Both the position numbers and the translations under genes were made by a program. From NCBI RefSeq assembly GCF_036711975.1, contig NC_091967.1:11408001-11472000 (forward strand): a DNA stretch of 64,000 nt, given 5' to 3'. The stretch is from Onthophagus taurus. Lineage: Eukaryota; Arthropoda; Insecta; Coleoptera; Scarabaeidae. Shown here piece by piece: positions 1-64,000 of the stretch. Under the pieces are notes generated by a model. The model had not been told where the DNA came from. It searched no databases and worked only from the letters and a program-made list of their open reading frames with translations. The stretch's first letter is position 1, and every line of letters begins with the position of its first letter.

Positions 1-3000
1 GTTTATCGTAATAGTAGGTCAGAGAATTAAGCTATTCGACGTCATGTGACATCATATAAGCGGGTTTTATGAGAAGCTATAAAGTTGTTGAAAATGAAAT
101 TGAAATTTTTTACAATCTACGTGGTAACCTCAGTTGAGCGTATGTGAATTTTACTTAAAATTTCATTTTCACTTTGCGGTTTAATGGAATTTATTGCTAC
201 TCATTACTTAATCCTCATTCATTAAAATAGTTGTATCTACTAATGTTGCGGCGGATAGGCCACAACTTCCGGAACTTGTTTTAGATAACATAATCAAGCT
301 GACGCGGTTCAGTGCTCCTTAGTAGTGGTTCAGCAAACTGTTCCAAGTAAAAACAAACTCTCTTACAACGCAATCACCACGATTTATTCTCCTCTCCTTC
401 ATTTGCGCCGAGTGCGTTTTAGATGGTACGTGACTTGGAATACGAAAGTCCACAAGCGCACGTACAACTGGCAATGTATATTCAACTGAATATGGAGGAA
501 TTCCGATTGTTTTGCTACAATGGCGAAATATGTTAAGAAAACGTCGTTATTTTTGTGTTAAGGGTACATTTTACATTTCTTGTAGTGGTCGTGCAGATGT
601 TGTGCACAGGTGTTACTTGAATCTACACCTGTTGATCTTTTTTTTTATAAAAGAGTAACAAGATAAGGTTGTTTCTTTCCAGTGGATGTAATTGAAATGA
701 AAGTGAAGATTTAATTAAGTTTGTTATAATGTTCCTAGGTGGTAAATAATAACAGTTTATAAATTGATAACAAAACAATGCCCGATTTGTACTTTGGTAC
801 AGTATATTTCCAAATGTTTATTTCGCGGAATAGACTCAATAACTTTATGCAATCTTTTCGCAATATGATACTTCGTTTGCGTACGTTGCAAAGAAAAAAC
901 TAAAGAGAAAACAACCTAAGCAAAAAGTAGTACAATGAACAATACACATCAATTTATTTATCAACCTAAATTTCTTTGTATTAATCAAAATTCATCAACA
1001 AACTGACCTAACAATATATTTTTTTTTAATATTAATCTAAATCGATGGTACTGATAATTTCTTTATTATTTCCTGAAGTATCTACTCATTTTTTTTATCT
1101 CCCCAATAAGATGTCGAAGATAACAATAGCAATTACATTTTTATATGACGGTGAATATTTGGTTTTTGCAAGGACACAAGGATTAAAAAATCTAATATTT
1201 GATTGATATTTCTAATATCATGTGTATTCGTGAATTTTTCACCTCTCTGGAAAATGAGGAAAATGGCTAAAAAATCTCCAAATATAAACAACTCCGCCAA
1301 TTTAATTAATTTTTTGTTTATAAATACCGTTGTTTAACAAAAAGCCTGAGCGTAAACTCTAGTTAATTAACCTTTACTTTTAATTTTTAAACTTCCTGTA
1401 CGTCGAAAGGTTGGATAATGGAGGTTCAGATATAATGGGTATAGTTAATGGAAGAAAAAGAAATGGAAAAAAAAACTAGAAAATGATGCGGGTAGTAACA
1501 AAAGGATTCAGAACCGCGTGAGCAATTAACTGTCATCATAATTAAGCTTCCCTTCTGTCTGAAAGGATTTTTGTAGTCGGTGTAGAAGGATTTAAAGGGC
1601 TCTAAATAAGGTGTTTGCGTAGGCTGTAACTGGCCATTAAAGCAAGTAAGGAAAGAATTGTTTGCTATGAATTTATTCATTTTCTAAGCTATCATTATTA
1701 TTTATATCTGCTAATTTCTATCAATAATTTAACATTTCTCTTAAGACTGCTAAACCCGAATGTTCCTAGTTCTAAAAGTTTAGGTATAGTGTTAGTTTCA
1801 CTTTTAGTTTTAATATCGTCGGATAAAGATAATTAAGTTACTGATTAAGCTTCGACAAATTCTTGATAACTATAAATAGTATTGTTAAATGTATAATCTA
1901 AACTAAGCAATCAATACCCGAGAATATGGAAGCTTAGATCGTACCATATGATGTATCTACGTATAAAAGATCACATGACCTCCCACGCGGTTAACAATGC
2001 AAATAAGCGTCGGTTAAGTCAACATACCAACTCGTTTTATAACGTAGCAAATCCCCTATTTGCGCAATCGAAATAAACAATGGTAAGAGAGGAAAGTTTA
2101 AAACGATTGTAAACAGTCTTTCATTCTATCGGTCGTTGAACAAGCCAGCTGGTTCGCTTAAAAATCCGACCGACAGCGGAAACAAAAGCCAGAAAGACAT
2201 TTTCGGGTCAGTTTTCTATCATTAAGTTTTCTATTATATCGAGAATGATTCACAAATGAAGGATAAGCATTAAACTTATTTGCGGACGAAGCACGAGCGT
2301 TAGCAAGAACGTAATCACTTCACCTTGATGCGTAACACGATCCTCATGAATCAACAATGCGTTATGATTAACACTATAATTATACGGTACATTACGTAAG
2401 ACTTGGACTTTTTTTTGCCTTTTAAGTCATTAGTAGTCAAAGTAATTTGTGTGTGTCAGGATTTTCTCAATGGATTTCTTTTAACATTACAAATTTTAAC
2501 GGTAAACGTTTTGTTTTACGTACCTAATAAGAAAATTCTTACGTAGGTGAATTTTCTTATTCTATCATTATTTTAATGGTTTACGTAATTATTTGATGAT
2601 CACTGTTGTTGCCTCACTCATCATAGTTCCTTGAATTTAAAAAATTTACTTTCTTAAAATTTTGGAAAATTCATTTAAATAAATTGGGATAAGGATTTAT
2701 GTTTTGTTGAATCAAAAACAAGAAAAGAATGTTATACAAGGGTGAGTCGAATGTTTTTGAAATAAACGTAAATTACCTCAACTGGCACTTACTTACCTTC
2801 ATTCGAATTACTGTGTGACCGAATGTATATGTCCTCCGGGCGTCAAATTTACGATTGCCATTTAAAATTTTAGGGGCAATAAATAACTTTAAAAGGCAAC
2901 AACCTCGGGAAACATATCGCAACTGCCGACGCCAACCTAAATTTACGCGAAACAAATAAAAGACGAGATTGAAGAAAAGAAGACTATCGCGCGCGCAACC

Positions 3001-3707
3001 GGTGGCATTCATAAATAAAGACCTACCGCAATTTTCTGACAGACGAGCGAAAATAGCTAGAAAAATTCTGTTCCTCTCTCGGCATCATGTCTGCACGTAG
3101 TTTTCATACGATATCTGTCCGCGCATGTGAGTAATGTAAACATGCTTGAGGTATTTTTGGATACCGTTTGTTTAGGATACTCGTGCTAACCAAGGCGAAC
3201 GGTTTACCTAAGCGATAAATAAATCCGTACACCATTTCTCACCTTATCAACCGCTAAACCCATCATTTGACTTTCAGTAGAATTTTCAAGTATTTTTATT
3301 ACTCAAGTTTTTGAAAAATCCATTGGTAAATCAATCATAATTTTAAAATAACGGAAAGAACATGGATGAGTAAATTAAGATGATCTGCTTCACTTTGTGG
3401 AATTCACGTAATCAATGATAGAGAGCAACATCTTAATCTCAGATTTGATAAAATAAGACAGCAATACTTATTCTATTTTTGTATCAGCCATAAGATAACG
3501 CAAAAGGACTGCAAATTATTATTAATACCTATATCTATTTTATATGCATTAAAATCATAAATTTAGAATTTACGTTAATAACAAACTCAAATTAAAGAAT
3601 TTTGATGAAGAAAAATTGTTACGGGAAATTTATTATTAACCAAAAAGTTGTTTTCCCTTATCTTATAATAAATGGTTTAATCTTGAATTACAGATATAAA
3701 TCATTAG
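1..3707. other. Gene-free AT-rich stretch, possibly Madm intron
   Basis: I find no exon, RNA gene or intact transposon here. Open frames are short and look like chance. The only recognisable item is a partial copy of the palindromic repeat described at 1735-1803. Because the NRBP/Madm first exon at 14700-14825 reads towards base 1 and its next exon was not found, this stretch may be intron of that gene; that is inference. Confidence 0.4.
1735..1803. repeat. Partial copy of the palindromic MITE-like repeat
   Basis: Contains the block ctaaacccgaatgttcctag followed by a degenerate form of the ctagtgttagtt end. The same block forms one arm of the palindromes at 7593-7712 and 40550-40672. Only one arm is clear here, so this is a truncated copy. 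Confidence 0.5.
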
Positions 3708-3929
3708 TTAATTCTCGTTAATAAAGATTACGCTTTCTATTGATTTTTTACAATAATTTTCCAATAAACTATATGATTGATGGGAGAGCTCTGTTGAGTA
3801 CTTTGTAGTTATAGTTGCTGAGTGCATGTTTATGTCGGTAGATATCTTTTCTAACTTGAGCTTTGCTAGGTCAAGAACATTTTGATAAAACGTTTCTCGT
3901 TTTCTCGCTTTCGAATGTGCTTGCCCCAT
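3708..3929 (-). CDS. Small open frame with MGQAHSK start, unknown
   Basis: A 73-codon frame starting MGQAHSK. Glycine at position 2, serine at position 6 and lysine at 7 fit the N-myristoylation consensus (G-x-x-x-S/T). The rest is a lysine- and glutamate-containing helix-like segment without a domain I recognise, and there is no membrane segment. No splice partner, clear promoter or poly(A) signal stands out, and the surrounding DNA looks non-coding. It may be a small gene, an exon, a transposon fragment or chance. Kept because the N-terminal motif is striking, but support is weak. Confidence 0.15.
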   Translation of the reverse strand: MGQAHSKARKRETFYQNVLDLAKLKLEKISTDINMHSATITTKYSTELSHQSYSLLENYCKKSIESVIFINEN

Positions 3930-4059
3930 TATTAAACTTGTTTGACGTATTATGTAGTTTTAGGAGATTTCCTTATGTGTATCTGCACTAGCGATCTATG
4001 GTACATACAAGTATGATCAAGAGCCTCTATTTCAATTATCTGTAATGTTACCGTCAGGT
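3930..4059. other. Short non-coding gap
   Basis: Nothing recognisable between the small open frame and the degenerate tandem repeat. Confidence 0.4.
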
Positions 4060-4450
4060 ACTGTTAAGAAGATCAGATACTGCTAATGAAAGACTAGAAA
4101 AGTCTAGCAAAACACTAGACTCTGCTTACAGACGACTATAGTGCTGACAGAAAACTAAATACTACTAATAAAACACTATGGTAATGAAAAACTAGATGCT
4201 GCTTACAGAAAACTCGATACTGCGGTAAAAGACAAGATAATACCCATGGAAGCCTTACTACCGGCTGAAAGCTAGATACTGTTAATGAAAGATCAGACGC
4301 TGCTAAGAGAAAACTAGATTTTGCTAACACATACCTACATACACTTCAATACACTTAAATATGACTATATACTGTCAGGAGAAGATTAAGTACTGCCTTA
4401 GAAGAACTATATGTTGCTCATGAAAAACTAAATACTACTGGCAGACAACC
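4060..4450. repeat. Degenerate tandem repeat, unit about 20-24 bp
   Basis: About 390 bp made of diverged copies of a unit close to gaaaactagatactgctaat. Examples are gaaaactagattttgctaac and gaaaaactagatgctgctta. Units vary in length and carry stop codons in all forward frames, so this is not a coding repeat. It looks like an old minisatellite. Confidence 0.65.
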
Positions 4451-7400
4451 GAGTAGATGTATACAAAGACTATTGAGATCAACTCTTACACTTTCGTCAA
4501 GTATTCACTTTATTTTCTGTGCACACTTATATAAACTAAGGTATGTCTCAATTTTGTAATTAATCAAAGTTTTGCTGGATGTGCATGAGACTTGCGACCT
4601 ATCCCTAGATTTATCTATATCTGAATTTTCAATTTTTTAATTAAATCACTAACTGCGACTACCACTACTGGAGCTCCTTGTAGTATAACAGATGTCTCTA
4701 ATTGAATCAACACAGTAATTCTAAGATATAAATATTACAAGATACAACAACTACAGCACCTATAGATACAATCGTAAACAAAGTTATCAACTGGACAGGA
4801 CATTTAAAAAATTGGTCATGTAGCAACTGTAAAAACGAACTGTAATAAACTACATTGAAAATATTAACATACATAATTATAATATGAATATTAAATTTTG
4901 AAAATGAGCAGATTAATGTGAAAACCTAGTATTAATTTATATTCATGACGAGTCAATGAATATACAGTATTTAATCGTTCATAAGTGGCTTAGGCTGGTG
5001 GCTTTCATTTAAAGGTAATTAATTTAATTAATTAGCTTAGTGTAAACATAGGTTTTCGTTTTAACAAATTGAATATGTGTTCCATTTGACACAGAAAAAC
5101 GTGTAACGGGGTACGTAAATAGCTTACCATCGCGTTTCGCAGAAAATCGTTACGAACTACAAAACACGATGCATCGTAGGTGGTGCTTATTACACAGCTC
5201 GTTACGTCACTAAAGTAGGAAACGAGAGGTGGCATTTCTAGTCTAGTCAGACACTTGTTGATATACAGAATAACCCTGCGTGACGTAAATGGCGCCGGCC
5301 GTCGCGACGCCGACGTTTTCCAAGGTTTTCCCTAGGATGGAGAAAATGTTATCCTATTATAGGATATTAACGTAAACGAACCGGCCGTCTATATTTTCCT
5401 ATGAAGGTATTCGTTATGAAAGCTTTCAAAAGGGAAGAAAACAAAACAATTTTTCTTGTTTACCTTGGCAGGAAAAAAATTTATCTCGTTAAATGAAGTT
5501 TCTGGGAAACTCGGCGTTCGCAAGAGGGAAAACATTATTAGAGGGGTTGATCCTGCCGGGGTAAAAATGTTCGACGTGTTTGCTAGTTCCGAACATTTTT
5601 GTACCAGGTGCGTTTGCTTGATTTATATGCGCAAAAAAGAAAACGTTATTGCGGACATGTACCCTCTGCAATTTTGTGCCAGCAGTACACGGAAACGAAT
5701 TTAATGCTGAAAACTGAAAACGCCCCTTTATCCGAAAACGAGAAAGATAATAATATAAGCTTCAGTGAACGGTAAAATAGGTCAGGACAATACCTTTTAC
5801 CATCCCATTTGAATTTCAAATAAGAAAAAGGTTTTTCTTTTCTAAGAAACGAGCCAAAACATAGAACGTCAATAAAACACATCTTTCGATTACGTTAACC
5901 GTTTTAATTTTCTATTTGCATAGGGGACTTTCTAACCATTACCAAATCCAACCATAATTTCAATTGCTTATCGCAAACCATTTTCGGTATATTTACATTG
6001 AGCAAGCGAAGTAAGTCTTTCGAGGAGGTTTAGATGGAAATTTTTTCTTACTCGTCGTTGCTCGAATGTAGGGTATCGAATTTCGTAAGGTCACCGTCAT
6101 ATCAAGTCATCCGCCGTCTAAAAATACTACTTATGACGATAACGGCGTTTATGCGTGTGGCGTAATTAAACAATACGGAGCAGCTGCGGTGGTGTATAGG
6201 AACGAGTTTCAACATCTGGACGTTTCAGTTTCATGAATTACCCAAACAGTTAACAACACTATACGGACAAGGATTCCATCGATGTGTATATCTGGAAAAT
6301 CTCCCGGCACCCGTTAAATATTTTACCATTCGTCCTTGAACAGTAGTTCTTTGCCCCAATTTATTACATTTTAACAATATTACTAAAAATACCACATTGC
6401 TGTTTTAATTTTCTATTTAACATATTAATTTCATTTATAAATACATCGCGAAAAATAACTATGAAAAGAAGAAGCAGCCCCTCATAATTAACTATACCGT
6501 AGTGTGAGTCTCGGGTAGCAACAACACGCACTATTCTTCTTTAATTAGAGGCGTGCGTTCCAGAAATAACACACGGCGACTTGTAAGAGAGACCGAGAGA
6601 GTGTAAGATGTACGCACTTTTTCGGTTTGGTCTTTTTTGTTAAAAGGCGCATGAGAAGAGAATTTTGCGGTTCAAACTGCATTCCGAGGGCTCTAGTAAT
6701 AGAACGGACGAGGCTGGAGCATCATTATTCACACGTACGCATCGCTTAAATTTAACCACCTCCAAAATGGAAACGTCGTTTATCCGCGTCAAACGCAAGA
6801 ACGCCGGCGCGTGCTCGTCGCCATAAAACAAGAAAGATAATGCGTGGGTCGAGAAACCAAGAGTTGAACGGACGGTTTCTTCCTATTTAGATAAGGAAGA
6901 AAAATTAAGAAAGGGTGGTAATTTTTCAAATAGTTATTTCGTGATCCGCTAAAGAAACTTTTATTGAGCAAGTAAATTAAGAACGTTAACAGTTCATTTC
7001 ATTGTGAAAAGATCATAAATAAAACAATTTAAACACGATTAATTGAACTGATAAAAACTTTAATCATCAACCAAGAACTAATTAAAATAAATTAGTACAA
7101 TAAATTTTATTTTTAGGAAACCATTAACATTAATGACTTTTTAAATAAAATTACGAAATACGTTTCTGCAAACTTGTACGAACGTATAACTAATTTTAGA
7201 TTATATTTTTAAAAAAGTATGTATAATTTGTTCGTCGTAAAGTGAATTTTAAGTAGCACCAAGTCTATATTTACTTGCAACGGAACTGACGTCACATACA
7301 TATTAACAATAGGGATGATTAACGAAATTACCATTGAATGAAAATCACAAACCAAAACACAACAACCATAAAAATTCTTATCGTTTCCATCTTCATTTAA

Positions 7401-7592
7401 TCATCATTTAACCTCTAGAGAAACGTGTTTTTATTTTTGTGACACAATTAATTTCATTTTCATCTGATTTTTTGAGATTATTAATGAAACTGCAAAACAG
7501 CAAAACATTAAAACGGGGAAGGGAGTATTCGTTATAGCCAGAAGTCACTTTATACTGTTGTAAAATGAATAATTTTAATGCACACAAATTCG
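4451..7592. other. Gene-free stretch with CpG-rich island near 5.28 kb
   Basis: No exon recognised. 5280-5330 is unusually CpG- and GC-rich for the window (gccggccgtcgcgacgccga), which could be promoter or enhancer DNA. 6585-6605 has GAGA-type purine runs. A perfect CRE-type octamer TGACGTCA lies near 7288. These are sequence resemblances only. Confidence 0.35.
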
Positions 7593-7760
7593 CTAGCACT
7601 AGAAGTAACACTAGACCTAGAACTACAAATATTCGGATTTAGCCGCACGTCTCTTAAGACGGCTAAACCCGAATGTTTCTAGTTCTAGGTCTAGTGTTAG
7701 TTCTAGTTTTTAGTTCAATAAAAAATATATAATAATTTAACGCTGAATAAGAATTAACAA
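7593..7760. repeat. Palindromic MITE-like element with flanking module
   Basis: 7593-7712 is a long imperfect palindrome. The left arm runs from cactagacctagaac to ggatttagccg and the right arm from cggctaaaccc to gttctaggtctagtgtt, around a short centre containing cttaaga. Beyond it, 7713-7755 carries a reverse-complement copy of the module that flanks the 40.5-kb copy (cagcgttagatt and ttattgaacta). Related copies occur at 1.7, 17.0 and 40.5 kb. Probably a non-autonomous foldback or MITE family. Confidence 0.7.
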
Positions 7761-7806
7761 GAATTAACACTAGCATTAGAACTAATACTAGACCTAGAAG
7801 TGGATC

Positions 7807-8220
7807 ATGGAACTAGAAACTACTACTTTAAAACGACACCATGAAGATGAATATAAAAAATTCCAAGAAAACCAAACTGAAGATAAAAAACTTAAGAAAA
7901 CGTTAACGGAAGAAGTACAACTAAAAACTAATATGCAACAACCAACTTTACAACAATACCAAGCGAACAATAAACCTTGGGACATAAACGATTCACAAGC
8001 TAAAAAAATTACCGTCAAAATAGCTGAGATGATCTTCTTAGATAGAGCACCTTGGGGAAAAACAATGCATTCATAGACAAAGATGAACTTGTATAATGAT
8101 CCAGCTCAAAATTTATACACATTGATATACAAAGGGAAAACATTGCTGATAATCAATGTTGAAGAAACGGTTACAGCCAACTGCTTGGCTTTTCAATCAT
8201 ATGTGATATTTCTATTGTGT
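7807..8220 (+). pseudogene. hAT (ZBED-type) transposase fragment
   Basis: The open part (7807-8076, 89 codons) contains PWDINDSQAKKITVKIAEMI. This resembles the segment of ZBED/hAT transposases that reads roughly PWDINxxxAKxIxxKIxEMI before the catalytic domain. The frame ends at 8076, and further weakly transposase-like sequence continues in other frames to about 8220. No DDE core, BED finger or dimerisation domain is visible. It starts directly after the palindromic element at 7593-7760. A dead transposon piece is the best reading; a domesticated short protein is unlikely. Confidence 0.55.
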
Positions 8221-8773
8221 GAATCATTAATTGAAGGGCAATGATTGCAACTTCGAAAAGAAAAGGAAGTAATAATCCGAGAGAAATTGAGAAGAAATTA
8301 CAGAAATTGAAAAAATGATGGAAAATTAAACCAGTAATACGAGAAAATGTAAGGGTGGAGGAATTGAAAGGGGAAAATTGGTGGATTTAATACAAAAGCT
8401 TAATTTATTGTACAAATTTCCGTCAATGAGAACCCCTCGAATGTAATTGTTTAAGGTAATACTCGTTCTTTTCTGGTTTCTATTAACCATTTTGTCTTTC
8501 AATTTTACCTTTTCCGTTTTGCGTTTCAGAATGAATCAACCGAGTTCTCTCTTTATTGCGCTAATTGAAGAGTCTACAAGAGACTACAACAGTCTACATC
8601 ATATTTGATTCCAATTTCGTATAAGCATAAAGTTTCGAAAAAAAAAAAAAATAAATAAGATTTTCAATTGATAAATTTTTTGCGAATTTAATTCTCTTTA
8701 ACCGGACATGCAGTAGACAATACGTAGTGGGGAAACAACACTGTATGAAAAGGGGGGCCTTGACCCCTCAGCC
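8221..8773. other. Non-coding, nothing recognised
   Basis: AT-rich sequence with poly-A runs; no gene or repeat family recognised. Confidence 0.4.
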
Positions 8774-8863
8774 TTGAGAGGGGCCCGTGAAAAAACCGTT
8801 CCAGTCACAAAAAAATCTAAACGTCCGTTCGACCCGAAAATAGTGAACGTTGTACAACTACGG

Positions 8864-8929
8864 CGCCACTTTGGCACGTGCTTAGCAAATTTAGCATCAA
8901 ATACTTATTTTGTGCCAAAAAAAGTGGCG
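8864..8929. repeat. Inverted repeat (stem-loop) with 14-bp arms
   Basis: Left arm cgccactttggcac (8864-8877) pairs with gtgccaaa...agtggcg (8912-8929), the right arm having four extra A residues. The loop is about 34 nt. It lies in a GC-richer island (8740-9360) that also holds two tight hairpins. A non-coding RNA or regulatory structure is possible but unproven. Confidence 0.55.
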
Positions 8930-9213
8930 TTTGCAAAAACTCATTTGTACCCAGTTAAAATTACAAAAAAACATAAAAATAAAAACGTTAAGGTCAAATC
9001 ATAATTTCGGATTCTTTTTTCAAATCTTTTTTTATTTTTTTTGCCTTGGTCTTAATGTTGAAGGTAGAAAAACAAAATTATTTTTAATAAACCTTTCTCA
9101 ATTCCCTCTAGATCGTGCAACCTAAACTCACCCACCCCTTCTTGAAATTAGTTTTCTCAAGACATCTTCTTGATTTCCCCCAATTCTCTCTATCCAAGTT
9201 CCGCATGGTAACA

Positions 9214-9234
9214 GAGTTGGGACACTCCCAACTC
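9214..9234. repeat. Perfect 9-bp hairpin, 3-nt loop
   Basis: gagttggga, cac, tcccaactc: a perfect stem with a three-base loop. The sequence after it is not a T run, so it does not look like an RNA polymerase III terminator. Confidence 0.7.
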
Positions 9235-9285
9235 GCGTTTCCGCCTACCACCAACAACGTCCAACCTACTGCCGCCCCCTCGACA

Positions 9286-9311
9286 CGGTGAAAAACGATC
9301 GATTTTCACCG
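9286..9311. repeat. 26-bp near-perfect palindrome
   Basis: Arms cggtgaaaa and ttttcaccg surround acgatcga; the whole is self-complementary apart from one base-pair position. It could be a dimeric transcription-factor site or the end of an inverted-repeat element. Confidence 0.65.
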
Positions 9312-12300
9312 CATTCCCGACGACGACCTAGCATGTCGCAAAAATGTACGCTATTTTCCGGACGTGTAGGAAACTCCACGGGGAGAACAGACAAAAATTG
9401 AAAAAAAAAAAAATTATAATCGGGGCACAAATGGTGGTTTAAACGGGAAAACAGGAGACTTGAAGATAATTAGTTTAGAACTGGGGGATGGAAAACCTGA
9501 CCATGCAGGCGTAAAATTAATAATTCGATAAAACGGTTTTTGACGTGTTGGAAAATTAGATTTTGTTTTAACAAGACAAAACAAATACTAAATTAAGATG
9601 GTGTAACGTAAAATTTTTCCAATTTCCATAAATGGTATCAATTTTCAAAATCGATGACTAAAATTGTAACTAAAAATGTGAGTAATAAATGAAATGAGTC
9701 AATGTTAACATATTGGCCACCTACATAATCTTGCAACTTAAATGTTGAAATACAGAATTCATATTTACAGAATACTTATGGTATGTAATAATTATATAAG
9801 TAATAAATTCTTTTCTAATATGCTAAGATTAGTTATCTTATAAAACACAAATTATTCAAATAAATAATCTTATCATAAATTACTATCATTAATAAAATTA
9901 TTTATATATCGACTAATCTAAGATTAAAAAATAACAATAACATATTCTCGGAGCATAAAGATACTAAAAAATCCTTGACATTCCATTCGTTAAACTAAAA
10001 ATTTTAATCAAATCGAATTTCCATGAAAACGTTATTAAAGAAGTGTTTCGATTTCTTCGAAATATATCAGTGATAAAATTTTAATAATTTTATCAACTTT
10101 CAAAGGAATGAATCTGAGACGTCTAAGCAACAAGTCTAATTAATGTGTTACTATACCGTGAGAAAGCAGCTCTTCGAGAGTACGGTTTTTTAATACAATC
10201 CGAGGTAAATTGGGAAAAGACCCTCTCCTCTCACCGCGCACAGTGAACAGCACAACGCAGTGGGTAACAAGGTCAATGATTCAATGGAATTCACGGTCTG
10301 CATGACTGGACGGTAAACCGTCGTCTCTGTCTGGACACGCATGTACTACGAAAATACAGAATTCAATCAAAACATGGAGGAGTTTTGAAAAATATGAAAA
10401 ATCATGTAATCAGAAAACGAGATATCAGATATATCTTAAAACCTTACTTTTCAAATAATTCACTTCTCGATTCAATTTTAATTTCTTAATCGCTGCCGAT
10501 TAATTATTGAAAATGTGATTTTCGCTTTACGAATTATTTTTAGCTTAGCTTGCTGAAACTATTAATAAAAGTACTAAGGACTTTGATACTTAATAAATCT
10601 TATACAAAGTTTAAGAATTGTTAAAACTAAAACTGTTAATTAAAATTTTGTGGTTTTTGTACGTGTTTGTATTTTTAGTACGTGTTTCTTTAAATAGAAA
10701 TAAATTGTTTTGATTTGCGGTTTTGTCATCGATGGCGAGGTGGTTCGTTTGTTAAATCAATAATCTTTTTCGCAATTGTTCAATAAAAAATGAACGTTAA
10801 CACGCACCTTCTTTCCACCGGTTCGTATTGTTTTCCATTATTATTATGAACTGGAAACGAATTCTAGGTCAACGAAAATCACATAAAATTTAACTATTAA
10901 AAGTTGAGTTAATACATTATGATAAGGCTCCTATTTTTAACCTTAGGAAATATGTAGCACCCAAAAAGTTAAATTAAAAAAATTCTTTCTTAGACAAGGT
11001 CAAATTCCAAACCTAATCGTTATGTTAACGAAAAGTTAAGTTTATGTTATACAATATGTAAGGGTTGCTTACAGTTGATTTCTTAAGTATCATACAAACA
11101 TTATTAACACTTAACCTTTTCATTAACCTCACCAACATTTTTCTTAAGAAAAATAATCTCTTCTAAGGTAGTCGTCTCGACACCGCTGTTCATAAACACC
11201 AGGTACTCATTCAAACCGGTACTCATTAGTAAAACATTAACAGGAATTAACAGGATTTCTCGCTTATTTTGTTTTTGAACAAGATTAAAAACACGTTTCC
11301 ACCATTTAGTACATTTAATCCTTAAATATAAACTATCAAATTTTAAGTTTTTAATGAACACGCCATATAACAAGAATATTGTCTTAACCAACAAATTTTG
11401 ACTTAAAACTGAAATATATATTAAACACAAAACAATTATTTTTCCCGAAAACTCATATCCGGCTCATTCCGGAAACGAAACGTAAACTAAACCTCTAGTC
11501 CCACATCCTAAATGTAACGTTAAATGGAAGATTTTATTAAAATGTTGGATGTCCTTCCTTCTACACGTTTAGACTATACCACTAATTACAATAACCTACA
11601 GAAGATACAGAATTATTGAACTGCAGCTAAGATAAAAACAATCATGTTACTTTGTTTAATAAACATGTATTTTCCAAAGAAAAGTGTTTACATTTTCTCC
11701 CTATAAAAAGCAATTTCATCTGAACAAAACAATCAATATTGCATTTTTTGGACATGAATCCAATTTTGCTGTATTTATTTACTACATGCTATTGTTAAAG
11801 AGTACAAAAACACCAATACTATAATACAACGGTCATTCTAGTCGCGTCAATGTTCGAATAATTTATAATAAAAATAATATTACAATAGTAATTCTAAGGT
11901 CGAGAGTTTTTTGTGCAGTCTGAAAAGAAAGCTTGTATATTAAATTGTAAAAAAATCGAGATTTAGTTATGACTTAAGCAACCGGATGTAAACGCCCAGC
12001 AGACTGTTTCTGCTACATCTGCGAAGAATGTATCAAATGGAAAAAAATGTTTGTCTTAATCTCAGCTGCAAAGTGTATTGTAATTTTTCCATTTGGAACC
12101 AAGTTAAGCAATGGGTTTCATGTTTAATGCAACAGCTGCAAACAAACTATGTTGGGTAAATAAAGGGTGCGGCAGAACAAATTAAGCGATTTTCAGGGCC
12201 GAATATTAGGGTGTTGTCTCATTCCTTTCTGTCGGTAACCCCGTTTAGTATCCAATATGATTTGGAAATCAACCGCCGAAATCTGTGTGAGCAATATAGT

Positions 12301-13090
12301 GGTGTCCCAATTATAAGGATCGGTGATATTTCTTCAGATTGTGATGTTCCTTCGACAGCGATGTTCAATGTTGAATTGTCACCACGTTCATGATCTCCAC
12401 AAAACACACCATAATAACTGGAAACTGATAACGAGTCCAAACATTATGACTCGAAAGTAATAGGTGATGACTTCTTTAAGAGACGGTAAGAACTATTAAT
12501 TTTTAATTTTGTTTTAGCTTTTATGTTTTTTCCTATACATTAATGCATTCAATAAAGTTATAACCTGTAAAACGGAAGTGACACTTGAATGTAATGAAGT
12601 GATTTTTGAAGATTTTATACAATAACCAGCATTTTTCTGAAAGAAATCAGAAAATACAACACAGACGCATGAATGCCTCTTACCGGTGTGATTCCCACTG
12701 CCAGGCCTATACATTTATATGTAAGTAAATTACTTGTTAACATTTACCTCGGTGGTGTGGGTATAAATGTAAACGTGATATGGCAAACACTTAATTCTAT
12801 ATTTTACCATAAAAAAAAGTTTCCTATTTTCATACATCACAACTGACATTTTATTGAATATGTTCCATGATTTTTAAGCGTGCTGCATTTCATAATGATG
12901 CGGCTAGCTGCAAACAGATCTTCAATTTCTGTGCAAAAAATATTTCAAGCAAAAAAAAATGTTTTTGTTACTGCCGAGTTGAAGGGAGCGACCCAAAAGA
13001 TCTATTATTGTAACTTACGCCCTCCGAAGCTTTAGGACAAAACTAGGTCCTTGATGAACCTTAGTATTGCTCCAAAGTCTTGTTCATTTA
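9312..13090. other. Gene-free stretch
   Basis: No exon recognised. A 108-codon minus frame at 11104-11430 is the longest open frame but has no domain I know and the base composition of its surroundings. Around 11990-12040 a short plus-strand frame reads RPADCFCYIC, faintly like a cysteine-rich protein common in arthropod repeats, but the likeness stops after a few residues. Confidence 0.35.
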
Positions 13091-13350
13091 TGCCCGGTGC
13101 ACATTATTCCAATTTAGTAATCCAGCGAGTCAATCTAGTTCACTACTGGACTGGATCATGTCGTTCACAATATTGCAGTTCCCTAATCCAACGAGTCAAT
13201 TGACTATTCAACGTACCCAGCACTGAATTTGCCGTCCACACTATGCCAATAGCGTTGGAATGAGCGAGCTGGAATGAAAAGGTAGACCATGCAATCAAAG
13301 AATTGCAGCACTTGTTTCGATCGCTGTACTGGAATAATGTGAACCGGACA
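13091..13350. mobile_element. PIF/Harbinger-like MITE, 260 bp, TTA duplication
   Basis: Terminal inverted repeats of about 26 bp: the left end reads tgcccggtgcacattattcc and the right end, reverse-complemented, tgtccggttcacattattcc. Each end is flanked by TTA (13088-13090 and 13351-13353), the target duplication usual for PIF/Harbinger elements. Inside are further diverged copies of the ccagcgagtcaat motif. No coding capacity. Confidence 0.75.
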
Positions 13351-13696
13351 TTATGTCAGGCAAAACTTTTCGAAAATTCGAATTTTAGACGATCTCTGAC
13401 GACACAGTAACACAGAATATGTTTAGCAGCCTCCGACTTGTAGTTGTAAAGTCGATAAATTTGATCCTAAGCTTGTCCAATGTTGAAGACATGGTAATTT
13501 AAGCTTTGCTAAGGCATAAAACCTCTTTACCCGAAAAGATTTACTTGAAGTTATAAAATTATATTCAAGAATATTAGGTTCAATTGATTACATATTTACA
13601 TTGTTAATTCTTCGTACTTTAAATTGTTTACATAAGGTGATTTATTTTTAAACAATGTTAAACAAAAATTAAATTAAGACACTGTTGTTGGCAATA

Positions 13697-14291
13697 ATAC
13701 AGGTGTCTCAAAAAAAAGTACTCACACTTTAACTCTCACTAACATGCTGCCTATTTTGTATTGTAAGTGCATGGCAGGAAATCAACTTAGTTTGGAAGAG
13801 AGGATGTTTGTCCTGGAATGTTATTGAACGACCGAAAACGCCATTGAAGTGCAAAGACGATTCAGAATGATCCTCACCGGAGAGTCCAATTCTGTGAATG
13901 GTACCTAGCAAAATGTGTAGAAGATGTAGGGTTTCAACAAAATCGTGTGGAGCGATAAGGCATCCTTTAAATTAAATGGCTCTATTAATCGCCATAATTG
14001 CACGTACTGGAGTCCTGTAAATCCTCATGTAACACTTGAACATCATGTAAACTTACCAAGATAACTTTGCAGCATATTAGCGAAGTTTTGGTGTTGTTAT
14101 GACAACCCGAATTGTGTGTATAATCAGAATTAAAATAAATAATTTAAGCAAAATATGATTTATTGAAATAATTGTTTCATCAAAAATTCTAACATGAAAT
14201 TTTGGTTTAACATCCTTACTTTCAACGTTTTTATTTTTGTATTTCTTGAATACTTGATACTATTAAATACAAAATATGAAACACCCTGTAT
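13697..14291 (+). mobile_element. Decayed mariner/Tc-type transposon
   Basis: The ends are inverted: atacaggtgtctc on the left and, reverse-complemented, atacagggtgtttc on the right. Inside, the plus strand encodes in broken frames a helix-turn-helix-like start (LSLEERMFVLECY, then TENAIEVQRRFR) and later [13 protein letters not shown], as in transposases whose catalytic domain contains a SDEAxFxLNGxVNRxN motif. Stops and deletions interrupt it, and only about 600 bp remain. Inactive. Confidence 0.7.
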
Positions 14292-14699
14292 TTAAAAAAA
14301 AAGTTAGTAAGAGAAAAACCGTAGGTTGTTACAGAACCGGTTGTCCGCATCTGGGAAGGTCAATACTTCTTTGAAACGTCTAAAAATAGAAGCCCGGATC
14401 ATTATGAATGATATATTAAGTACCTTATATGCGATGAAAACAGTAAAATGTGGTTTTAAATAGTATACACTAATAGTAGACAATGTGATGTCTATTAAAA
14501 AGAGAAAGAGAGATATGATTTTCGTCCGGAAGACGTCACACCAACAGACAGACGGACGAAAGCGGAATCGATCCTGTGACGTAACATAAAAGAGAGGGAG
14601 AGAAACGCATGCGGGGTGAAATGCCAAAATTGCAAAATGGTTGCCGGTATATTATAGGTTAGAATTAAAATAAAATAATTTTTCTTAAATGAAACTTAC
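14292..14699. other. Non-coding, start of Madm intron
   Basis: Follows the transposon relic and runs up to the splice donor of the Madm exon (minus-strand gtaagt at 14699). Nothing else recognised. Confidence 0.45.
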
Positions 14700-14825
14700 C
14701 TCTTCACGTCGTTTTAACCATCTACCGCAAGGACTCTCCTCCAGAATTTCACTTTCATCTTCCGAATCTTCGCCACTCTCCCTAGGCGACTTGTGGGGTT
14801 CCTCATTAATCTGGTTACCCGACAT
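14700..14825 (-). CDS. Madm: NRBP/Madm pseudokinase, first coding exon only
   Basis: A 42-codon exon beginning ATGTCGGGT and ending at a good splice donor (gaag|gtaagt). It contains SEDESEILEESPCGRW and KRREE, which match the highly conserved N-terminal block of nuclear receptor-binding protein (vertebrate NRBP1/2, Drosophila Madm). In that family this block precedes a kinase-like domain lacking normal catalytic residues; the protein is an adaptor in trafficking and growth signalling. The intron is phase 0, and the next residues expected are VNQR-like. I could not find the following exons on the minus strand down to base 1, so they are missed or outside the window. The identification rests on one exon but the match is distinctive. 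The upstream region on this strand (14880-15770) is CpG-containing and probably holds the promoter. Confidence 0.85.
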
Positions 14826-15770
14826 CACACAGATTATATTAATTTTTTTTAAAGGTTTTCTTTTTTTTTGTGTCCTCGATGGTTAAGTATCCGTCGATGG
14901 CACACCACTTGCGGGTGTTAATAACACACAATTACTATTATTACTATAAGAATTACGTAGTAGATAAAGCACACCGCAAACGTATTCCATCAGATTTATA
15001 ACCCGGGCTCGTTTATAACCTCAAATAATTCGATTTTATGTAGGTATTTAATCAAAAACAGGAAAAACAAAAGAAGCAACTTAAAACAAAAAAGCAATAA
15101 AAAAAGTTGAACACTCCTTCTTTTGTTGCCTACTAGCACTTATCCCTCGTTTTTATTTTCAAATGCACCATCACAGTTTCTTCGTCGTTATACGCGAAAA
15201 CGAGAATGGCACTCGCGGGTTCAAACCGAAACGGGTTCATTCAAAAAAAAAGTGACAATTAACCGTAAATAGGCCGATGTATCAAGGTGAGTTCCGTTTA
15301 ATTATCACACGAAGAATTTAGTTCTCGTTGATGTTTTTTTTCTAATTATTATAAACCGCCTCGAACGTGTATCAACTACTCACGGTATCCAAATCGAGTA
15401 TTGAGACTGTTCGTAATAAACCACTGTATATCCAGTGGATTTTTGAGCCTGCGCAGAAACGATGCGCCGACATGCGCCGTGTTCTCCCTCCACAGTTTAT
15501 CGCGCCGCCACAATCGTTTTCTCCGTCACTGCAGCACGCCTGTCACAACTAACACATCTTTCAAAAATCATCATTTTTCCTATATTCGCCACCAAATTCA
15601 CTAAAACTACGAACGTCTATAAGTTGAAGCGTTTTCAGACAGACAACGAAACATTGACACTTTGAATTTTATGAACCGCCATTTTATTTCGTTCGATGAA
15701 GGTTACGGTGGTAAACAAACGAACGACGACCGACGACGCCAGCGCGTTTAGCGCCACTCCAAATGACGTT
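14826..15770 (-). promoter_or_regulatory. Probable Madm 5' UTR/promoter region
   Basis: Upstream of the Madm start codon on the minus strand. 15440-15560 and 15660-15765 are GC- and CpG-richer than the surroundings, with many cgcc and gacg words and a gccatttt motif near 15678. Overlapping short plus-strand frames at 15367-15665 appear to be by-products of this composition. The exact start site cannot be set from sequence alone. Confidence 0.45.
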
Positions 15771-16400
15771 CAAAAACAGCAACTCTCATTTTTATCGTTG
15801 TTTATATTTATTTCCGAGATTTTGATATTAACAAGATAACGAAACGCGAAACGCAAAACTAAACAGAGAATGGTAAACAATAAAAGCGAAATTAGTTTGC
15901 GGTCATTCAAGAGAAAATAATATGTGGTTGCAGTGACATCTATTAAGACAGTTGGTAATGTAATAATAATAACGATTTTTGACGCATAGATGGCGGTGTA
16001 AATGTTACGTGACTTGTTAAAGTACAATTGGTAATAGCGAAAACGTTTTTTATACTGTAATAAATTAATTTTTTTTTAAATGGTATTTATTTAATTTTGT
16101 ATAAAATAAATACATTAAAAAGCAAAAATAAACGTTTTTTACATTCTCGCACATAAGACGTATTTAAAGCGAATGTATTGTAATTAGGGTTGCCTTAGAA
16201 AACTTTTGGTTTAAATAAAGACAAATTTTAGAGCTTCTAAGTTTGATTGGTTGCCTTCGCACAAATTGTGTTTAATAATACTTCATATTTATGCAAGGTC
16301 CGTTGAGTAAACATACTGCATAAGGCAATCACTTAAGAAGCAATATACAAAAATAATAAAATTAAAAAAATATTAAAATAGAAAACGAAATATTAACGGT
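15771..16400. other. Non-coding intergenic stretch
   Basis: AT-rich with poly-T and poly-A runs; no feature recognised. Confidence 0.4.
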
Positions 16401-16411
16401 TATAATTTTAT

Positions 16412-16965
16412 TATTGTTAGGTTATCCAACTTGACTCGGTTACCATGGTGATTAAGATCCAAATATTGCAGATGCTTGTCAAAATTGAAATTGAATTTAA
16501 TTTTTTTTTAAGGAAAAAGTCTTATTTTATTGGTTTAAAAGGCTGTATTTAACTCAAAATTGGTTTATCTATGGTATTATAAACAAGGTAAGTGGATTAA
16601 ATCAAAAAAAGATATTTTTAATTTATTTCTCTTAATTAGAATCGATTTAAATTAACTAGAATTAACGAATTTGTTATGAATACGAGATAATCGTAAAGAA
16701 TTCGAATTGTTTTAAAATTAATAAAAAATAGGTTAGAATTGATAAAAAAATCGGAATAAAATTTTATTACTTTAAGGTTATCCAACTTGACTCGGTTACC
16801 ATGGTGATTAATATCCAAATATTGCACTTGCTTGTCAAAATTGACGTTGAATTTAAGTTTTTTTTAATGAAAAACACAGTTAATTGGATTTAAAGGTTGT
16901 ATTTAATTCAAAATGGGTAAATGGATGAAATTATAAGCAAGGTAAGTGGATTAAATCAGATTAGG
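16412..16965. repeat. Direct duplication of about 190 bp, 356 bp apart
   Basis: The segment from gttatccaacttgactcggt at 16421 recurs at 16777. The match continues through accatggtgatta, catccaaatattgca-like and cttgtcaaaattga to gcaaggtaagtggattaaat near 16595 and 16950. Divergence is modest. Between the copies is AT-rich DNA. It may be a local duplication or two copies of one repeat. Confidence 0.7.
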
Positions 16966-16979
16966 TCAATTAAAATGTA

Positions 16980-17175
16980 CAAGAATTATACCAAGAACTA
17001 GAAAGTTTTGGGTTTAGCCGGGCGTCTTAGACAAGAACTTAGAAAAGTCTGAAGACGCACGGGTGAACCCGAATATTTCTAGTTCTAGATCTAGTGTTAG
17101 TTCTAGATTTACTAGCACTATCAGTAGAACTAACATAAGATCTAGAACTAGAAACAGTCAGGTTTAGTCGTGAAA
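16980..17175. repeat. Palindromic MITE-like repeat, rearranged copies
   Basis: Blocks gggtttagccg, ctagttctagatctagtgtt and aacataagatctagaactag repeat in both orientations. They are the same family as at 7.6 and 40.5 kb, here as at least two overlapping or nested copies. Confidence 0.65.
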
Positions 17176-17179
17176 AAAA

Positions 17180-17251
17180 CTTTATCATCTTCGTTTTGTC
17201 TACGTTCACCTCCAAATCTTTCCCCCTACAACACCTTTTCAGAGACCGCAT
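17180..17251 (-). pseudogene. Short non-LTR retrotransposon scrap
   Basis: About 24 residues reading RCCRGKDLEVNVDKTKMIKF, like the stretch before the thumb region of LINE reverse transcriptases (GLEVNxxKTKxM). It directly abuts the palindromic repeats. Too short to classify. Confidence 0.5.
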
Positions 17252-17842
17252 CGTTAAGACACTCCAACATTCTGTAGCTAAAGTATTTGACTATATACAA
17301 TATAGTGTAATATTCTGACCCCTACAGACGCAGTCGATTCCATCAAATTCAATAGCGACATAAAATTGGAAACCCGTGTGCCAAAGAAAAGTATATGGGG
17401 AATGTGGAAAGCCTATATCAGGCTGTGAAACAACTACGCACAGATCATGATGAATTATGTGTAAATGAAAATATTGCTTTTGCCAAATACGTAGGTCTGG
17501 AATTGGGTATACTGCCTTTGCAATAATCAATTATGGCACAAAATGGAATTGAAGAAATTTTGAGTTTATGGATTCAACTTATTCCAGTTTTAGACAAAAC
17601 CTCCATATGATGCAGACATATTGAACCGTTCTCAATTCCTATACTTAATATAGAGTAGAATTAAATATCGAATACAGGGAATAAAATTCGAGTGTTATGG
17701 TATACATTTTTAATGTGTTAAGGAAGGGATACAGAAAGAGACAATTGTAGAAATAATCTCAAATATACTATATAAATATACTCAAACATAAAATAATTCA
17801 AGACTCACTATATTATATTGTACATGATTGTCATATTTTTAA
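17252..17842. other. 3' flank of the BTB-Kelch gene
   Basis: No domain recognised; probably contains the 3' UTR of the minus-strand BTB-Kelch gene next to its stop codon at 17843. Confidence 0.4.
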
Positions 17843-20513
17843 TCAAACTTTAGGTACTTTCCTCTTATTTCCATTTTGCGCCTTAACATCATTTTCTTGC
17901 ACATTTTTTGGAATATAAATTGTAACACAAGCATGTTCCCAACATTGTTGGGGAAGTTTCTCATTGGAAGACCAAACGTCTGTTTTTATGTCATAAGTTT
18001 CGACTGGGGTTACATCTTTATGAAACATAGCGTCAGTTAGAAATCCACCGATAATATAAATTTTGGAGTCGTCGGCAACAACGCCCGCATGATTTCTTGG
18101 TGTGGGTATTCTAGTGACGACTTCCCAAGTATTCGTTAAGCAATCGTATGCATCTATGGTGGAGGCGGCGACTCTTCTTCGTGCTGGAAGTTCAAGATCT
18201 TCGTACCATCCGCCGCAAATATAAATTTTATGCCCGTACGCGATCATGGAATGATCTGCTCTCGGTGTTAACATTGGTGGGCAAATACACCAGACTTTAA
18301 TATCAGGGTTAAATAAATACATTGAATTTTTTACGTTGTCTCGATATATACCTCCACTTATATATAACTTTTCAACGCCGTTGATTTCTATTGAAGTCCC
18401 TGCATGTTGCGTTCTTCCGCATGGCAAAGATTCAACAAACTCCCATTTTTGTGTATCAGCATCGTAACATTCACAAGTATTTGTACATTCTAAATCATCG
18501 GCATCTGTAGCACCACCGACGGCATATAATTTTCTATTACAAGCGTTTAAACTAAATCTACATCTATCGACTTTCATAGCTGGAATTCGGTACCACTGCT
18601 CATTTCTTGGATCGTATTTAAAACCATACGGATGTATAATTTCTTGTAGAGATTGATTAAAACATCCACCTACAATATACAAACAATTATCTAAGACAGC
18701 AGTTCCATAATTACACTGTTCATGGTGTGGGATGGTTGTTAATTCGATCCATTTATTACATCCACGAAGTGAGTACCAAATTTGATTTGTTAAACCGTTT
18801 TCTCCAAAACCACCTATTCTTAAAACACCCAATTCCATTCCACGAATATTAAAAGTTCGAAAATTTGGAATGGAACCTATGGAATTTCCTATGGAATCTA
18901 TTTGATCCATAATTTTTAAGTAAAGGGGATGTTTCGTTTGGCGATGATTAAATGGTGCAAAGTGTTGTTCGAGTATCCAATTTAAATCGGAACGAGGAAT
19001 GTGTTTAAAATTTATTTTTGATAATATTGTTTCGGCTTGTTTTAATTTTTCATTTAATCTGAAATTAAAATATTTTTTTAGTTAACAACATCTAATGTGT
19101 AAAGTGTGTTCAATAAAATAAAACTAAATCCTAAATTTACTACCTTTCTTTAATAGTGTGCCAAGTTATGGATTAATAATTACAAAATATTCGATTAATT
19201 CGGGTCGGTGTTGAGGATCTACAGATTAAGGTTTGGATCCATGACACTACATCCGAAATAGCTGCCGGCGGATTCCACGACATCGATCCATAGAATAGCA
19301 ATATGGTTGTCGTAAATCCATTTAGAGAAACGAGCTTTGCAGAAACGTATGCGTAACAGATAGCTCATCGACACCGCCTTTGCTCGTCAAAAATCAATAC
19401 ACTGATAGTGAGGATTATAAATGAAGTAGCCAAGAGTCATTTTACATCTTTTTCATGTATGTACCCCATCTATCCCTCAACTTACTTCTTTGATGGTGTA
19501 AAGTTGGAGAATTAGTATAATGTTTCTACCCCACATACAAGGACATTTCTGTTAGCAAAAAAGACAAGATAGCCACAGAGATTGTGCTCAAAATAGTGTT
19601 TAATGCATACATGTATAACATCAGTAAATAATCTTTTAAAGCTTGCATTTTCAAACACATTTGAACAATTACTAACTTTTGTGGTAATAACAAGGAAGTG
19701 GAGATACAAACTTATGAGATAGTTTATTTAATTGAACACACTAAATTTAGATGAAATTTTGCAAAAAGAAGCAAACGTAGTTTCTCAAAAACATTCTATT
19801 TTGAACATTGTTTCTTTATGCAGAATTGCATTGATTTAATATGGAAATAATTCTTACTCTGATTCATTTCCATTTAAAAACCATTTTAAAATAATATACA
19901 ATACACCAGGTTCAGGCGTATCAATGGCAAGATCTAATGATAAAACGTTAGCTATTTGGGATGGTTTAAACTTTGTCCATTCGTCTAAACTGGCTATTTC
20001 AGTTAATTTATGACATAAAAACGAATAAACCATTTTTCGCATTCTCAATAAAGAATACTCTTCCGCTACGTTTAAAATATCTAAACAATTATATGTAGTT
20101 AAATTAACAATTAAAAATGCCGCGCATTCATTGATCACAGGTACGATTTGTAAGTACATGGCTGCAGATAACATTTCGTTAACATTTGTGTGATCAATTT
20201 TGATGATTGAGGTATAAATATAATCTAATAAAATTTGAAAAATATTCGACGTGATTCCATGTAAGTTAACATGACTATTTTGTGCTTCAATCATGTTATC
20301 TGAAAACATAGCCTTGAAGTAGTCACTTGAAGCTGCTAATACTACTTTATGAGCTTTAAATTCCTTGGTTTGCACAATTATGGTAATGTCTGTGAGAATT
20401 TCGTCTTCTCTTAGTTTGTTTAAATTTAATATTAAAAAATCTGGTTGGTCAGGTGGTCTTAATAATTCTTGTGGTTTCTCTGCTTTTTTACTGTGGTCAC
20501 AATCATCATCCAT
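17843..20513 (-). CDS. BTB-BACK-Kelch protein (KLHL family)
   Basis: Coding exons are complement 19858-20513 and 17843-19058, with a 799-bp intron; 623 aa. The start ATG sits in a strong context (aaaccATGg), 5 bases after a possible acceptor (tttttttag), so a 5' UTR exon may lie upstream. Residues about 30-140 form a BTB domain (DEILTDITIIV, FKAHKVVLAASSDYFKAMFS), about 140-265 a BACK domain, and about 290-610 a Kelch propeller with six double-glycine blades (for example LYIVGG, LYAVGG, LYISGG, IYICGG, IYIIGG). Family members usually bind Cul3 through BTB-BACK and substrates through the propeller, acting as ubiquitin-ligase adaptors. The split codon at the junction (GA|A) restores an uninterrupted frame. 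Size fits the family (550-650 aa). It resembles the KLHL9/13/26 group in style, but I cannot assign an orthologue, and substrates are unknown. Confidence 0.9.
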
Positions 20514-21980
20514 GGTTTCTAAAAAAATGATTTTAATTAATTACGTTACGTTATACTGTAATTGTGTTATGAACAAAAAATGGGAACTTTTAAATAGAGC
20601 GTAATTAATCTTAGAATGTCATAATAATTTATCTTACATAATATTACATACAAGTAATATTATGATCATCTTAAATATATAGGATTTGTATAAACCTTAA
20701 ATTTTCCACTTAAAGGATTAGCTTGTGATCACTCTATACAGGAATGTTATGTATATAGAAAAATTAAAACTTGATCTGACTTGACAACAACAAACAAAAG
20801 ACTTTTTACAGTTATACGACAGAAGATGTGAAAGTACAAGTTCGATCTAAGAGGTGGAAGGTTACATGATTTTATTGTTTGCCGGGAATAAGTAATTAAT
20901 TTTCAAATGTTATGAAAGTTAACTGTAATTGGCTGTAGCACGTGCGTGAATCCACGCATGTCATTGACCATAAATCAAACAGTTTAAATTAATTTTGGTT
21001 TGTATACTTACATAATTTAGTACAAAATGTTGGACAAAAAAAATTCACTAACTAATTATTTTTGAGTATCACAAAAGAAATATCTTTTGGTTGCAAAGAT
21101 TCTTTTTAGTAACACTTTAAAATTGGTAGAACCATTAATTTTAGATCTAGGTACGAATGCCATAAAAGAACAACAAAGGATTAAAGTGGATATATTGCGT
21201 TAAAATGTCTCTTCGCCTCGCTGGCTATTGCAGACTGACTGAACCCGAAGGCATCTTGTTGGTATCAAGGCTGAAGAATGGCCTTTCTCTTTTGAGACAA
21301 ATAGACTGGTTTGAGGACGCAACCAACTTAACTGTTTAAGAGTAGGCGGATTTAACCTATTAATGCACTTAACCTTTTATAAATAATTTACATAAAAATC
21401 GTTTTTTACAGATCACCAATAACATCAAATTTATCAATATCAAATAAAGCAAAAATTCAAGAAGATAACATGGGGTTTTTACTAAACTTTTAATTTTCGT
21501 GATTAGAGTTTTTAAAAACAAAATAGAAAGAAGATAATTTCTAAAATATTAGCAAAGAATAAATTTATTTGTGTTTATTTAAAAAGTATATGATGGTATA
21601 GTTGTGATATCATCGATATGCAGTATGTTTGGTTGTCGATACTAAATTTAGATTTTAAGTAGTAAGATTGGTTGTCTGCAAGAGTTATTAATAACAAAAA
21701 AGAGCGTCTTTCTGAATATAACCTCATTCATAGTTAAAGGATAAAATATGTAGCGGTAAGAATTTGGCCTGGAAAATCTGTAATACAACCTATATTATTG
21801 GAACATTCCAAATTTTCAAAAATTAAAATTGACCTCAAATGGAAGAATATGAGAAATGATTATTTAAGAGAAAAGATTTTCTCTGCATACTGATTAAAAG
21901 CTGAAGTGGCACTAATAGTCTAAAGAACACCAAACGCTTAGGCTGTTATGATCTTAATATTGCATTGCTAAGAAAAATAG
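20514..21980. other. Upstream flank of BTB-Kelch gene
   Basis: No exon recognised. It should contain the promoter and any 5' UTR exon of the minus-strand BTB-Kelch gene. Otherwise AT-rich with nothing to name. Confidence 0.4.
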
Positions 21981-21989
21981 TGATTGTCT

Positions 21990-22200
21990 CATCACTTTAC
22001 TGACGTGTTATCTTACAGATAGAAATCAAAAGTAAGGAATCATCCCTGTAAACTTGACCGACTGATATAGTGTTTCTCAGGGGTCAATTCTTGTACCTTT
22101 CATATTTTACATTAACTATTTATCTCTCAAATAATACTACATTAAATTAATGACATTTTATATCTTTGGAGATAGATTTGTGCCTAAGCACCAGAGAGTT
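21990..22200 (+). pseudogene. Decayed non-LTR reverse transcriptase fragment
   Basis: In one frame interrupted by stops, YLTDRNQ is followed by VSQGSILVPFIFYINYLS. This resembles the conserved reverse-transcriptase block SYLxxRxQ...VPQGSVLGPLLFxIYINDL. The following YADD catalytic region is degenerate (YIFGDRFV). A dead LINE fragment. Confidence 0.65.
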
Positions 22201-23144
22201 CTGAATCAACGTAAGACTGTGATATGACTTTCTCACAGCGACTTAATGATGCCACATTAGCACAAAATAAGTTTCTTAGGATAATTGTTGACTGAAAACT
22301 TTCTTGGTGTTTCACCGCAAACTGCTTACTACTTGAGCCTTGTGGTGTTTGTTGTCTTGTTGGGATTGTTTCGATGACGTTTTGAAAACGTGGTGCTTTA
22401 AGTATTAATTGTCGTATCATGGGGGGTTTTGTCGGTAAATAGTTATTTGTAGTATAGAGGGAGTGATTGGAGTTATGGCACGTCATGCTTACATCAGGGA
22501 CGCCTGTCGAGAGGCGTTTAACGATTTGGGATTCTTAATATTATCCTTGAACACACAAAATTTTGTTATAAAACCAGAAAAGTTGTCATGGGCAAGCGAC
22601 AACACTTGTGATGAGACTTTCAGTAATTGGCACAATTAGCTTTTTGATTGTTAAAAGGTAGAATGCAGGATGTATTTTTTGGCCAGTTCTCATTTTCATC
22701 TTTTTTTATTTAATAAAGTTGTTGCTCAGAGAAAAGAGAAAATGTAAACGAAACGTATAATTTTGCGATTTTAGAATTCAAACCGGTTCTTCTTCCAAAA
22801 ATGCCGTTTAATTAAGCACGTGTCGTATTCTCAACTCGATCGGAGTAACCTTTTAACTACCGAGCCTCTTACGCATAATTTTTCTTCGCATACCTGGAAG
22901 CTACTAACGGTACTGTAAAGTTTTTGTAGGTCAGTGTGTGGATACGTGATTATGTCAAGCCTGGACCATATACATTTTTAAGAGAAAAGATTTGTTTATC
23001 TCTTTCTAATTTATTTCCTGAATAAGTAGGGTACAATTTAGTTATATCTTAATAAATTATCTTTTAGAATTAGATGTATTAATTGACAAGTTAAATTGAT
23101 GAAACGTTCGTATCCAACGAACTGTAATGGTTGGATACCAACTG
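22201..23144. other. Upstream flank of MARVEL gene A
   Basis: No exon recognised. A perfect AACCGGTT octamer lies at 22781-22788, the core recognised by Grainyhead-type epithelial transcription factors. 23106-23134 holds an inverted repeat (gtatccaac and gttggatac, 11-nt loop). Confidence 0.35.
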
Positions 23145-23518
23145 TTATCGAACCATAACAAGATATCGTCCACTAAGTCCACTTCCGTTTCCTCCTGCGC
23201 CATACCATGTCCCAAACTCTACTTTCGTACCGGCGTACATGGCGAAATGTTCGTGTCGTAGCGGTTTCGAAGCGACCGTGTCGATTCTATGAGGAGAGTC
23301 TGTCCCACCTTTTCCCTCGAAGTTGGTCGTTGTGCACTCGGTGACCAGCTGCAAAACACATCGTCGAGAGACCCAACTCAAACGTTTTCAGTACGGCGTT
23401 CCGGGCAGAGAGATTGTTGCGTTGTGCGCGCTACTTAGCTCTTCGTCGTGCGGTTTTTTTTTGTGCGTTCAAAATTGTTTCTGTCGAAATTGAAAAAAAT
23501 TAATAAAACAAGTAAAAA
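23145..23518 (+). promoter_or_regulatory. CpG-rich promoter/5' UTR of MARVEL gene A
   Basis: A clear rise in CpG and GC content over the surroundings, ending 5 bases before the ATG of MARVEL gene A. An initiator-like TCAGTA lies at 23388-23393. A 78-codon minus frame inside it looks like a compositional by-product. Confidence 0.45.
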
Positions 23519-26500
23519 ATGACGGAAACAGTTGTTACCGTTGAAAATGCGCCCAATAATAATACAGCTAAACCAAACGAAGGCAACGGATTGAGTTTTA
23601 TCAAACTCAATGTGGAATATTTTAAAACTTTACCTGGAATAATTAAAATCATCGAATTGGTAAGTTTTTTTTATTATTCATTGAACTTAAAGGAAATCTG
23701 CAATCTTTTCTTAAAGGAAAAATGCCACACCTCCATTTATTTATATTCCCAATTTCGATAATTATTAAATTTATAACAAATAAAAGTATTTTTACAACAT
23801 AATATTTCCAATACAAAAACAATCAATTGTTACGCGAAAAACTCATAGATATAAATACCAATAATAACCACATTTGTTACGTCAATTCCAGTATGATATA
23901 TTCATTCGCTATGCGCTTAAGTCGCTGAAACTGCTTGCAACAGTCCTTGAAATCTTTCTATTCGTAATCGTCTTATGCGTAATATTTTTATATTTAAATA
24001 TTTACCAATTCGATGTAAAAAGTAGACGTAATCTATTTAAAAAAAGTAACAAAGGCAAACATTTACATTCTTAGGAATCTCAGATAAAAATCCGGTTGAA
24101 TTTTTGTTCATGTTTTTTTAATTTACTGCGAAAATTTTCAGTTATCAACAAACCGAAATGGTATTTTACTATCGAGATATAACATACAATCAAAATGAAG
24201 GATTAGGGTACGACATTTACAACAACACATGGAAATGTAAATTATTAAGTTTCACCTTGGGTTGGCAGAAAACTTTTCAGGAAAATCAATAACACAGTTT
24301 AGGAAAATCTATAAATAAAATGGAAATTCATTTTCATTATCAATTACATACAATCTAGGTTTAATTTTTTGTCATAAATAGAAAAACTACTTAAAAAATG
24401 TGACTTCTAGGTTGCAGTATGAAATTGCAAAACAGAAAATAATTAACTGTTCAGAATAACTTGAAATGCTTAAGTATTTCACATCGAACAAACGTAATCC
24501 CTTACATAATCATTATAAAACCGAAGATAAAATAGTATTCTATCACCCGACTAGACTTATGCACGTGCACTTTTACGATCGTGGTCTAACATAAGGCTGC
24601 TATTAGCTCAGTATTTGAAGAACGCCATATTACGTAGGCACGCCAATGTTGTCTGAGTAACAATTCCTCAGGCTGCGGCGACGACGACAACGATGTGGAA
24701 ACCTTTGCGGCCACTCCACTTCATTTTCTCGAGGTTGGCTGCACCTGTTGCTCCGTTCGTCCGACATTGAAAAATGCCGTCTCGTTGCGTTGTGGTTTGA
24801 GGTGAGAGCTGCTTCGTACAATCGTTAATTTATCGCCTTATTGTAACGAATGGCAACGATGCCAACAGTGCATTTGTTATTATGTAATTTCAACTGAGTT
24901 CAAGACTTTCCTTTTCATCTTTTCGGATATTGTTCAGTTGAACTGGAACAGTTCCAGGTTTATTTGCAACAAGCTTTCACTTTGGTTTCGGAAAATTAGG
25001 TCATTGAAACTGTTGTATTAGTCAAATACAAATATAACACTTATTAAATACATTTAAAAATCAACCATAACAAATTACAGATTCACCTTTTGTTACGAAG
25101 AGTTCTTGAGTCATATATGGAACGAGTTTAATAAATGTGGGATGTTCACAACCTCTTTGGAACGGTTGACTTAAGGTCGAGTTGACGTACTAACTCCGTA
25201 CAGATTGCGATAAAAGTATTTAAAAAGAAACGGTCACTGCATATTAATGCAGACCTAACTGTAACTAATTATAGACATAGCGGTTAAGCAGAAGTAGAAA
25301 ACTCTTCGCTCGTCTGTGTCTGGTTGTTGATGTTATCGATGGAACTGGGTCGGGCAGATGACGAGACGTGTTAGTGGTATTCGCAGTGAAAATTTATTTC
25401 CATGTATCAGGCGAAAGCTTAAAACGTTTTTTTAATTGAACACTTTCGTATGCATTTAATTGCAGTTGAAATTGATTGATGAATAAATGATATATAGAAA
25501 TTGGTACCACTTTCATTCGATGACAATACAGCTTCTCATAGACAAGCAAATTATGATCCTTACAGTGTTTGAACTCACAGGAGAAGATCACTGTGAAAAA
25601 AAATTTTAAAATCTTGTAATATCTTTGAAATTTCCAGGTTAGAGGTTCAACATGGACTTAACTGGTTTCAAACTTCTAATGAAGACTTATTTCTAAGTAA
25701 TCTCGAGACGGGGAACAGTGATGCCAATATGTACTATTCCAGCGCTGATAAGTCCTTGCAAAACGATTGGTGTGTGGCCAGAAAGGTTTCATCACATCTG
25801 TCATCGAGCAATGGTAACATTGGAGTCATACGTAGATGACGAAATTTTTTCTGTTATTGCCTACTCTGGTAATGATTTTTAGCTGATTAAATGATTGAGC
25901 TAATGTTGTAGGTCTCTGCTCTCAATTTCTCTCGATTACTCACTTTAAGTTGTTTCTTAAGAAAGTTCTGGGAAGTTATAATTGATATTTAGTTCGCCGA
26001 ATTACCCCCAGTATGCCTACTAAGGGGGAAAAAGCAGCAAAAATAGACTTATATGCATTTAAACATGCATTTGAAAATATCCTTGGCTTATTTGTGGTAT
26101 GCGCTTTTGTCCACTTTCGTCTATGTTGTAAAGCAGTTTTTGTGCTGACATTTTCAATTCATAAATATTTACATAATTAATTCCTTGACCCATCTTCTAT
26201 TTTGCTAACGAGCTAGCTGACTGCAAATTCATCTTAACGGTTTTTTTGAAATATGAATCTGAAATAGGCCAGCCTTACCTTGCAGAAGAATAAGGAAAAC
26301 TGATTAATGGAAACGTTTACCACTTACCAAAGAAACCTGTTTTTGCGATCTCTATGAACAGATAACATCTGTGAAAGTCTATTTTTGAAATGTTACAGAA
26401 TTGCACATAAAATTTTTATATGAGGACTAACCTTAGGTTTTACGAAACGTAATTGTTGTTTATTTTAATGGTTGTTTATCCAAATGTACTTAAAATATAT

Positions 26501-29500
26501 TAATCCACACTTTAAATGTACCGTAATTTAACAAACCCACCAGGTAATAACAATCCATTCTATTCCCGTTACGTCGAACTTAAATCTATATTTCACAAGA
26601 TAAATTACTACCATCTGTTGCTACGTCACTATATTGTGTGTCTGAAGGCGAACAAGGGTACATTTGAATCATCTCGGTAATTGTTAGGCATAATTGTTAT
26701 GCAATCAAGATGTATCCATTGTAGCGGCAACTTTGAAGTTATGGATAAGTTCACTTTCTTCCATAATAAAGTTGGAGAATCTTTCGACTAGTAATAAAAA
26801 CGATTCTGATTCGTTACATCTGCTACATAATAGACGATTAGTCATGGGTTGTAAAGATCGTAATTTTTTTAACAACGTTCACGAACAGTTAAATATGACT
26901 CAAAAACAAATGGACCGTTTTAAGACAATGATTCGGTTATTTTAGGTGGGTCTTTCCTGGATCCCCGCCAACGACGATTACACAAAAGTCTGTGTAGAAC
27001 GCTGTAGAGTGTAAAACGATACGGCACTTTCTTTGGCACGGCGAAGGTTAACTTGTCGAGGAATGCAATTCATGATTTCTAATACGAGTATAATACCTCT
27101 CATCGATTATTTTTTATGTTTTAACTGCAAACAAGAGTTAATCTAAAATCTCACTATAGATAGTAATCGGCGCCAAACTATCTTTAATTTTGTAAAGTGG
27201 GTGTACTTATAATTAATTGACACCTACTCATATGCTGGCTCTATTAGTAAGTGATGACGTACCTCTCTGGCAGGTAATTACACATGTTAAGTGGTGAAGT
27301 GTTGCTTGATGACTATGCTGTAAGCGTTAGAGTGGTTTGAAATGCTATTAAAAGCATAGGAATATACTATGAGTTTTAGTATATAGTGAAAGTATCCGTT
27401 CTGTTTTATGTATGTCGCCTTTCCTGTCCTAGAAAAAACAGAAAAGTCCTACGCATAACGTTGAATTTGTATTCAATTGAAGAATGCAACCACGGTAAAA
27501 TTTCTCCTACCTTCCGCCACTTTATCGCTCCTACTTTACTATTTTAATCGAGTAGGAGTAAAGTGGGATGTAGCATCATTGGGGGGCGTTAATGACGTAA
27601 CAGCTGTATGTTTACTGGTGTTCATATATGGACACTTAACTCTGAATATGTGCATAACTCACTTGTCTTGAGTAATTGAAAATGCTGTTAATGACATAGT
27701 ATAAATTGAATTTTTTTGTATCTTCAATGTCATGAACGTAAATTAATAAAACGATTATATATTTTAGTTTTTATACTTATTTATTTTAAATTTTAATGAT
27801 GTCATGGTTTTCATATAAACAACAACCATTTTATTCTTGGACAGTTGGTTGAAACGAACTAGTCGGTGTAACGGCCTGTTACGCCACCCCACCTGCCCCA
27901 GGAGGTCATCTACCTCCAACTGGAGACCGATCCATGGAGAGCCCATTTTCATCTCGACCAGCAAGCGACTGTTTTGTTTTTGCATCTTGTGTAGTTCCGC
28001 TAACAGCCTAGATCTTTTTGGTCCAATGTCCTGGGAAATAGTCTTGTGGACCAATACCCTGGGACATTATAAATATGCATAATGTTTATTAAATAACTTA
28101 GTTATTCTACTGCGCACAATGAACAAACGTGAGTCCATCTGATAAAAATTATCTAGGTTACCTGAGTCGTTGGGAAGCGGTGTTTTAATTTTTCTTTATC
28201 AAACAAAGCACGAATGTGCGTGACATTATGGTTTTTGCGTGCGAAATTTCTATCGAAGACTTATTTTAATTCGGTCCATATTTAATAAGTTATCTATTAT
28301 ACCAATTTATCAGTTGAGTTCGATAAATATATTGATTGTTGTATATTTTTATTGAACAAGTAGAACTCGGAGTGGGAGAAAAAATTTGAAATTACCACAC
28401 ATTCTTCTGAAGATGCACGGCTCAACCCGAAACTTTCTGTTAATAGGTCTATTATTGCATATTTAATAATACTAGAACTATCACATTTTTTCATATAACG
28501 AACTCTTTTATATCCGAGAATTTACTATATAATGAAAATTAGTTTTGTGTTTATGACGAGCATAAAATAAACCTATATTTATGTCGGAATGAAAAATAAA
28601 GCGAATAGTTTCTATTTCTAAAATCTTAACATTTATACAACGTTATTAAAGAAACATAAAGAATTTATTGTTAGTTGCGCGCGAAGGCGTTTGATGAAAT
28701 ACAAAACCAAGGTTAAACTAGACCTGCCTACTTTAGCTCCGTTACCGGAAATACGTCCTTTAAAACTGTAATATTAAGTAATTCGTTTTCAATTTATGCC
28801 TTCCCGCATTTTTTCACGTATTTGTACCGATTACGTCAATACGTATGTCGGTCAAAGTACCTGACCGGAAAGACAACGACAAATTGTAACACATAGAAGT
28901 GTTGCCATTAAATAAAAAAAATTAACCAAAATCTCATTGGACAACAGTAAAACTATTCACCGTTAACAGATACTTCGTACCACTTCGTACAATGAATATC
29001 AAATCCAGGTGATTTCTTTAAGTAGTCCGAACGGTATTAGTTGGCACTTATTCTTGGATTCAATTAAATTTTACAGCTGTTTTACGGTGGCTTCTGATTC
29101 CGGCGTTTTAATTGAATTAATTCAAAACGTTCCACTGTAGATCTAGTTTAATAAAATGTCAAGATCCTGGTAGAATAATTTTAACTCTGATTTAAATTTG
29201 GATGAGCTCTACTCAAGGATTTCAATATTTACGTTACAATAATAAACTCAATTTAAAGTTATTTTTAAGTTTTGTCAACAGACTTGTGATAAATTGAAAC
29301 TGTACCATGAAACACAATTTAAAGTTAAAAATAATGCATTAAGTACATAAGGAAGTTGGGTAAGGAACAGTCTCGGTTGAAACACGTTTAAAAAAGAATC
29401 ATTAACGTGGAAAGATAAAATGAAAAACTCGTTTTACTAGTGCTCTGACATTCCTATACCAAAGATAGATGTAAGATCATGCCTATAATTCTTAATGATA

Positions 29501-32500
29501 GCGACATACCACTATGCATGGTGCATGATCGTGTATAATCAAATCTTTTTTCCTGTACTTGGTGCTTGTTGTAAAAGAACTAACCCACCAGTATTAATTA
29601 AATACTTCTAATAATTCAAACGTTTTTTTTAATCATTCGAATATTATTAATATTCATGGTGTATATTAAATATTTTTTCTATATTGGATAAAATTTGAAT
29701 GGTACAGCTTTGTAAATAACGAAATCTTTTAACTACTTTTCTTTCAAGATGTTGATGAAGCAATACCTAGTTGATTCTTACAGAAAAAAGTTTGAGGTCT
29801 TACCTGCACTGGTTTAAAACGAGGAGTTGGAATGCGAAAATTAGCCATTCATGGCAAGAGATTCAGTGTTAATGATGTAGCTATGATTTGGATTGCTATG
29901 GTTTGGAAAACACCATAATTCAACTGGATTCATTTAGTATTGCCATGGTTTTATTTCTGATCTTTAGATAGCCCCAAAATAGGCGTGGAGTGTGAAATCG
30001 TCGCCGTTTTTTAGTTCAGTCCTGTTGGAACCAGATGCTGCTAGTGGCAATTTTATTTTATTCAAGATGACGAATTAAAGGCATAGTGAGGCACTGCTTG
30101 TTATCTCTCATTTTGAAAAAAATTGGATTCGCACCATATATCACTTTTTAGCTGTGTAAAATAATAGTGAAAATTATTTTGCTTGTTGACCAAACCGTCC
30201 AAGTGAAAATGAGTCTCATCTGTCAACATCATAATTGCATTTACTCTAAAATTTGCAGCATACGTACATTAAATTGTTCACGTTGACGGTGGTTTGTCGG
30301 AAATACCCTTTGAACCACCATAACTTTGTAATGACGAAACTTCAGATGTTTGTTCAAAATGTACGTTAAACTTCCACGAGGAATTCGGAGTGCTTGAGAG
30401 CGGTCTCTACTTGATCGAGTTCGACTCTGAATAATAGATATTCTTACACGATCAATATTTTCCTGTGTATTCCACTCAATTCTCTTTAACAACTCTTCTT
30501 TATCTTCTCGAAAATCATTTACCCACCTTTCAGATGAACAATATCATAATCACATTCACAGTCTTCTTCAAACTAATGAGTATATTTGTTGTCATTAACG
30601 AAATAATTAACCGTTCCTCTGGAAAAACATTGTTTTTATGTCCTCCTTTCTAAAATTCTGCAGCACATTTTCAAGGTTATATGTACTTTATTTATACATT
30701 TCATCTTCATCGGTCTTGATTTTTAAATTGTTCTTTCTGACACGTATTATATGTATATACGTGCTAATAGATGATGTTTCAATTCTCTAAGTCTTAGGAA
30801 CTGCTACATATCTTAAATTAGTAGACTAATTGTAAGTCCTTAATGTTTCTGCTACATATCAGCATTACTAAGAATTAACACTCTAGCGTTAACACTCGTT
30901 GATTTGTATATAATATTTGGGAAATAGTAATTTGTTATTTCCCTCTTAAGAATGTTAGAAAAACATCCTGTGTTTACCTTTAGAATGGTGTAATTTGACT
31001 AGAGGGCTTATTAATAAATTACTAGGAAGGTCTTAGATGATCCATAGAAAGTGCTTTTAAAATCTGAAATTCTTTTTAAAACAAACAAACTTTCTAGAGA
31101 TATTTACTAAACAGGATATGATTAAAATATCTGTTTATATTATCAAATATTTATAATCAGTTCTTATTTATTCATTAAATCTTTCCAATCGTTATTGGCA
31201 TACTGCATTTTTATGATCATAAAATCCTATAAACTTTACATTGAATGTAAATATGAGAAAAACGTAATTCTATTTACCATTTTCACCATCAAAATTGTTA
31301 GAGAATTCTAAAAAAATGTGTTACAAATGTTATTTTTTTAATTTTATGCAAAACCTAAAAGAAAATGTTAAAAAGCGCTTTCAAATGATAAATAAGAGTC
31401 ACCTTTTTGGTTGTGAAATATGTTTATGCAAATCAAATGACTACATCTTAATGGACGACACCATATAGTTTAAAAATAGCCTGTCTATTTTGTAGTTGTT
31501 TACCAATTTAAGGCAATGCAAGTATTGATGTAAATGGATGATGTGTACTAAAAATATGCAAGCTAAATTACTACTTAGAACGTATCGATTTTATTTAGAA
31601 AACAACGTACCCAATTAAATGAAAATCAAGGTCAATCTTAAATAATAGATACATGTAGTTCATCAGCTGGTAAGCGGCTCAAAAATTCTCATGTTAATGC
31701 TAAACTCATTAGTATGATTATTACTCTTATCCACGTAGTGAAACGTAGAGAATAGGAAAGATGTTTCACGTTAATGGAAATTTAAATTTTTCAATAGATG
31801 CATCATCTACACTTCTCATTAAATAGTAATATTAATGTTTTCTTGCCGGTTTCCACATGTTTTTCAAATCGTAATAACAGAAGAACCATTAACTTAAATT
31901 GATGGTATTCGAATAAAATGAGAAACGAATAGAAAAATTGTTATTTGTAACAAATTGTTTTATAAAAATGTAATGACCTAGTAGAAAGAAATTAGTAGAT
32001 CAATAAAATTACTTTGAACTTTAAGTAATAATCCTAATACTTACGCAGCGAGACCTTTTCGCCGTTCTATTTCTTGAATATTTTTGCGAATGTTTGTTTA
32101 TTTAACACTCGGTTCAACTGAAATTCAACTGAAAACCGAAGAACGAAAACATGTTTTACGATCTGTTCTCAAAATACATTCAAATGTTATAAGTGACCGT
32201 CGATTTTTCTAATGTGAAATATTTATCACTTCCTGTTTTTTTTCTTTTGTTTATAGATATTGGGTATTATCTGTATGTCGTGTGCATCACCCGCTTACTT
32301 ATCGGGTACTCATTGGTTCCTCTTTGCCGTCACCATCAGCTTTATAAGCACGTTAATATGGTCCTTTGTTTATTTGTTAAGTATAAGAGAGGCGTTGAAT
32401 CTTCCGATTGACTGGTTGTTATCGGTGAGTATTAAATGACTTAATTCAATATTTTATTAATAAATTAACTATGGGTTGAGGATTAATAATGGCTAAATAT

Positions 32501-33646
32501 ACACGATGATTCAGTTAAATGGTCTAATTTTAAAAGTATTAACATATATAAAAATGGACACACTTTCACACATCATAATTTGATGTGCACGATCCATGCT
32601 GAAATTATCCCTCTGGAAATCATTTAAATGCCTCAAAAGAAAAGACTGGTTGGATGAATAAAATTAAATAAAATTTATGTTGTATCATCACGTCATCAAT
32701 ACATAAGGCGTAATCAATACTGGTGTGAAGAACGATCAAGAGGAGTAACACCATACACATCTGTTGCAACAGTCGATCAACATTGTAGTAACTCTTTTGC
32801 AGAAAAAGTGGATAATTTTTATCTCGGATTAATAGATTCGACTAGATTGTTTAAAAATGATAAAATAACTTTTAATTGGCTTATTTTAGTGATTATTATT
32901 GTTAGAAAATGTCATTTAACTGAATCATAGTGTATATAATTTTATGCAAAATTTGGTTGCTTATCTTGTCACTATTTATTTGCTTATTTTTCATATATTT
33001 TAACTTTTTATAAAATATATTTTATTTTGGTTTTACAAAAATAATCTTTTCATATCAACCGACGAAATTATGAACGTAAATTATGTAACAAAAATATACG
33101 GATGTGTTAGTAGACAACCTTGTCAAAGTTGAAAACCTTCTAACTCTAATTGATGAGGTGGAATCTTTGCCAATTGGCTCCGATTCCGAACACATTATCT
33201 AAATCAGAATGTTGCACCCTCACAGGATTTTTACCTTCGTTACACAGAGTGATTCAGAATGTAGTACAATGTGCCAACTTGAATATTATACATAAGATTA
33301 CAGAATTAAGAATTTTCAAATTAAAATAGAATTTTAACGAAAGGAATTTTAGGAAATGGGAATAACCGGATTATTTACGGTGTTTTATTTGCTTGCATTT
33401 GTGGTTCAAATTTCAATTTGGAGCACTAATGAACTTGTGGATTTGTTACACTTGCCAAAAGTGAAAAATATCATTGCCGGTGTAAGTTTAAATTATTCAA
33501 TGTATATTTAATCAACAAAAAAGAAACTGTTTCTTTAGGTTATTGCAATTTTAAACACGGCTGTGTATATATTCGGTACGATATTATTGTATAAAGAATG
33601 GAAACTGAAAAGATCAACAGATAATGGACCAACAAGGGGGTATTAA
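23519..33646 (+). CDS. MARVEL-type four-helix protein A, isoform with exons 3a/4a
   Basis: Exons 23519-23659, 32257-32424, 33353-33481 and 33539-33646 give 181 aa; all introns are phase 0. Exon 1 encodes a soluble N-terminus ending LPGIIKIIEL; exon 2 starts ILGIIC. Predicted membrane helices lie at about residues 39-57, 67-90, 110-127 and 143-165, with both ends cytoplasmic and a basic tail. This layout fits MARVEL/CKLF-like (CMTM-type) proteins, which work in membrane apposition, vesicle traffic or junctions. Intron 1 is 8.6 kb and full of repeats; intron 3 is only 57 bp. An alternative pair of terminal exons lies downstream. An AATAAA overlaps the end of the coding sequence and a second lies at 33820. 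The family call is from topology and exon pattern, not from a search, and no orthologue is claimed. Confidence 0.85.
23892..24074 (+). CDS. Possible alternative terminal exon of MARVEL gene A
   Basis: Follows an acceptor-like caattccag and is open for 61 codons in the phase that joins exon 1 (phase 0), ending in TAG at 24072-24074. It encodes a hydrophobic helix (LLATVLEIFLFVIVLCVIFL) and then a basic tail (KSRRNLFKKSNKGK). Joined to exon 1 it would give a short single-helix product. Its YALKSLKLLATVLEI stretch vaguely echoes the end of exon 1 (YFKTLPGIIKIIEL). It may equally be a chance open frame or an exon relic. Confidence 0.25.
   Translation, partial: YDIFIRYALKSLKLLATVLEIFLFVIVLCVIFLYLNIYQFDVKSRRNLFKKSNKGKHLHS
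24075..29940. other. Intron 1 of MARVEL gene A, first part
   Basis: No MARVEL exon found. 24610-24830 is GC- and CpG-rich and contrasts with its surroundings; it could be an internal promoter or enhancer. 28329-28366 matches the module flanking the palindromic repeat at 40.5 kb. Open frames at 26694-26945 and 27764-28082 have no recognisable domain. Confidence 0.4.
28329..28366. repeat. Solo copy of the module flanking the palindrome
   Basis: tgattgttgtatatttttat followed by tgaacaagtagaac closely matches the direct-repeat module at 40500-40546 and 40675-40720, here without the palindrome. Confidence 0.5.
29950..30560 (-). mobile_element. Decayed mariner/Tc-type transposase
   Basis: The minus strand is open at 30241-30492 and encodes RSSRDRSQALRIPRGSLTYI and later HLKFRHYKVMVVQ. 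This is typical of the second helix-turn-helix and linker of transposases that read SxRxxSxxLGIPxxSLxRIL...LKxxPYKxQxxQ. Beyond a stop, the sequence towards 29950 has degenerate catalytic-domain remnants. Related in type to the relic at 13697-14291. Inactive, within intron 1 of MARVEL gene A. Confidence 0.7.
30561..32256. other. Intron 1 of MARVEL gene A, last part
   Basis: AT-rich, nothing recognised before the acceptor (tttatag) of exon 2 at 32257. Confidence 0.45.
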
Positions 33647-34034
33647 AATAAATTATTTTTTTTTTTAATTTTCTTTACGAAAAATGTTATTATTTATTAT
33701 CCATGTAATGTAATTTCGCATACATAATAATTTTATCACTTTTTATGAAATATTCAACACAGTTGTTAATTCTTTTTTGTTATAGTTTCGTATGTTGATA
33801 ATTTATAAAAAATTAACCAAATAAAAAAATAATTAATTAAACTTTAGCTTTGTGTATTAGCCTTTAACAATAACTGACGCTTCCTGGAGAGATTATTTCT
33901 AGCGCTAACATAATGGACTATACCAACAGTTACACATCAAATTTTTGGACACAACTGTATCTTAAAAATCTTTAATTCCTGAGAGCACAATCTACAATAA
34001 CAGCATGAAAGGGTTTTTGGGTAAAATATTATTA

Positions 34035-34106
34035 ACACTTTATTCGTGTAATGACAATAAACCACTATTTTGTGGTTTACTGTTTATCATTTAATAAATA
34101 AAGTGT
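34035..34106. repeat. 72-bp imperfect palindrome between alternative exon pairs
   Basis: Outer arms acactttatt and aataaagtgt are perfect. An inner hairpin taaaccac/gtggttta sits at the centre. Located between the first and second terminal exon pairs of MARVEL gene A. Confidence 0.65.
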
Positions 34107-34162
34107 AGATAGTAACTATCTACAACTGTTGTAGTTCACATTAATAACAAAAATATTAAAAA

Positions 34163-34322
34163 CTTTTACAACGTACTATAACATGTTGCTTTTTCTATTA
34201 AGTTGTTTCAAATTTGGTGATTTCAAAGTGAGATTCTCAATAGCAATAGAAGTAATGTAGATGCATATAGGTCAAACTATGTTTGTCTCATAACCTATAA
34301 TAGTACGTTGTATAAGTTATTT
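34163..34322. repeat. Inverted-repeat element, arms about 24 bp
   Basis: Left arm acttttacaacgtactataa and right arm, reverse-complemented, acttatacaacgtactatta. Looks like a small MITE or foldback element about 160 bp long. Confidence 0.6.
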
Positions 34323-34333
34323 TAGATAACCTA

Positions 34334-34510
34334 TATTCGTAATATCCAAATTCGGCCTCTAACTTTTTAAGTAGTTGTTGCGTTGACTGTCTACTGAGAA
34401 ATATTTAAAATATTTCTTCCCATTCTAGGAACATAACGTCAGCCAACCACAGAGTCAAGCAGACTGTGATTAATCAATGGGGCAATAACCAAATTTGAAT
34501 ATTACGAATA
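34334..34510. repeat. Inverted-repeat element, arms 22 bp
   Basis: Left arm tattcgtaatatccaaattc and right arm, reverse-complemented, tattcgtaatattcaaattt. About 177 bp; directly follows the previous inverted repeat. Confidence 0.65.
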
Positions 34511-34657
34511 GTGTCGAAATAATTATTTTCTATACTGCCATTACTAACAATAATTATTTAAAAAAAACTTTAAGTTCACATCATTAAGTTGTTCATCGAT
34601 AAAAATAGTTTAAATGTTTTTCTATTTCTGTTTTGCTAAGTTTATGTGTTTTTTTAG

Positions 34658-35084
34658 GAAATGATAAATACTGGAATTGATACTGTTTTCTACTGCATTG
34701 GCTTTATTGTTCAATTAGCCGTTTGGGTGAGTCCTTATAGTCAAGTCATCAGAGTACGAAATTTAATTGCAGGAGTAAGTATAAAAATAATTCTTTAATC
34801 TAGAGTTTATTTTCAATCAGAAACACTTAACGCTTTTAACACTTTTTATTTTCACAAACAAGGTTAGAATATTTTTTTGTATTCTATTTTTATGTCAAAA
34901 TTTAGATTGAAGGTTTTTGTATTAAAATATAATTGATCTTTATTATTTATTTCTTTATTCATATATTATGTAATTATATCTTTAAATCTCTTTATAGGTG
35001 TTTGGATTGCTTAATACGTTTGCTTACGGTTACGGCACGTTTATGCTTCATAAGGAATGGAAAAGTAGCAGGACAACGAATTGA
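34658..35084 (+). CDS. Alternative terminal exons 3b/4b of MARVEL gene A
   Basis: Exons 34658-34774 (39 codons) and 34998-35084 (28 codons plus stop) have good splice sites and the same phase 0 as exons 3a and 4a. They encode parallel sequence: EMINTGIDTVFYCIGFIVQL against EMGITGLFTVFYLLAFVVQI, both ending exon 3 in (N)(I/L)IAG, and HKEWK against YKEWK in exon 4. I found no separate first or second exon between 33646 and 34658, so the simplest reading is an alternative 3' half giving a 170-aa isoform with its own tail. The first poly(A) signal is near 35779. A second gene whose 5' exons were lost is the alternative. Confidence 0.8.
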
Positions 35085-35477
35085 GTCATCACATTTCATC
35101 GTTTAAAGTACCTCTATCATTTACGATCAAGTATAGAACAGAAATTACATTCTGTCGTTTCAACGTCCTCAAAGCGATCAACAATTTGTCAACATTGTAT
35201 AAATCTATTTTTTTGTATTATTTATGTTTAGAGATATTTTTTGTTTGTTTTTGAATAACCTCGATATAGTCTTCGGCGTAGCCTTAATATGACAAGTGTA
35301 ATCTATAATTTTATTTTTATTAATTTTTACTTTGCAAGATTTCCTCACTGCGTATGTTAGAAAAGTTGTTTAAAATACAAAGTCGTGTCGCCGTCCGACT
35401 TTATTATATTATATTTAAGTTTTCAAAATTTATTTTATTACTTTTTCATCATACTTAAGTACCTAATAAATTATACA

Positions 35478-35757
35478 TACAGGGTGAGATATAATTTTAT
35501 ATATAGCTTATTGCAGCTGTAAGTAGTAACATTAATAAATTTTGTAAGAATTCCTTTCAAGTAATTATAATTTTTTGAAAATTTATATGTTAGGTGCTAG
35601 AAGTTGTGATTGTTTTTGTTTTTTTTTTAAATTGTTTTAATTTTAGTTATATTAGTTTTATATGATTTCTCAGTGACAACTTAATTGAATTCTCACTTAA
35701 TTCTGAACATGTTACTATTAGCATAAAGCTCTGTAAACATTTTCATCTCACCTTGTA
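35478..35757. mobile_element. 280-bp MITE with tacagggtgagat ends
   Basis: Terminal inverted repeats tacagggtgagat and, reverse-complemented, tacaaggtgagat (12 of 13 match); TA at each end fits mariner/Tc-type insertion. It lies in the probable 3' UTR of the 3b/4b isoform, just before its AATAAA at 35779. Confidence 0.65.
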
Positions 35758-37480
35758 CTTGAAAAATTAATTGTGTATAATAAATTTTATTTTTTGTATG
35801 TATCGTGTGTATTTTTATAATAAATTTTATTGTAACAGAGAATAAATATGAAATAAACTTACTTAAATTTGAATCATTTGAAATCTTGAAATGAGAAAAG
35901 GATTCTTTCTACGGAATATTAAACGAAACGAAATCTATGTCTATAAACTGTTAATCAAATCTCACAAGGGAAAGATACTTTAAATATCTTGAACAATCAT
36001 TCTATAATGATAAAGAAATATTTTATCCAAAATCGACTTTCTTATTTTTCGCCTTTTTTTATTTTTCTTTTGAAACTTTTTCGAACTATGTCAGTTTACT
36101 ATACAGAATTTGTAGGCAACTAAATACACAACTAATTGGGTTGTTTAAATTTATAATAGATTAATGTGAGATTAATGTTGTATGTAAAAAGAGTAATAAG
36201 CTAAAAATGTTTGCAATAGGAAGAAACGCATTGGTACTTGGTACTAAGCTTTGCTGCATCAGACGTTGAGTTTAGAAACGAATATTAGAAAGCAAACAAA
36301 ACCTGTGTACATCACGATGAGTTATCATGACTTTTCTTTATTGTTCCAAGTGGATTTATCTTAGCTCACAATCTGTTATTAGATGTGTTTTGAGTTCTTG
36401 TGATGGGTCAGTACCACAGTACACAGTGCATCTAATTTAGAGTCTCAATATTTGAAAAACAGTGATGATTGTAAATCAGACTCATGTAGATATTTTGATC
36501 AAAGAAATTTATCTAAATAAGCATTGGAACATGAATCCTCTTTTTCTGAAACGATGATTTAAATCTGTACTCTTCCATAATGGCAATAAACTAAATTCTT
36601 TGCTTATTGCACAATTAATCAAATAATGATATGTTACTTTCGTTGGGATTCTGCTGAGTTAGTCCCATTAGAGAAGGAGGTGAGGGCTATACTTATGGAC
36701 TACAAGAAGGTGTTTTAGAGAGAAAACTATGAATAAAGTATGATGGCAGATGGTAATCTTCCTCTTGAATCAGCAAGGTGGTTTTACTAATCCTGTTTTA
36801 TATTTTCATGGGATAGCATAGCTAAAAATGAGTATTGGCAAAAGTGCTTTCAAAATACATACTCATGTAGGAATACTATATGTATTAAGTACGTTTAGGT
36901 AGATTTTTGATTTCTTCCAGAAAATCGGGAAAAGAGACACCAGAGTTGCAGGAATACAAATATGATGGCTGATTATTGCTGGGGAATGAAACATAATAAC
37001 CGATATATTTTTTTTGTAAAAATTTCGTCTCATATCTCAATAAGCAGAGCTCTTACTGTAAAAAAGCCATATTTGAGAATCATCGAGGCATATAGATTTA
37101 TAGTTAAGTATAAAACTTTATGTAATCAAATCACTATTTCGGGTAATCAGTAATTCTTTATTTTCAAACAATAATAACATTAAGTATGATGTGAACTTTT
37201 TGTAAAATAAAAATAATCTTAGTATCAAAGATTTTATCTTTTCTACATTAAAAATCGTTTAATATGAAAGCGTTTTAAATTATGATCGATCACCTCGAAA
37301 GAATCATAGTTTTTCTAACACCGAGCATTTGACCACATGAATTGAAATAGACTTTTCAAATAAAATTAGCGTTTTGGCATCAAATCCATCTGATGTTCGT
37401 CAAAATTAAATGGTTTTGGGTGGGAGTTGCGTGGGTGTCTGACATTTAGCTGATTTTTTCCTGATTTTTTCTCCAAACAA
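35758..37480. other. Intergenic stretch between MARVEL genes A and B
   Basis: Poly(A)-signal region of isoform b near 35779 and 35818, then AT-rich sequence with nothing recognised. Confidence 0.4.
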
Positions 37481-37708
37481 AGGAAATAGCCCTCCTTCCT
37501 TCCGTTTCTAACGATTTTCTTACAACCGCTCTGTGGTGGGTTGCTTATCGATTGCGCCTCCTCGCGAGTTTGTGAATCATCACGTATCGGACCGGTCGCG
37601 ACTGTTAGTCTGAAACCGACCGTATTCCTCAACGCACACGCGAACCAAAATCACACCTGTTGTTTAAGTTACCATTAAAAATTAATTAAAAGTACTTATC
37701 AGAAAAAA
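37481..37708 (+). promoter_or_regulatory. Likely promoter/5' UTR of MARVEL gene B
   Basis: CpG content rises (gcgcctcctcgcg, atcggaccggtcgcgac) just upstream of the ATG of gene B, as seen upstream of gene A. No start site can be fixed. An 88-codon minus frame here is probably compositional. Confidence 0.4.
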
Positions 37709-40700
37709 ATGTCGCACACCGTAACTGTAACTAGAACAACTACAACAACTACTACCTCAGCAATAATTATCAACACGGGATTTTTAAAGACTTGGCCTGG
37801 AGTGTTGAAATTTTTTGAATTGGTAAGTTATGGCATTATTAAATAGTGTTTTATTAAGTAATAGCAAGGTTTATTAAGATCTTCAAAAAAATTTATTTAA
37901 ACACTGTTTCATGTGTTCAGGAGTAATTTTAGATATTAGTCCACGGTGACGTCAAGCGATATTTTCAAACAGTGCACATTGGTGTAACTAGTACTGAAGA
38001 AATCCACCCACTCCAAATATCCTCATCGTCTCTGACCCTATTTCTGTAGATTTGGGTGCGGTGATCTTCGCGTCTGCCTATAATTACGACTTGTTTATGC
38101 CCCAAATTTTTGCAGACGCAATTCGAAACCTTCGAAATTATTGGCCATTGTTCTATTTATTTTTCTTTTTAATTTTTAACCCAACAACTAACCTTTCGAT
38201 TTTTTTTTTAACGAAATTGTATCATTTAGTACTGAATTTCAGTAAATCAGTATTTTCTTATCATATGTGTCATTGAGTATGTATGACATCATAAGATTTA
38301 AATAAAGACGAACATAATAGGAACAGAATTTATGTGTACAGTTGTCATCACAAATAATAAATTTATTCCAGGTAAGGATATTTAATTTATAAAAAAAAAG
38401 ATTAGTTCTTATCTTATCAAGCGTCTCATACATATAAGATGATTCAAAAGGTCATCGCAATTTACACAAAAATGTTTACTCGACCAAATAACTATTCTTT
38501 TTGTTTTTAACTAAATTTGTGAGTACTGCAATAGAAACAATCGTTCTATGTGATGATTTGGAATGATCACCCGTATTCAAACATTGTCTTCATTAAGTTT
38601 AAGCAGGCATTCTTGGCATTTGTTTTCCAAGGCCGGAAACAAAAGTGTTGCTTGATGGTTAGATGTTGATAAAAGTTCTTTTTTGATTCTTTTCAATATT
38701 TTGATATCTGTATAGACTTTGTCTTAACTTCAAATACAGGTTTGTTGAAATCACTCTTTTTCTCTGTCAGAAATATTTTTTAAATTCTTGTTGCAGTCTC
38801 CAATGAGATCAGTATTTACATCCAAATTCATTATTATGGGATTTGATGGAGTCTACTTTGTTGATCTCAGTGCATAATTCACTCAATGAGTGTTAATGGT
38901 CTTGAATTTAGACAGTGTATTCAAAGTAATAATGTAATAAACGATTTATCTCCAACAACGACAATAATAGCAGGAAATGATAATTCGTGATCTTGATACC
39001 TATTTGCCAAGATCCTCCAAAATGGAAAGCTGCCAGCGAAATGAAGTGTCGATTTTGTACCTCTAGATTCATTTTAGCAGAAGAATATGTGTTAGGCACA
39101 TATTTTCAATCTTTTAATGTTTTTGGATTTTGCCAGAATGACTTTTGATTTAGTGAGAATTAAATCAAAGTTGTTGTAGTGTTCCTTTAATAAGTTTTTA
39201 AGCAAAACTTTTAGATAGACTGTTGATGTTCACGATCAATGATGTTTCAGGCACAACTTTACGTTTAGTAATTGTGCTTGAGGGTGTGTTTAATAATGTC
39301 CAATGTCCGGTTTTGTTAAATCACTTTTAATTTTAGAAACAAAATATTTTAATCATATTTTTATAACCTAACATATACAGATATCGCAACGCTTGATAAC
39401 TGATAACAATAATAAAACACAAACATAACAACAAAATGAATTTCAACATCAACGATTCCAAGTTCTCCAGAAGGCGAAGTTTTACTACTACAGCACACAA
39501 ACCAAAATAAACAAAGTACTATTTTTGACTATACAACAAACTCTGTATTAAAAGGCGTAAATAACGAAGTGTTGATGTGGAATTGTCGAATGATGAAGCG
39601 ATTGAAAGTCACATTTACGATTAATACAACAACTCTGTTTATCGTAACTTTCTTACTGTGAAAAGAAAGAATAATTTTATAGGGGTATCATTTTGGTTCA
39701 TGACGAGACAGTTTGGCAACGCCTCGTGTTGCGGCAAATCATTCGCGAATTCAGTGGAAATGCTTACTCTTCGGTTAAAAATACCGTAAAATCAGGAACA
39801 CGTGTTCGGGCCAGAAGGAGATTTAAAACGTCGAATTGCTACTACTTTTCGTCGCGATATTTTCGGAATATTTTAAAGAAAAAGTTTAAGAACAAAAGGA
39901 CATTATTTTATAGTTTAACAGTATTTAGAGGTATTTATTAGCTATTTTTGTAACCTTGAAATGAATAATACTTGAGAGATTATTTTTTCAAAGTATTTCA
40001 AAATTGATATAGATTACGTAATCCTGCAAATATTTATAAATAAAAAAAAGATTTCTTGTGTATTTTCTTTTGAATTCTTACTTCTCAGTTTGTTTATACC
40101 AAATTAGTTGGTAACCTTCACGTGCAATGAGTAATACCTTGTGAGAATTTACTTAAATATGAAATACATAGTTTATACAGATTACGCAATGTGTGATTCA
40201 TATTGGATGTATCTAAAAAACGAAAGAAAAGTGGTACAATTATTTTAAAAATGTCTTATTTGCTAATGATTTTAATCATTAAATAGTTGTCAGATTGTTA
40301 TTTCCATTATGTTGTAAATACGCATATGGACTTTTAAGTGAGTTTCTCATTGAAGAACGAGTTCAAGGCTTAACCTAAAGTCTTGACCTAAAAATGTCAT
40401 CGAATACTGCAATACTTTCGCGTTGCATTCTTACAAGTTTTCAAAAATTTTATTTTATTATTATAGTAAAATCTCGATATAACGAACAAAATATTTAATT
40501 GTTATTCAGCGCTAGATTGTTGTAAATTTTTATTGAACTAAAAGTATAATTAACACTAGTCCTATAACTAGAAACATTTAGATTTAGCCGTACGTTTCTT
40601 AAGATGACTAAACCCGAATGTGTCTAGTTCTGAGTTTAGCGTTAGTTCTAATGCGAGTGTTAGCTTTAGTTGTTGTTCAGCGTTAGATTATTGTATATTT

Positions 40701-41322
40701 TTATTGAACTAAAAGTAGAACGTTATACATATACATATTAGTATTAGATAACGACCTTTTTACTTTTGTTTTTAAATATTGAAATTTATTTTAATAAAAT
40801 TTTCTTTAGATTTTAGGAGTTGTGGTTGTCGGCTTGGTAGCTTACTACAAGAACACATATATTAAGACTGACGTATACCTCTTCTTCTTGTTAATGGCCG
40901 TAACATTTTTGATAGGAACGTTTTTATTACTCCTATCATGTCTTGTTTCAATATCAACAGCCTCCATTCTACCGAAAACCATTTATGTAAGTATTAATAA
41001 CAGGAAAACCGCAATTAGTGTTATCAAAAACGGAAAACCACATTTTTAATTTTTAAAATTGTTATTTTTTGTAGATATTCCTCTACCATTTATTCGCATT
41101 TTTGTTGTATTTGATTGCAAGCATCGTTTTCTTGATCGAAGTGGATAAAATCAGAAATTCTAACACGTATGAACCATTATTCGCCGCTGGAGTAAGTAAA
41201 TATATTTTTTATTACTAACAAAAATTAATGTTTATTTTTATTTATAGATAATTGGGTTGATTATTTCAGTTTTGTACTTAGGAAATACAATTTTCGGGTA
41301 CAGAAGTTACAAAGGGCTTTAA
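37709..41322 (+). CDS. MARVEL-type four-helix protein B
   Basis: Exons 37709-37822, 40810-40986, 41075-41191 and 41248-41322 give 160 aa; all introns phase 0. The N-terminus has a run of seven threonines (residues 10-16), then [10 protein letters not shown] at the end of exon 1 and ILGVVVVG at the start of exon 2. Helices are at about residues 30-51, 60-87, 98-120 and 137-154. The short tail ends GYRSYKGL. The exon boundaries fall at the same places as in genes A, C and D, so these are tandem paralogues. Intron 1 (3 kb) contains a decayed extra exon 2 and a palindromic repeat. Poly(A) signal AATAAA at 41594. Function beyond MARVEL-like membrane protein is unknown. Confidence 0.85.
38050..38170 (+). 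pseudogene. Relic of a MARVEL exon 2 in intron 1 of gene B
   Basis: After an acceptor-like tttctgtag the sequence begins atttgggtgcggtgatc. Read one base out of phase it gives [17 protein letters not shown] and then a hydrophobic run ([12 protein letters not shown]). All true exon 2s of the cluster start ILG and then a hydrophobic helix. The start here is one T short of the atattggg/attttagg start of the others, so it cannot be joined in frame to exon 1. Probably a dead duplicated exon; chance likeness is possible. Confidence 0.45.
38171..40499. other. Intron 1 of MARVEL gene B
   Basis: No clear gene. 38500-39350 has the feel of decayed repeat sequence but no named domain. An 82-codon plus frame at 39693-39941 is rich in arginine and lysine and has no recognised family. 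Confidence 0.35.
40500..40722. repeat. Palindromic MITE-like element between direct repeats
   Basis: The palindrome at about 40550-40672 (gatttagccgtacgtttctt through agatgactaaacccgaatg) is bounded by a direct-repeat module of about 46 bp. The first copy begins ttattcagcgctagattgtt and the second ttgttcagcgttagattatt; both end tttttattgaactaaaagta. The same palindrome and module occur near 7.6 kb in the opposite orientation. Lies in intron 1 of gene B, 88 bp before exon 2. Confidence 0.7.
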
Positions 41323-43446
41323 AATCTCTTATAACCATAACAAACTCATAATATATTTACGCTATTTATTTACGTTAAGTATATAACCGTCTACTTTTAA
41401 CGATGTGCCTTTCTCAGTCAAATAGAATCTTAAAAATTACAACATAAAATGTACAACTTAAAATTTAACTAGGTTTATTGGCGCTACTGTTATTTATTTT
41501 TATATCTCTCTATTTCTATTTATAAGTTACAATACAAAATGAAATCAATATACTATACTCGATGTTGTATTTTGATATATATTTTGCATTTCGAATAAAT
41601 GTTTGTGTATACTAAAATTTGATTAAACTTTTATTATGAGTATGTGTTGTTTTGGTGGCCTAATTTTCGAAATCACTTCGGCAAACGTTTTATGAACTTT
41701 AATTCATTAATTTTAATAACAACTTAGATATATTGCTTATATCATAGCCTAAATGACGCTAAAATTTATTAGTGGGCTACCTACTATCTTAAATAGCGAT
41801 AAAGTTTGCTGTAATCACTGAACATTTCTACGTAACATCGTAACATGAGTGAATTTGAAAATTTTCGGCCTGCGGGTTCTTTTTTATTGGTTTTCATTAT
41901 AATTAAGCCGAGATTTTTGCGGCCAAGGCATTGTTATCTATGTTGTCATTCCACACAATACACTGAATTCATCTTCATATTGCTTTAAGTCATTAAGGTT
42001 GCCCGTCAATGATTATATCCTTTGTTCGACTGAAATTGGTAGACCGAACAAAATGTAAGGTATCATTATGTGGGTTTCAAGTTACTTTGAAATAATGAGT
42101 AGCCTATATGGCTTGGTTTTTTTGCAATTGACACTAATTGGCCGACTATCTATAGTTACGAGAGGCTTGAGAAGAAAGAAGGTGTCATTATTGTTGAAAA
42201 TTTACCTGGCATTGCACAATGATCACAACACCATTTTTTACTTGAGATCTTCATAAATAAAAGTAACCTTACCTAACATTCATTCACGGTATAGTTGTGA
42301 TAATAAAAATATAAATCAACATGTTTTGACTCATGACAATATCTCGAACCGTTTTTGATCGAACTTTTGACGTGGACTGTATATATTATTATTTTACCTA
42401 CACAAAAAAAATAAAGATGCGACGTCCAGTCTACATGGACACTCCTTTCCCCGCATGACTTTTTTCATTTATATCGCGATTTTAGTCATATTTAATGAGA
42501 ATCTGCACTGTCAAAGTACATAGAATATAGATACATAGAATTGGTCTGATTTTATTCACTCCAAATTTATAATTTACTTAATTAAACATTGTAACACTAA
42601 TTTCTGCTTTTACTATAGCTGATCTGAAGAACAATCAAAACTATTAGAATGCTGCATAAAAAAGAACATCACATTTTTTTAAAACATTTTTGCAAATCAA
42701 AAAAAAGTGGGATGGGAACAGAAGAGTTGTACATGCCAAATTTTTTTGCATTAAAAGAGCTAAAATGATATATTTCTAAATAATGAAAATTTTTTTGCTA
42801 ACATCATGATCAGCAGATTGCTTTTTTGCCCTGGAAATAGGAGTAATAGTCCCAGTAGTAATTCTTCATTACTAAATCATTGAAACAATTGTTTATCTGG
42901 TTAGTTCAAGGTATTAACAAAAACAGGCTTATTGAATGCAATTTAAAGTATACTTAGCGCGATTATATCAACATTAATTTCAGCGATGATATGAAACATA
43001 TCATTAATGTTTCTTTATTAACAAAATAGTAGTAAAAATAAAAAAGAAGAATGAATAATCTTGAACACAAATAAAATCCTAATATAGGTGTGAGTTTGGT
43101 AGCCTACATTTGGCATTCTAATTTCAGAAATCACCATGTGGTATAATTAATTAATTAATTAAAATTATCAATTAATAATAAATCAGATTAAATAATTAAA
43201 AATGCTTGTTTATATTCTAACTTTTTTATAACTTAAGTTTATTTTTCAACAAGTAACGAGGGAGGGAGATTTAACTTAAGGGTGTCCAAAAATAGATGTT
43301 AAACTCCAAAGCAAGGGGTCTGTGACATTTTAAATTTCCTTAGTTTCCTCTAAGTTATTGATGGTGTTCTACGTCCATATTACATTACGTATTTGTTACT
43401 ATTTATTAAACAGTTTCAAATATCCGGTTCGATTAATTAATCAATT
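41323..43446. other. Intergenic stretch between MARVEL genes B and C
   Basis: 3' UTR of gene B to about 41620, then AT-rich DNA with no exon recognised. A 62-codon plus frame at 42068-42256 shows no splice or homology support. Confidence 0.4.
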
Positions 43447-44171
43447 ATGATTCGCGGTCCAACAGTAATTAAAATTGGGAACGCGCCTTCCGGCGGAAGC
43501 GGTTTCACATGTTGTTGTTGTTTTAAATGTTGTACTTGTTTAAATCTACAATTTTTAAGAACCGATATTGGTATGATTAAATTAGCAGAATTGGTGTGTA
43601 TAATTGTCAATGTTTTTTTAACAACTAAAGTAATTTTTAACTTTTTGTAGATTTTAGGTTTTTTTTGTCAATCTTTGGCGTTAAATTTCGGTTCGGCTTA
43701 TTCAAGTTCAATGGGATCAGCTTATTATGGATTTATAACAACAGCTTCTTGGTCGTGCATGACCGTTTTTTTATTATTATTTTGTTATATATTTTCAGAA
43801 AAATCCGTGTATTTAATGCGCCAGTCTTTATTTGTAAGTTTATAAAAAGGAAATGGGAAAGTTATGGGATATATTACATTCTTTTAAATTTTATTACAGG
43901 AAACTTCTTTTAATATCTTAGCTAGTTGTGGATATTTAAGTTCATGCTCGGTGCTTGGGTTCATAGTAAACACGGTTTTATATCCGCTTTATATGGTTAC
44001 ACCATTTTTTCAAGTATTTCCAGCTATGACCAGTACTTATGTAAGTAAAAAAAATTACAGAAATTTGATAAGTGATTCAACAAATTTTTATAGATATTGG
44101 GAATAATTCTGGGACTGATTCATGCTTACGATGCTTACAAATCTTTCAAATTTTTGCAAGGTTACCGATAA
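43447..44171 (+). CDS. MARVEL-type four-helix protein C with cysteine cluster
   Basis: Exons 43447-43593, 43651-43833, 43900-44040 and 44094-44171 give 182 aa; introns are 57, 66 and 53 bp, all phase 0. This is the most compact member of the cluster. Residues 20-31 read FTCCCCFKCCTC, seven cysteines in ten residues (22-31) on the cytoplasmic side, as in palmitoylated proteins. Helix 1 spans the exon 1/2 junction (GMIKLAEL, then ILGFF); the others are at about 74-98, 112-138 and 158-172. The C-terminus carries IHAYDAYKS, shared with gene D, so C and D are the closest pair. Poly(A) signals AATAAA at 44221 and 44236. Confidence 0.88.
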
Positions 44172-44419
44172 AGTTAATTTTGCTTGTATTTCCTAACATT
44201 TTGTATTTATAATTTAATGTAATAAAATTACATGAAATAAAATTCTGTGTATCATTCTTTAAATAACTAAAATTCCACTATAAATCAACTATGTAAGAAA
44301 ATATTATCCATCACAACCATCCTTTAAAAGTAATTTTTGCGATAAATCCTAAATAACACTACTCTATAAAAATCTAACCTGACACTACCAAAATCTAGTT
44401 CTACCATTTCTTGGAGCGG

Positions 44420-45110
44420 CAACAAGTACCACTAAGAAGTGAATCCTCAGAGAATATTGGAGAGAATATGTCCCAGAATTATGTGAAAACAGTGATAAAC
44501 CTTTATCAAAGGTTGAGATGGACGACCATGAGGTGGCTCTTCCACAGCCTTGATGCTGCTAGATAACAGAAATGTTAGAAACGCGAGAAAACCTGAATCT
44601 CCAGACCTCAAGCTGTCAAGCATGGACTTTGCTGAGGAAATTCTCAAAGACAAAAAGCAAACATAAATACCATGGCCACTCACATAGCAGCAACGTTTAG
44701 TACACCAAAAGACATTCATCTACAGTCCGACAACAGCATCTGCCAGACAGTGTTTGATGTAATACCGATCGAACAAGCAGGTTTCAGGTCAAAACGGAGC
44801 AGCGTTGACCAAATCATCTCGCTTTCAACTTATATTGAAGCGAGATTCCACAGAAAGTAAGTTCCTCCAACAGCTGCTGATAAATATGCTGAATGACAGA
44901 ACATTCTGAATTGTTATGGGCTCTGATGCGAGCTCACCCTGAAAACTCAAGAACGACCTGCTCCTCCTTAACCTATATACAGATAGCAGATATGCCAGAA
45001 ACAGAACGTTGACAGAAAGCTTAGAATGAAAATCGAGAACACAAGGCATTACACTTGATAGAACGCCCTCATTCAAAGAACATATAATGAAAACAGCGAA
45101 AAAAGTAAAT
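44420..45110 (+). mobile_element. Truncated non-LTR retrotransposon
   Basis: 44762-44857 encodes EQAGFRSKRSSVDQIISLST, the reverse-transcriptase block usually read EQAGFRPGRSxxDQVLxLT. Further on come ININMLNDRTF-like and MGSDASS pieces, then GITLDRTPSFKEH, the block that normally lies well after the active site. The part with the YADD centre is missing, so an internal deletion has occurred; several stops are present. Lies between MARVEL genes C and D. Confidence 0.75.
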
Positions 45111-45733
45111 GTTTACTTTCTTTTGATAGATAAACTGCTAATACAGTTTTAGTTCCTTTTAGTAGTAATAATTTAATTTAAATTCATTTTTAACACAGCT
45201 CTAATTACATTAATAAATTACATTAAAAGCTGCCAGGGAAATGTATAAGTACAAACCAGTTTTGTTGGAAAACATCGAAAAATAATGTTCCCTGGCAAAC
45301 CATTTGGTGCGTACAATCAATTGTACTTCAGAAAGTATTTCTGTTTTAGTGCCGTAATTTTAAAATTCTTTCTGGATAAATGCCAATCTGTTAAATCGGC
45401 CAAAGCTCATAACAAATCTCCATAAAAACGGTGCGGCGCGATTGTCGTGTGCTACACGATGTATTAAATTTACATCCTGTCATCTATCAGTAACAAACAA
45501 TAAATAAATTAGCTCATTCTCATCTTGTTTCAACCACCCGACTTTTTCGGTTAACTTTCGAAAGAAATGGAGGAGATAGTAATGAAGATTCAATAAGAAG
45601 ACATTGAAAATCGGCTAAAAATAACCACCTGTCGCGGTTGAATTTCAGTGGGGGTAGACATTGAATTTATACGTGCTAATCAATTCAAGTTTAAAATTAT
45701 TTCATTTCTACTCTGAAAATTCGCCGCTTCAGG
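45111..45733. other. Upstream flank of MARVEL gene D
   Basis: No coding sequence recognised; presumably contains the gene D promoter and 5' UTR. Confidence 0.4.
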
Positions 45734-48411
45734 ATGCTTTTCAGTACTCGAAGTCTTCGAATCGACGATATCATCCGACCACAATGCGAAGCGGGTCCTG
45801 AAACACCGGAAACCCCGCAAAGTTTTGATTCTTCCTCACCTGCCATTAGACCGGTTATTAGTGGATTCGATTTCTTCAGAACTGAATTAGGAATTTTGAA
45901 ACTAACCGAAGTGGTAAGTTTTATTAATTAGTAAAAATTTTAAAACTTTTAAAAGGCGTATTTAAATATAGTTCTTATAGTTGCCGAATTATTTTTAAGA
46001 GAGGAATGGTGATTTTTCTTTGGCGTGTGACGCTGTTTTAAATTGCTTATTAATAGTTTTTGCCGAAACTTGCCGCCACATGCGAACTCGTTATTTATTT
46101 TATTAACGTTATATGTAATCATTTGAATTAATAATAATTAAATTATGATATGTATATACTATTTATAGTCTATTTTTTTGCTGATATAAGACACTGGGAT
46201 AAAACAGCTGATTAATTTTATGTATTTAGTTAATAGAAAAATTTTATTTTAGATTTTAGGAATTTTAACAACGTTTTTCATTGCTGGGTACTGCCAACCT
46301 TCAACCATCTACAACATATCTTTGGTTATCATTTCGATATGTATCCTCTCTATAGTATTTTTAATTTTTATTTATATTCACTCCATAAAATTATTCTTCA
46401 CCATCCGTCAATCACCATTTGTAAGTATTTATTTATTTTTTAATTTTAGTTAAGCTAATTTTGGATTTATGCAGAATGATTCAGAAGTAATCTGCTAAAT
46501 GAAATATTTTAAAAACGAAATTAAAGAATGATAATTGTCTATTTTTTCTTTTAAGAGCATTTTCAGTTGAAGAGAGTCTATTATTAACTATAAGTTTCGA
46601 AGTTAACATCGCAGTCAACAGTGATTGGATCCAGTTATTGGATGATTTTTCGGAATAAATATGGATGAATTTGTTAAATCATAACACTGTAATTGCTGGT
46701 TAAAAAATGTTAAGACACACAAATATTCGCTGCAAAATGAGATATCCTTTATTGAAACGTTTGAGGATTCTACAACCGATGTAGATTTAAAAGTATTCAA
46801 AGTTCTAACTATATGGAGACATTAAGTAGCAAAATTCGAATTCATCAATGAGTTATCCATACTCTTTTACTAACAATAAGTCATATTAGGAAACATATTT
46901 TCTTTCTAGTGGTTTTCTAGTGTTAGGAATTTTAGGTCGAATTTTATCAAAATGGGATCCAATCTAGACTTTAGTGTTGATCTTGGTAATCCACAGAAGG
47001 GTTGGGTTGTTGCTATATAAATTGTATTTATTAATAAGTTATACTAACAAATCAACATTGTTTTACGGTTCTTGTTTTATATTTATTGTGGACAAAGCAC
47101 TACATAAAAATGCATAAACTTGCAAAATCACCAAACGTTCCTTGATTACTCATATGTAGTCACCATAACTGAACGTTTCCGTAAGCCGGAAACCTTTTCT
47201 CTTAACGACATCACTTCTGGTATCATTTTGGACACTCTCTTCCAGCACTATTTCAGCAGATTTGGCATTCCAAGCATTATCACCCAAGATCAGGGGCAAT
47301 AATTCGCTACCAGGTGGTACAATCATCATTCCTTACTTCTCCTAGACCTCAGATCATCCCTTAAGGAAGACCTAGGTTATTCATCTGCCAAACTTGTTTA
47401 TGGTCAACCACTTAGACTTCCTTAATCAACATATAATTTCATTAATAATCAACATTGTCTGGACACAAAGAAATGTTGTGGTAGCAAGTTTTAAATCTCA
47501 ACAGGTCGACATTTCCACTACGAGACAGGGAAACTCCTTCATATCATTTTGACAATAATATTCTGTGGAATGTACGATTTTGTCATGGGAAGCAATTTCA
47601 GTTAGTAAGATTGTGTTCTGCAAGATCACTTTGAATTCTGTCTCAGTAATGTAAAATCCTTAGAGTTTCAACCAATATAAAATCAAACTTCTTTTTCTTC
47701 ATTTTATTATGATCACAACAGTAAACTACAGTTTGAAAATAGAGCCAGCTTTTAAGGAATAAGTTCTTTGAGAATACACACTGTTGCCAAAAACTCCAAG
47801 ATACCGATTTAGGGAAATATAAATATAGTTATTAGGATTTTGAGTTTACTCTAATGATTCTAGCTAAATTTAAACGTTGATTGTTGTGGACTGTGGTAGT
47901 CATTGAAATAATTATTTTTAAATTAGTTTGTTTAAATTTATTTTTATGATTCTAACTTCATTACATTGTTTATTAATGCGCGTTGACCTTTGAAATGATT
48001 TTTGAGTAATTACATTAATTACTCGGAGTAATTTGAAAATTGAAACAATGATAGCGTAAATTTACGCGCATCAAATGTAATAAAAATGTCATTCTTTAAC
48101 TTCGTTTTATTAAAATTAATTTATTTATAATTGAGTATTTCCATATTTCTTTTTAATCATTTTTTACATGATTTGTTTCCAGGAAACGTTTTTCAATGCC
48201 ATTCTATCGATAATATATCTAATATTTCCAACAATTCTTTTAATTGAAGCGATGAATGCAGGAGTCATTGTTGTTACTGTAAGCATTTATATATAAATCT
48301 TAATTTTAATTTTTTTTTTGTAAATTTTAGTTACTGGGAGCGATTCTGTTTATTATACATGCTTATGATGCCTACAAATCTCACATATGGTATAAACAAG
48401 TTTTGAAATAA
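45734..48411 (+). CDS. MARVEL-type four-helix protein D
   Basis: Exons 45734-45913, 46253-46420, 48183-48278 and 48331-48411 give 174 aa; all introns phase 0. The N-terminal tail of about 50 residues is rich in Pro, Ser, Thr and Glu (PETPETPQ) and leads to FFRTELGILKLTEV at the end of exon 1; exon 2 begins ILGIL. Helices are at about 53-73, 80-105, 117-139 and 144-160. The third exon is short (32 codons), so the loop between helices 3 and 4 is nearly absent. The C-terminus has IHAYDAYKS as in gene C. Intron 2 (1.76 kb) holds a Ty3/gypsy-type integrase scrap. The next gene starts 498 bp after the stop. Confidence 0.87.
47120..47430 (+). mobile_element. Ty3/gypsy-type integrase fragment
   Basis: Broken frames show an integrase-core pattern: a TITERFRKPE segment, then SRFGIPSIITQDQGQ, and after a deletion LRSSLKEDLGYSSAKLVYG, as in LTR-retrotransposon polyproteins. 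There are no LTRs, protease or reverse transcriptase nearby and stops interrupt it. A dead scrap inside intron 2 of MARVEL gene D. Confidence 0.7.
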
Positions 48412-48908
48412 TCATTATATTTATGTTGTTTTTAATTATATAAAAGTAAATAGTACAAATTATTATATTACATTTTTTTAACGTTACATAAAAAAGTTAT
48501 GGGTTATTTCTTTGAAACAACTACATTTTTTTTCTATATTTTACAGCTGTCTTTTTTTCCTTTTAATTTCCTCCCCTAACATTCTTTTCGTCTACCGACT
48601 ACCTGAAATTCCCATAAAATATTTTTGGGTTTACTCCCAAAGCTGCATTGTATAGACTTTTAAGTTATCCGAGATGGTACCATTTGGTACCTTGCCTCGC
48701 CCCCCTATTTTTCTCCCACTATAATCAAATCACTGGTGGCACGTGTTGTTGAAGCCATACACGAAACTTGCAGCACACATCAAACAATTTGCCGCTAAAA
48801 AGTCATACGCCCGCGCTGCATCGATGAACATTTTGGTTTTGAAACGTCTAAGTACGAAATAGAAAATTTGTATTAAAAGTGTATCTAGTAATTTATTTTA
48901 TTTTTAAC
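48412..48908 (+). promoter_or_regulatory. Compact gap with promoter of the single-pass gene
   Basis: Only 497 bp separate the stop of MARVEL gene D from the next ATG, so this must hold the 3' end of D and the promoter of the small membrane protein gene. 48690-48830 is richer in GC and CpG, in line with a promoter. Confidence 0.4.
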
Positions 48909-51900
48909 ATGGAAGAAAGTAACGGGACAGTTTGGAGCATGGGTAAGATTTAAATCGAGTTTTTATCCGCTTTTTAAAAGGAATTGTTTTTATTGTTAAG
49001 CGACCTTCATTGAAAAGAATTAATCGATGTTGTGTTCGTTATTGGACAACTATAAACGTATTACTTAAAGTTTCTGCTTACCTTGACGAGTTACTAACAA
49101 CAAATTTTCTATTTTAAAACATTCAGGTGATTGTATATAAAAAAATGTTTATTCACATTGCAAATCCTTGAATGCATTATTATTTTTAATAATCTACCCA
49201 AAAAAAATGATTAAACGTGTATGAACAAAAATTATGTATAAAGAGGCTGTTATGTGTTGTACACGAATCTATAATCTCAAAGGATAATAACTGTTTATAG
49301 AGGACGATAATAACAAAGCGCCATTTTAAAAATTATTGTAACCACAAAGAACGAAGAATTTAAATTTTTTTATTCGTTTTATTTCTAATATATAAATTTT
49401 CTTTAAACGCATTCTTGCTTAATGTGTAAAATAATTTGAGTCACCACCTTATCAGGAGTTGAACTTGAACCCAAAAAATTTGTTCTCTTTGTTCACATAA
49501 ATTAGTTATTTTTCGTTTTAATATATACAGTTCTCAACTAAATTCTCGTAAATAATAACATACATTTCCTGGTAATCTACTGATTTAATACTAATTTATT
49601 TATGATATCGTCTATAACACGCGCGCATATTTTTCAATGGAAAAATTATTACGCAAACCATATATCGAATATCTTTCGCTTACGCTTATTGTAAATTGTG
49701 AAATAATTAACAATAATTAATTACCATTGAGATACTAATATTTATAATTTTCAAGTGTTAGTAGTTGTTGTGGTGCTAAAAAAATTTATCACTTTCTTCA
49801 ATTAAAATTATTTATAATATTAATTAATTAATTTAATGAAATAAATACTTATAACTCCAGTTATCAAATCTTATTGTGGCAGTCCAAAAAAAAATACCTT
49901 TGTCATCAATGAAATAATAAGTAGATAACTCATGTAGACAAATGGTTATTTTAGGAAAACTAAATAGCCATAGTATCCCAAGAAAAAGTTATTGAATCAT
50001 ACTAAATTGAATCATGACAATCCAATATTGAAAAATTATTACACATAATTTAGTATAAAAGGAAAAACTAATGTATAGATTTAAAATTGCTAAATTAATA
50101 AGAATTGTTTGTTGTGTCATGTGGCCTTGTGGATGAGCCACAATGATAAATAATTCATCCATAATGATATCACATCATATAATGGTCATGTTTCACGACA
50201 CCTCCAAATATTTGTCGCAGGATCTATCTTTCGAATGTTGCTAGCAATGTTTCGTCATTCTTGGACATTTTCCAAGTTTTGTATCAATACCCTAGAATTG
50301 ATCGTATTAAGATTTTATATATTTGGCATTTTGTGTTTCTTGTCAAAGTAATAGATAGTAAAACCACGTTATTTTAACAATATCTCTAAAACTTGATATG
50401 CTTTTCTATAGGTACCCCCAAAAAACAAAGATTGTCGAGTATTTGCTTTACCAAAATTTTTCTGATGGTATTGTATAGTGTTACAAATGTAGAATAATGT
50501 TACAAGGGATGTTGGATAAAATGTTTTAGGGCGTCAAAATAGTGTTCAGATATGTCAGGGATAAGTTTTACACCATAATCGATTTTGGAGCAATATTCGA
50601 GGATACCACAATGTTTTAAATGTGATGCTTCAACATCATGCGTGATGTTTGGTGATATCAAGGACGCTAAAAACTTCTCAACCCAACACAACTTTAAGCT
50701 TTCGATTAAAATATTAATTATTATAATTGGTCTATAATAGTGGTGGAACGAATATCCGGCAACTATCCGGTATCCGGCCAATATCACCAATTATTAATTA
50801 AAGTATCCTCTTTTTAAGGCAAAAAGCCGTTTTGAAAAATCACTTTTAGTTCTTGAGAAATAAATTTTTGAAATGATTGACAACTTTTTCGAATTTTGCA
50901 ATTTTCGCCGATTAAGTTTTAAAAATTCGTATAAAATCGATTTCTTGGAATATGAGTATGAAAATTTTCCAAGACGTTAATAAAAGTGTCCTCTTTCCAA
51001 TGAACCAACAGGTTTTGAAAAATAACTTTCAGTTTTTAACAAAACAATATTTGATAAAATTTTTGATGTTGCAATTATCTTCGATAACTTGCAAAATGCG
51101 CTATAAAATTAATTTCTTGAAGGATCCTTGTGGAAATATCACCAATTATTAATTAAAGTATCCTCTTTTTAATGCAAAAACCCGTTTTGAAAAATCACTT
51201 TTAGTTCTTGAGAAATAAATTTTTGAAATAATCGACAATTTTTGCGAATTTTGCAATTTTCGCCGATTAAATTTTAATAATTCGTATAAAATCGATTTGT
51301 TGGAATATGAGTATGAAAATTTCTCAAAATGTTAATAAAAGTGCCCTCTTTCCAATGAACCAACCGGTTTTGAAAAATAACTTTTAGTTTTTAACAAAAC
51401 AATATTTGATAAAATTTTTGATGTTGCAATTTTCTTCGATAACTTGCAAAATTCGCTATAAAATTAATTTCTTGAAGGATCCTTGTGGAAATATCACCAA
51501 TTATTAATTAAAGTATCCTCTTTTTAATGCAAAAAGCCGTTTTGAAAAATCACTTTTAGTTCTTGAGAAATAAATTTTTGAAATAATCGACAATTTTTGC
51601 GAATTTTGCAATTTTCGCCGATTAAATTTTAATAATTCGTATAAAATCGATTTGTTGGAATATGAGTATGAAAATTTCTCAAAATGTTAATAAAAGTGTC
51701 CTCTTTCCAATGAACCAACACGTTTTGAAAAATAACGTTTAGTTTTTGAGAAAACGATATTTGAAGTTTTGGTAAAATTTTCGATGTTGCAATTTAAATC
51801 GATAACTTGCAAAATTCCCTATAAAATTAATTTCTTGAAGGATCCTTGTGGAAATATCACCAATTAGTAATTAAAGTATCACTTCAGAAATGTACCAGAA

Positions 51901-53573
51901 ATTATAACCATAATGGCCGGATAGATATGCCGAATATCGTAAAATCACTATCCGTTCCATCACTAGTTTATAAAAAAAGAGATGTTTGTTTTTTCTTTGT
52001 GGTTTGTATAAAAAGTTGAGCTTTCGATTGCGGCATAAATCATTATATTCCCTTAAAGAGGTGAACAGTAATTTTGGTAGTTAAAAAACACTTTTGAATA
52101 AAAATTTGGATATCTACAATCAATTGTCAAATTTTGAAAATTGTACAAAAATTAAAAGTTCCATTTAATTATTTTGTTAATGCTATGAAATACTTTGTAA
52201 CGAGACAGTAGATATGAAGGCTTTATTTAGTTATCATGTCAACTGTCGTATTTATCTATTACTTCTGGAATTTTAACACGTTATTTCCGTTCTTTCCATA
52301 CTACAAAAGCTGATTTAACTCTAATCTTAAATGCACGTTCTCAACATATATATAAAATAAAACATTAATTTTTAGAATCAATTAATTACTTCGATTAATT
52401 GTTATGGTTTACGATGTTTTTATCGTCTGTTTCAACATGATCTCACCTCGTCTCGCCAAATAAAACATATCCATTTGCCAAATAAAATACTTGAAATTAA
52501 ATTAAACACTTTAAAACACACTTCCCCGGGGTATAATCTGCTACTTAGTTCTGATGATCAACAGGGCAATACTCAGAGAGAACGAGTTTTCAATTCAAAA
52601 CAAATCTTTTGATAATCTCGCATTTTTTTTAATCAAATGAAAAAAATAAATTAATGTTAACGTTAAAAATAGATGTTTTGAAACCGTCTTTTAAAATCCC
52701 ATAAATACCTTTTTTTAATTAACTTTAAAGATTATCTATATAAACTCTAAACGATAAAATATTTAATAATTGATCATGATTAGTAAATAAGGTATCCTTT
52801 AATCGGTGGGATATCACTTTTTGTAATCGCATTTCTCATCAACCACCGGATGTATTATAAATAACAATTAATCATTGTTTCATTATCAATTTTACTTATT
52901 TATGATTATGTTTACTTTAAGAATTATGTGGTATACAATTTTAAGAAACACTAAACATTCTTTTTCTTTATGAGTTATTTCCTGCTGGATGACGATCTCA
53001 TTTATCGATTTCTATCAACTTCACCTTTGATATGTTTCGATTTCGAATGGAAACTGCTTATATTATCTTTATGTACAATGTAATACACGGGTATTACAAT
53101 TTCTAACAATAACCCGTTAGTTTAAAATATGGTAATTTTAAATAACATAATAGGACTCGTTTATATTTAAATATCATGGGTTTTTCCATCCAGATTCTAT
53201 TTAAACGAATTCAATTTAAATTATTTTTGTAGAAATAACTACCGCATCAACATTACAAGAAGCTGAAGAAGAAACAATAGCCACTGTTGTAATAATTGTT
53301 TTAGCGGCAGCTGTTGTAATAGCAGCATTATTTGTTTTGGCGGTATTCATAGATTGCAGGCAACAGTAAGTAATTAAAAAAAAATGAATTACACAATAAA
53401 CAATAAATATTTTTCAACTATGTTCATTTAGAAAAGTTCATAAATCCCGACTGCAAAAATCAAAAAATGTACTTAAATCAATAATCCCTCAACTAACAAA
53501 GGGAGAAGATCGTTTGGAAATAGTCAATCATATTCAAGAGGAACATAGTACTAACTCTGATTTGCCAGTTTAA
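48909..53573 (+). CDS. Small single-pass membrane protein, 102 aa, unknown
   Basis: Exons 48909-48942 (34 nt), 53233-53365 and 53432-53573, introns 4290 and 66 bp. The codon split G|AA then CA|A keeps one frame throughout. The N-terminus is short and acidic with a possible glycosylation site (NGT, residues 5-7). Residues 27-51 form one alanine/valine-rich membrane helix (VVIIVLAAAVVIAALFVLAV). It is followed by CRQQKVHKSRLQKSK, a basic stretch that predicts the C-terminal half is cytoplasmic. There is no cleavable signal peptide. The last residues, DLPV, fit a class II PDZ ligand. I do not recognise the family. An AATAAA lies at 53667. The first exon is tiny, so its link to exon 2 rests on splice sites and frame; exons 2 and 3 are more certain. 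Confidence 0.7.
50738..51965. mobile_element. hAT-like non-autonomous element with 355-bp repeats
   Basis: Ends are inverted: tagtggtggaacg on the left and, reverse-complemented, tagtgatggaacg on the right, followed inwards by tccgg/ccggata motifs. Flanks gtctataa (50730-50737) and gtttataa (51966-51973) form an 8-bp target duplication with one mismatch, as for hAT elements. Inside are three tandem copies of a 355-363-bp unit starting atatcaccaattattaatta at 50781, 51136 and 51491, plus a short fourth start at 51854. No transposase is encoded. It sits in the first intron of the small membrane protein gene. Confidence 0.8.
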
Positions 53574-55264
53574 ATTAAAAAATTAAAATTGTGTGATATT
53601 GTATAAATTTATTATATATATTATTATAATATTTTAGATATTTCTTCTTATAAAACTGTTGTTTATAATAAATGTATAAAAACCACTACTGAACTTTTTT
53701 CATCGCAATAATCTCCCTATATATATTTTTAATTATCTAAAGTAACATGTAATGCGACCTCAAGTAAGACGAACATGACATGATAAGACGATATCTGCTT
53801 CGATTGGCATAGTTCGTTATTGCTATTGGACACTTTGACTTCAATATTCTTGTCGTGGTGCTCTCGTAGTGGTTGTTGAAGTACTTCTAGAATTTCCGAT
53901 TACGGTTTGACGTGATATATTTAGAATTTTACAGGAAGAAGCGCCTGATTGTATTTGAAGTATTCTTCACTTTGTTGGAAGATATTCAAGATAATTCCCG
54001 GAGATCTAATTTTTAGAACCAAAAGCTTAGATTTTAAATGTTTTATTATAAGTAGAAAATATTACGTTATAAGTGGATGTAAGGCAGATAAAAAAGATAA
54101 AAAAATAAGTTTCTTAGTTTGCATTAACATGATTAAAAAGTTTTTAAGATTCCAACCACGAGATAGAAAATAAAAGAACATTTTTAATTTTTATTTATCA
54201 TTACAATTGTATCAGAGTAGCGAATAATATTGATTCACTTTTTTAGAATCGAAAAAATTTATAGTAATTTTACGTTAATATTTCTAATTGTTTTATAAAA
54301 TGGAAATAATGAATATGCATATAGGAAATAAATATTAAAATAATTGGTGTACTCAATTTTCGTATTTTATATGACACCTAACAATATTTGTATCGATAAA
54401 CGATGGAAAATTAGTTTTAAAAAGCGCAAGAATTTTTGCTAAGATATGGATGGTGAGCAGATAATCGTGTTTGTGATCATTTAGCATTTTTAGTCTCTTT
54501 ATATTTTGTTTCATTTTATAATTTTAAGTCTATCATTTCAGCCTTATGTGTTTTTCATTTCATTTTCATTGTCGGCAATTACAATTTTATTGTTATTCGC
54601 TCTCCTTTTGATATAAATTTCTGAATGCCAATCTGGCCAATCTTAGCCTTAGAAGTAGCCTTACAAGTTTTCATTTCATCAGACGTCGACCAACGCAGCT
54701 TAGGTTTTATAGAAGTACTTCATATTTTTCAGGATGCATCGATAACCATAGCGAAGATACTTCCATAACTTTTATCATAAATCAATGATCACGTGTATCA
54801 TAAATTATAAGCGTTAGAGTAGTTTTCTCTTTTTTATTATCTTATCTATTTTTTGTTATCTATTCGGAAATAACTAAAATGTTAAATATTAGTCATAAAA
54901 CTTCAACCTCTTAAACTTACCACGCAGTTAAACGATTGACCTTATCATTTGAACGAAGTAATAGAGTTTCAAATAAATATTTACGGAGTAAATCCAATAT
55001 TTTATTTCTTTGAATCCCGCCGAAATCACTCCACAAATGTGTCTCCACTCCCTATTCTAATACACTACCATCTCGCCTACTTATCCCATCCATAACGCTA
55101 AATACACAGTGTTTAGCACAATCTCTTTTTAATTTGTGACATTTTCCCGATATAATGATATAATGTATGAGAACATCTACATTACACCAGAATATAACAT
55201 AGTTTCAAACAGTTCAGACAAATAAATAAAATGATACTACAACAAACATTTTAGCTTAAACTAC
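53574..55264. other. Intergenic stretch between membrane protein and CAD
   Basis: 3' UTR of the upstream gene to about 53700, then no recognisable coding sequence; a 74-codon lysine-rich plus frame at 53949-54173 looks like chance. Confidence 0.4.
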
Positions 55265-55270
55265 TTTATT
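55265..55270 (-). terminator. Poly(A) signal of CAD
   Basis: AATAAA on the minus strand 55 bases after the CAD stop codon (TAA at 55325-55327). Confidence 0.65.
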
Positions 55271-55324
55271 GATTTTTTTTGTTCCCATATAAAATAAAAT
55301 CCATCTTAAAACAATAATGAATTA

Positions 55325-58300
55325 TTAGCACCTTCCAAGAACCATGGCCAATATCGCCATACGAACAAACAAACCATACTCAGCTTGTCGGAAATAAGCA
55401 GCTCTGGGATCCGAATCAAATTCCGGGCTAATTTCGAATACTCTTGGAAACGGATGTAGAACCACCATACGTCTTTTTGCTCTGGTCATTAATTGAGGTG
55501 TGACGATGAAATGGCCGCAAGCCTATAAAAACAAAACAAATGACGTTGAGTAAATTTAGATCGATCACGTATTTGTAAAATGTTATAAAAGCAGACATAT
55601 ATTTATCTTATCTAATGTTTGAATTTCCATTTTATTTATTAGTTGATTTTATTGCCTTGAACGAGTTTTAATGAATTTTTGCTATTTTATAGAATAACAG
55701 AAAAGTAAAGCCTTCCTAATAAAAACGTATCTTTCATTTATTTATTTATTTGGCCAGTTTTGGTAAGAGTTATTTATTTTTACTGCCATGTAGGTTATAA
55801 ACCAATATTTCACAATTTACACAGATAACTTAAAAATAGAAATGATTCCCTTTAGGAGTAAGTAGTAATAAAAATTGGAATACAATATCAATTGGAACGT
55901 TATACTTAAGTTTTTTTTAAGAATGTGGGAAACCGGAATGTATTTTGATAAGAAAGTAATTAAAAGTAAACAAACTTAAACTCATTGTGTGGAACAAAAC
56001 CTTATTGACTATTAAGATTTTTTATTTTATTACCTTATCATATTCTTCTTGACTCTCGAATCGCTCTCGTTGAATTCGTGTCATGTACAAAACATCTGTA
56101 TCAGGTAAAACGGATTCAAGGTTGTCATGCTCCTCTTGCGGGATTCTTTTAGAGCCGACAAAGTCTACAATATGCTTAGGCATTTTTAAATTCGGCGGAC
56201 TAACGTAACGCAATTGAACGTTGTACAACGTGAGTAGACGAGCCAAAGAATGAACGGTTCTACCATTTTTTAAATCTCCTACTAAACTGATTGTCAAACC
56301 ATTTACAGTACCGATTTCTTCGCGAATTGTAAAAACATCCAATAAAGCTTGAGTTGGATGTTCTCCAACACCATCGCCAGCATTTATTAATGGCTTACGA
56401 CAATGAGCGGCTGCTTTCTGTAATACACAAAATATGTTATCTTTATCTGCAACACGATTGGTTTAAAATCTTACCTTAACTGATCCTGGAACAGGATGTC
56501 TCAAAACGACTACATCAGCATACCCCGCCATAGTAGCAACAGAGTCTTCGAGACTTTCACCTTTTTTCACAGAAGAAGAAGTTTCGTCCATGTAAATAAC
56601 ACCACCTCCCAATCTTTGCATAGCCGCAGAAAAACTACAACAAGTTCTTGTGCTAACTTCGTAAAACATAGACGCCATGATTTTTCCTTTAAGTATATGA
56701 TCCAAATGTCGATCTTTGCTCACATATACTCTAAAGGTTTGAGCAAGATTAAAAAGATCGTTTAGTTGATCTTTGCTGAACATGTCGACATCTAGTATAC
56801 ACTTTCCTGTTAATCCATGACTGTGTGTTTGGGGAGCATTGTCGGAAGAATGTTGGTTGGAGAAACTTTCTGTTCTTATACGAGGGAATGGTAATGGAAT
56901 TGGTGAAATATTATTGTGCATTCGGTTATCATCACTGGCGAAGTGAACGCGACTTGCTGGATCTGAAAGAAGTCTGGAGAACATTTCGTTGGTATGACCA
57001 TCGCTTTCAGCCGGCGAGATTGGGCGATCAAATCCGGAAGAAGGTCTGCTTGTATCCAATGATAACGTAATAATCGGTTTTCTTAGATCACATTCTCGAA
57101 TGTTTTGCCCATAACCTGGTTGTATTAATACTTGACCATCAACATATGCAACTTCTCCTCTTAAAATAACTCTATGGATAGCTCCTTTAATTTTTTTACC
57201 AGCAAACGGAGTCCATTTGCATTTACTGTAAGTCATGGCTTCGGGAATTGTCCATTCTTCGTTTAAATCAACTTCGATGTAAGTGTTTGGTTGATCGGGC
57301 AAATTAAAGATTTTTCTTGGATTTTTATACATCTTATTGATAATATCTTCGATGGTCAACCTTCCTTCGTTAACAGCATTAAGAAGTAATGGCACGATAG
57401 TTTCTAATCCTGGAAATCCAGGTAACGGTTTCTTAGCAGTCTTTTCTTCTATAGTGTGTGGAGCATGATCAGTTGCAAAACAATCAATTATATTCATATT
57501 ATCCCATAAAGCTTGTTGATCTTCTAAGGTACACAAAACTGGTCGCACTTCACTTTTACTCCCCAATTTCGGGATATCTTCAGTTGACAAAAATAAATGA
57601 TGGGGACAAACCTCGCAAGTAACTTTCAACCCTTTTTCTTTCGCAGCTTTTATTATAAGAATTTCTTCTTTTCTTGCAATATGACACACATGTATTGGTC
57701 TATTACAAGAATTTGCCAACAGTAAAACCATAGCTGTAGTACTTCCTTCGGCGTGAACACACAAAGGAGATCTTTTCGGCCAGTTAGTTAAATGCTTCAT
57801 CCATATCGAGACATCATTTAATCGTAAAGTGGTGAATGTTTCGTTCAAATACATTTTTAAAGCAGCCGCATCTAGCGCTAACTCATTGATTGTATTAAAA
57901 TTATCAGATGAGGCACCAACGTATAAAGCATAATCGCATCTCGAGTGTTCTTTTGCAATCTTTTTTGCTAATTGGAAAGACGCGGTATCTACAATCGCCG
58001 GATTTGTATTCGGCATTGCTCCAATTAATGTTATTCCTCCAGCTAAAGCCGCTGCTGTACAGCTTTCGAAATCCTCTTTATAAGTAGCCCCAGGTTCCCT
58101 AACATGAACATGCATGTCGATTAAACCAGGAAGTTTTATTAATTGTTTAGAAGTCATACAATCGCAATGAGTTTTCATTAGCGGAGCTTCTTTTCCTATC
58201 AATCTCAAAGCCTGAGAAAGAATACATCAATCCATAAAAAGTAAAAAGATGCATGATGAATATTTACCTCTACCAACAACTTTGTACACTTTACGTCAGT

Positions 58301-58510
58301 TACTAAAGGAATAGAATAATCGATGGCTAATCGCCTAGTTCTGTAACCGTGAGTCATGAAGGACGAAACACGTCTTGCACCACCATTGCGCATTGGTAAG
58401 TTAATTACTAAATCGAATTGTTTTTTTGAAAGGAATTCGGCTAATGGTTTTAATTCTCCTTGGCTGGTAATGTCATCTATGCTGTCGAATGTCCATTGAA
58501 CGGATTCAAC
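55325..58510 (-). CDS. CAD: CAD, 3' part: MGS end, dihydroorotase, ATCase
   Basis: Exons on the minus strand: 58268-58510, 56475-58211, 56034-56417 and 55325-55522, all in phase 0; 853 residues, the C-terminal part of the roughly 2200-aa enzyme (Drosophila rudimentary). CAD carries out the first three steps of pyrimidine synthesis in the cytosol. The first exon gives the end of the allosteric MGS-like domain ([25 protein letters not shown]). The large exon gives dihydroorotase, with metal-site [12 protein letters not shown], the lysine in [19 protein letters not shown] and [10 protein letters not shown], then a Ser/Pro-rich linker and the start of aspartate transcarbamoylase ([20 protein letters not shown]). 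Later exons give [26 protein letters not shown] and [13 protein letters not shown]. Key residues look intact. The glutaminase and CPSase exons are absent upstream in this window, where an opposite-strand gene lies instead. Confidence 0.97.
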
Positions 58511-59550
58511 CTAGAAAATTATTAATGTACAAGAGTGATACATTTGGAAGGATCAAAGAAAATTGCAAATATTGATGTATTGCAAAGGAAGTAGGCGTTT
58601 AATTGGATTATCACAACTTTATAGCAATAAAGCGAGCACCTCCGAAATGTTGATTTACTTTTGCTTAATTTCATCTCTATATCGCATGCTCCTGTATAAC
58701 CGTAAATTTAAATAAAGCACATTTTTGTGTTAAGTAAAATAGTTTATATCCATTGTAAACTACTAAGCGACAGTAGCTACTTCAAGTTATCTAAATTCAA
58801 TGATAATCACTCAATCAATTTGCGAGCAATAAAAAAATATGGCTGCGACGACGTAATATTTTGAGTATACTTAAATATACTTTAACGCAGATTATCTCAA
58901 CATGTGAGATTAAAAAATGTGTAAACTTTAATCTTGAAGCATTTAATTCCTAAAATTGGTTATTTTAAAAAGTAAAAATTGCTTCAAGGATATTACAAGA
59001 CATATTAAACGTGTTGTTTGGACAACATAAAAGTTCTTGAAATAAACAACACGTTGTGTTGGCGCAATCGTTTATCACCAATCTACGTGTCAATCAAAAA
59101 TAATTACCTATTCCAAATTTGTACTCCAAAGAAAATTATCTAAATGTTTAAATTTAGATAAAATGTAAAGTAATCATTCCAAAAAACCATTATATTAATT
59201 ATGTTATTAGATATTAGAAATAAATAAGTATTAATTAAATTGCTAAACGGAAATAATAAAACGTTTTTATGTTCATAGCTGAATGGAAATGAATAAGATA
59301 ACAAAATAAAAAGTAAATTTCAATGTATTGAGAATATGGTGTCCATTGGAAAAAAAATTCATTCAGTCGTGCAGTAACCACCGTGATTAATCGTTAATCT
59401 AAAAATTAATGATAAGATATCTTTTGCACTTTTAAAGGACATGGCGTGAGATAAGATTCAATTTGCGGAATGCAGTGTGCTGAGATGGACAAATCGCGGA
59501 TGATGATTTGAGTGTAGTGTTAGCATCTGTGTTCTTTTGGGCAAACAAAA
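58511..59550. other. CAD intron and upstream flank of the Mab-21-like gene
   Basis: Begins with the CAD acceptor (minus strand tttctag at 58511-58517). AT-rich, no CAD exon found. The last 100 bases must hold the promoter or 5' UTR of the plus-strand Mab-21-like gene. Confidence 0.5.
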
Positions 59551-62500
59551 ATGGGGTGTTCCAATAGTAAAGGACGTCCAAAACCTGGGACGCAGCAAAG
59601 GCGCCCGACTACAATCGACATGTCGACGCAAGAAGAGACTGTGGAAATTTCCCAACGAAAATTCGACGAAAAAAGTATCGAACAACTTAGAAAGGATTTT
59701 AATGAAAATTTTGATATGTTCTTACTCAATAACATTCTTATGTCGATTATGTTCTACGAAAATTTTGAAGAGTAAGTTTTCTTTGTGTAATGATTGTGTA
59801 ATTACGTAGTACTTGAAACATTACAAACATAATTTTAGTTGCATTGATTTGATTAAAATATAAATATGACGATATATTACAATTAAAATCATAAGAAAAG
59901 ATAGCAAATTTAGAGACACTTCAACACAAATAAGTGCTGTTAAAAATGACAGGTGTATAAAGATGAATGAGTTTAAACGAAAAAAATACATTGAAGTAGC
60001 CACCACATCAATAAATTATACAGTGACATAAATTGGTTTTTACAAATTTCTTGAATACATTTTTAAGTATATTTTAATCAGATTATTATTTTTACCGATA
60101 ACCAGTACAATTGGCGACAATAGATTTCGGAAGTATCATATCAGTTCCGAGAAAAATACGTAATATTTTTAGTTAGCTAGATCAATAGAATCGATAATTT
60201 TTAACTGAGTTATTGATGATGTGCAAAATTGTTTTTATTAACAATCTCATCTTTCTTTTTTAGTGAAATATTAAAAGCAAAAACGTTGCTTACGAAACCA
60301 GAACAAGATCTTAACGATAAACTAATCCGGGAACATTCAAAACAATGCGTTATGCCAGATACCCTTTACGACAAAGTAAACCAACGGGTTCATTTTAAAA
60401 GAAAACATGGTCCAAAAAAAGATGTTGCTGAGCCGTTAGTTCCTATGAGGATGTTTATTATTCATGATAAGATCGAAATTTTGAAAGAAAGTGAAGATTT
60501 AGATCATTACAGCGGAATAGATAAGCCAACTCATAGAGTGAACGTGGAAAATTCAACGCACGCAGGTTAGTTAAATTTTGTTTTGTAAAAATTATCGATT
60601 TTTACTTCGAAGTCACTATCTTACACACTCATCTTAAGGTTAAATTTGCTTTCTAACGTTTTACTGAACATCGGAAACGATTTTTACAAAAGTGGCAGCG
60701 TATTTTTCGCCGATACTATCACGGAAACCAATTGATTTGATTACCGTTGTTCAAGCATTCGAAAAGATTAATCATCAAATAATAACGTTACAAGAAAGAT
60801 TAGATTAGACGCGATATCTCATCCATTTGCCATGCCAAATTGTAACGTACATTTTTAAGAGATAAATATCGCAATAATTAAAAATTTACTTTCGTACGTG
60901 TTTAGGTTTTGTGAAGCTAAAATTGCTCTACTTTCCAACCTTGGAACGGTGCGAATCTTATACATCGTTAAATTCGGGTTCATCGACTTACGCTCACGGT
61001 CAAGCGGCATTAAAAAACGGCTACGATAAATCACAAGCAAGCACTTCATCTTATAGTGACTCTGACGAGTACGATTACAGTAGAGTCAATCAAGCAAGAA
61101 CCGAATTACCGATAAATATTACAGAAAAAAGAAGTAGTTCCGTCGGTTTACCACCTGGTACAATAATCGAAGTCAAAAGTAAAAATTTAGATAGAGAAAA
61201 TGACGAGGATGATATGTTTCGGGTTGATCGTTATATTAACTCAGAAGCCTTTATGAAGTATTTTAGGGAAACCGATTTTCCTGCGAATTTAGGAAAATCG
61301 TTAGGATTTTCATCCGAAGAAATTAGGAAAGCGACTTACACTGCCACTTCCATTTATTGTTGTATGTACGACATTTCCAAAGAAGTTGACGCTAAATGTG
61401 AAATATTACCCGCGGTAAAAAATCCTTTCCCCGATTTAAAAGTATTCCATAAAAGGGATAGACCCAGAATTAAACACAAAGATGATAATCTAATTTACGT
61501 ATTTCCTACTCAAAACATGCTCAAAGACATTTGCAGTCAACCCTCGATAGTTGTTCCAAGAGGATTTCTTCAAAAGAAAGGGGATAATAAAGATTACAAA
61601 TTCGAGTGGGAAACTATCTTTCCCAGAGCTGAGAGGCACATACAAGTACGAATGTTTCACGGTCAAGTACGATGTTTCTTATTTTTGATTATCTTGCATA
61701 AAATGTTTATTGAACCTATTACCCAACATAAAGGTTTAACCGTGGATCATATTAGAAATTTAATGTATTGGGAGTGCGAGAAAAACTACAGAAACTGGCC
61801 TGAACATCGTTTAGGCAACAAAATGATGTACGTTTTGGACGGTCTTCGCAAGTACTTAAGCAAATTAGAAATGCCCGATTATTTTATTGAGAAAAAGAAT
61901 ATGTTTTGCAACATTCCCGGCGCACATTTATACAAAGCTCAAGAACAAATACACAGAATCATAGAAAATCCTGTTTTATACGCCATAGCGGCTTTAAGAA
62001 ACGTGTATTACACAAATGATGCATTTTACCCATTATTGGACTTTGATCAATTATATAAGTTGATAACAAAGAAAGGAGAAGCCGAGAGAGCAGCTGCTCC
62101 AAGCGCCATGAGAACAATTTCCCAGTTCACTCCAACTGGGAGATTTGACCCAAGTCGCCTCACAAGGGAACAAAGATGGGAATTAGATAACATGGAAAAA
62201 CAACGTGAGAAGAAAAGGAAAGAATTGGAAAAGGTAAAGAATCTCAAAGCAACCGAGAAGAGAGAATCCGTTGATTCAATAGATCTTAAATTTTCTATGG
62301 TAAGTTGTTCTTTCTAACTAAGATTAAATAAATAAACACATTTACTTTTTCATAGAATTCATATTCCGTAAAAGAGAGCTTTCTCCAACAAAAAACCTTT
62401 TTGGTCTTTTTCATGGAACATTTCCTTCAAATAGTAAAATATAGCCAAAAGTACAAAGCTTGGAATCAATACTCAATCTATTTGGATCAAGTGAAATATT

Positions 62501-62820
62501 TAAACGCACTCTTAGACGACATCGACGGTGGGGAAAGTCAAAAGTTTAGCGAAAAAATTCGAGAGGCCGACGAAATTGCCACCGAACAAAGAGAGTACAC
62601 TCCGCCTACTCCTATAATTCCCGCCAGGAATTCGATGCATGGTGGACACACCGGGGTGTTACTTAAAAACCAAATGAAACCGAAAACGATTGATCTAACA
62701 AATGTTACCAAAAATTTTCAAATGGGGATCCAAAAAACGATATTAGAAAATGAACCTTCGGCGTCGTCACCAACGAGAAGAAAAGAAGTGCGTTTGATGG
62801 AAACAGCCGAAGTACATTAA
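59551..62820 (+). CDS. Mab-21-domain protein with N-myristoylation signal
   Basis: Exons 59551-59771, 60264-60565, 60906-62299 and 62356-62820 give 793 aa. The start MGCSNSK has glycine 2, cysteine 3 and serine 6, a strong myristoylation plus palmitoylation signal, so membrane attachment is likely. Residues about 275-560 are Mab-21-like: FEWETIFPRAERHI (407-420), HIRNLMYWECEKNYRNWP (456-473) and MPDYFIEKKNMF (497-508) match the C-terminal helical half of the Mab-21/cGAS fold. No GS...[DE]x[DE] catalytic motif of nucleotidyltransferases is visible before it, so enzymatic activity is doubtful. Residues about 596-626 are a charged helix (EKQREKKRKELEK), possibly coiled coil; the C-terminal 150 residues are low-complexity. 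The family includes cGAS-like receptors and MAB21 developmental proteins; which branch this is I cannot say. Poly(A) signal AATAAA at 62968. Confidence 0.9.
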
Positions 62821-63590
62821 TCATCTCGATAATTTATGAAAAAATGTAATTAGAAAAAATTTAGGCGTTAATAAAAAAATAAATGTGTTTGCCACTAAAC
62901 CAGTATTAAGTGAGTAGAGAAAGATTGTAGATTATCTTCTATATTTTTTAAATTTGTATATAATGTAAATAAAGATATTTATTATTTGATTGCCTTTTTT
63001 TCATGTTTCAATAAAATTATGAGACACTCCAAAACTATGTACTTATTAAATTTAATTAATTAAATTAACCGATATGAAAATGCTTTAAAAATCGTTTCGA
63101 GTATTTATTCATTAACCGTTATCTATCACCTGTAATGTTTACCGCTGCAATTAGTTGTCTAATTTTTTTTTTAATTGTATTGTGTGATGTTCTCATACTA
63201 TTACTCACAAGGAATTACGTATTTAAAACTTTATCTTATTGTTTTACAAATCATTCACACTCATGTACAATTGCACTACATGCTATATGAAGTTTTGTAA
63301 CTTATGTTGTTTTGAGATGCTTTTATAGAGGGCTGACGAAAATCACATAAGATGTGGTATCGGTCTCTTAGAATCTATGACTCTAAATTTTAGTCTATAT
63401 TACTGGACTAAAATATATTTCATAAATATACTTTGCGTTTTACAATGTTTGAAGTTTTCCAAACACAATGATCGGACACAAACTGATAATCCGAACTGTA
63501 GTATAATATTATATAGAGAAGGAGTAAGGTCAAAATAATGGTACCGACCTTGACTAGGTTATAATTGACTTTGATCTCAAGATTAGGTCA
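62821..63590. other. 3' flank of the Mab-21-like gene
   Basis: 3' UTR to about 63000 (AATAAA at 62968-62973), then AT-rich DNA with nothing recognised. Confidence 0.45.
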
Positions 63591-63596
63591 GCGGTA

Positions 63597-63834
63597 CTTT
63601 GAGTTTTTTAAGACGTATGTCACGAGTTCAGCTTTGGCCAGTAAAGCTACCGGTTGTCCTTTAGCTTATATTGCTGCTGAATTAGGTTTGGGTATTCTTC
63701 TTCCAAAAATATCATATCATGATTTGAATAAATTTGAGTAAATTTTTAAGAATAAGTACAAAAATTGGAAGCTCAATGAAAAATGTTGGAGAAGTTTTAT
63801 CAATTAGAAGAAGTTATGAAGCGGCATTCCAATC
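63597..63834 (+). pseudogene. Broken CAD CPSase-domain fragment, inverted
   Basis: 63625-63720 reads [20 protein letters not shown] and then GLGILLPK, nearly identical in pattern to the CAD CPSase stretch [20 protein letters not shown]. Then DLNKF runs into a stop. After an apparent 10-base duplication, another frame (63740-63832) reads [20 protein letters not shown] and then EAAFQ, also CPSase. About 20-25 residues between the two blocks are missing and a one-base loss precedes the first block. It lies on the plus strand, opposite to the real CAD exons at 55.3-58.5 kb. Clearly non-functional. It could be a retrocopy piece, an inverted duplication or a rearrangement trace. Confidence 0.85.
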
Positions 63835-64000
63835 CACGTGAGCACGTTATGACCTTGACCTTTGGAGGGTTCAAGGAAGAGGTTCATCAATCGGCAAATA
63901 CCTACTTCTAGCCAGGTTCATAATAAGAGTCATGTAAGTAATTATATATAAGGCAGTACACAATAACAACTATTGATTGATTGAAAAGCATTCTTAATTT
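63835..64000. other. End of window, nothing recognised
   Basis: After the CPSase fragment the similarity stops; no feature seen to the end. Confidence 0.4.

Follow-up and report, generated by a model that had tools for sequence, protein, structure and literature searches.

The CAD gene of Onthophagus taurus carries in one of its own introns a dead, inverted copy of a stretch of one of its own exons, set within the remnant of a mobile element (Table 1; the window is the whole 64,000-nucleotide stretch of DNA analysed). The copy, 209 bp at window 63,624-63,832 on the plus strand, corresponds to 268 bp of the CPSase-encoding part of CAD at C2:11,473,846-11,474,113 on the minus strand, past the window end and at a distance of 2.0 kb. 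The parent, its distance and orientation, the position in the intron, the element flanks and the decay can all be observed directly, and no further copy was found. The fragment is most probably a repair scar of an ordinary, known kind that can be read neatly, and we consider it probable that this scar arose by templated insertion, i.e. that the CAD exon was copied in reverse into an element already within the intron. New in this analysis is the finding that both flanks of the fragment, as judged by alignment, belong to one mobile-element tail.

Table 1. Features of the CAD intron and of the fragment within it (window positions).
Feature	Position	Strand	Evidence or remark
CAD intron holding the fragment	58,511-64,000, on to window-equivalent 64,039	-	length 5,529 bp, from direct reading of the splice signals
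Open frame with the CAD exon downstream of the intron (part of the MGS domain; exon start 58,510)	58,205-58,510	-	Pfam MGS 1.7e-6; acceptor
Mab-21-like gene, separate from the fragment	59,551-62,820	+	Pfam Mab-21_C 3.1e-11
Left part of the mobile-element tail	63,480-63,622	+	both ends approximate; BLAST matches 79-88% identity
CAD CPSase block A	63,624-63,711	+	parent L009:3113-3026, minus strand; Pfam CPSase_L_D2
Short parental remnant between two deletions	63,712-63,736	+	score 22 vs 14
CAD CPSase block B	63,737-63,832	+	parent L009:2941-2846, minus strand; 77/96 identical
Right part of the same element copy, to the conserved end ...TCAATCGGCAAATACCTACT	63,834-63,910	+	start approximate; 82-89% identical to other copies

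Window 63,500-64,000, searched against the genome, gave reversed matches at C2:11,474,026-11,474,112 (92%) and C2:11,473,846-11,473,941 (80%), and the flanks in the same query also gave shorter matches at other places in the genome. The matched exon encodes CPSase (Pfam CPSase_L_D2, E 1.4e-29), and among solved structures it is related to mitochondrial carbamoyl-phosphate synthase (5dot) and to large chains of carbamoyl phosphate synthetase (1a9x and others). When its protein was searched against the 291-Mb genome, with 14 of 14 candidates scored, three places matched at E <= 0.001, namely the exon and the two pieces of the fragment; the parent is therefore CAD's own exon, and the search found no second source in the assembly. 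A second CPSase gene, or a bacterial or mitochondrial source, was rejected on this search, and the better match to another CPSase gene for which an earlier note on this DNA had allowed was not found in the genome. The true CPSase exon that the same note expected beyond base 64,000 is the parent located here. A search for a further CAD piece in the intron, comparing the frame of the large CPSase exon, gave a best E of 0.053 beyond the two known blocks.

The two plus-strand CPSase blocks reported earlier are borne out, with block A identical to the CAD exon at 80 of 87 positions over 63,625-63,711 by direct alignment, and with E values against that exon of 1.7e-27 for block A and 2.9e-16 for block B in the whole-genome search. 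Translated block A matches Pfam CPSase_L_D2 (E 2.2e-4); block B translated alone matches no Pfam family. The CPSase resemblance is not due to chance. The CAD-derived part starts at about 63,622/63,624 and ends at 63,832, so that the range first proposed, 63,597-63,834, holds for its CPSase part and fails for its first ~25 bases, which align with the mobile-element family. In an alignment allowing long gaps the fragment is collinear with its parent (L009:3113-2846). The middle stretch, CATGATTTGAA-TAAATTTG, aligns to parental CATGCTTTGAACCAAGTTTG with a score of 22, a value reached by 18 of 2000 shuffles, against only 14 when it is read as a repeat of the AAATTT stretch; the 10-base duplication once proposed is thus not needed, and a middle stretch derived from parental CATGCTTTGAACCAAGTTTG implies two deletions. 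Because automatic long-gap alignments split this stretch slightly differently, the ends of the deletions are uncertain in exact position.

An in-frame stop and missing sequence interrupt the copy, in agreement with the original description. Fragment and parent differ at 26 of 183 compared bases, in 21 codons, 12 of which change meaning. Comparison by eye shows that in nine of these 12 the residue of the parent recurs in 5dot (mitochondrial CPS1) and/or 1a9x and that of the fragment in neither, and therefore that the fragment is the decaying side; in one (V to I in block A) the fragment matches 5dot and the parent matches 1a9x, and in the remaining two (S/L and V/I in block B) both copies depart from both relatives. 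With its own CAD gene as closest match, a broken reading frame and lost conserved residues, the fragment is a pseudogene. Divergence from the parent is 7/87 (8%) in block A and 19/96 (20%) in block B (Fisher p 0.03), a gap perhaps due to chance or to gene conversion that later affected block A; it speaks against templated insertion to the extent that one event with uniform decay does not predict it. That the fragment might be an assembly artefact, as the earlier note had considered and as reliance on the single available assembly would allow, is extremely improbable: 8-20% divergence with two deletions is unlike an assembly duplicate, and element sequence lies on both sides.

The splice signals place the fragment within CAD. 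The upstream exon ends (...GTTGAA/GTAAGT) at window-equivalent 64,040, and 58,510 is the first base of the next; the fragment lies antisense in the intron between them, its near end ~0.2 kb from the splice donor, and the copied stretch sits wholly within a single CAD exon. The exons inside the window encode part of the MGS domain and dihydroorotase (best solved relatives 'CAD protein'), and the gene continues past the window. The fragment had been described as lying in opposite orientation to CAD exons 5 kb away; the reversed orientation is correct, and the setting is now amended to the inside of the CAD intron 58,511-64,039, with the parent much nearer, at 2.0 kb. The local inverted duplication of the CAD CPSase region that had been suggested is likewise upheld, this being the single such copy found in the genome.

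A Mab-21-like gene is nested antisense in the same intron, which splits the MGS domain. It has three GT-AG introns (59,772-60,263, 60,566-60,905 and 62,300-62,355) and is therefore unlike a retrocopy. Its end lies ~800 bp before the fragment, whose neighbours are mobile-element sequence, and with its three introns this leaves unsupported the link between gene and fragment that had been considered. Elsewhere in the window, a 100-codon open frame at 30,241-30,543 on the minus strand gives the impression of resembling the N-terminal part of a transposase.

The two flanks of the fragment are successive, same-orientation parts of one element tail family. On the left, BLAST support reaches 63,583-63,597, and looser local alignments with three other copies (L011, L012 and L018) extend to ~63,622; on the right, BLAST support begins at 63,844, and 63,834-63,844 is covered by looser local alignments. 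One such tail used as a query gave 24 matches, including itself and the window copy, and the two tail parts follow each other in order at nine other loci, where the nearest BLAST hits are separated by 21 to 324 bp. None of these nine is among the three genome matches to CAD (E <= 0.001), and at one of them (L050) the tail parts are merely 21 bp apart, with no CAD sequence. The gap between the parts is 297 bp in the window copy and 297 and 324 bp in two others; the middle of the family thus varies in length, and the CAD piece is not identifiable as an insertion from gap length alone. By eye, the right junction (TTCCAA) has up to four bases (CCAA) in common with element copies L012 and L015, and two to three bases are possibly shared at the left; such apparent microhomology could be within chance. 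The conserved right terminus of the element is present, and its other terminus was not observed next to the left part. The tail (window 63,834-63,910; also L011, L015, L017 and L018) contains repeated AGGTCA / TCAAGGTCA motifs, which we take to recall nuclear-receptor half-sites.

The same flanks bear on a retrocopy, in which part of the CAD mRNA would have been reverse-transcribed and inserted into the element. The copied stretch is entirely exonic, which is compatible with an mRNA source, yet the piece is not followed by a poly-A run, the flanks share no exact direct repeat of more than 5 bases, one mobile-element family lies on both sides, and the piece comes from the interior of the gene and ended up in that very gene. 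We therefore depart from the earlier note, which had offered a retrocopy as one possibility, and give this origin very little credence.

The element itself may be related to Polinton/Maverick, by an indirect assignment. Eleven tail copies have, within ~0.5 kb, matches to one open frame from locus L053 (lists compared by eye), and this frame has 133 matches in the genome. Among the first 66 of these 133, relatives of the frame lie within 12 kb of 12 of 51 PolB hits, at distances of 6.1-10.8 kb, while 20 displaced controls gave 0-4, and it is this proximity that suggests a Polinton/Maverick relative. Counting against the link, the frame relatives near PolB are just 31-36% identical. The tail was not found within ~1.5 kb of five distant frame relatives (L068-L071, L073) or of one closer relative (L072). 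At E <= 1 the L053 frame protein matches no Pfam family, and the one member compared has no solved relative; the family is possibly a Polinton-type protein. The family of this frame (L053:1639-2088), with no Pfam match, is highly multiplied, and some of its members lie 6-11 kb from PolB genes. The candidate element would thus resemble Polinton/Maverick in that distant relatives of the frame found beside other tail copies occur 6-11 kb from some PolB genes, and differ in that merely a non-coding tail is left here, whose sequence does not confirm the assignment.

Copying in place is the simplest account of these observations because the piece interrupts one element, no further copy was found, and the donor lies reversed at 2.0 kb. 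As in templated insertions, the sequence matches a nearby site and the donor was kept. We infer that the element came first and the CAD piece second, and that a break and a template switch lay between. A mobile-element copy would already have been sitting in the CAD intron when a DNA break or stalled fork arose inside it; a polymerase would have taken the CAD CPSase exon, 2 kb off on the same chromosome, as its new template and copied ~268 bases in reverse orientation, after which the element would have been rejoined. The copy would then have decayed through substitutions and two deletions, with the parent remaining under selection.

Scars of this kind are known. Excerpts of a study of repaired P-element breaks in Drosophila describe insertions that copy flanking sequence, both directly and as the reverse complement, with an average length of 5.5 bases in wild type (PMC2895639), and excerpts of a study of human junctions report templated insertions of 6 to 13,357 bp (PMC5120786). 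The fragment resembles templated insertions formed by alternative end joining by Pol theta or by MMBIR/FoSTeS in that nearby sequence was apparently copied and reversed, with the joins showing little homology if any. It differs in being old, decayed and inside a mobile element, and its mechanism is read from the scar alone; also against a templated insertion, the Drosophila insertions in those excerpts are far below 268 bases, and the long ones come from human rearrangements.

Alternatively, the element may have captured the CAD piece during its own transposition (transduplication, Pack-type) and landed or stayed in the CAD intron, a course of events that we regard as unlikely. The position of the piece inside an element copy, near its terminal end, fits such a capture, and there is precedent: C. 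elegans Turmoil-1 has gene pieces of 205 and 131 bp within its terminal repeats, according to excerpts of PMC2572040, and plant Pack-TYPE elements, as excerpted from PMC8903248, likewise have a host coding fragment in the end region of a DNA mobile element. Unlike Turmoil-1 and Pack-TYPE elements as described there, the CAD piece is a single copy with no sign of having moved with its element; no other genomic place with the piece was found. A donor within the same gene, 2 kb off, would be unlikely for an element that captured sequence elsewhere and then moved; also against capture, the second terminus of the element is not seen next to the left part. We make no claim that the capture of coding pieces by animal DNA elements is rare.

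An inverted exon copy within an intron could in principle act as a functional antisense element, base-pairing with the exon in the CAD pre-mRNA and influencing splicing, editing or the production of small RNAs, a role that we consider highly unlikely. In its favor, the exon-intron duplex is computed at -247 kcal/mol. When a 2,801-base stretch of the pre-mRNA is folded to minimum energy, 181 of the 268 exon bases are predicted to pair with the fragment, and turning the fragment round in that stretch makes the fold 123 kcal/mol less stable. Excerpts of PMC10317233 describe Drosophila hpRNA loci that carry inverted target pieces, one of them ~200 bp long and derived from an exon; like these loci, the CAD copy could form double-stranded RNA. 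Unlike them, as excerpted, the second arm here would be the parent exon itself, and the predicted pairing matches random decay: among 300 simulations with our own substitution model and the same number of differences, fractions of 0.70 and 0.69 were at least as stable as the two block duplexes. Transitions (11 wobble-compatible against 6 mirror, p 0.33) also give no signal, and the pairing arms are ~2 kb apart and interrupted. Since the pairing is no better than under random mutation, selection for it is unsupported, and maintained RNA pairing was rejected on the simulation and transition tests. There is correspondingly only a slight probability for the boldest form of this idea, that CAD pre-mRNA folds back on its own CPSase exon as a self-directed dsRNA switch on the first enzyme of pyrimidine synthesis, born of a repair by which a copy of the exon entered a mobile element within an intron of the same gene.

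A narrow literature query returned no paper on antisense pseudogenes within an intron of the parent gene, which is no proof of their absence. For annotation, the fragment is a warning, as it could be mistaken for a CAD exon or for a second CPSase gene. If the modeled RNA pairing were real, it would constitute a self-made regulator of an essential gene, CAD. With donor, copy and surrounding mobile element all legible within 3 kb, the scar may show the first entry of a piece of a host gene into a mobile element, before any spread.
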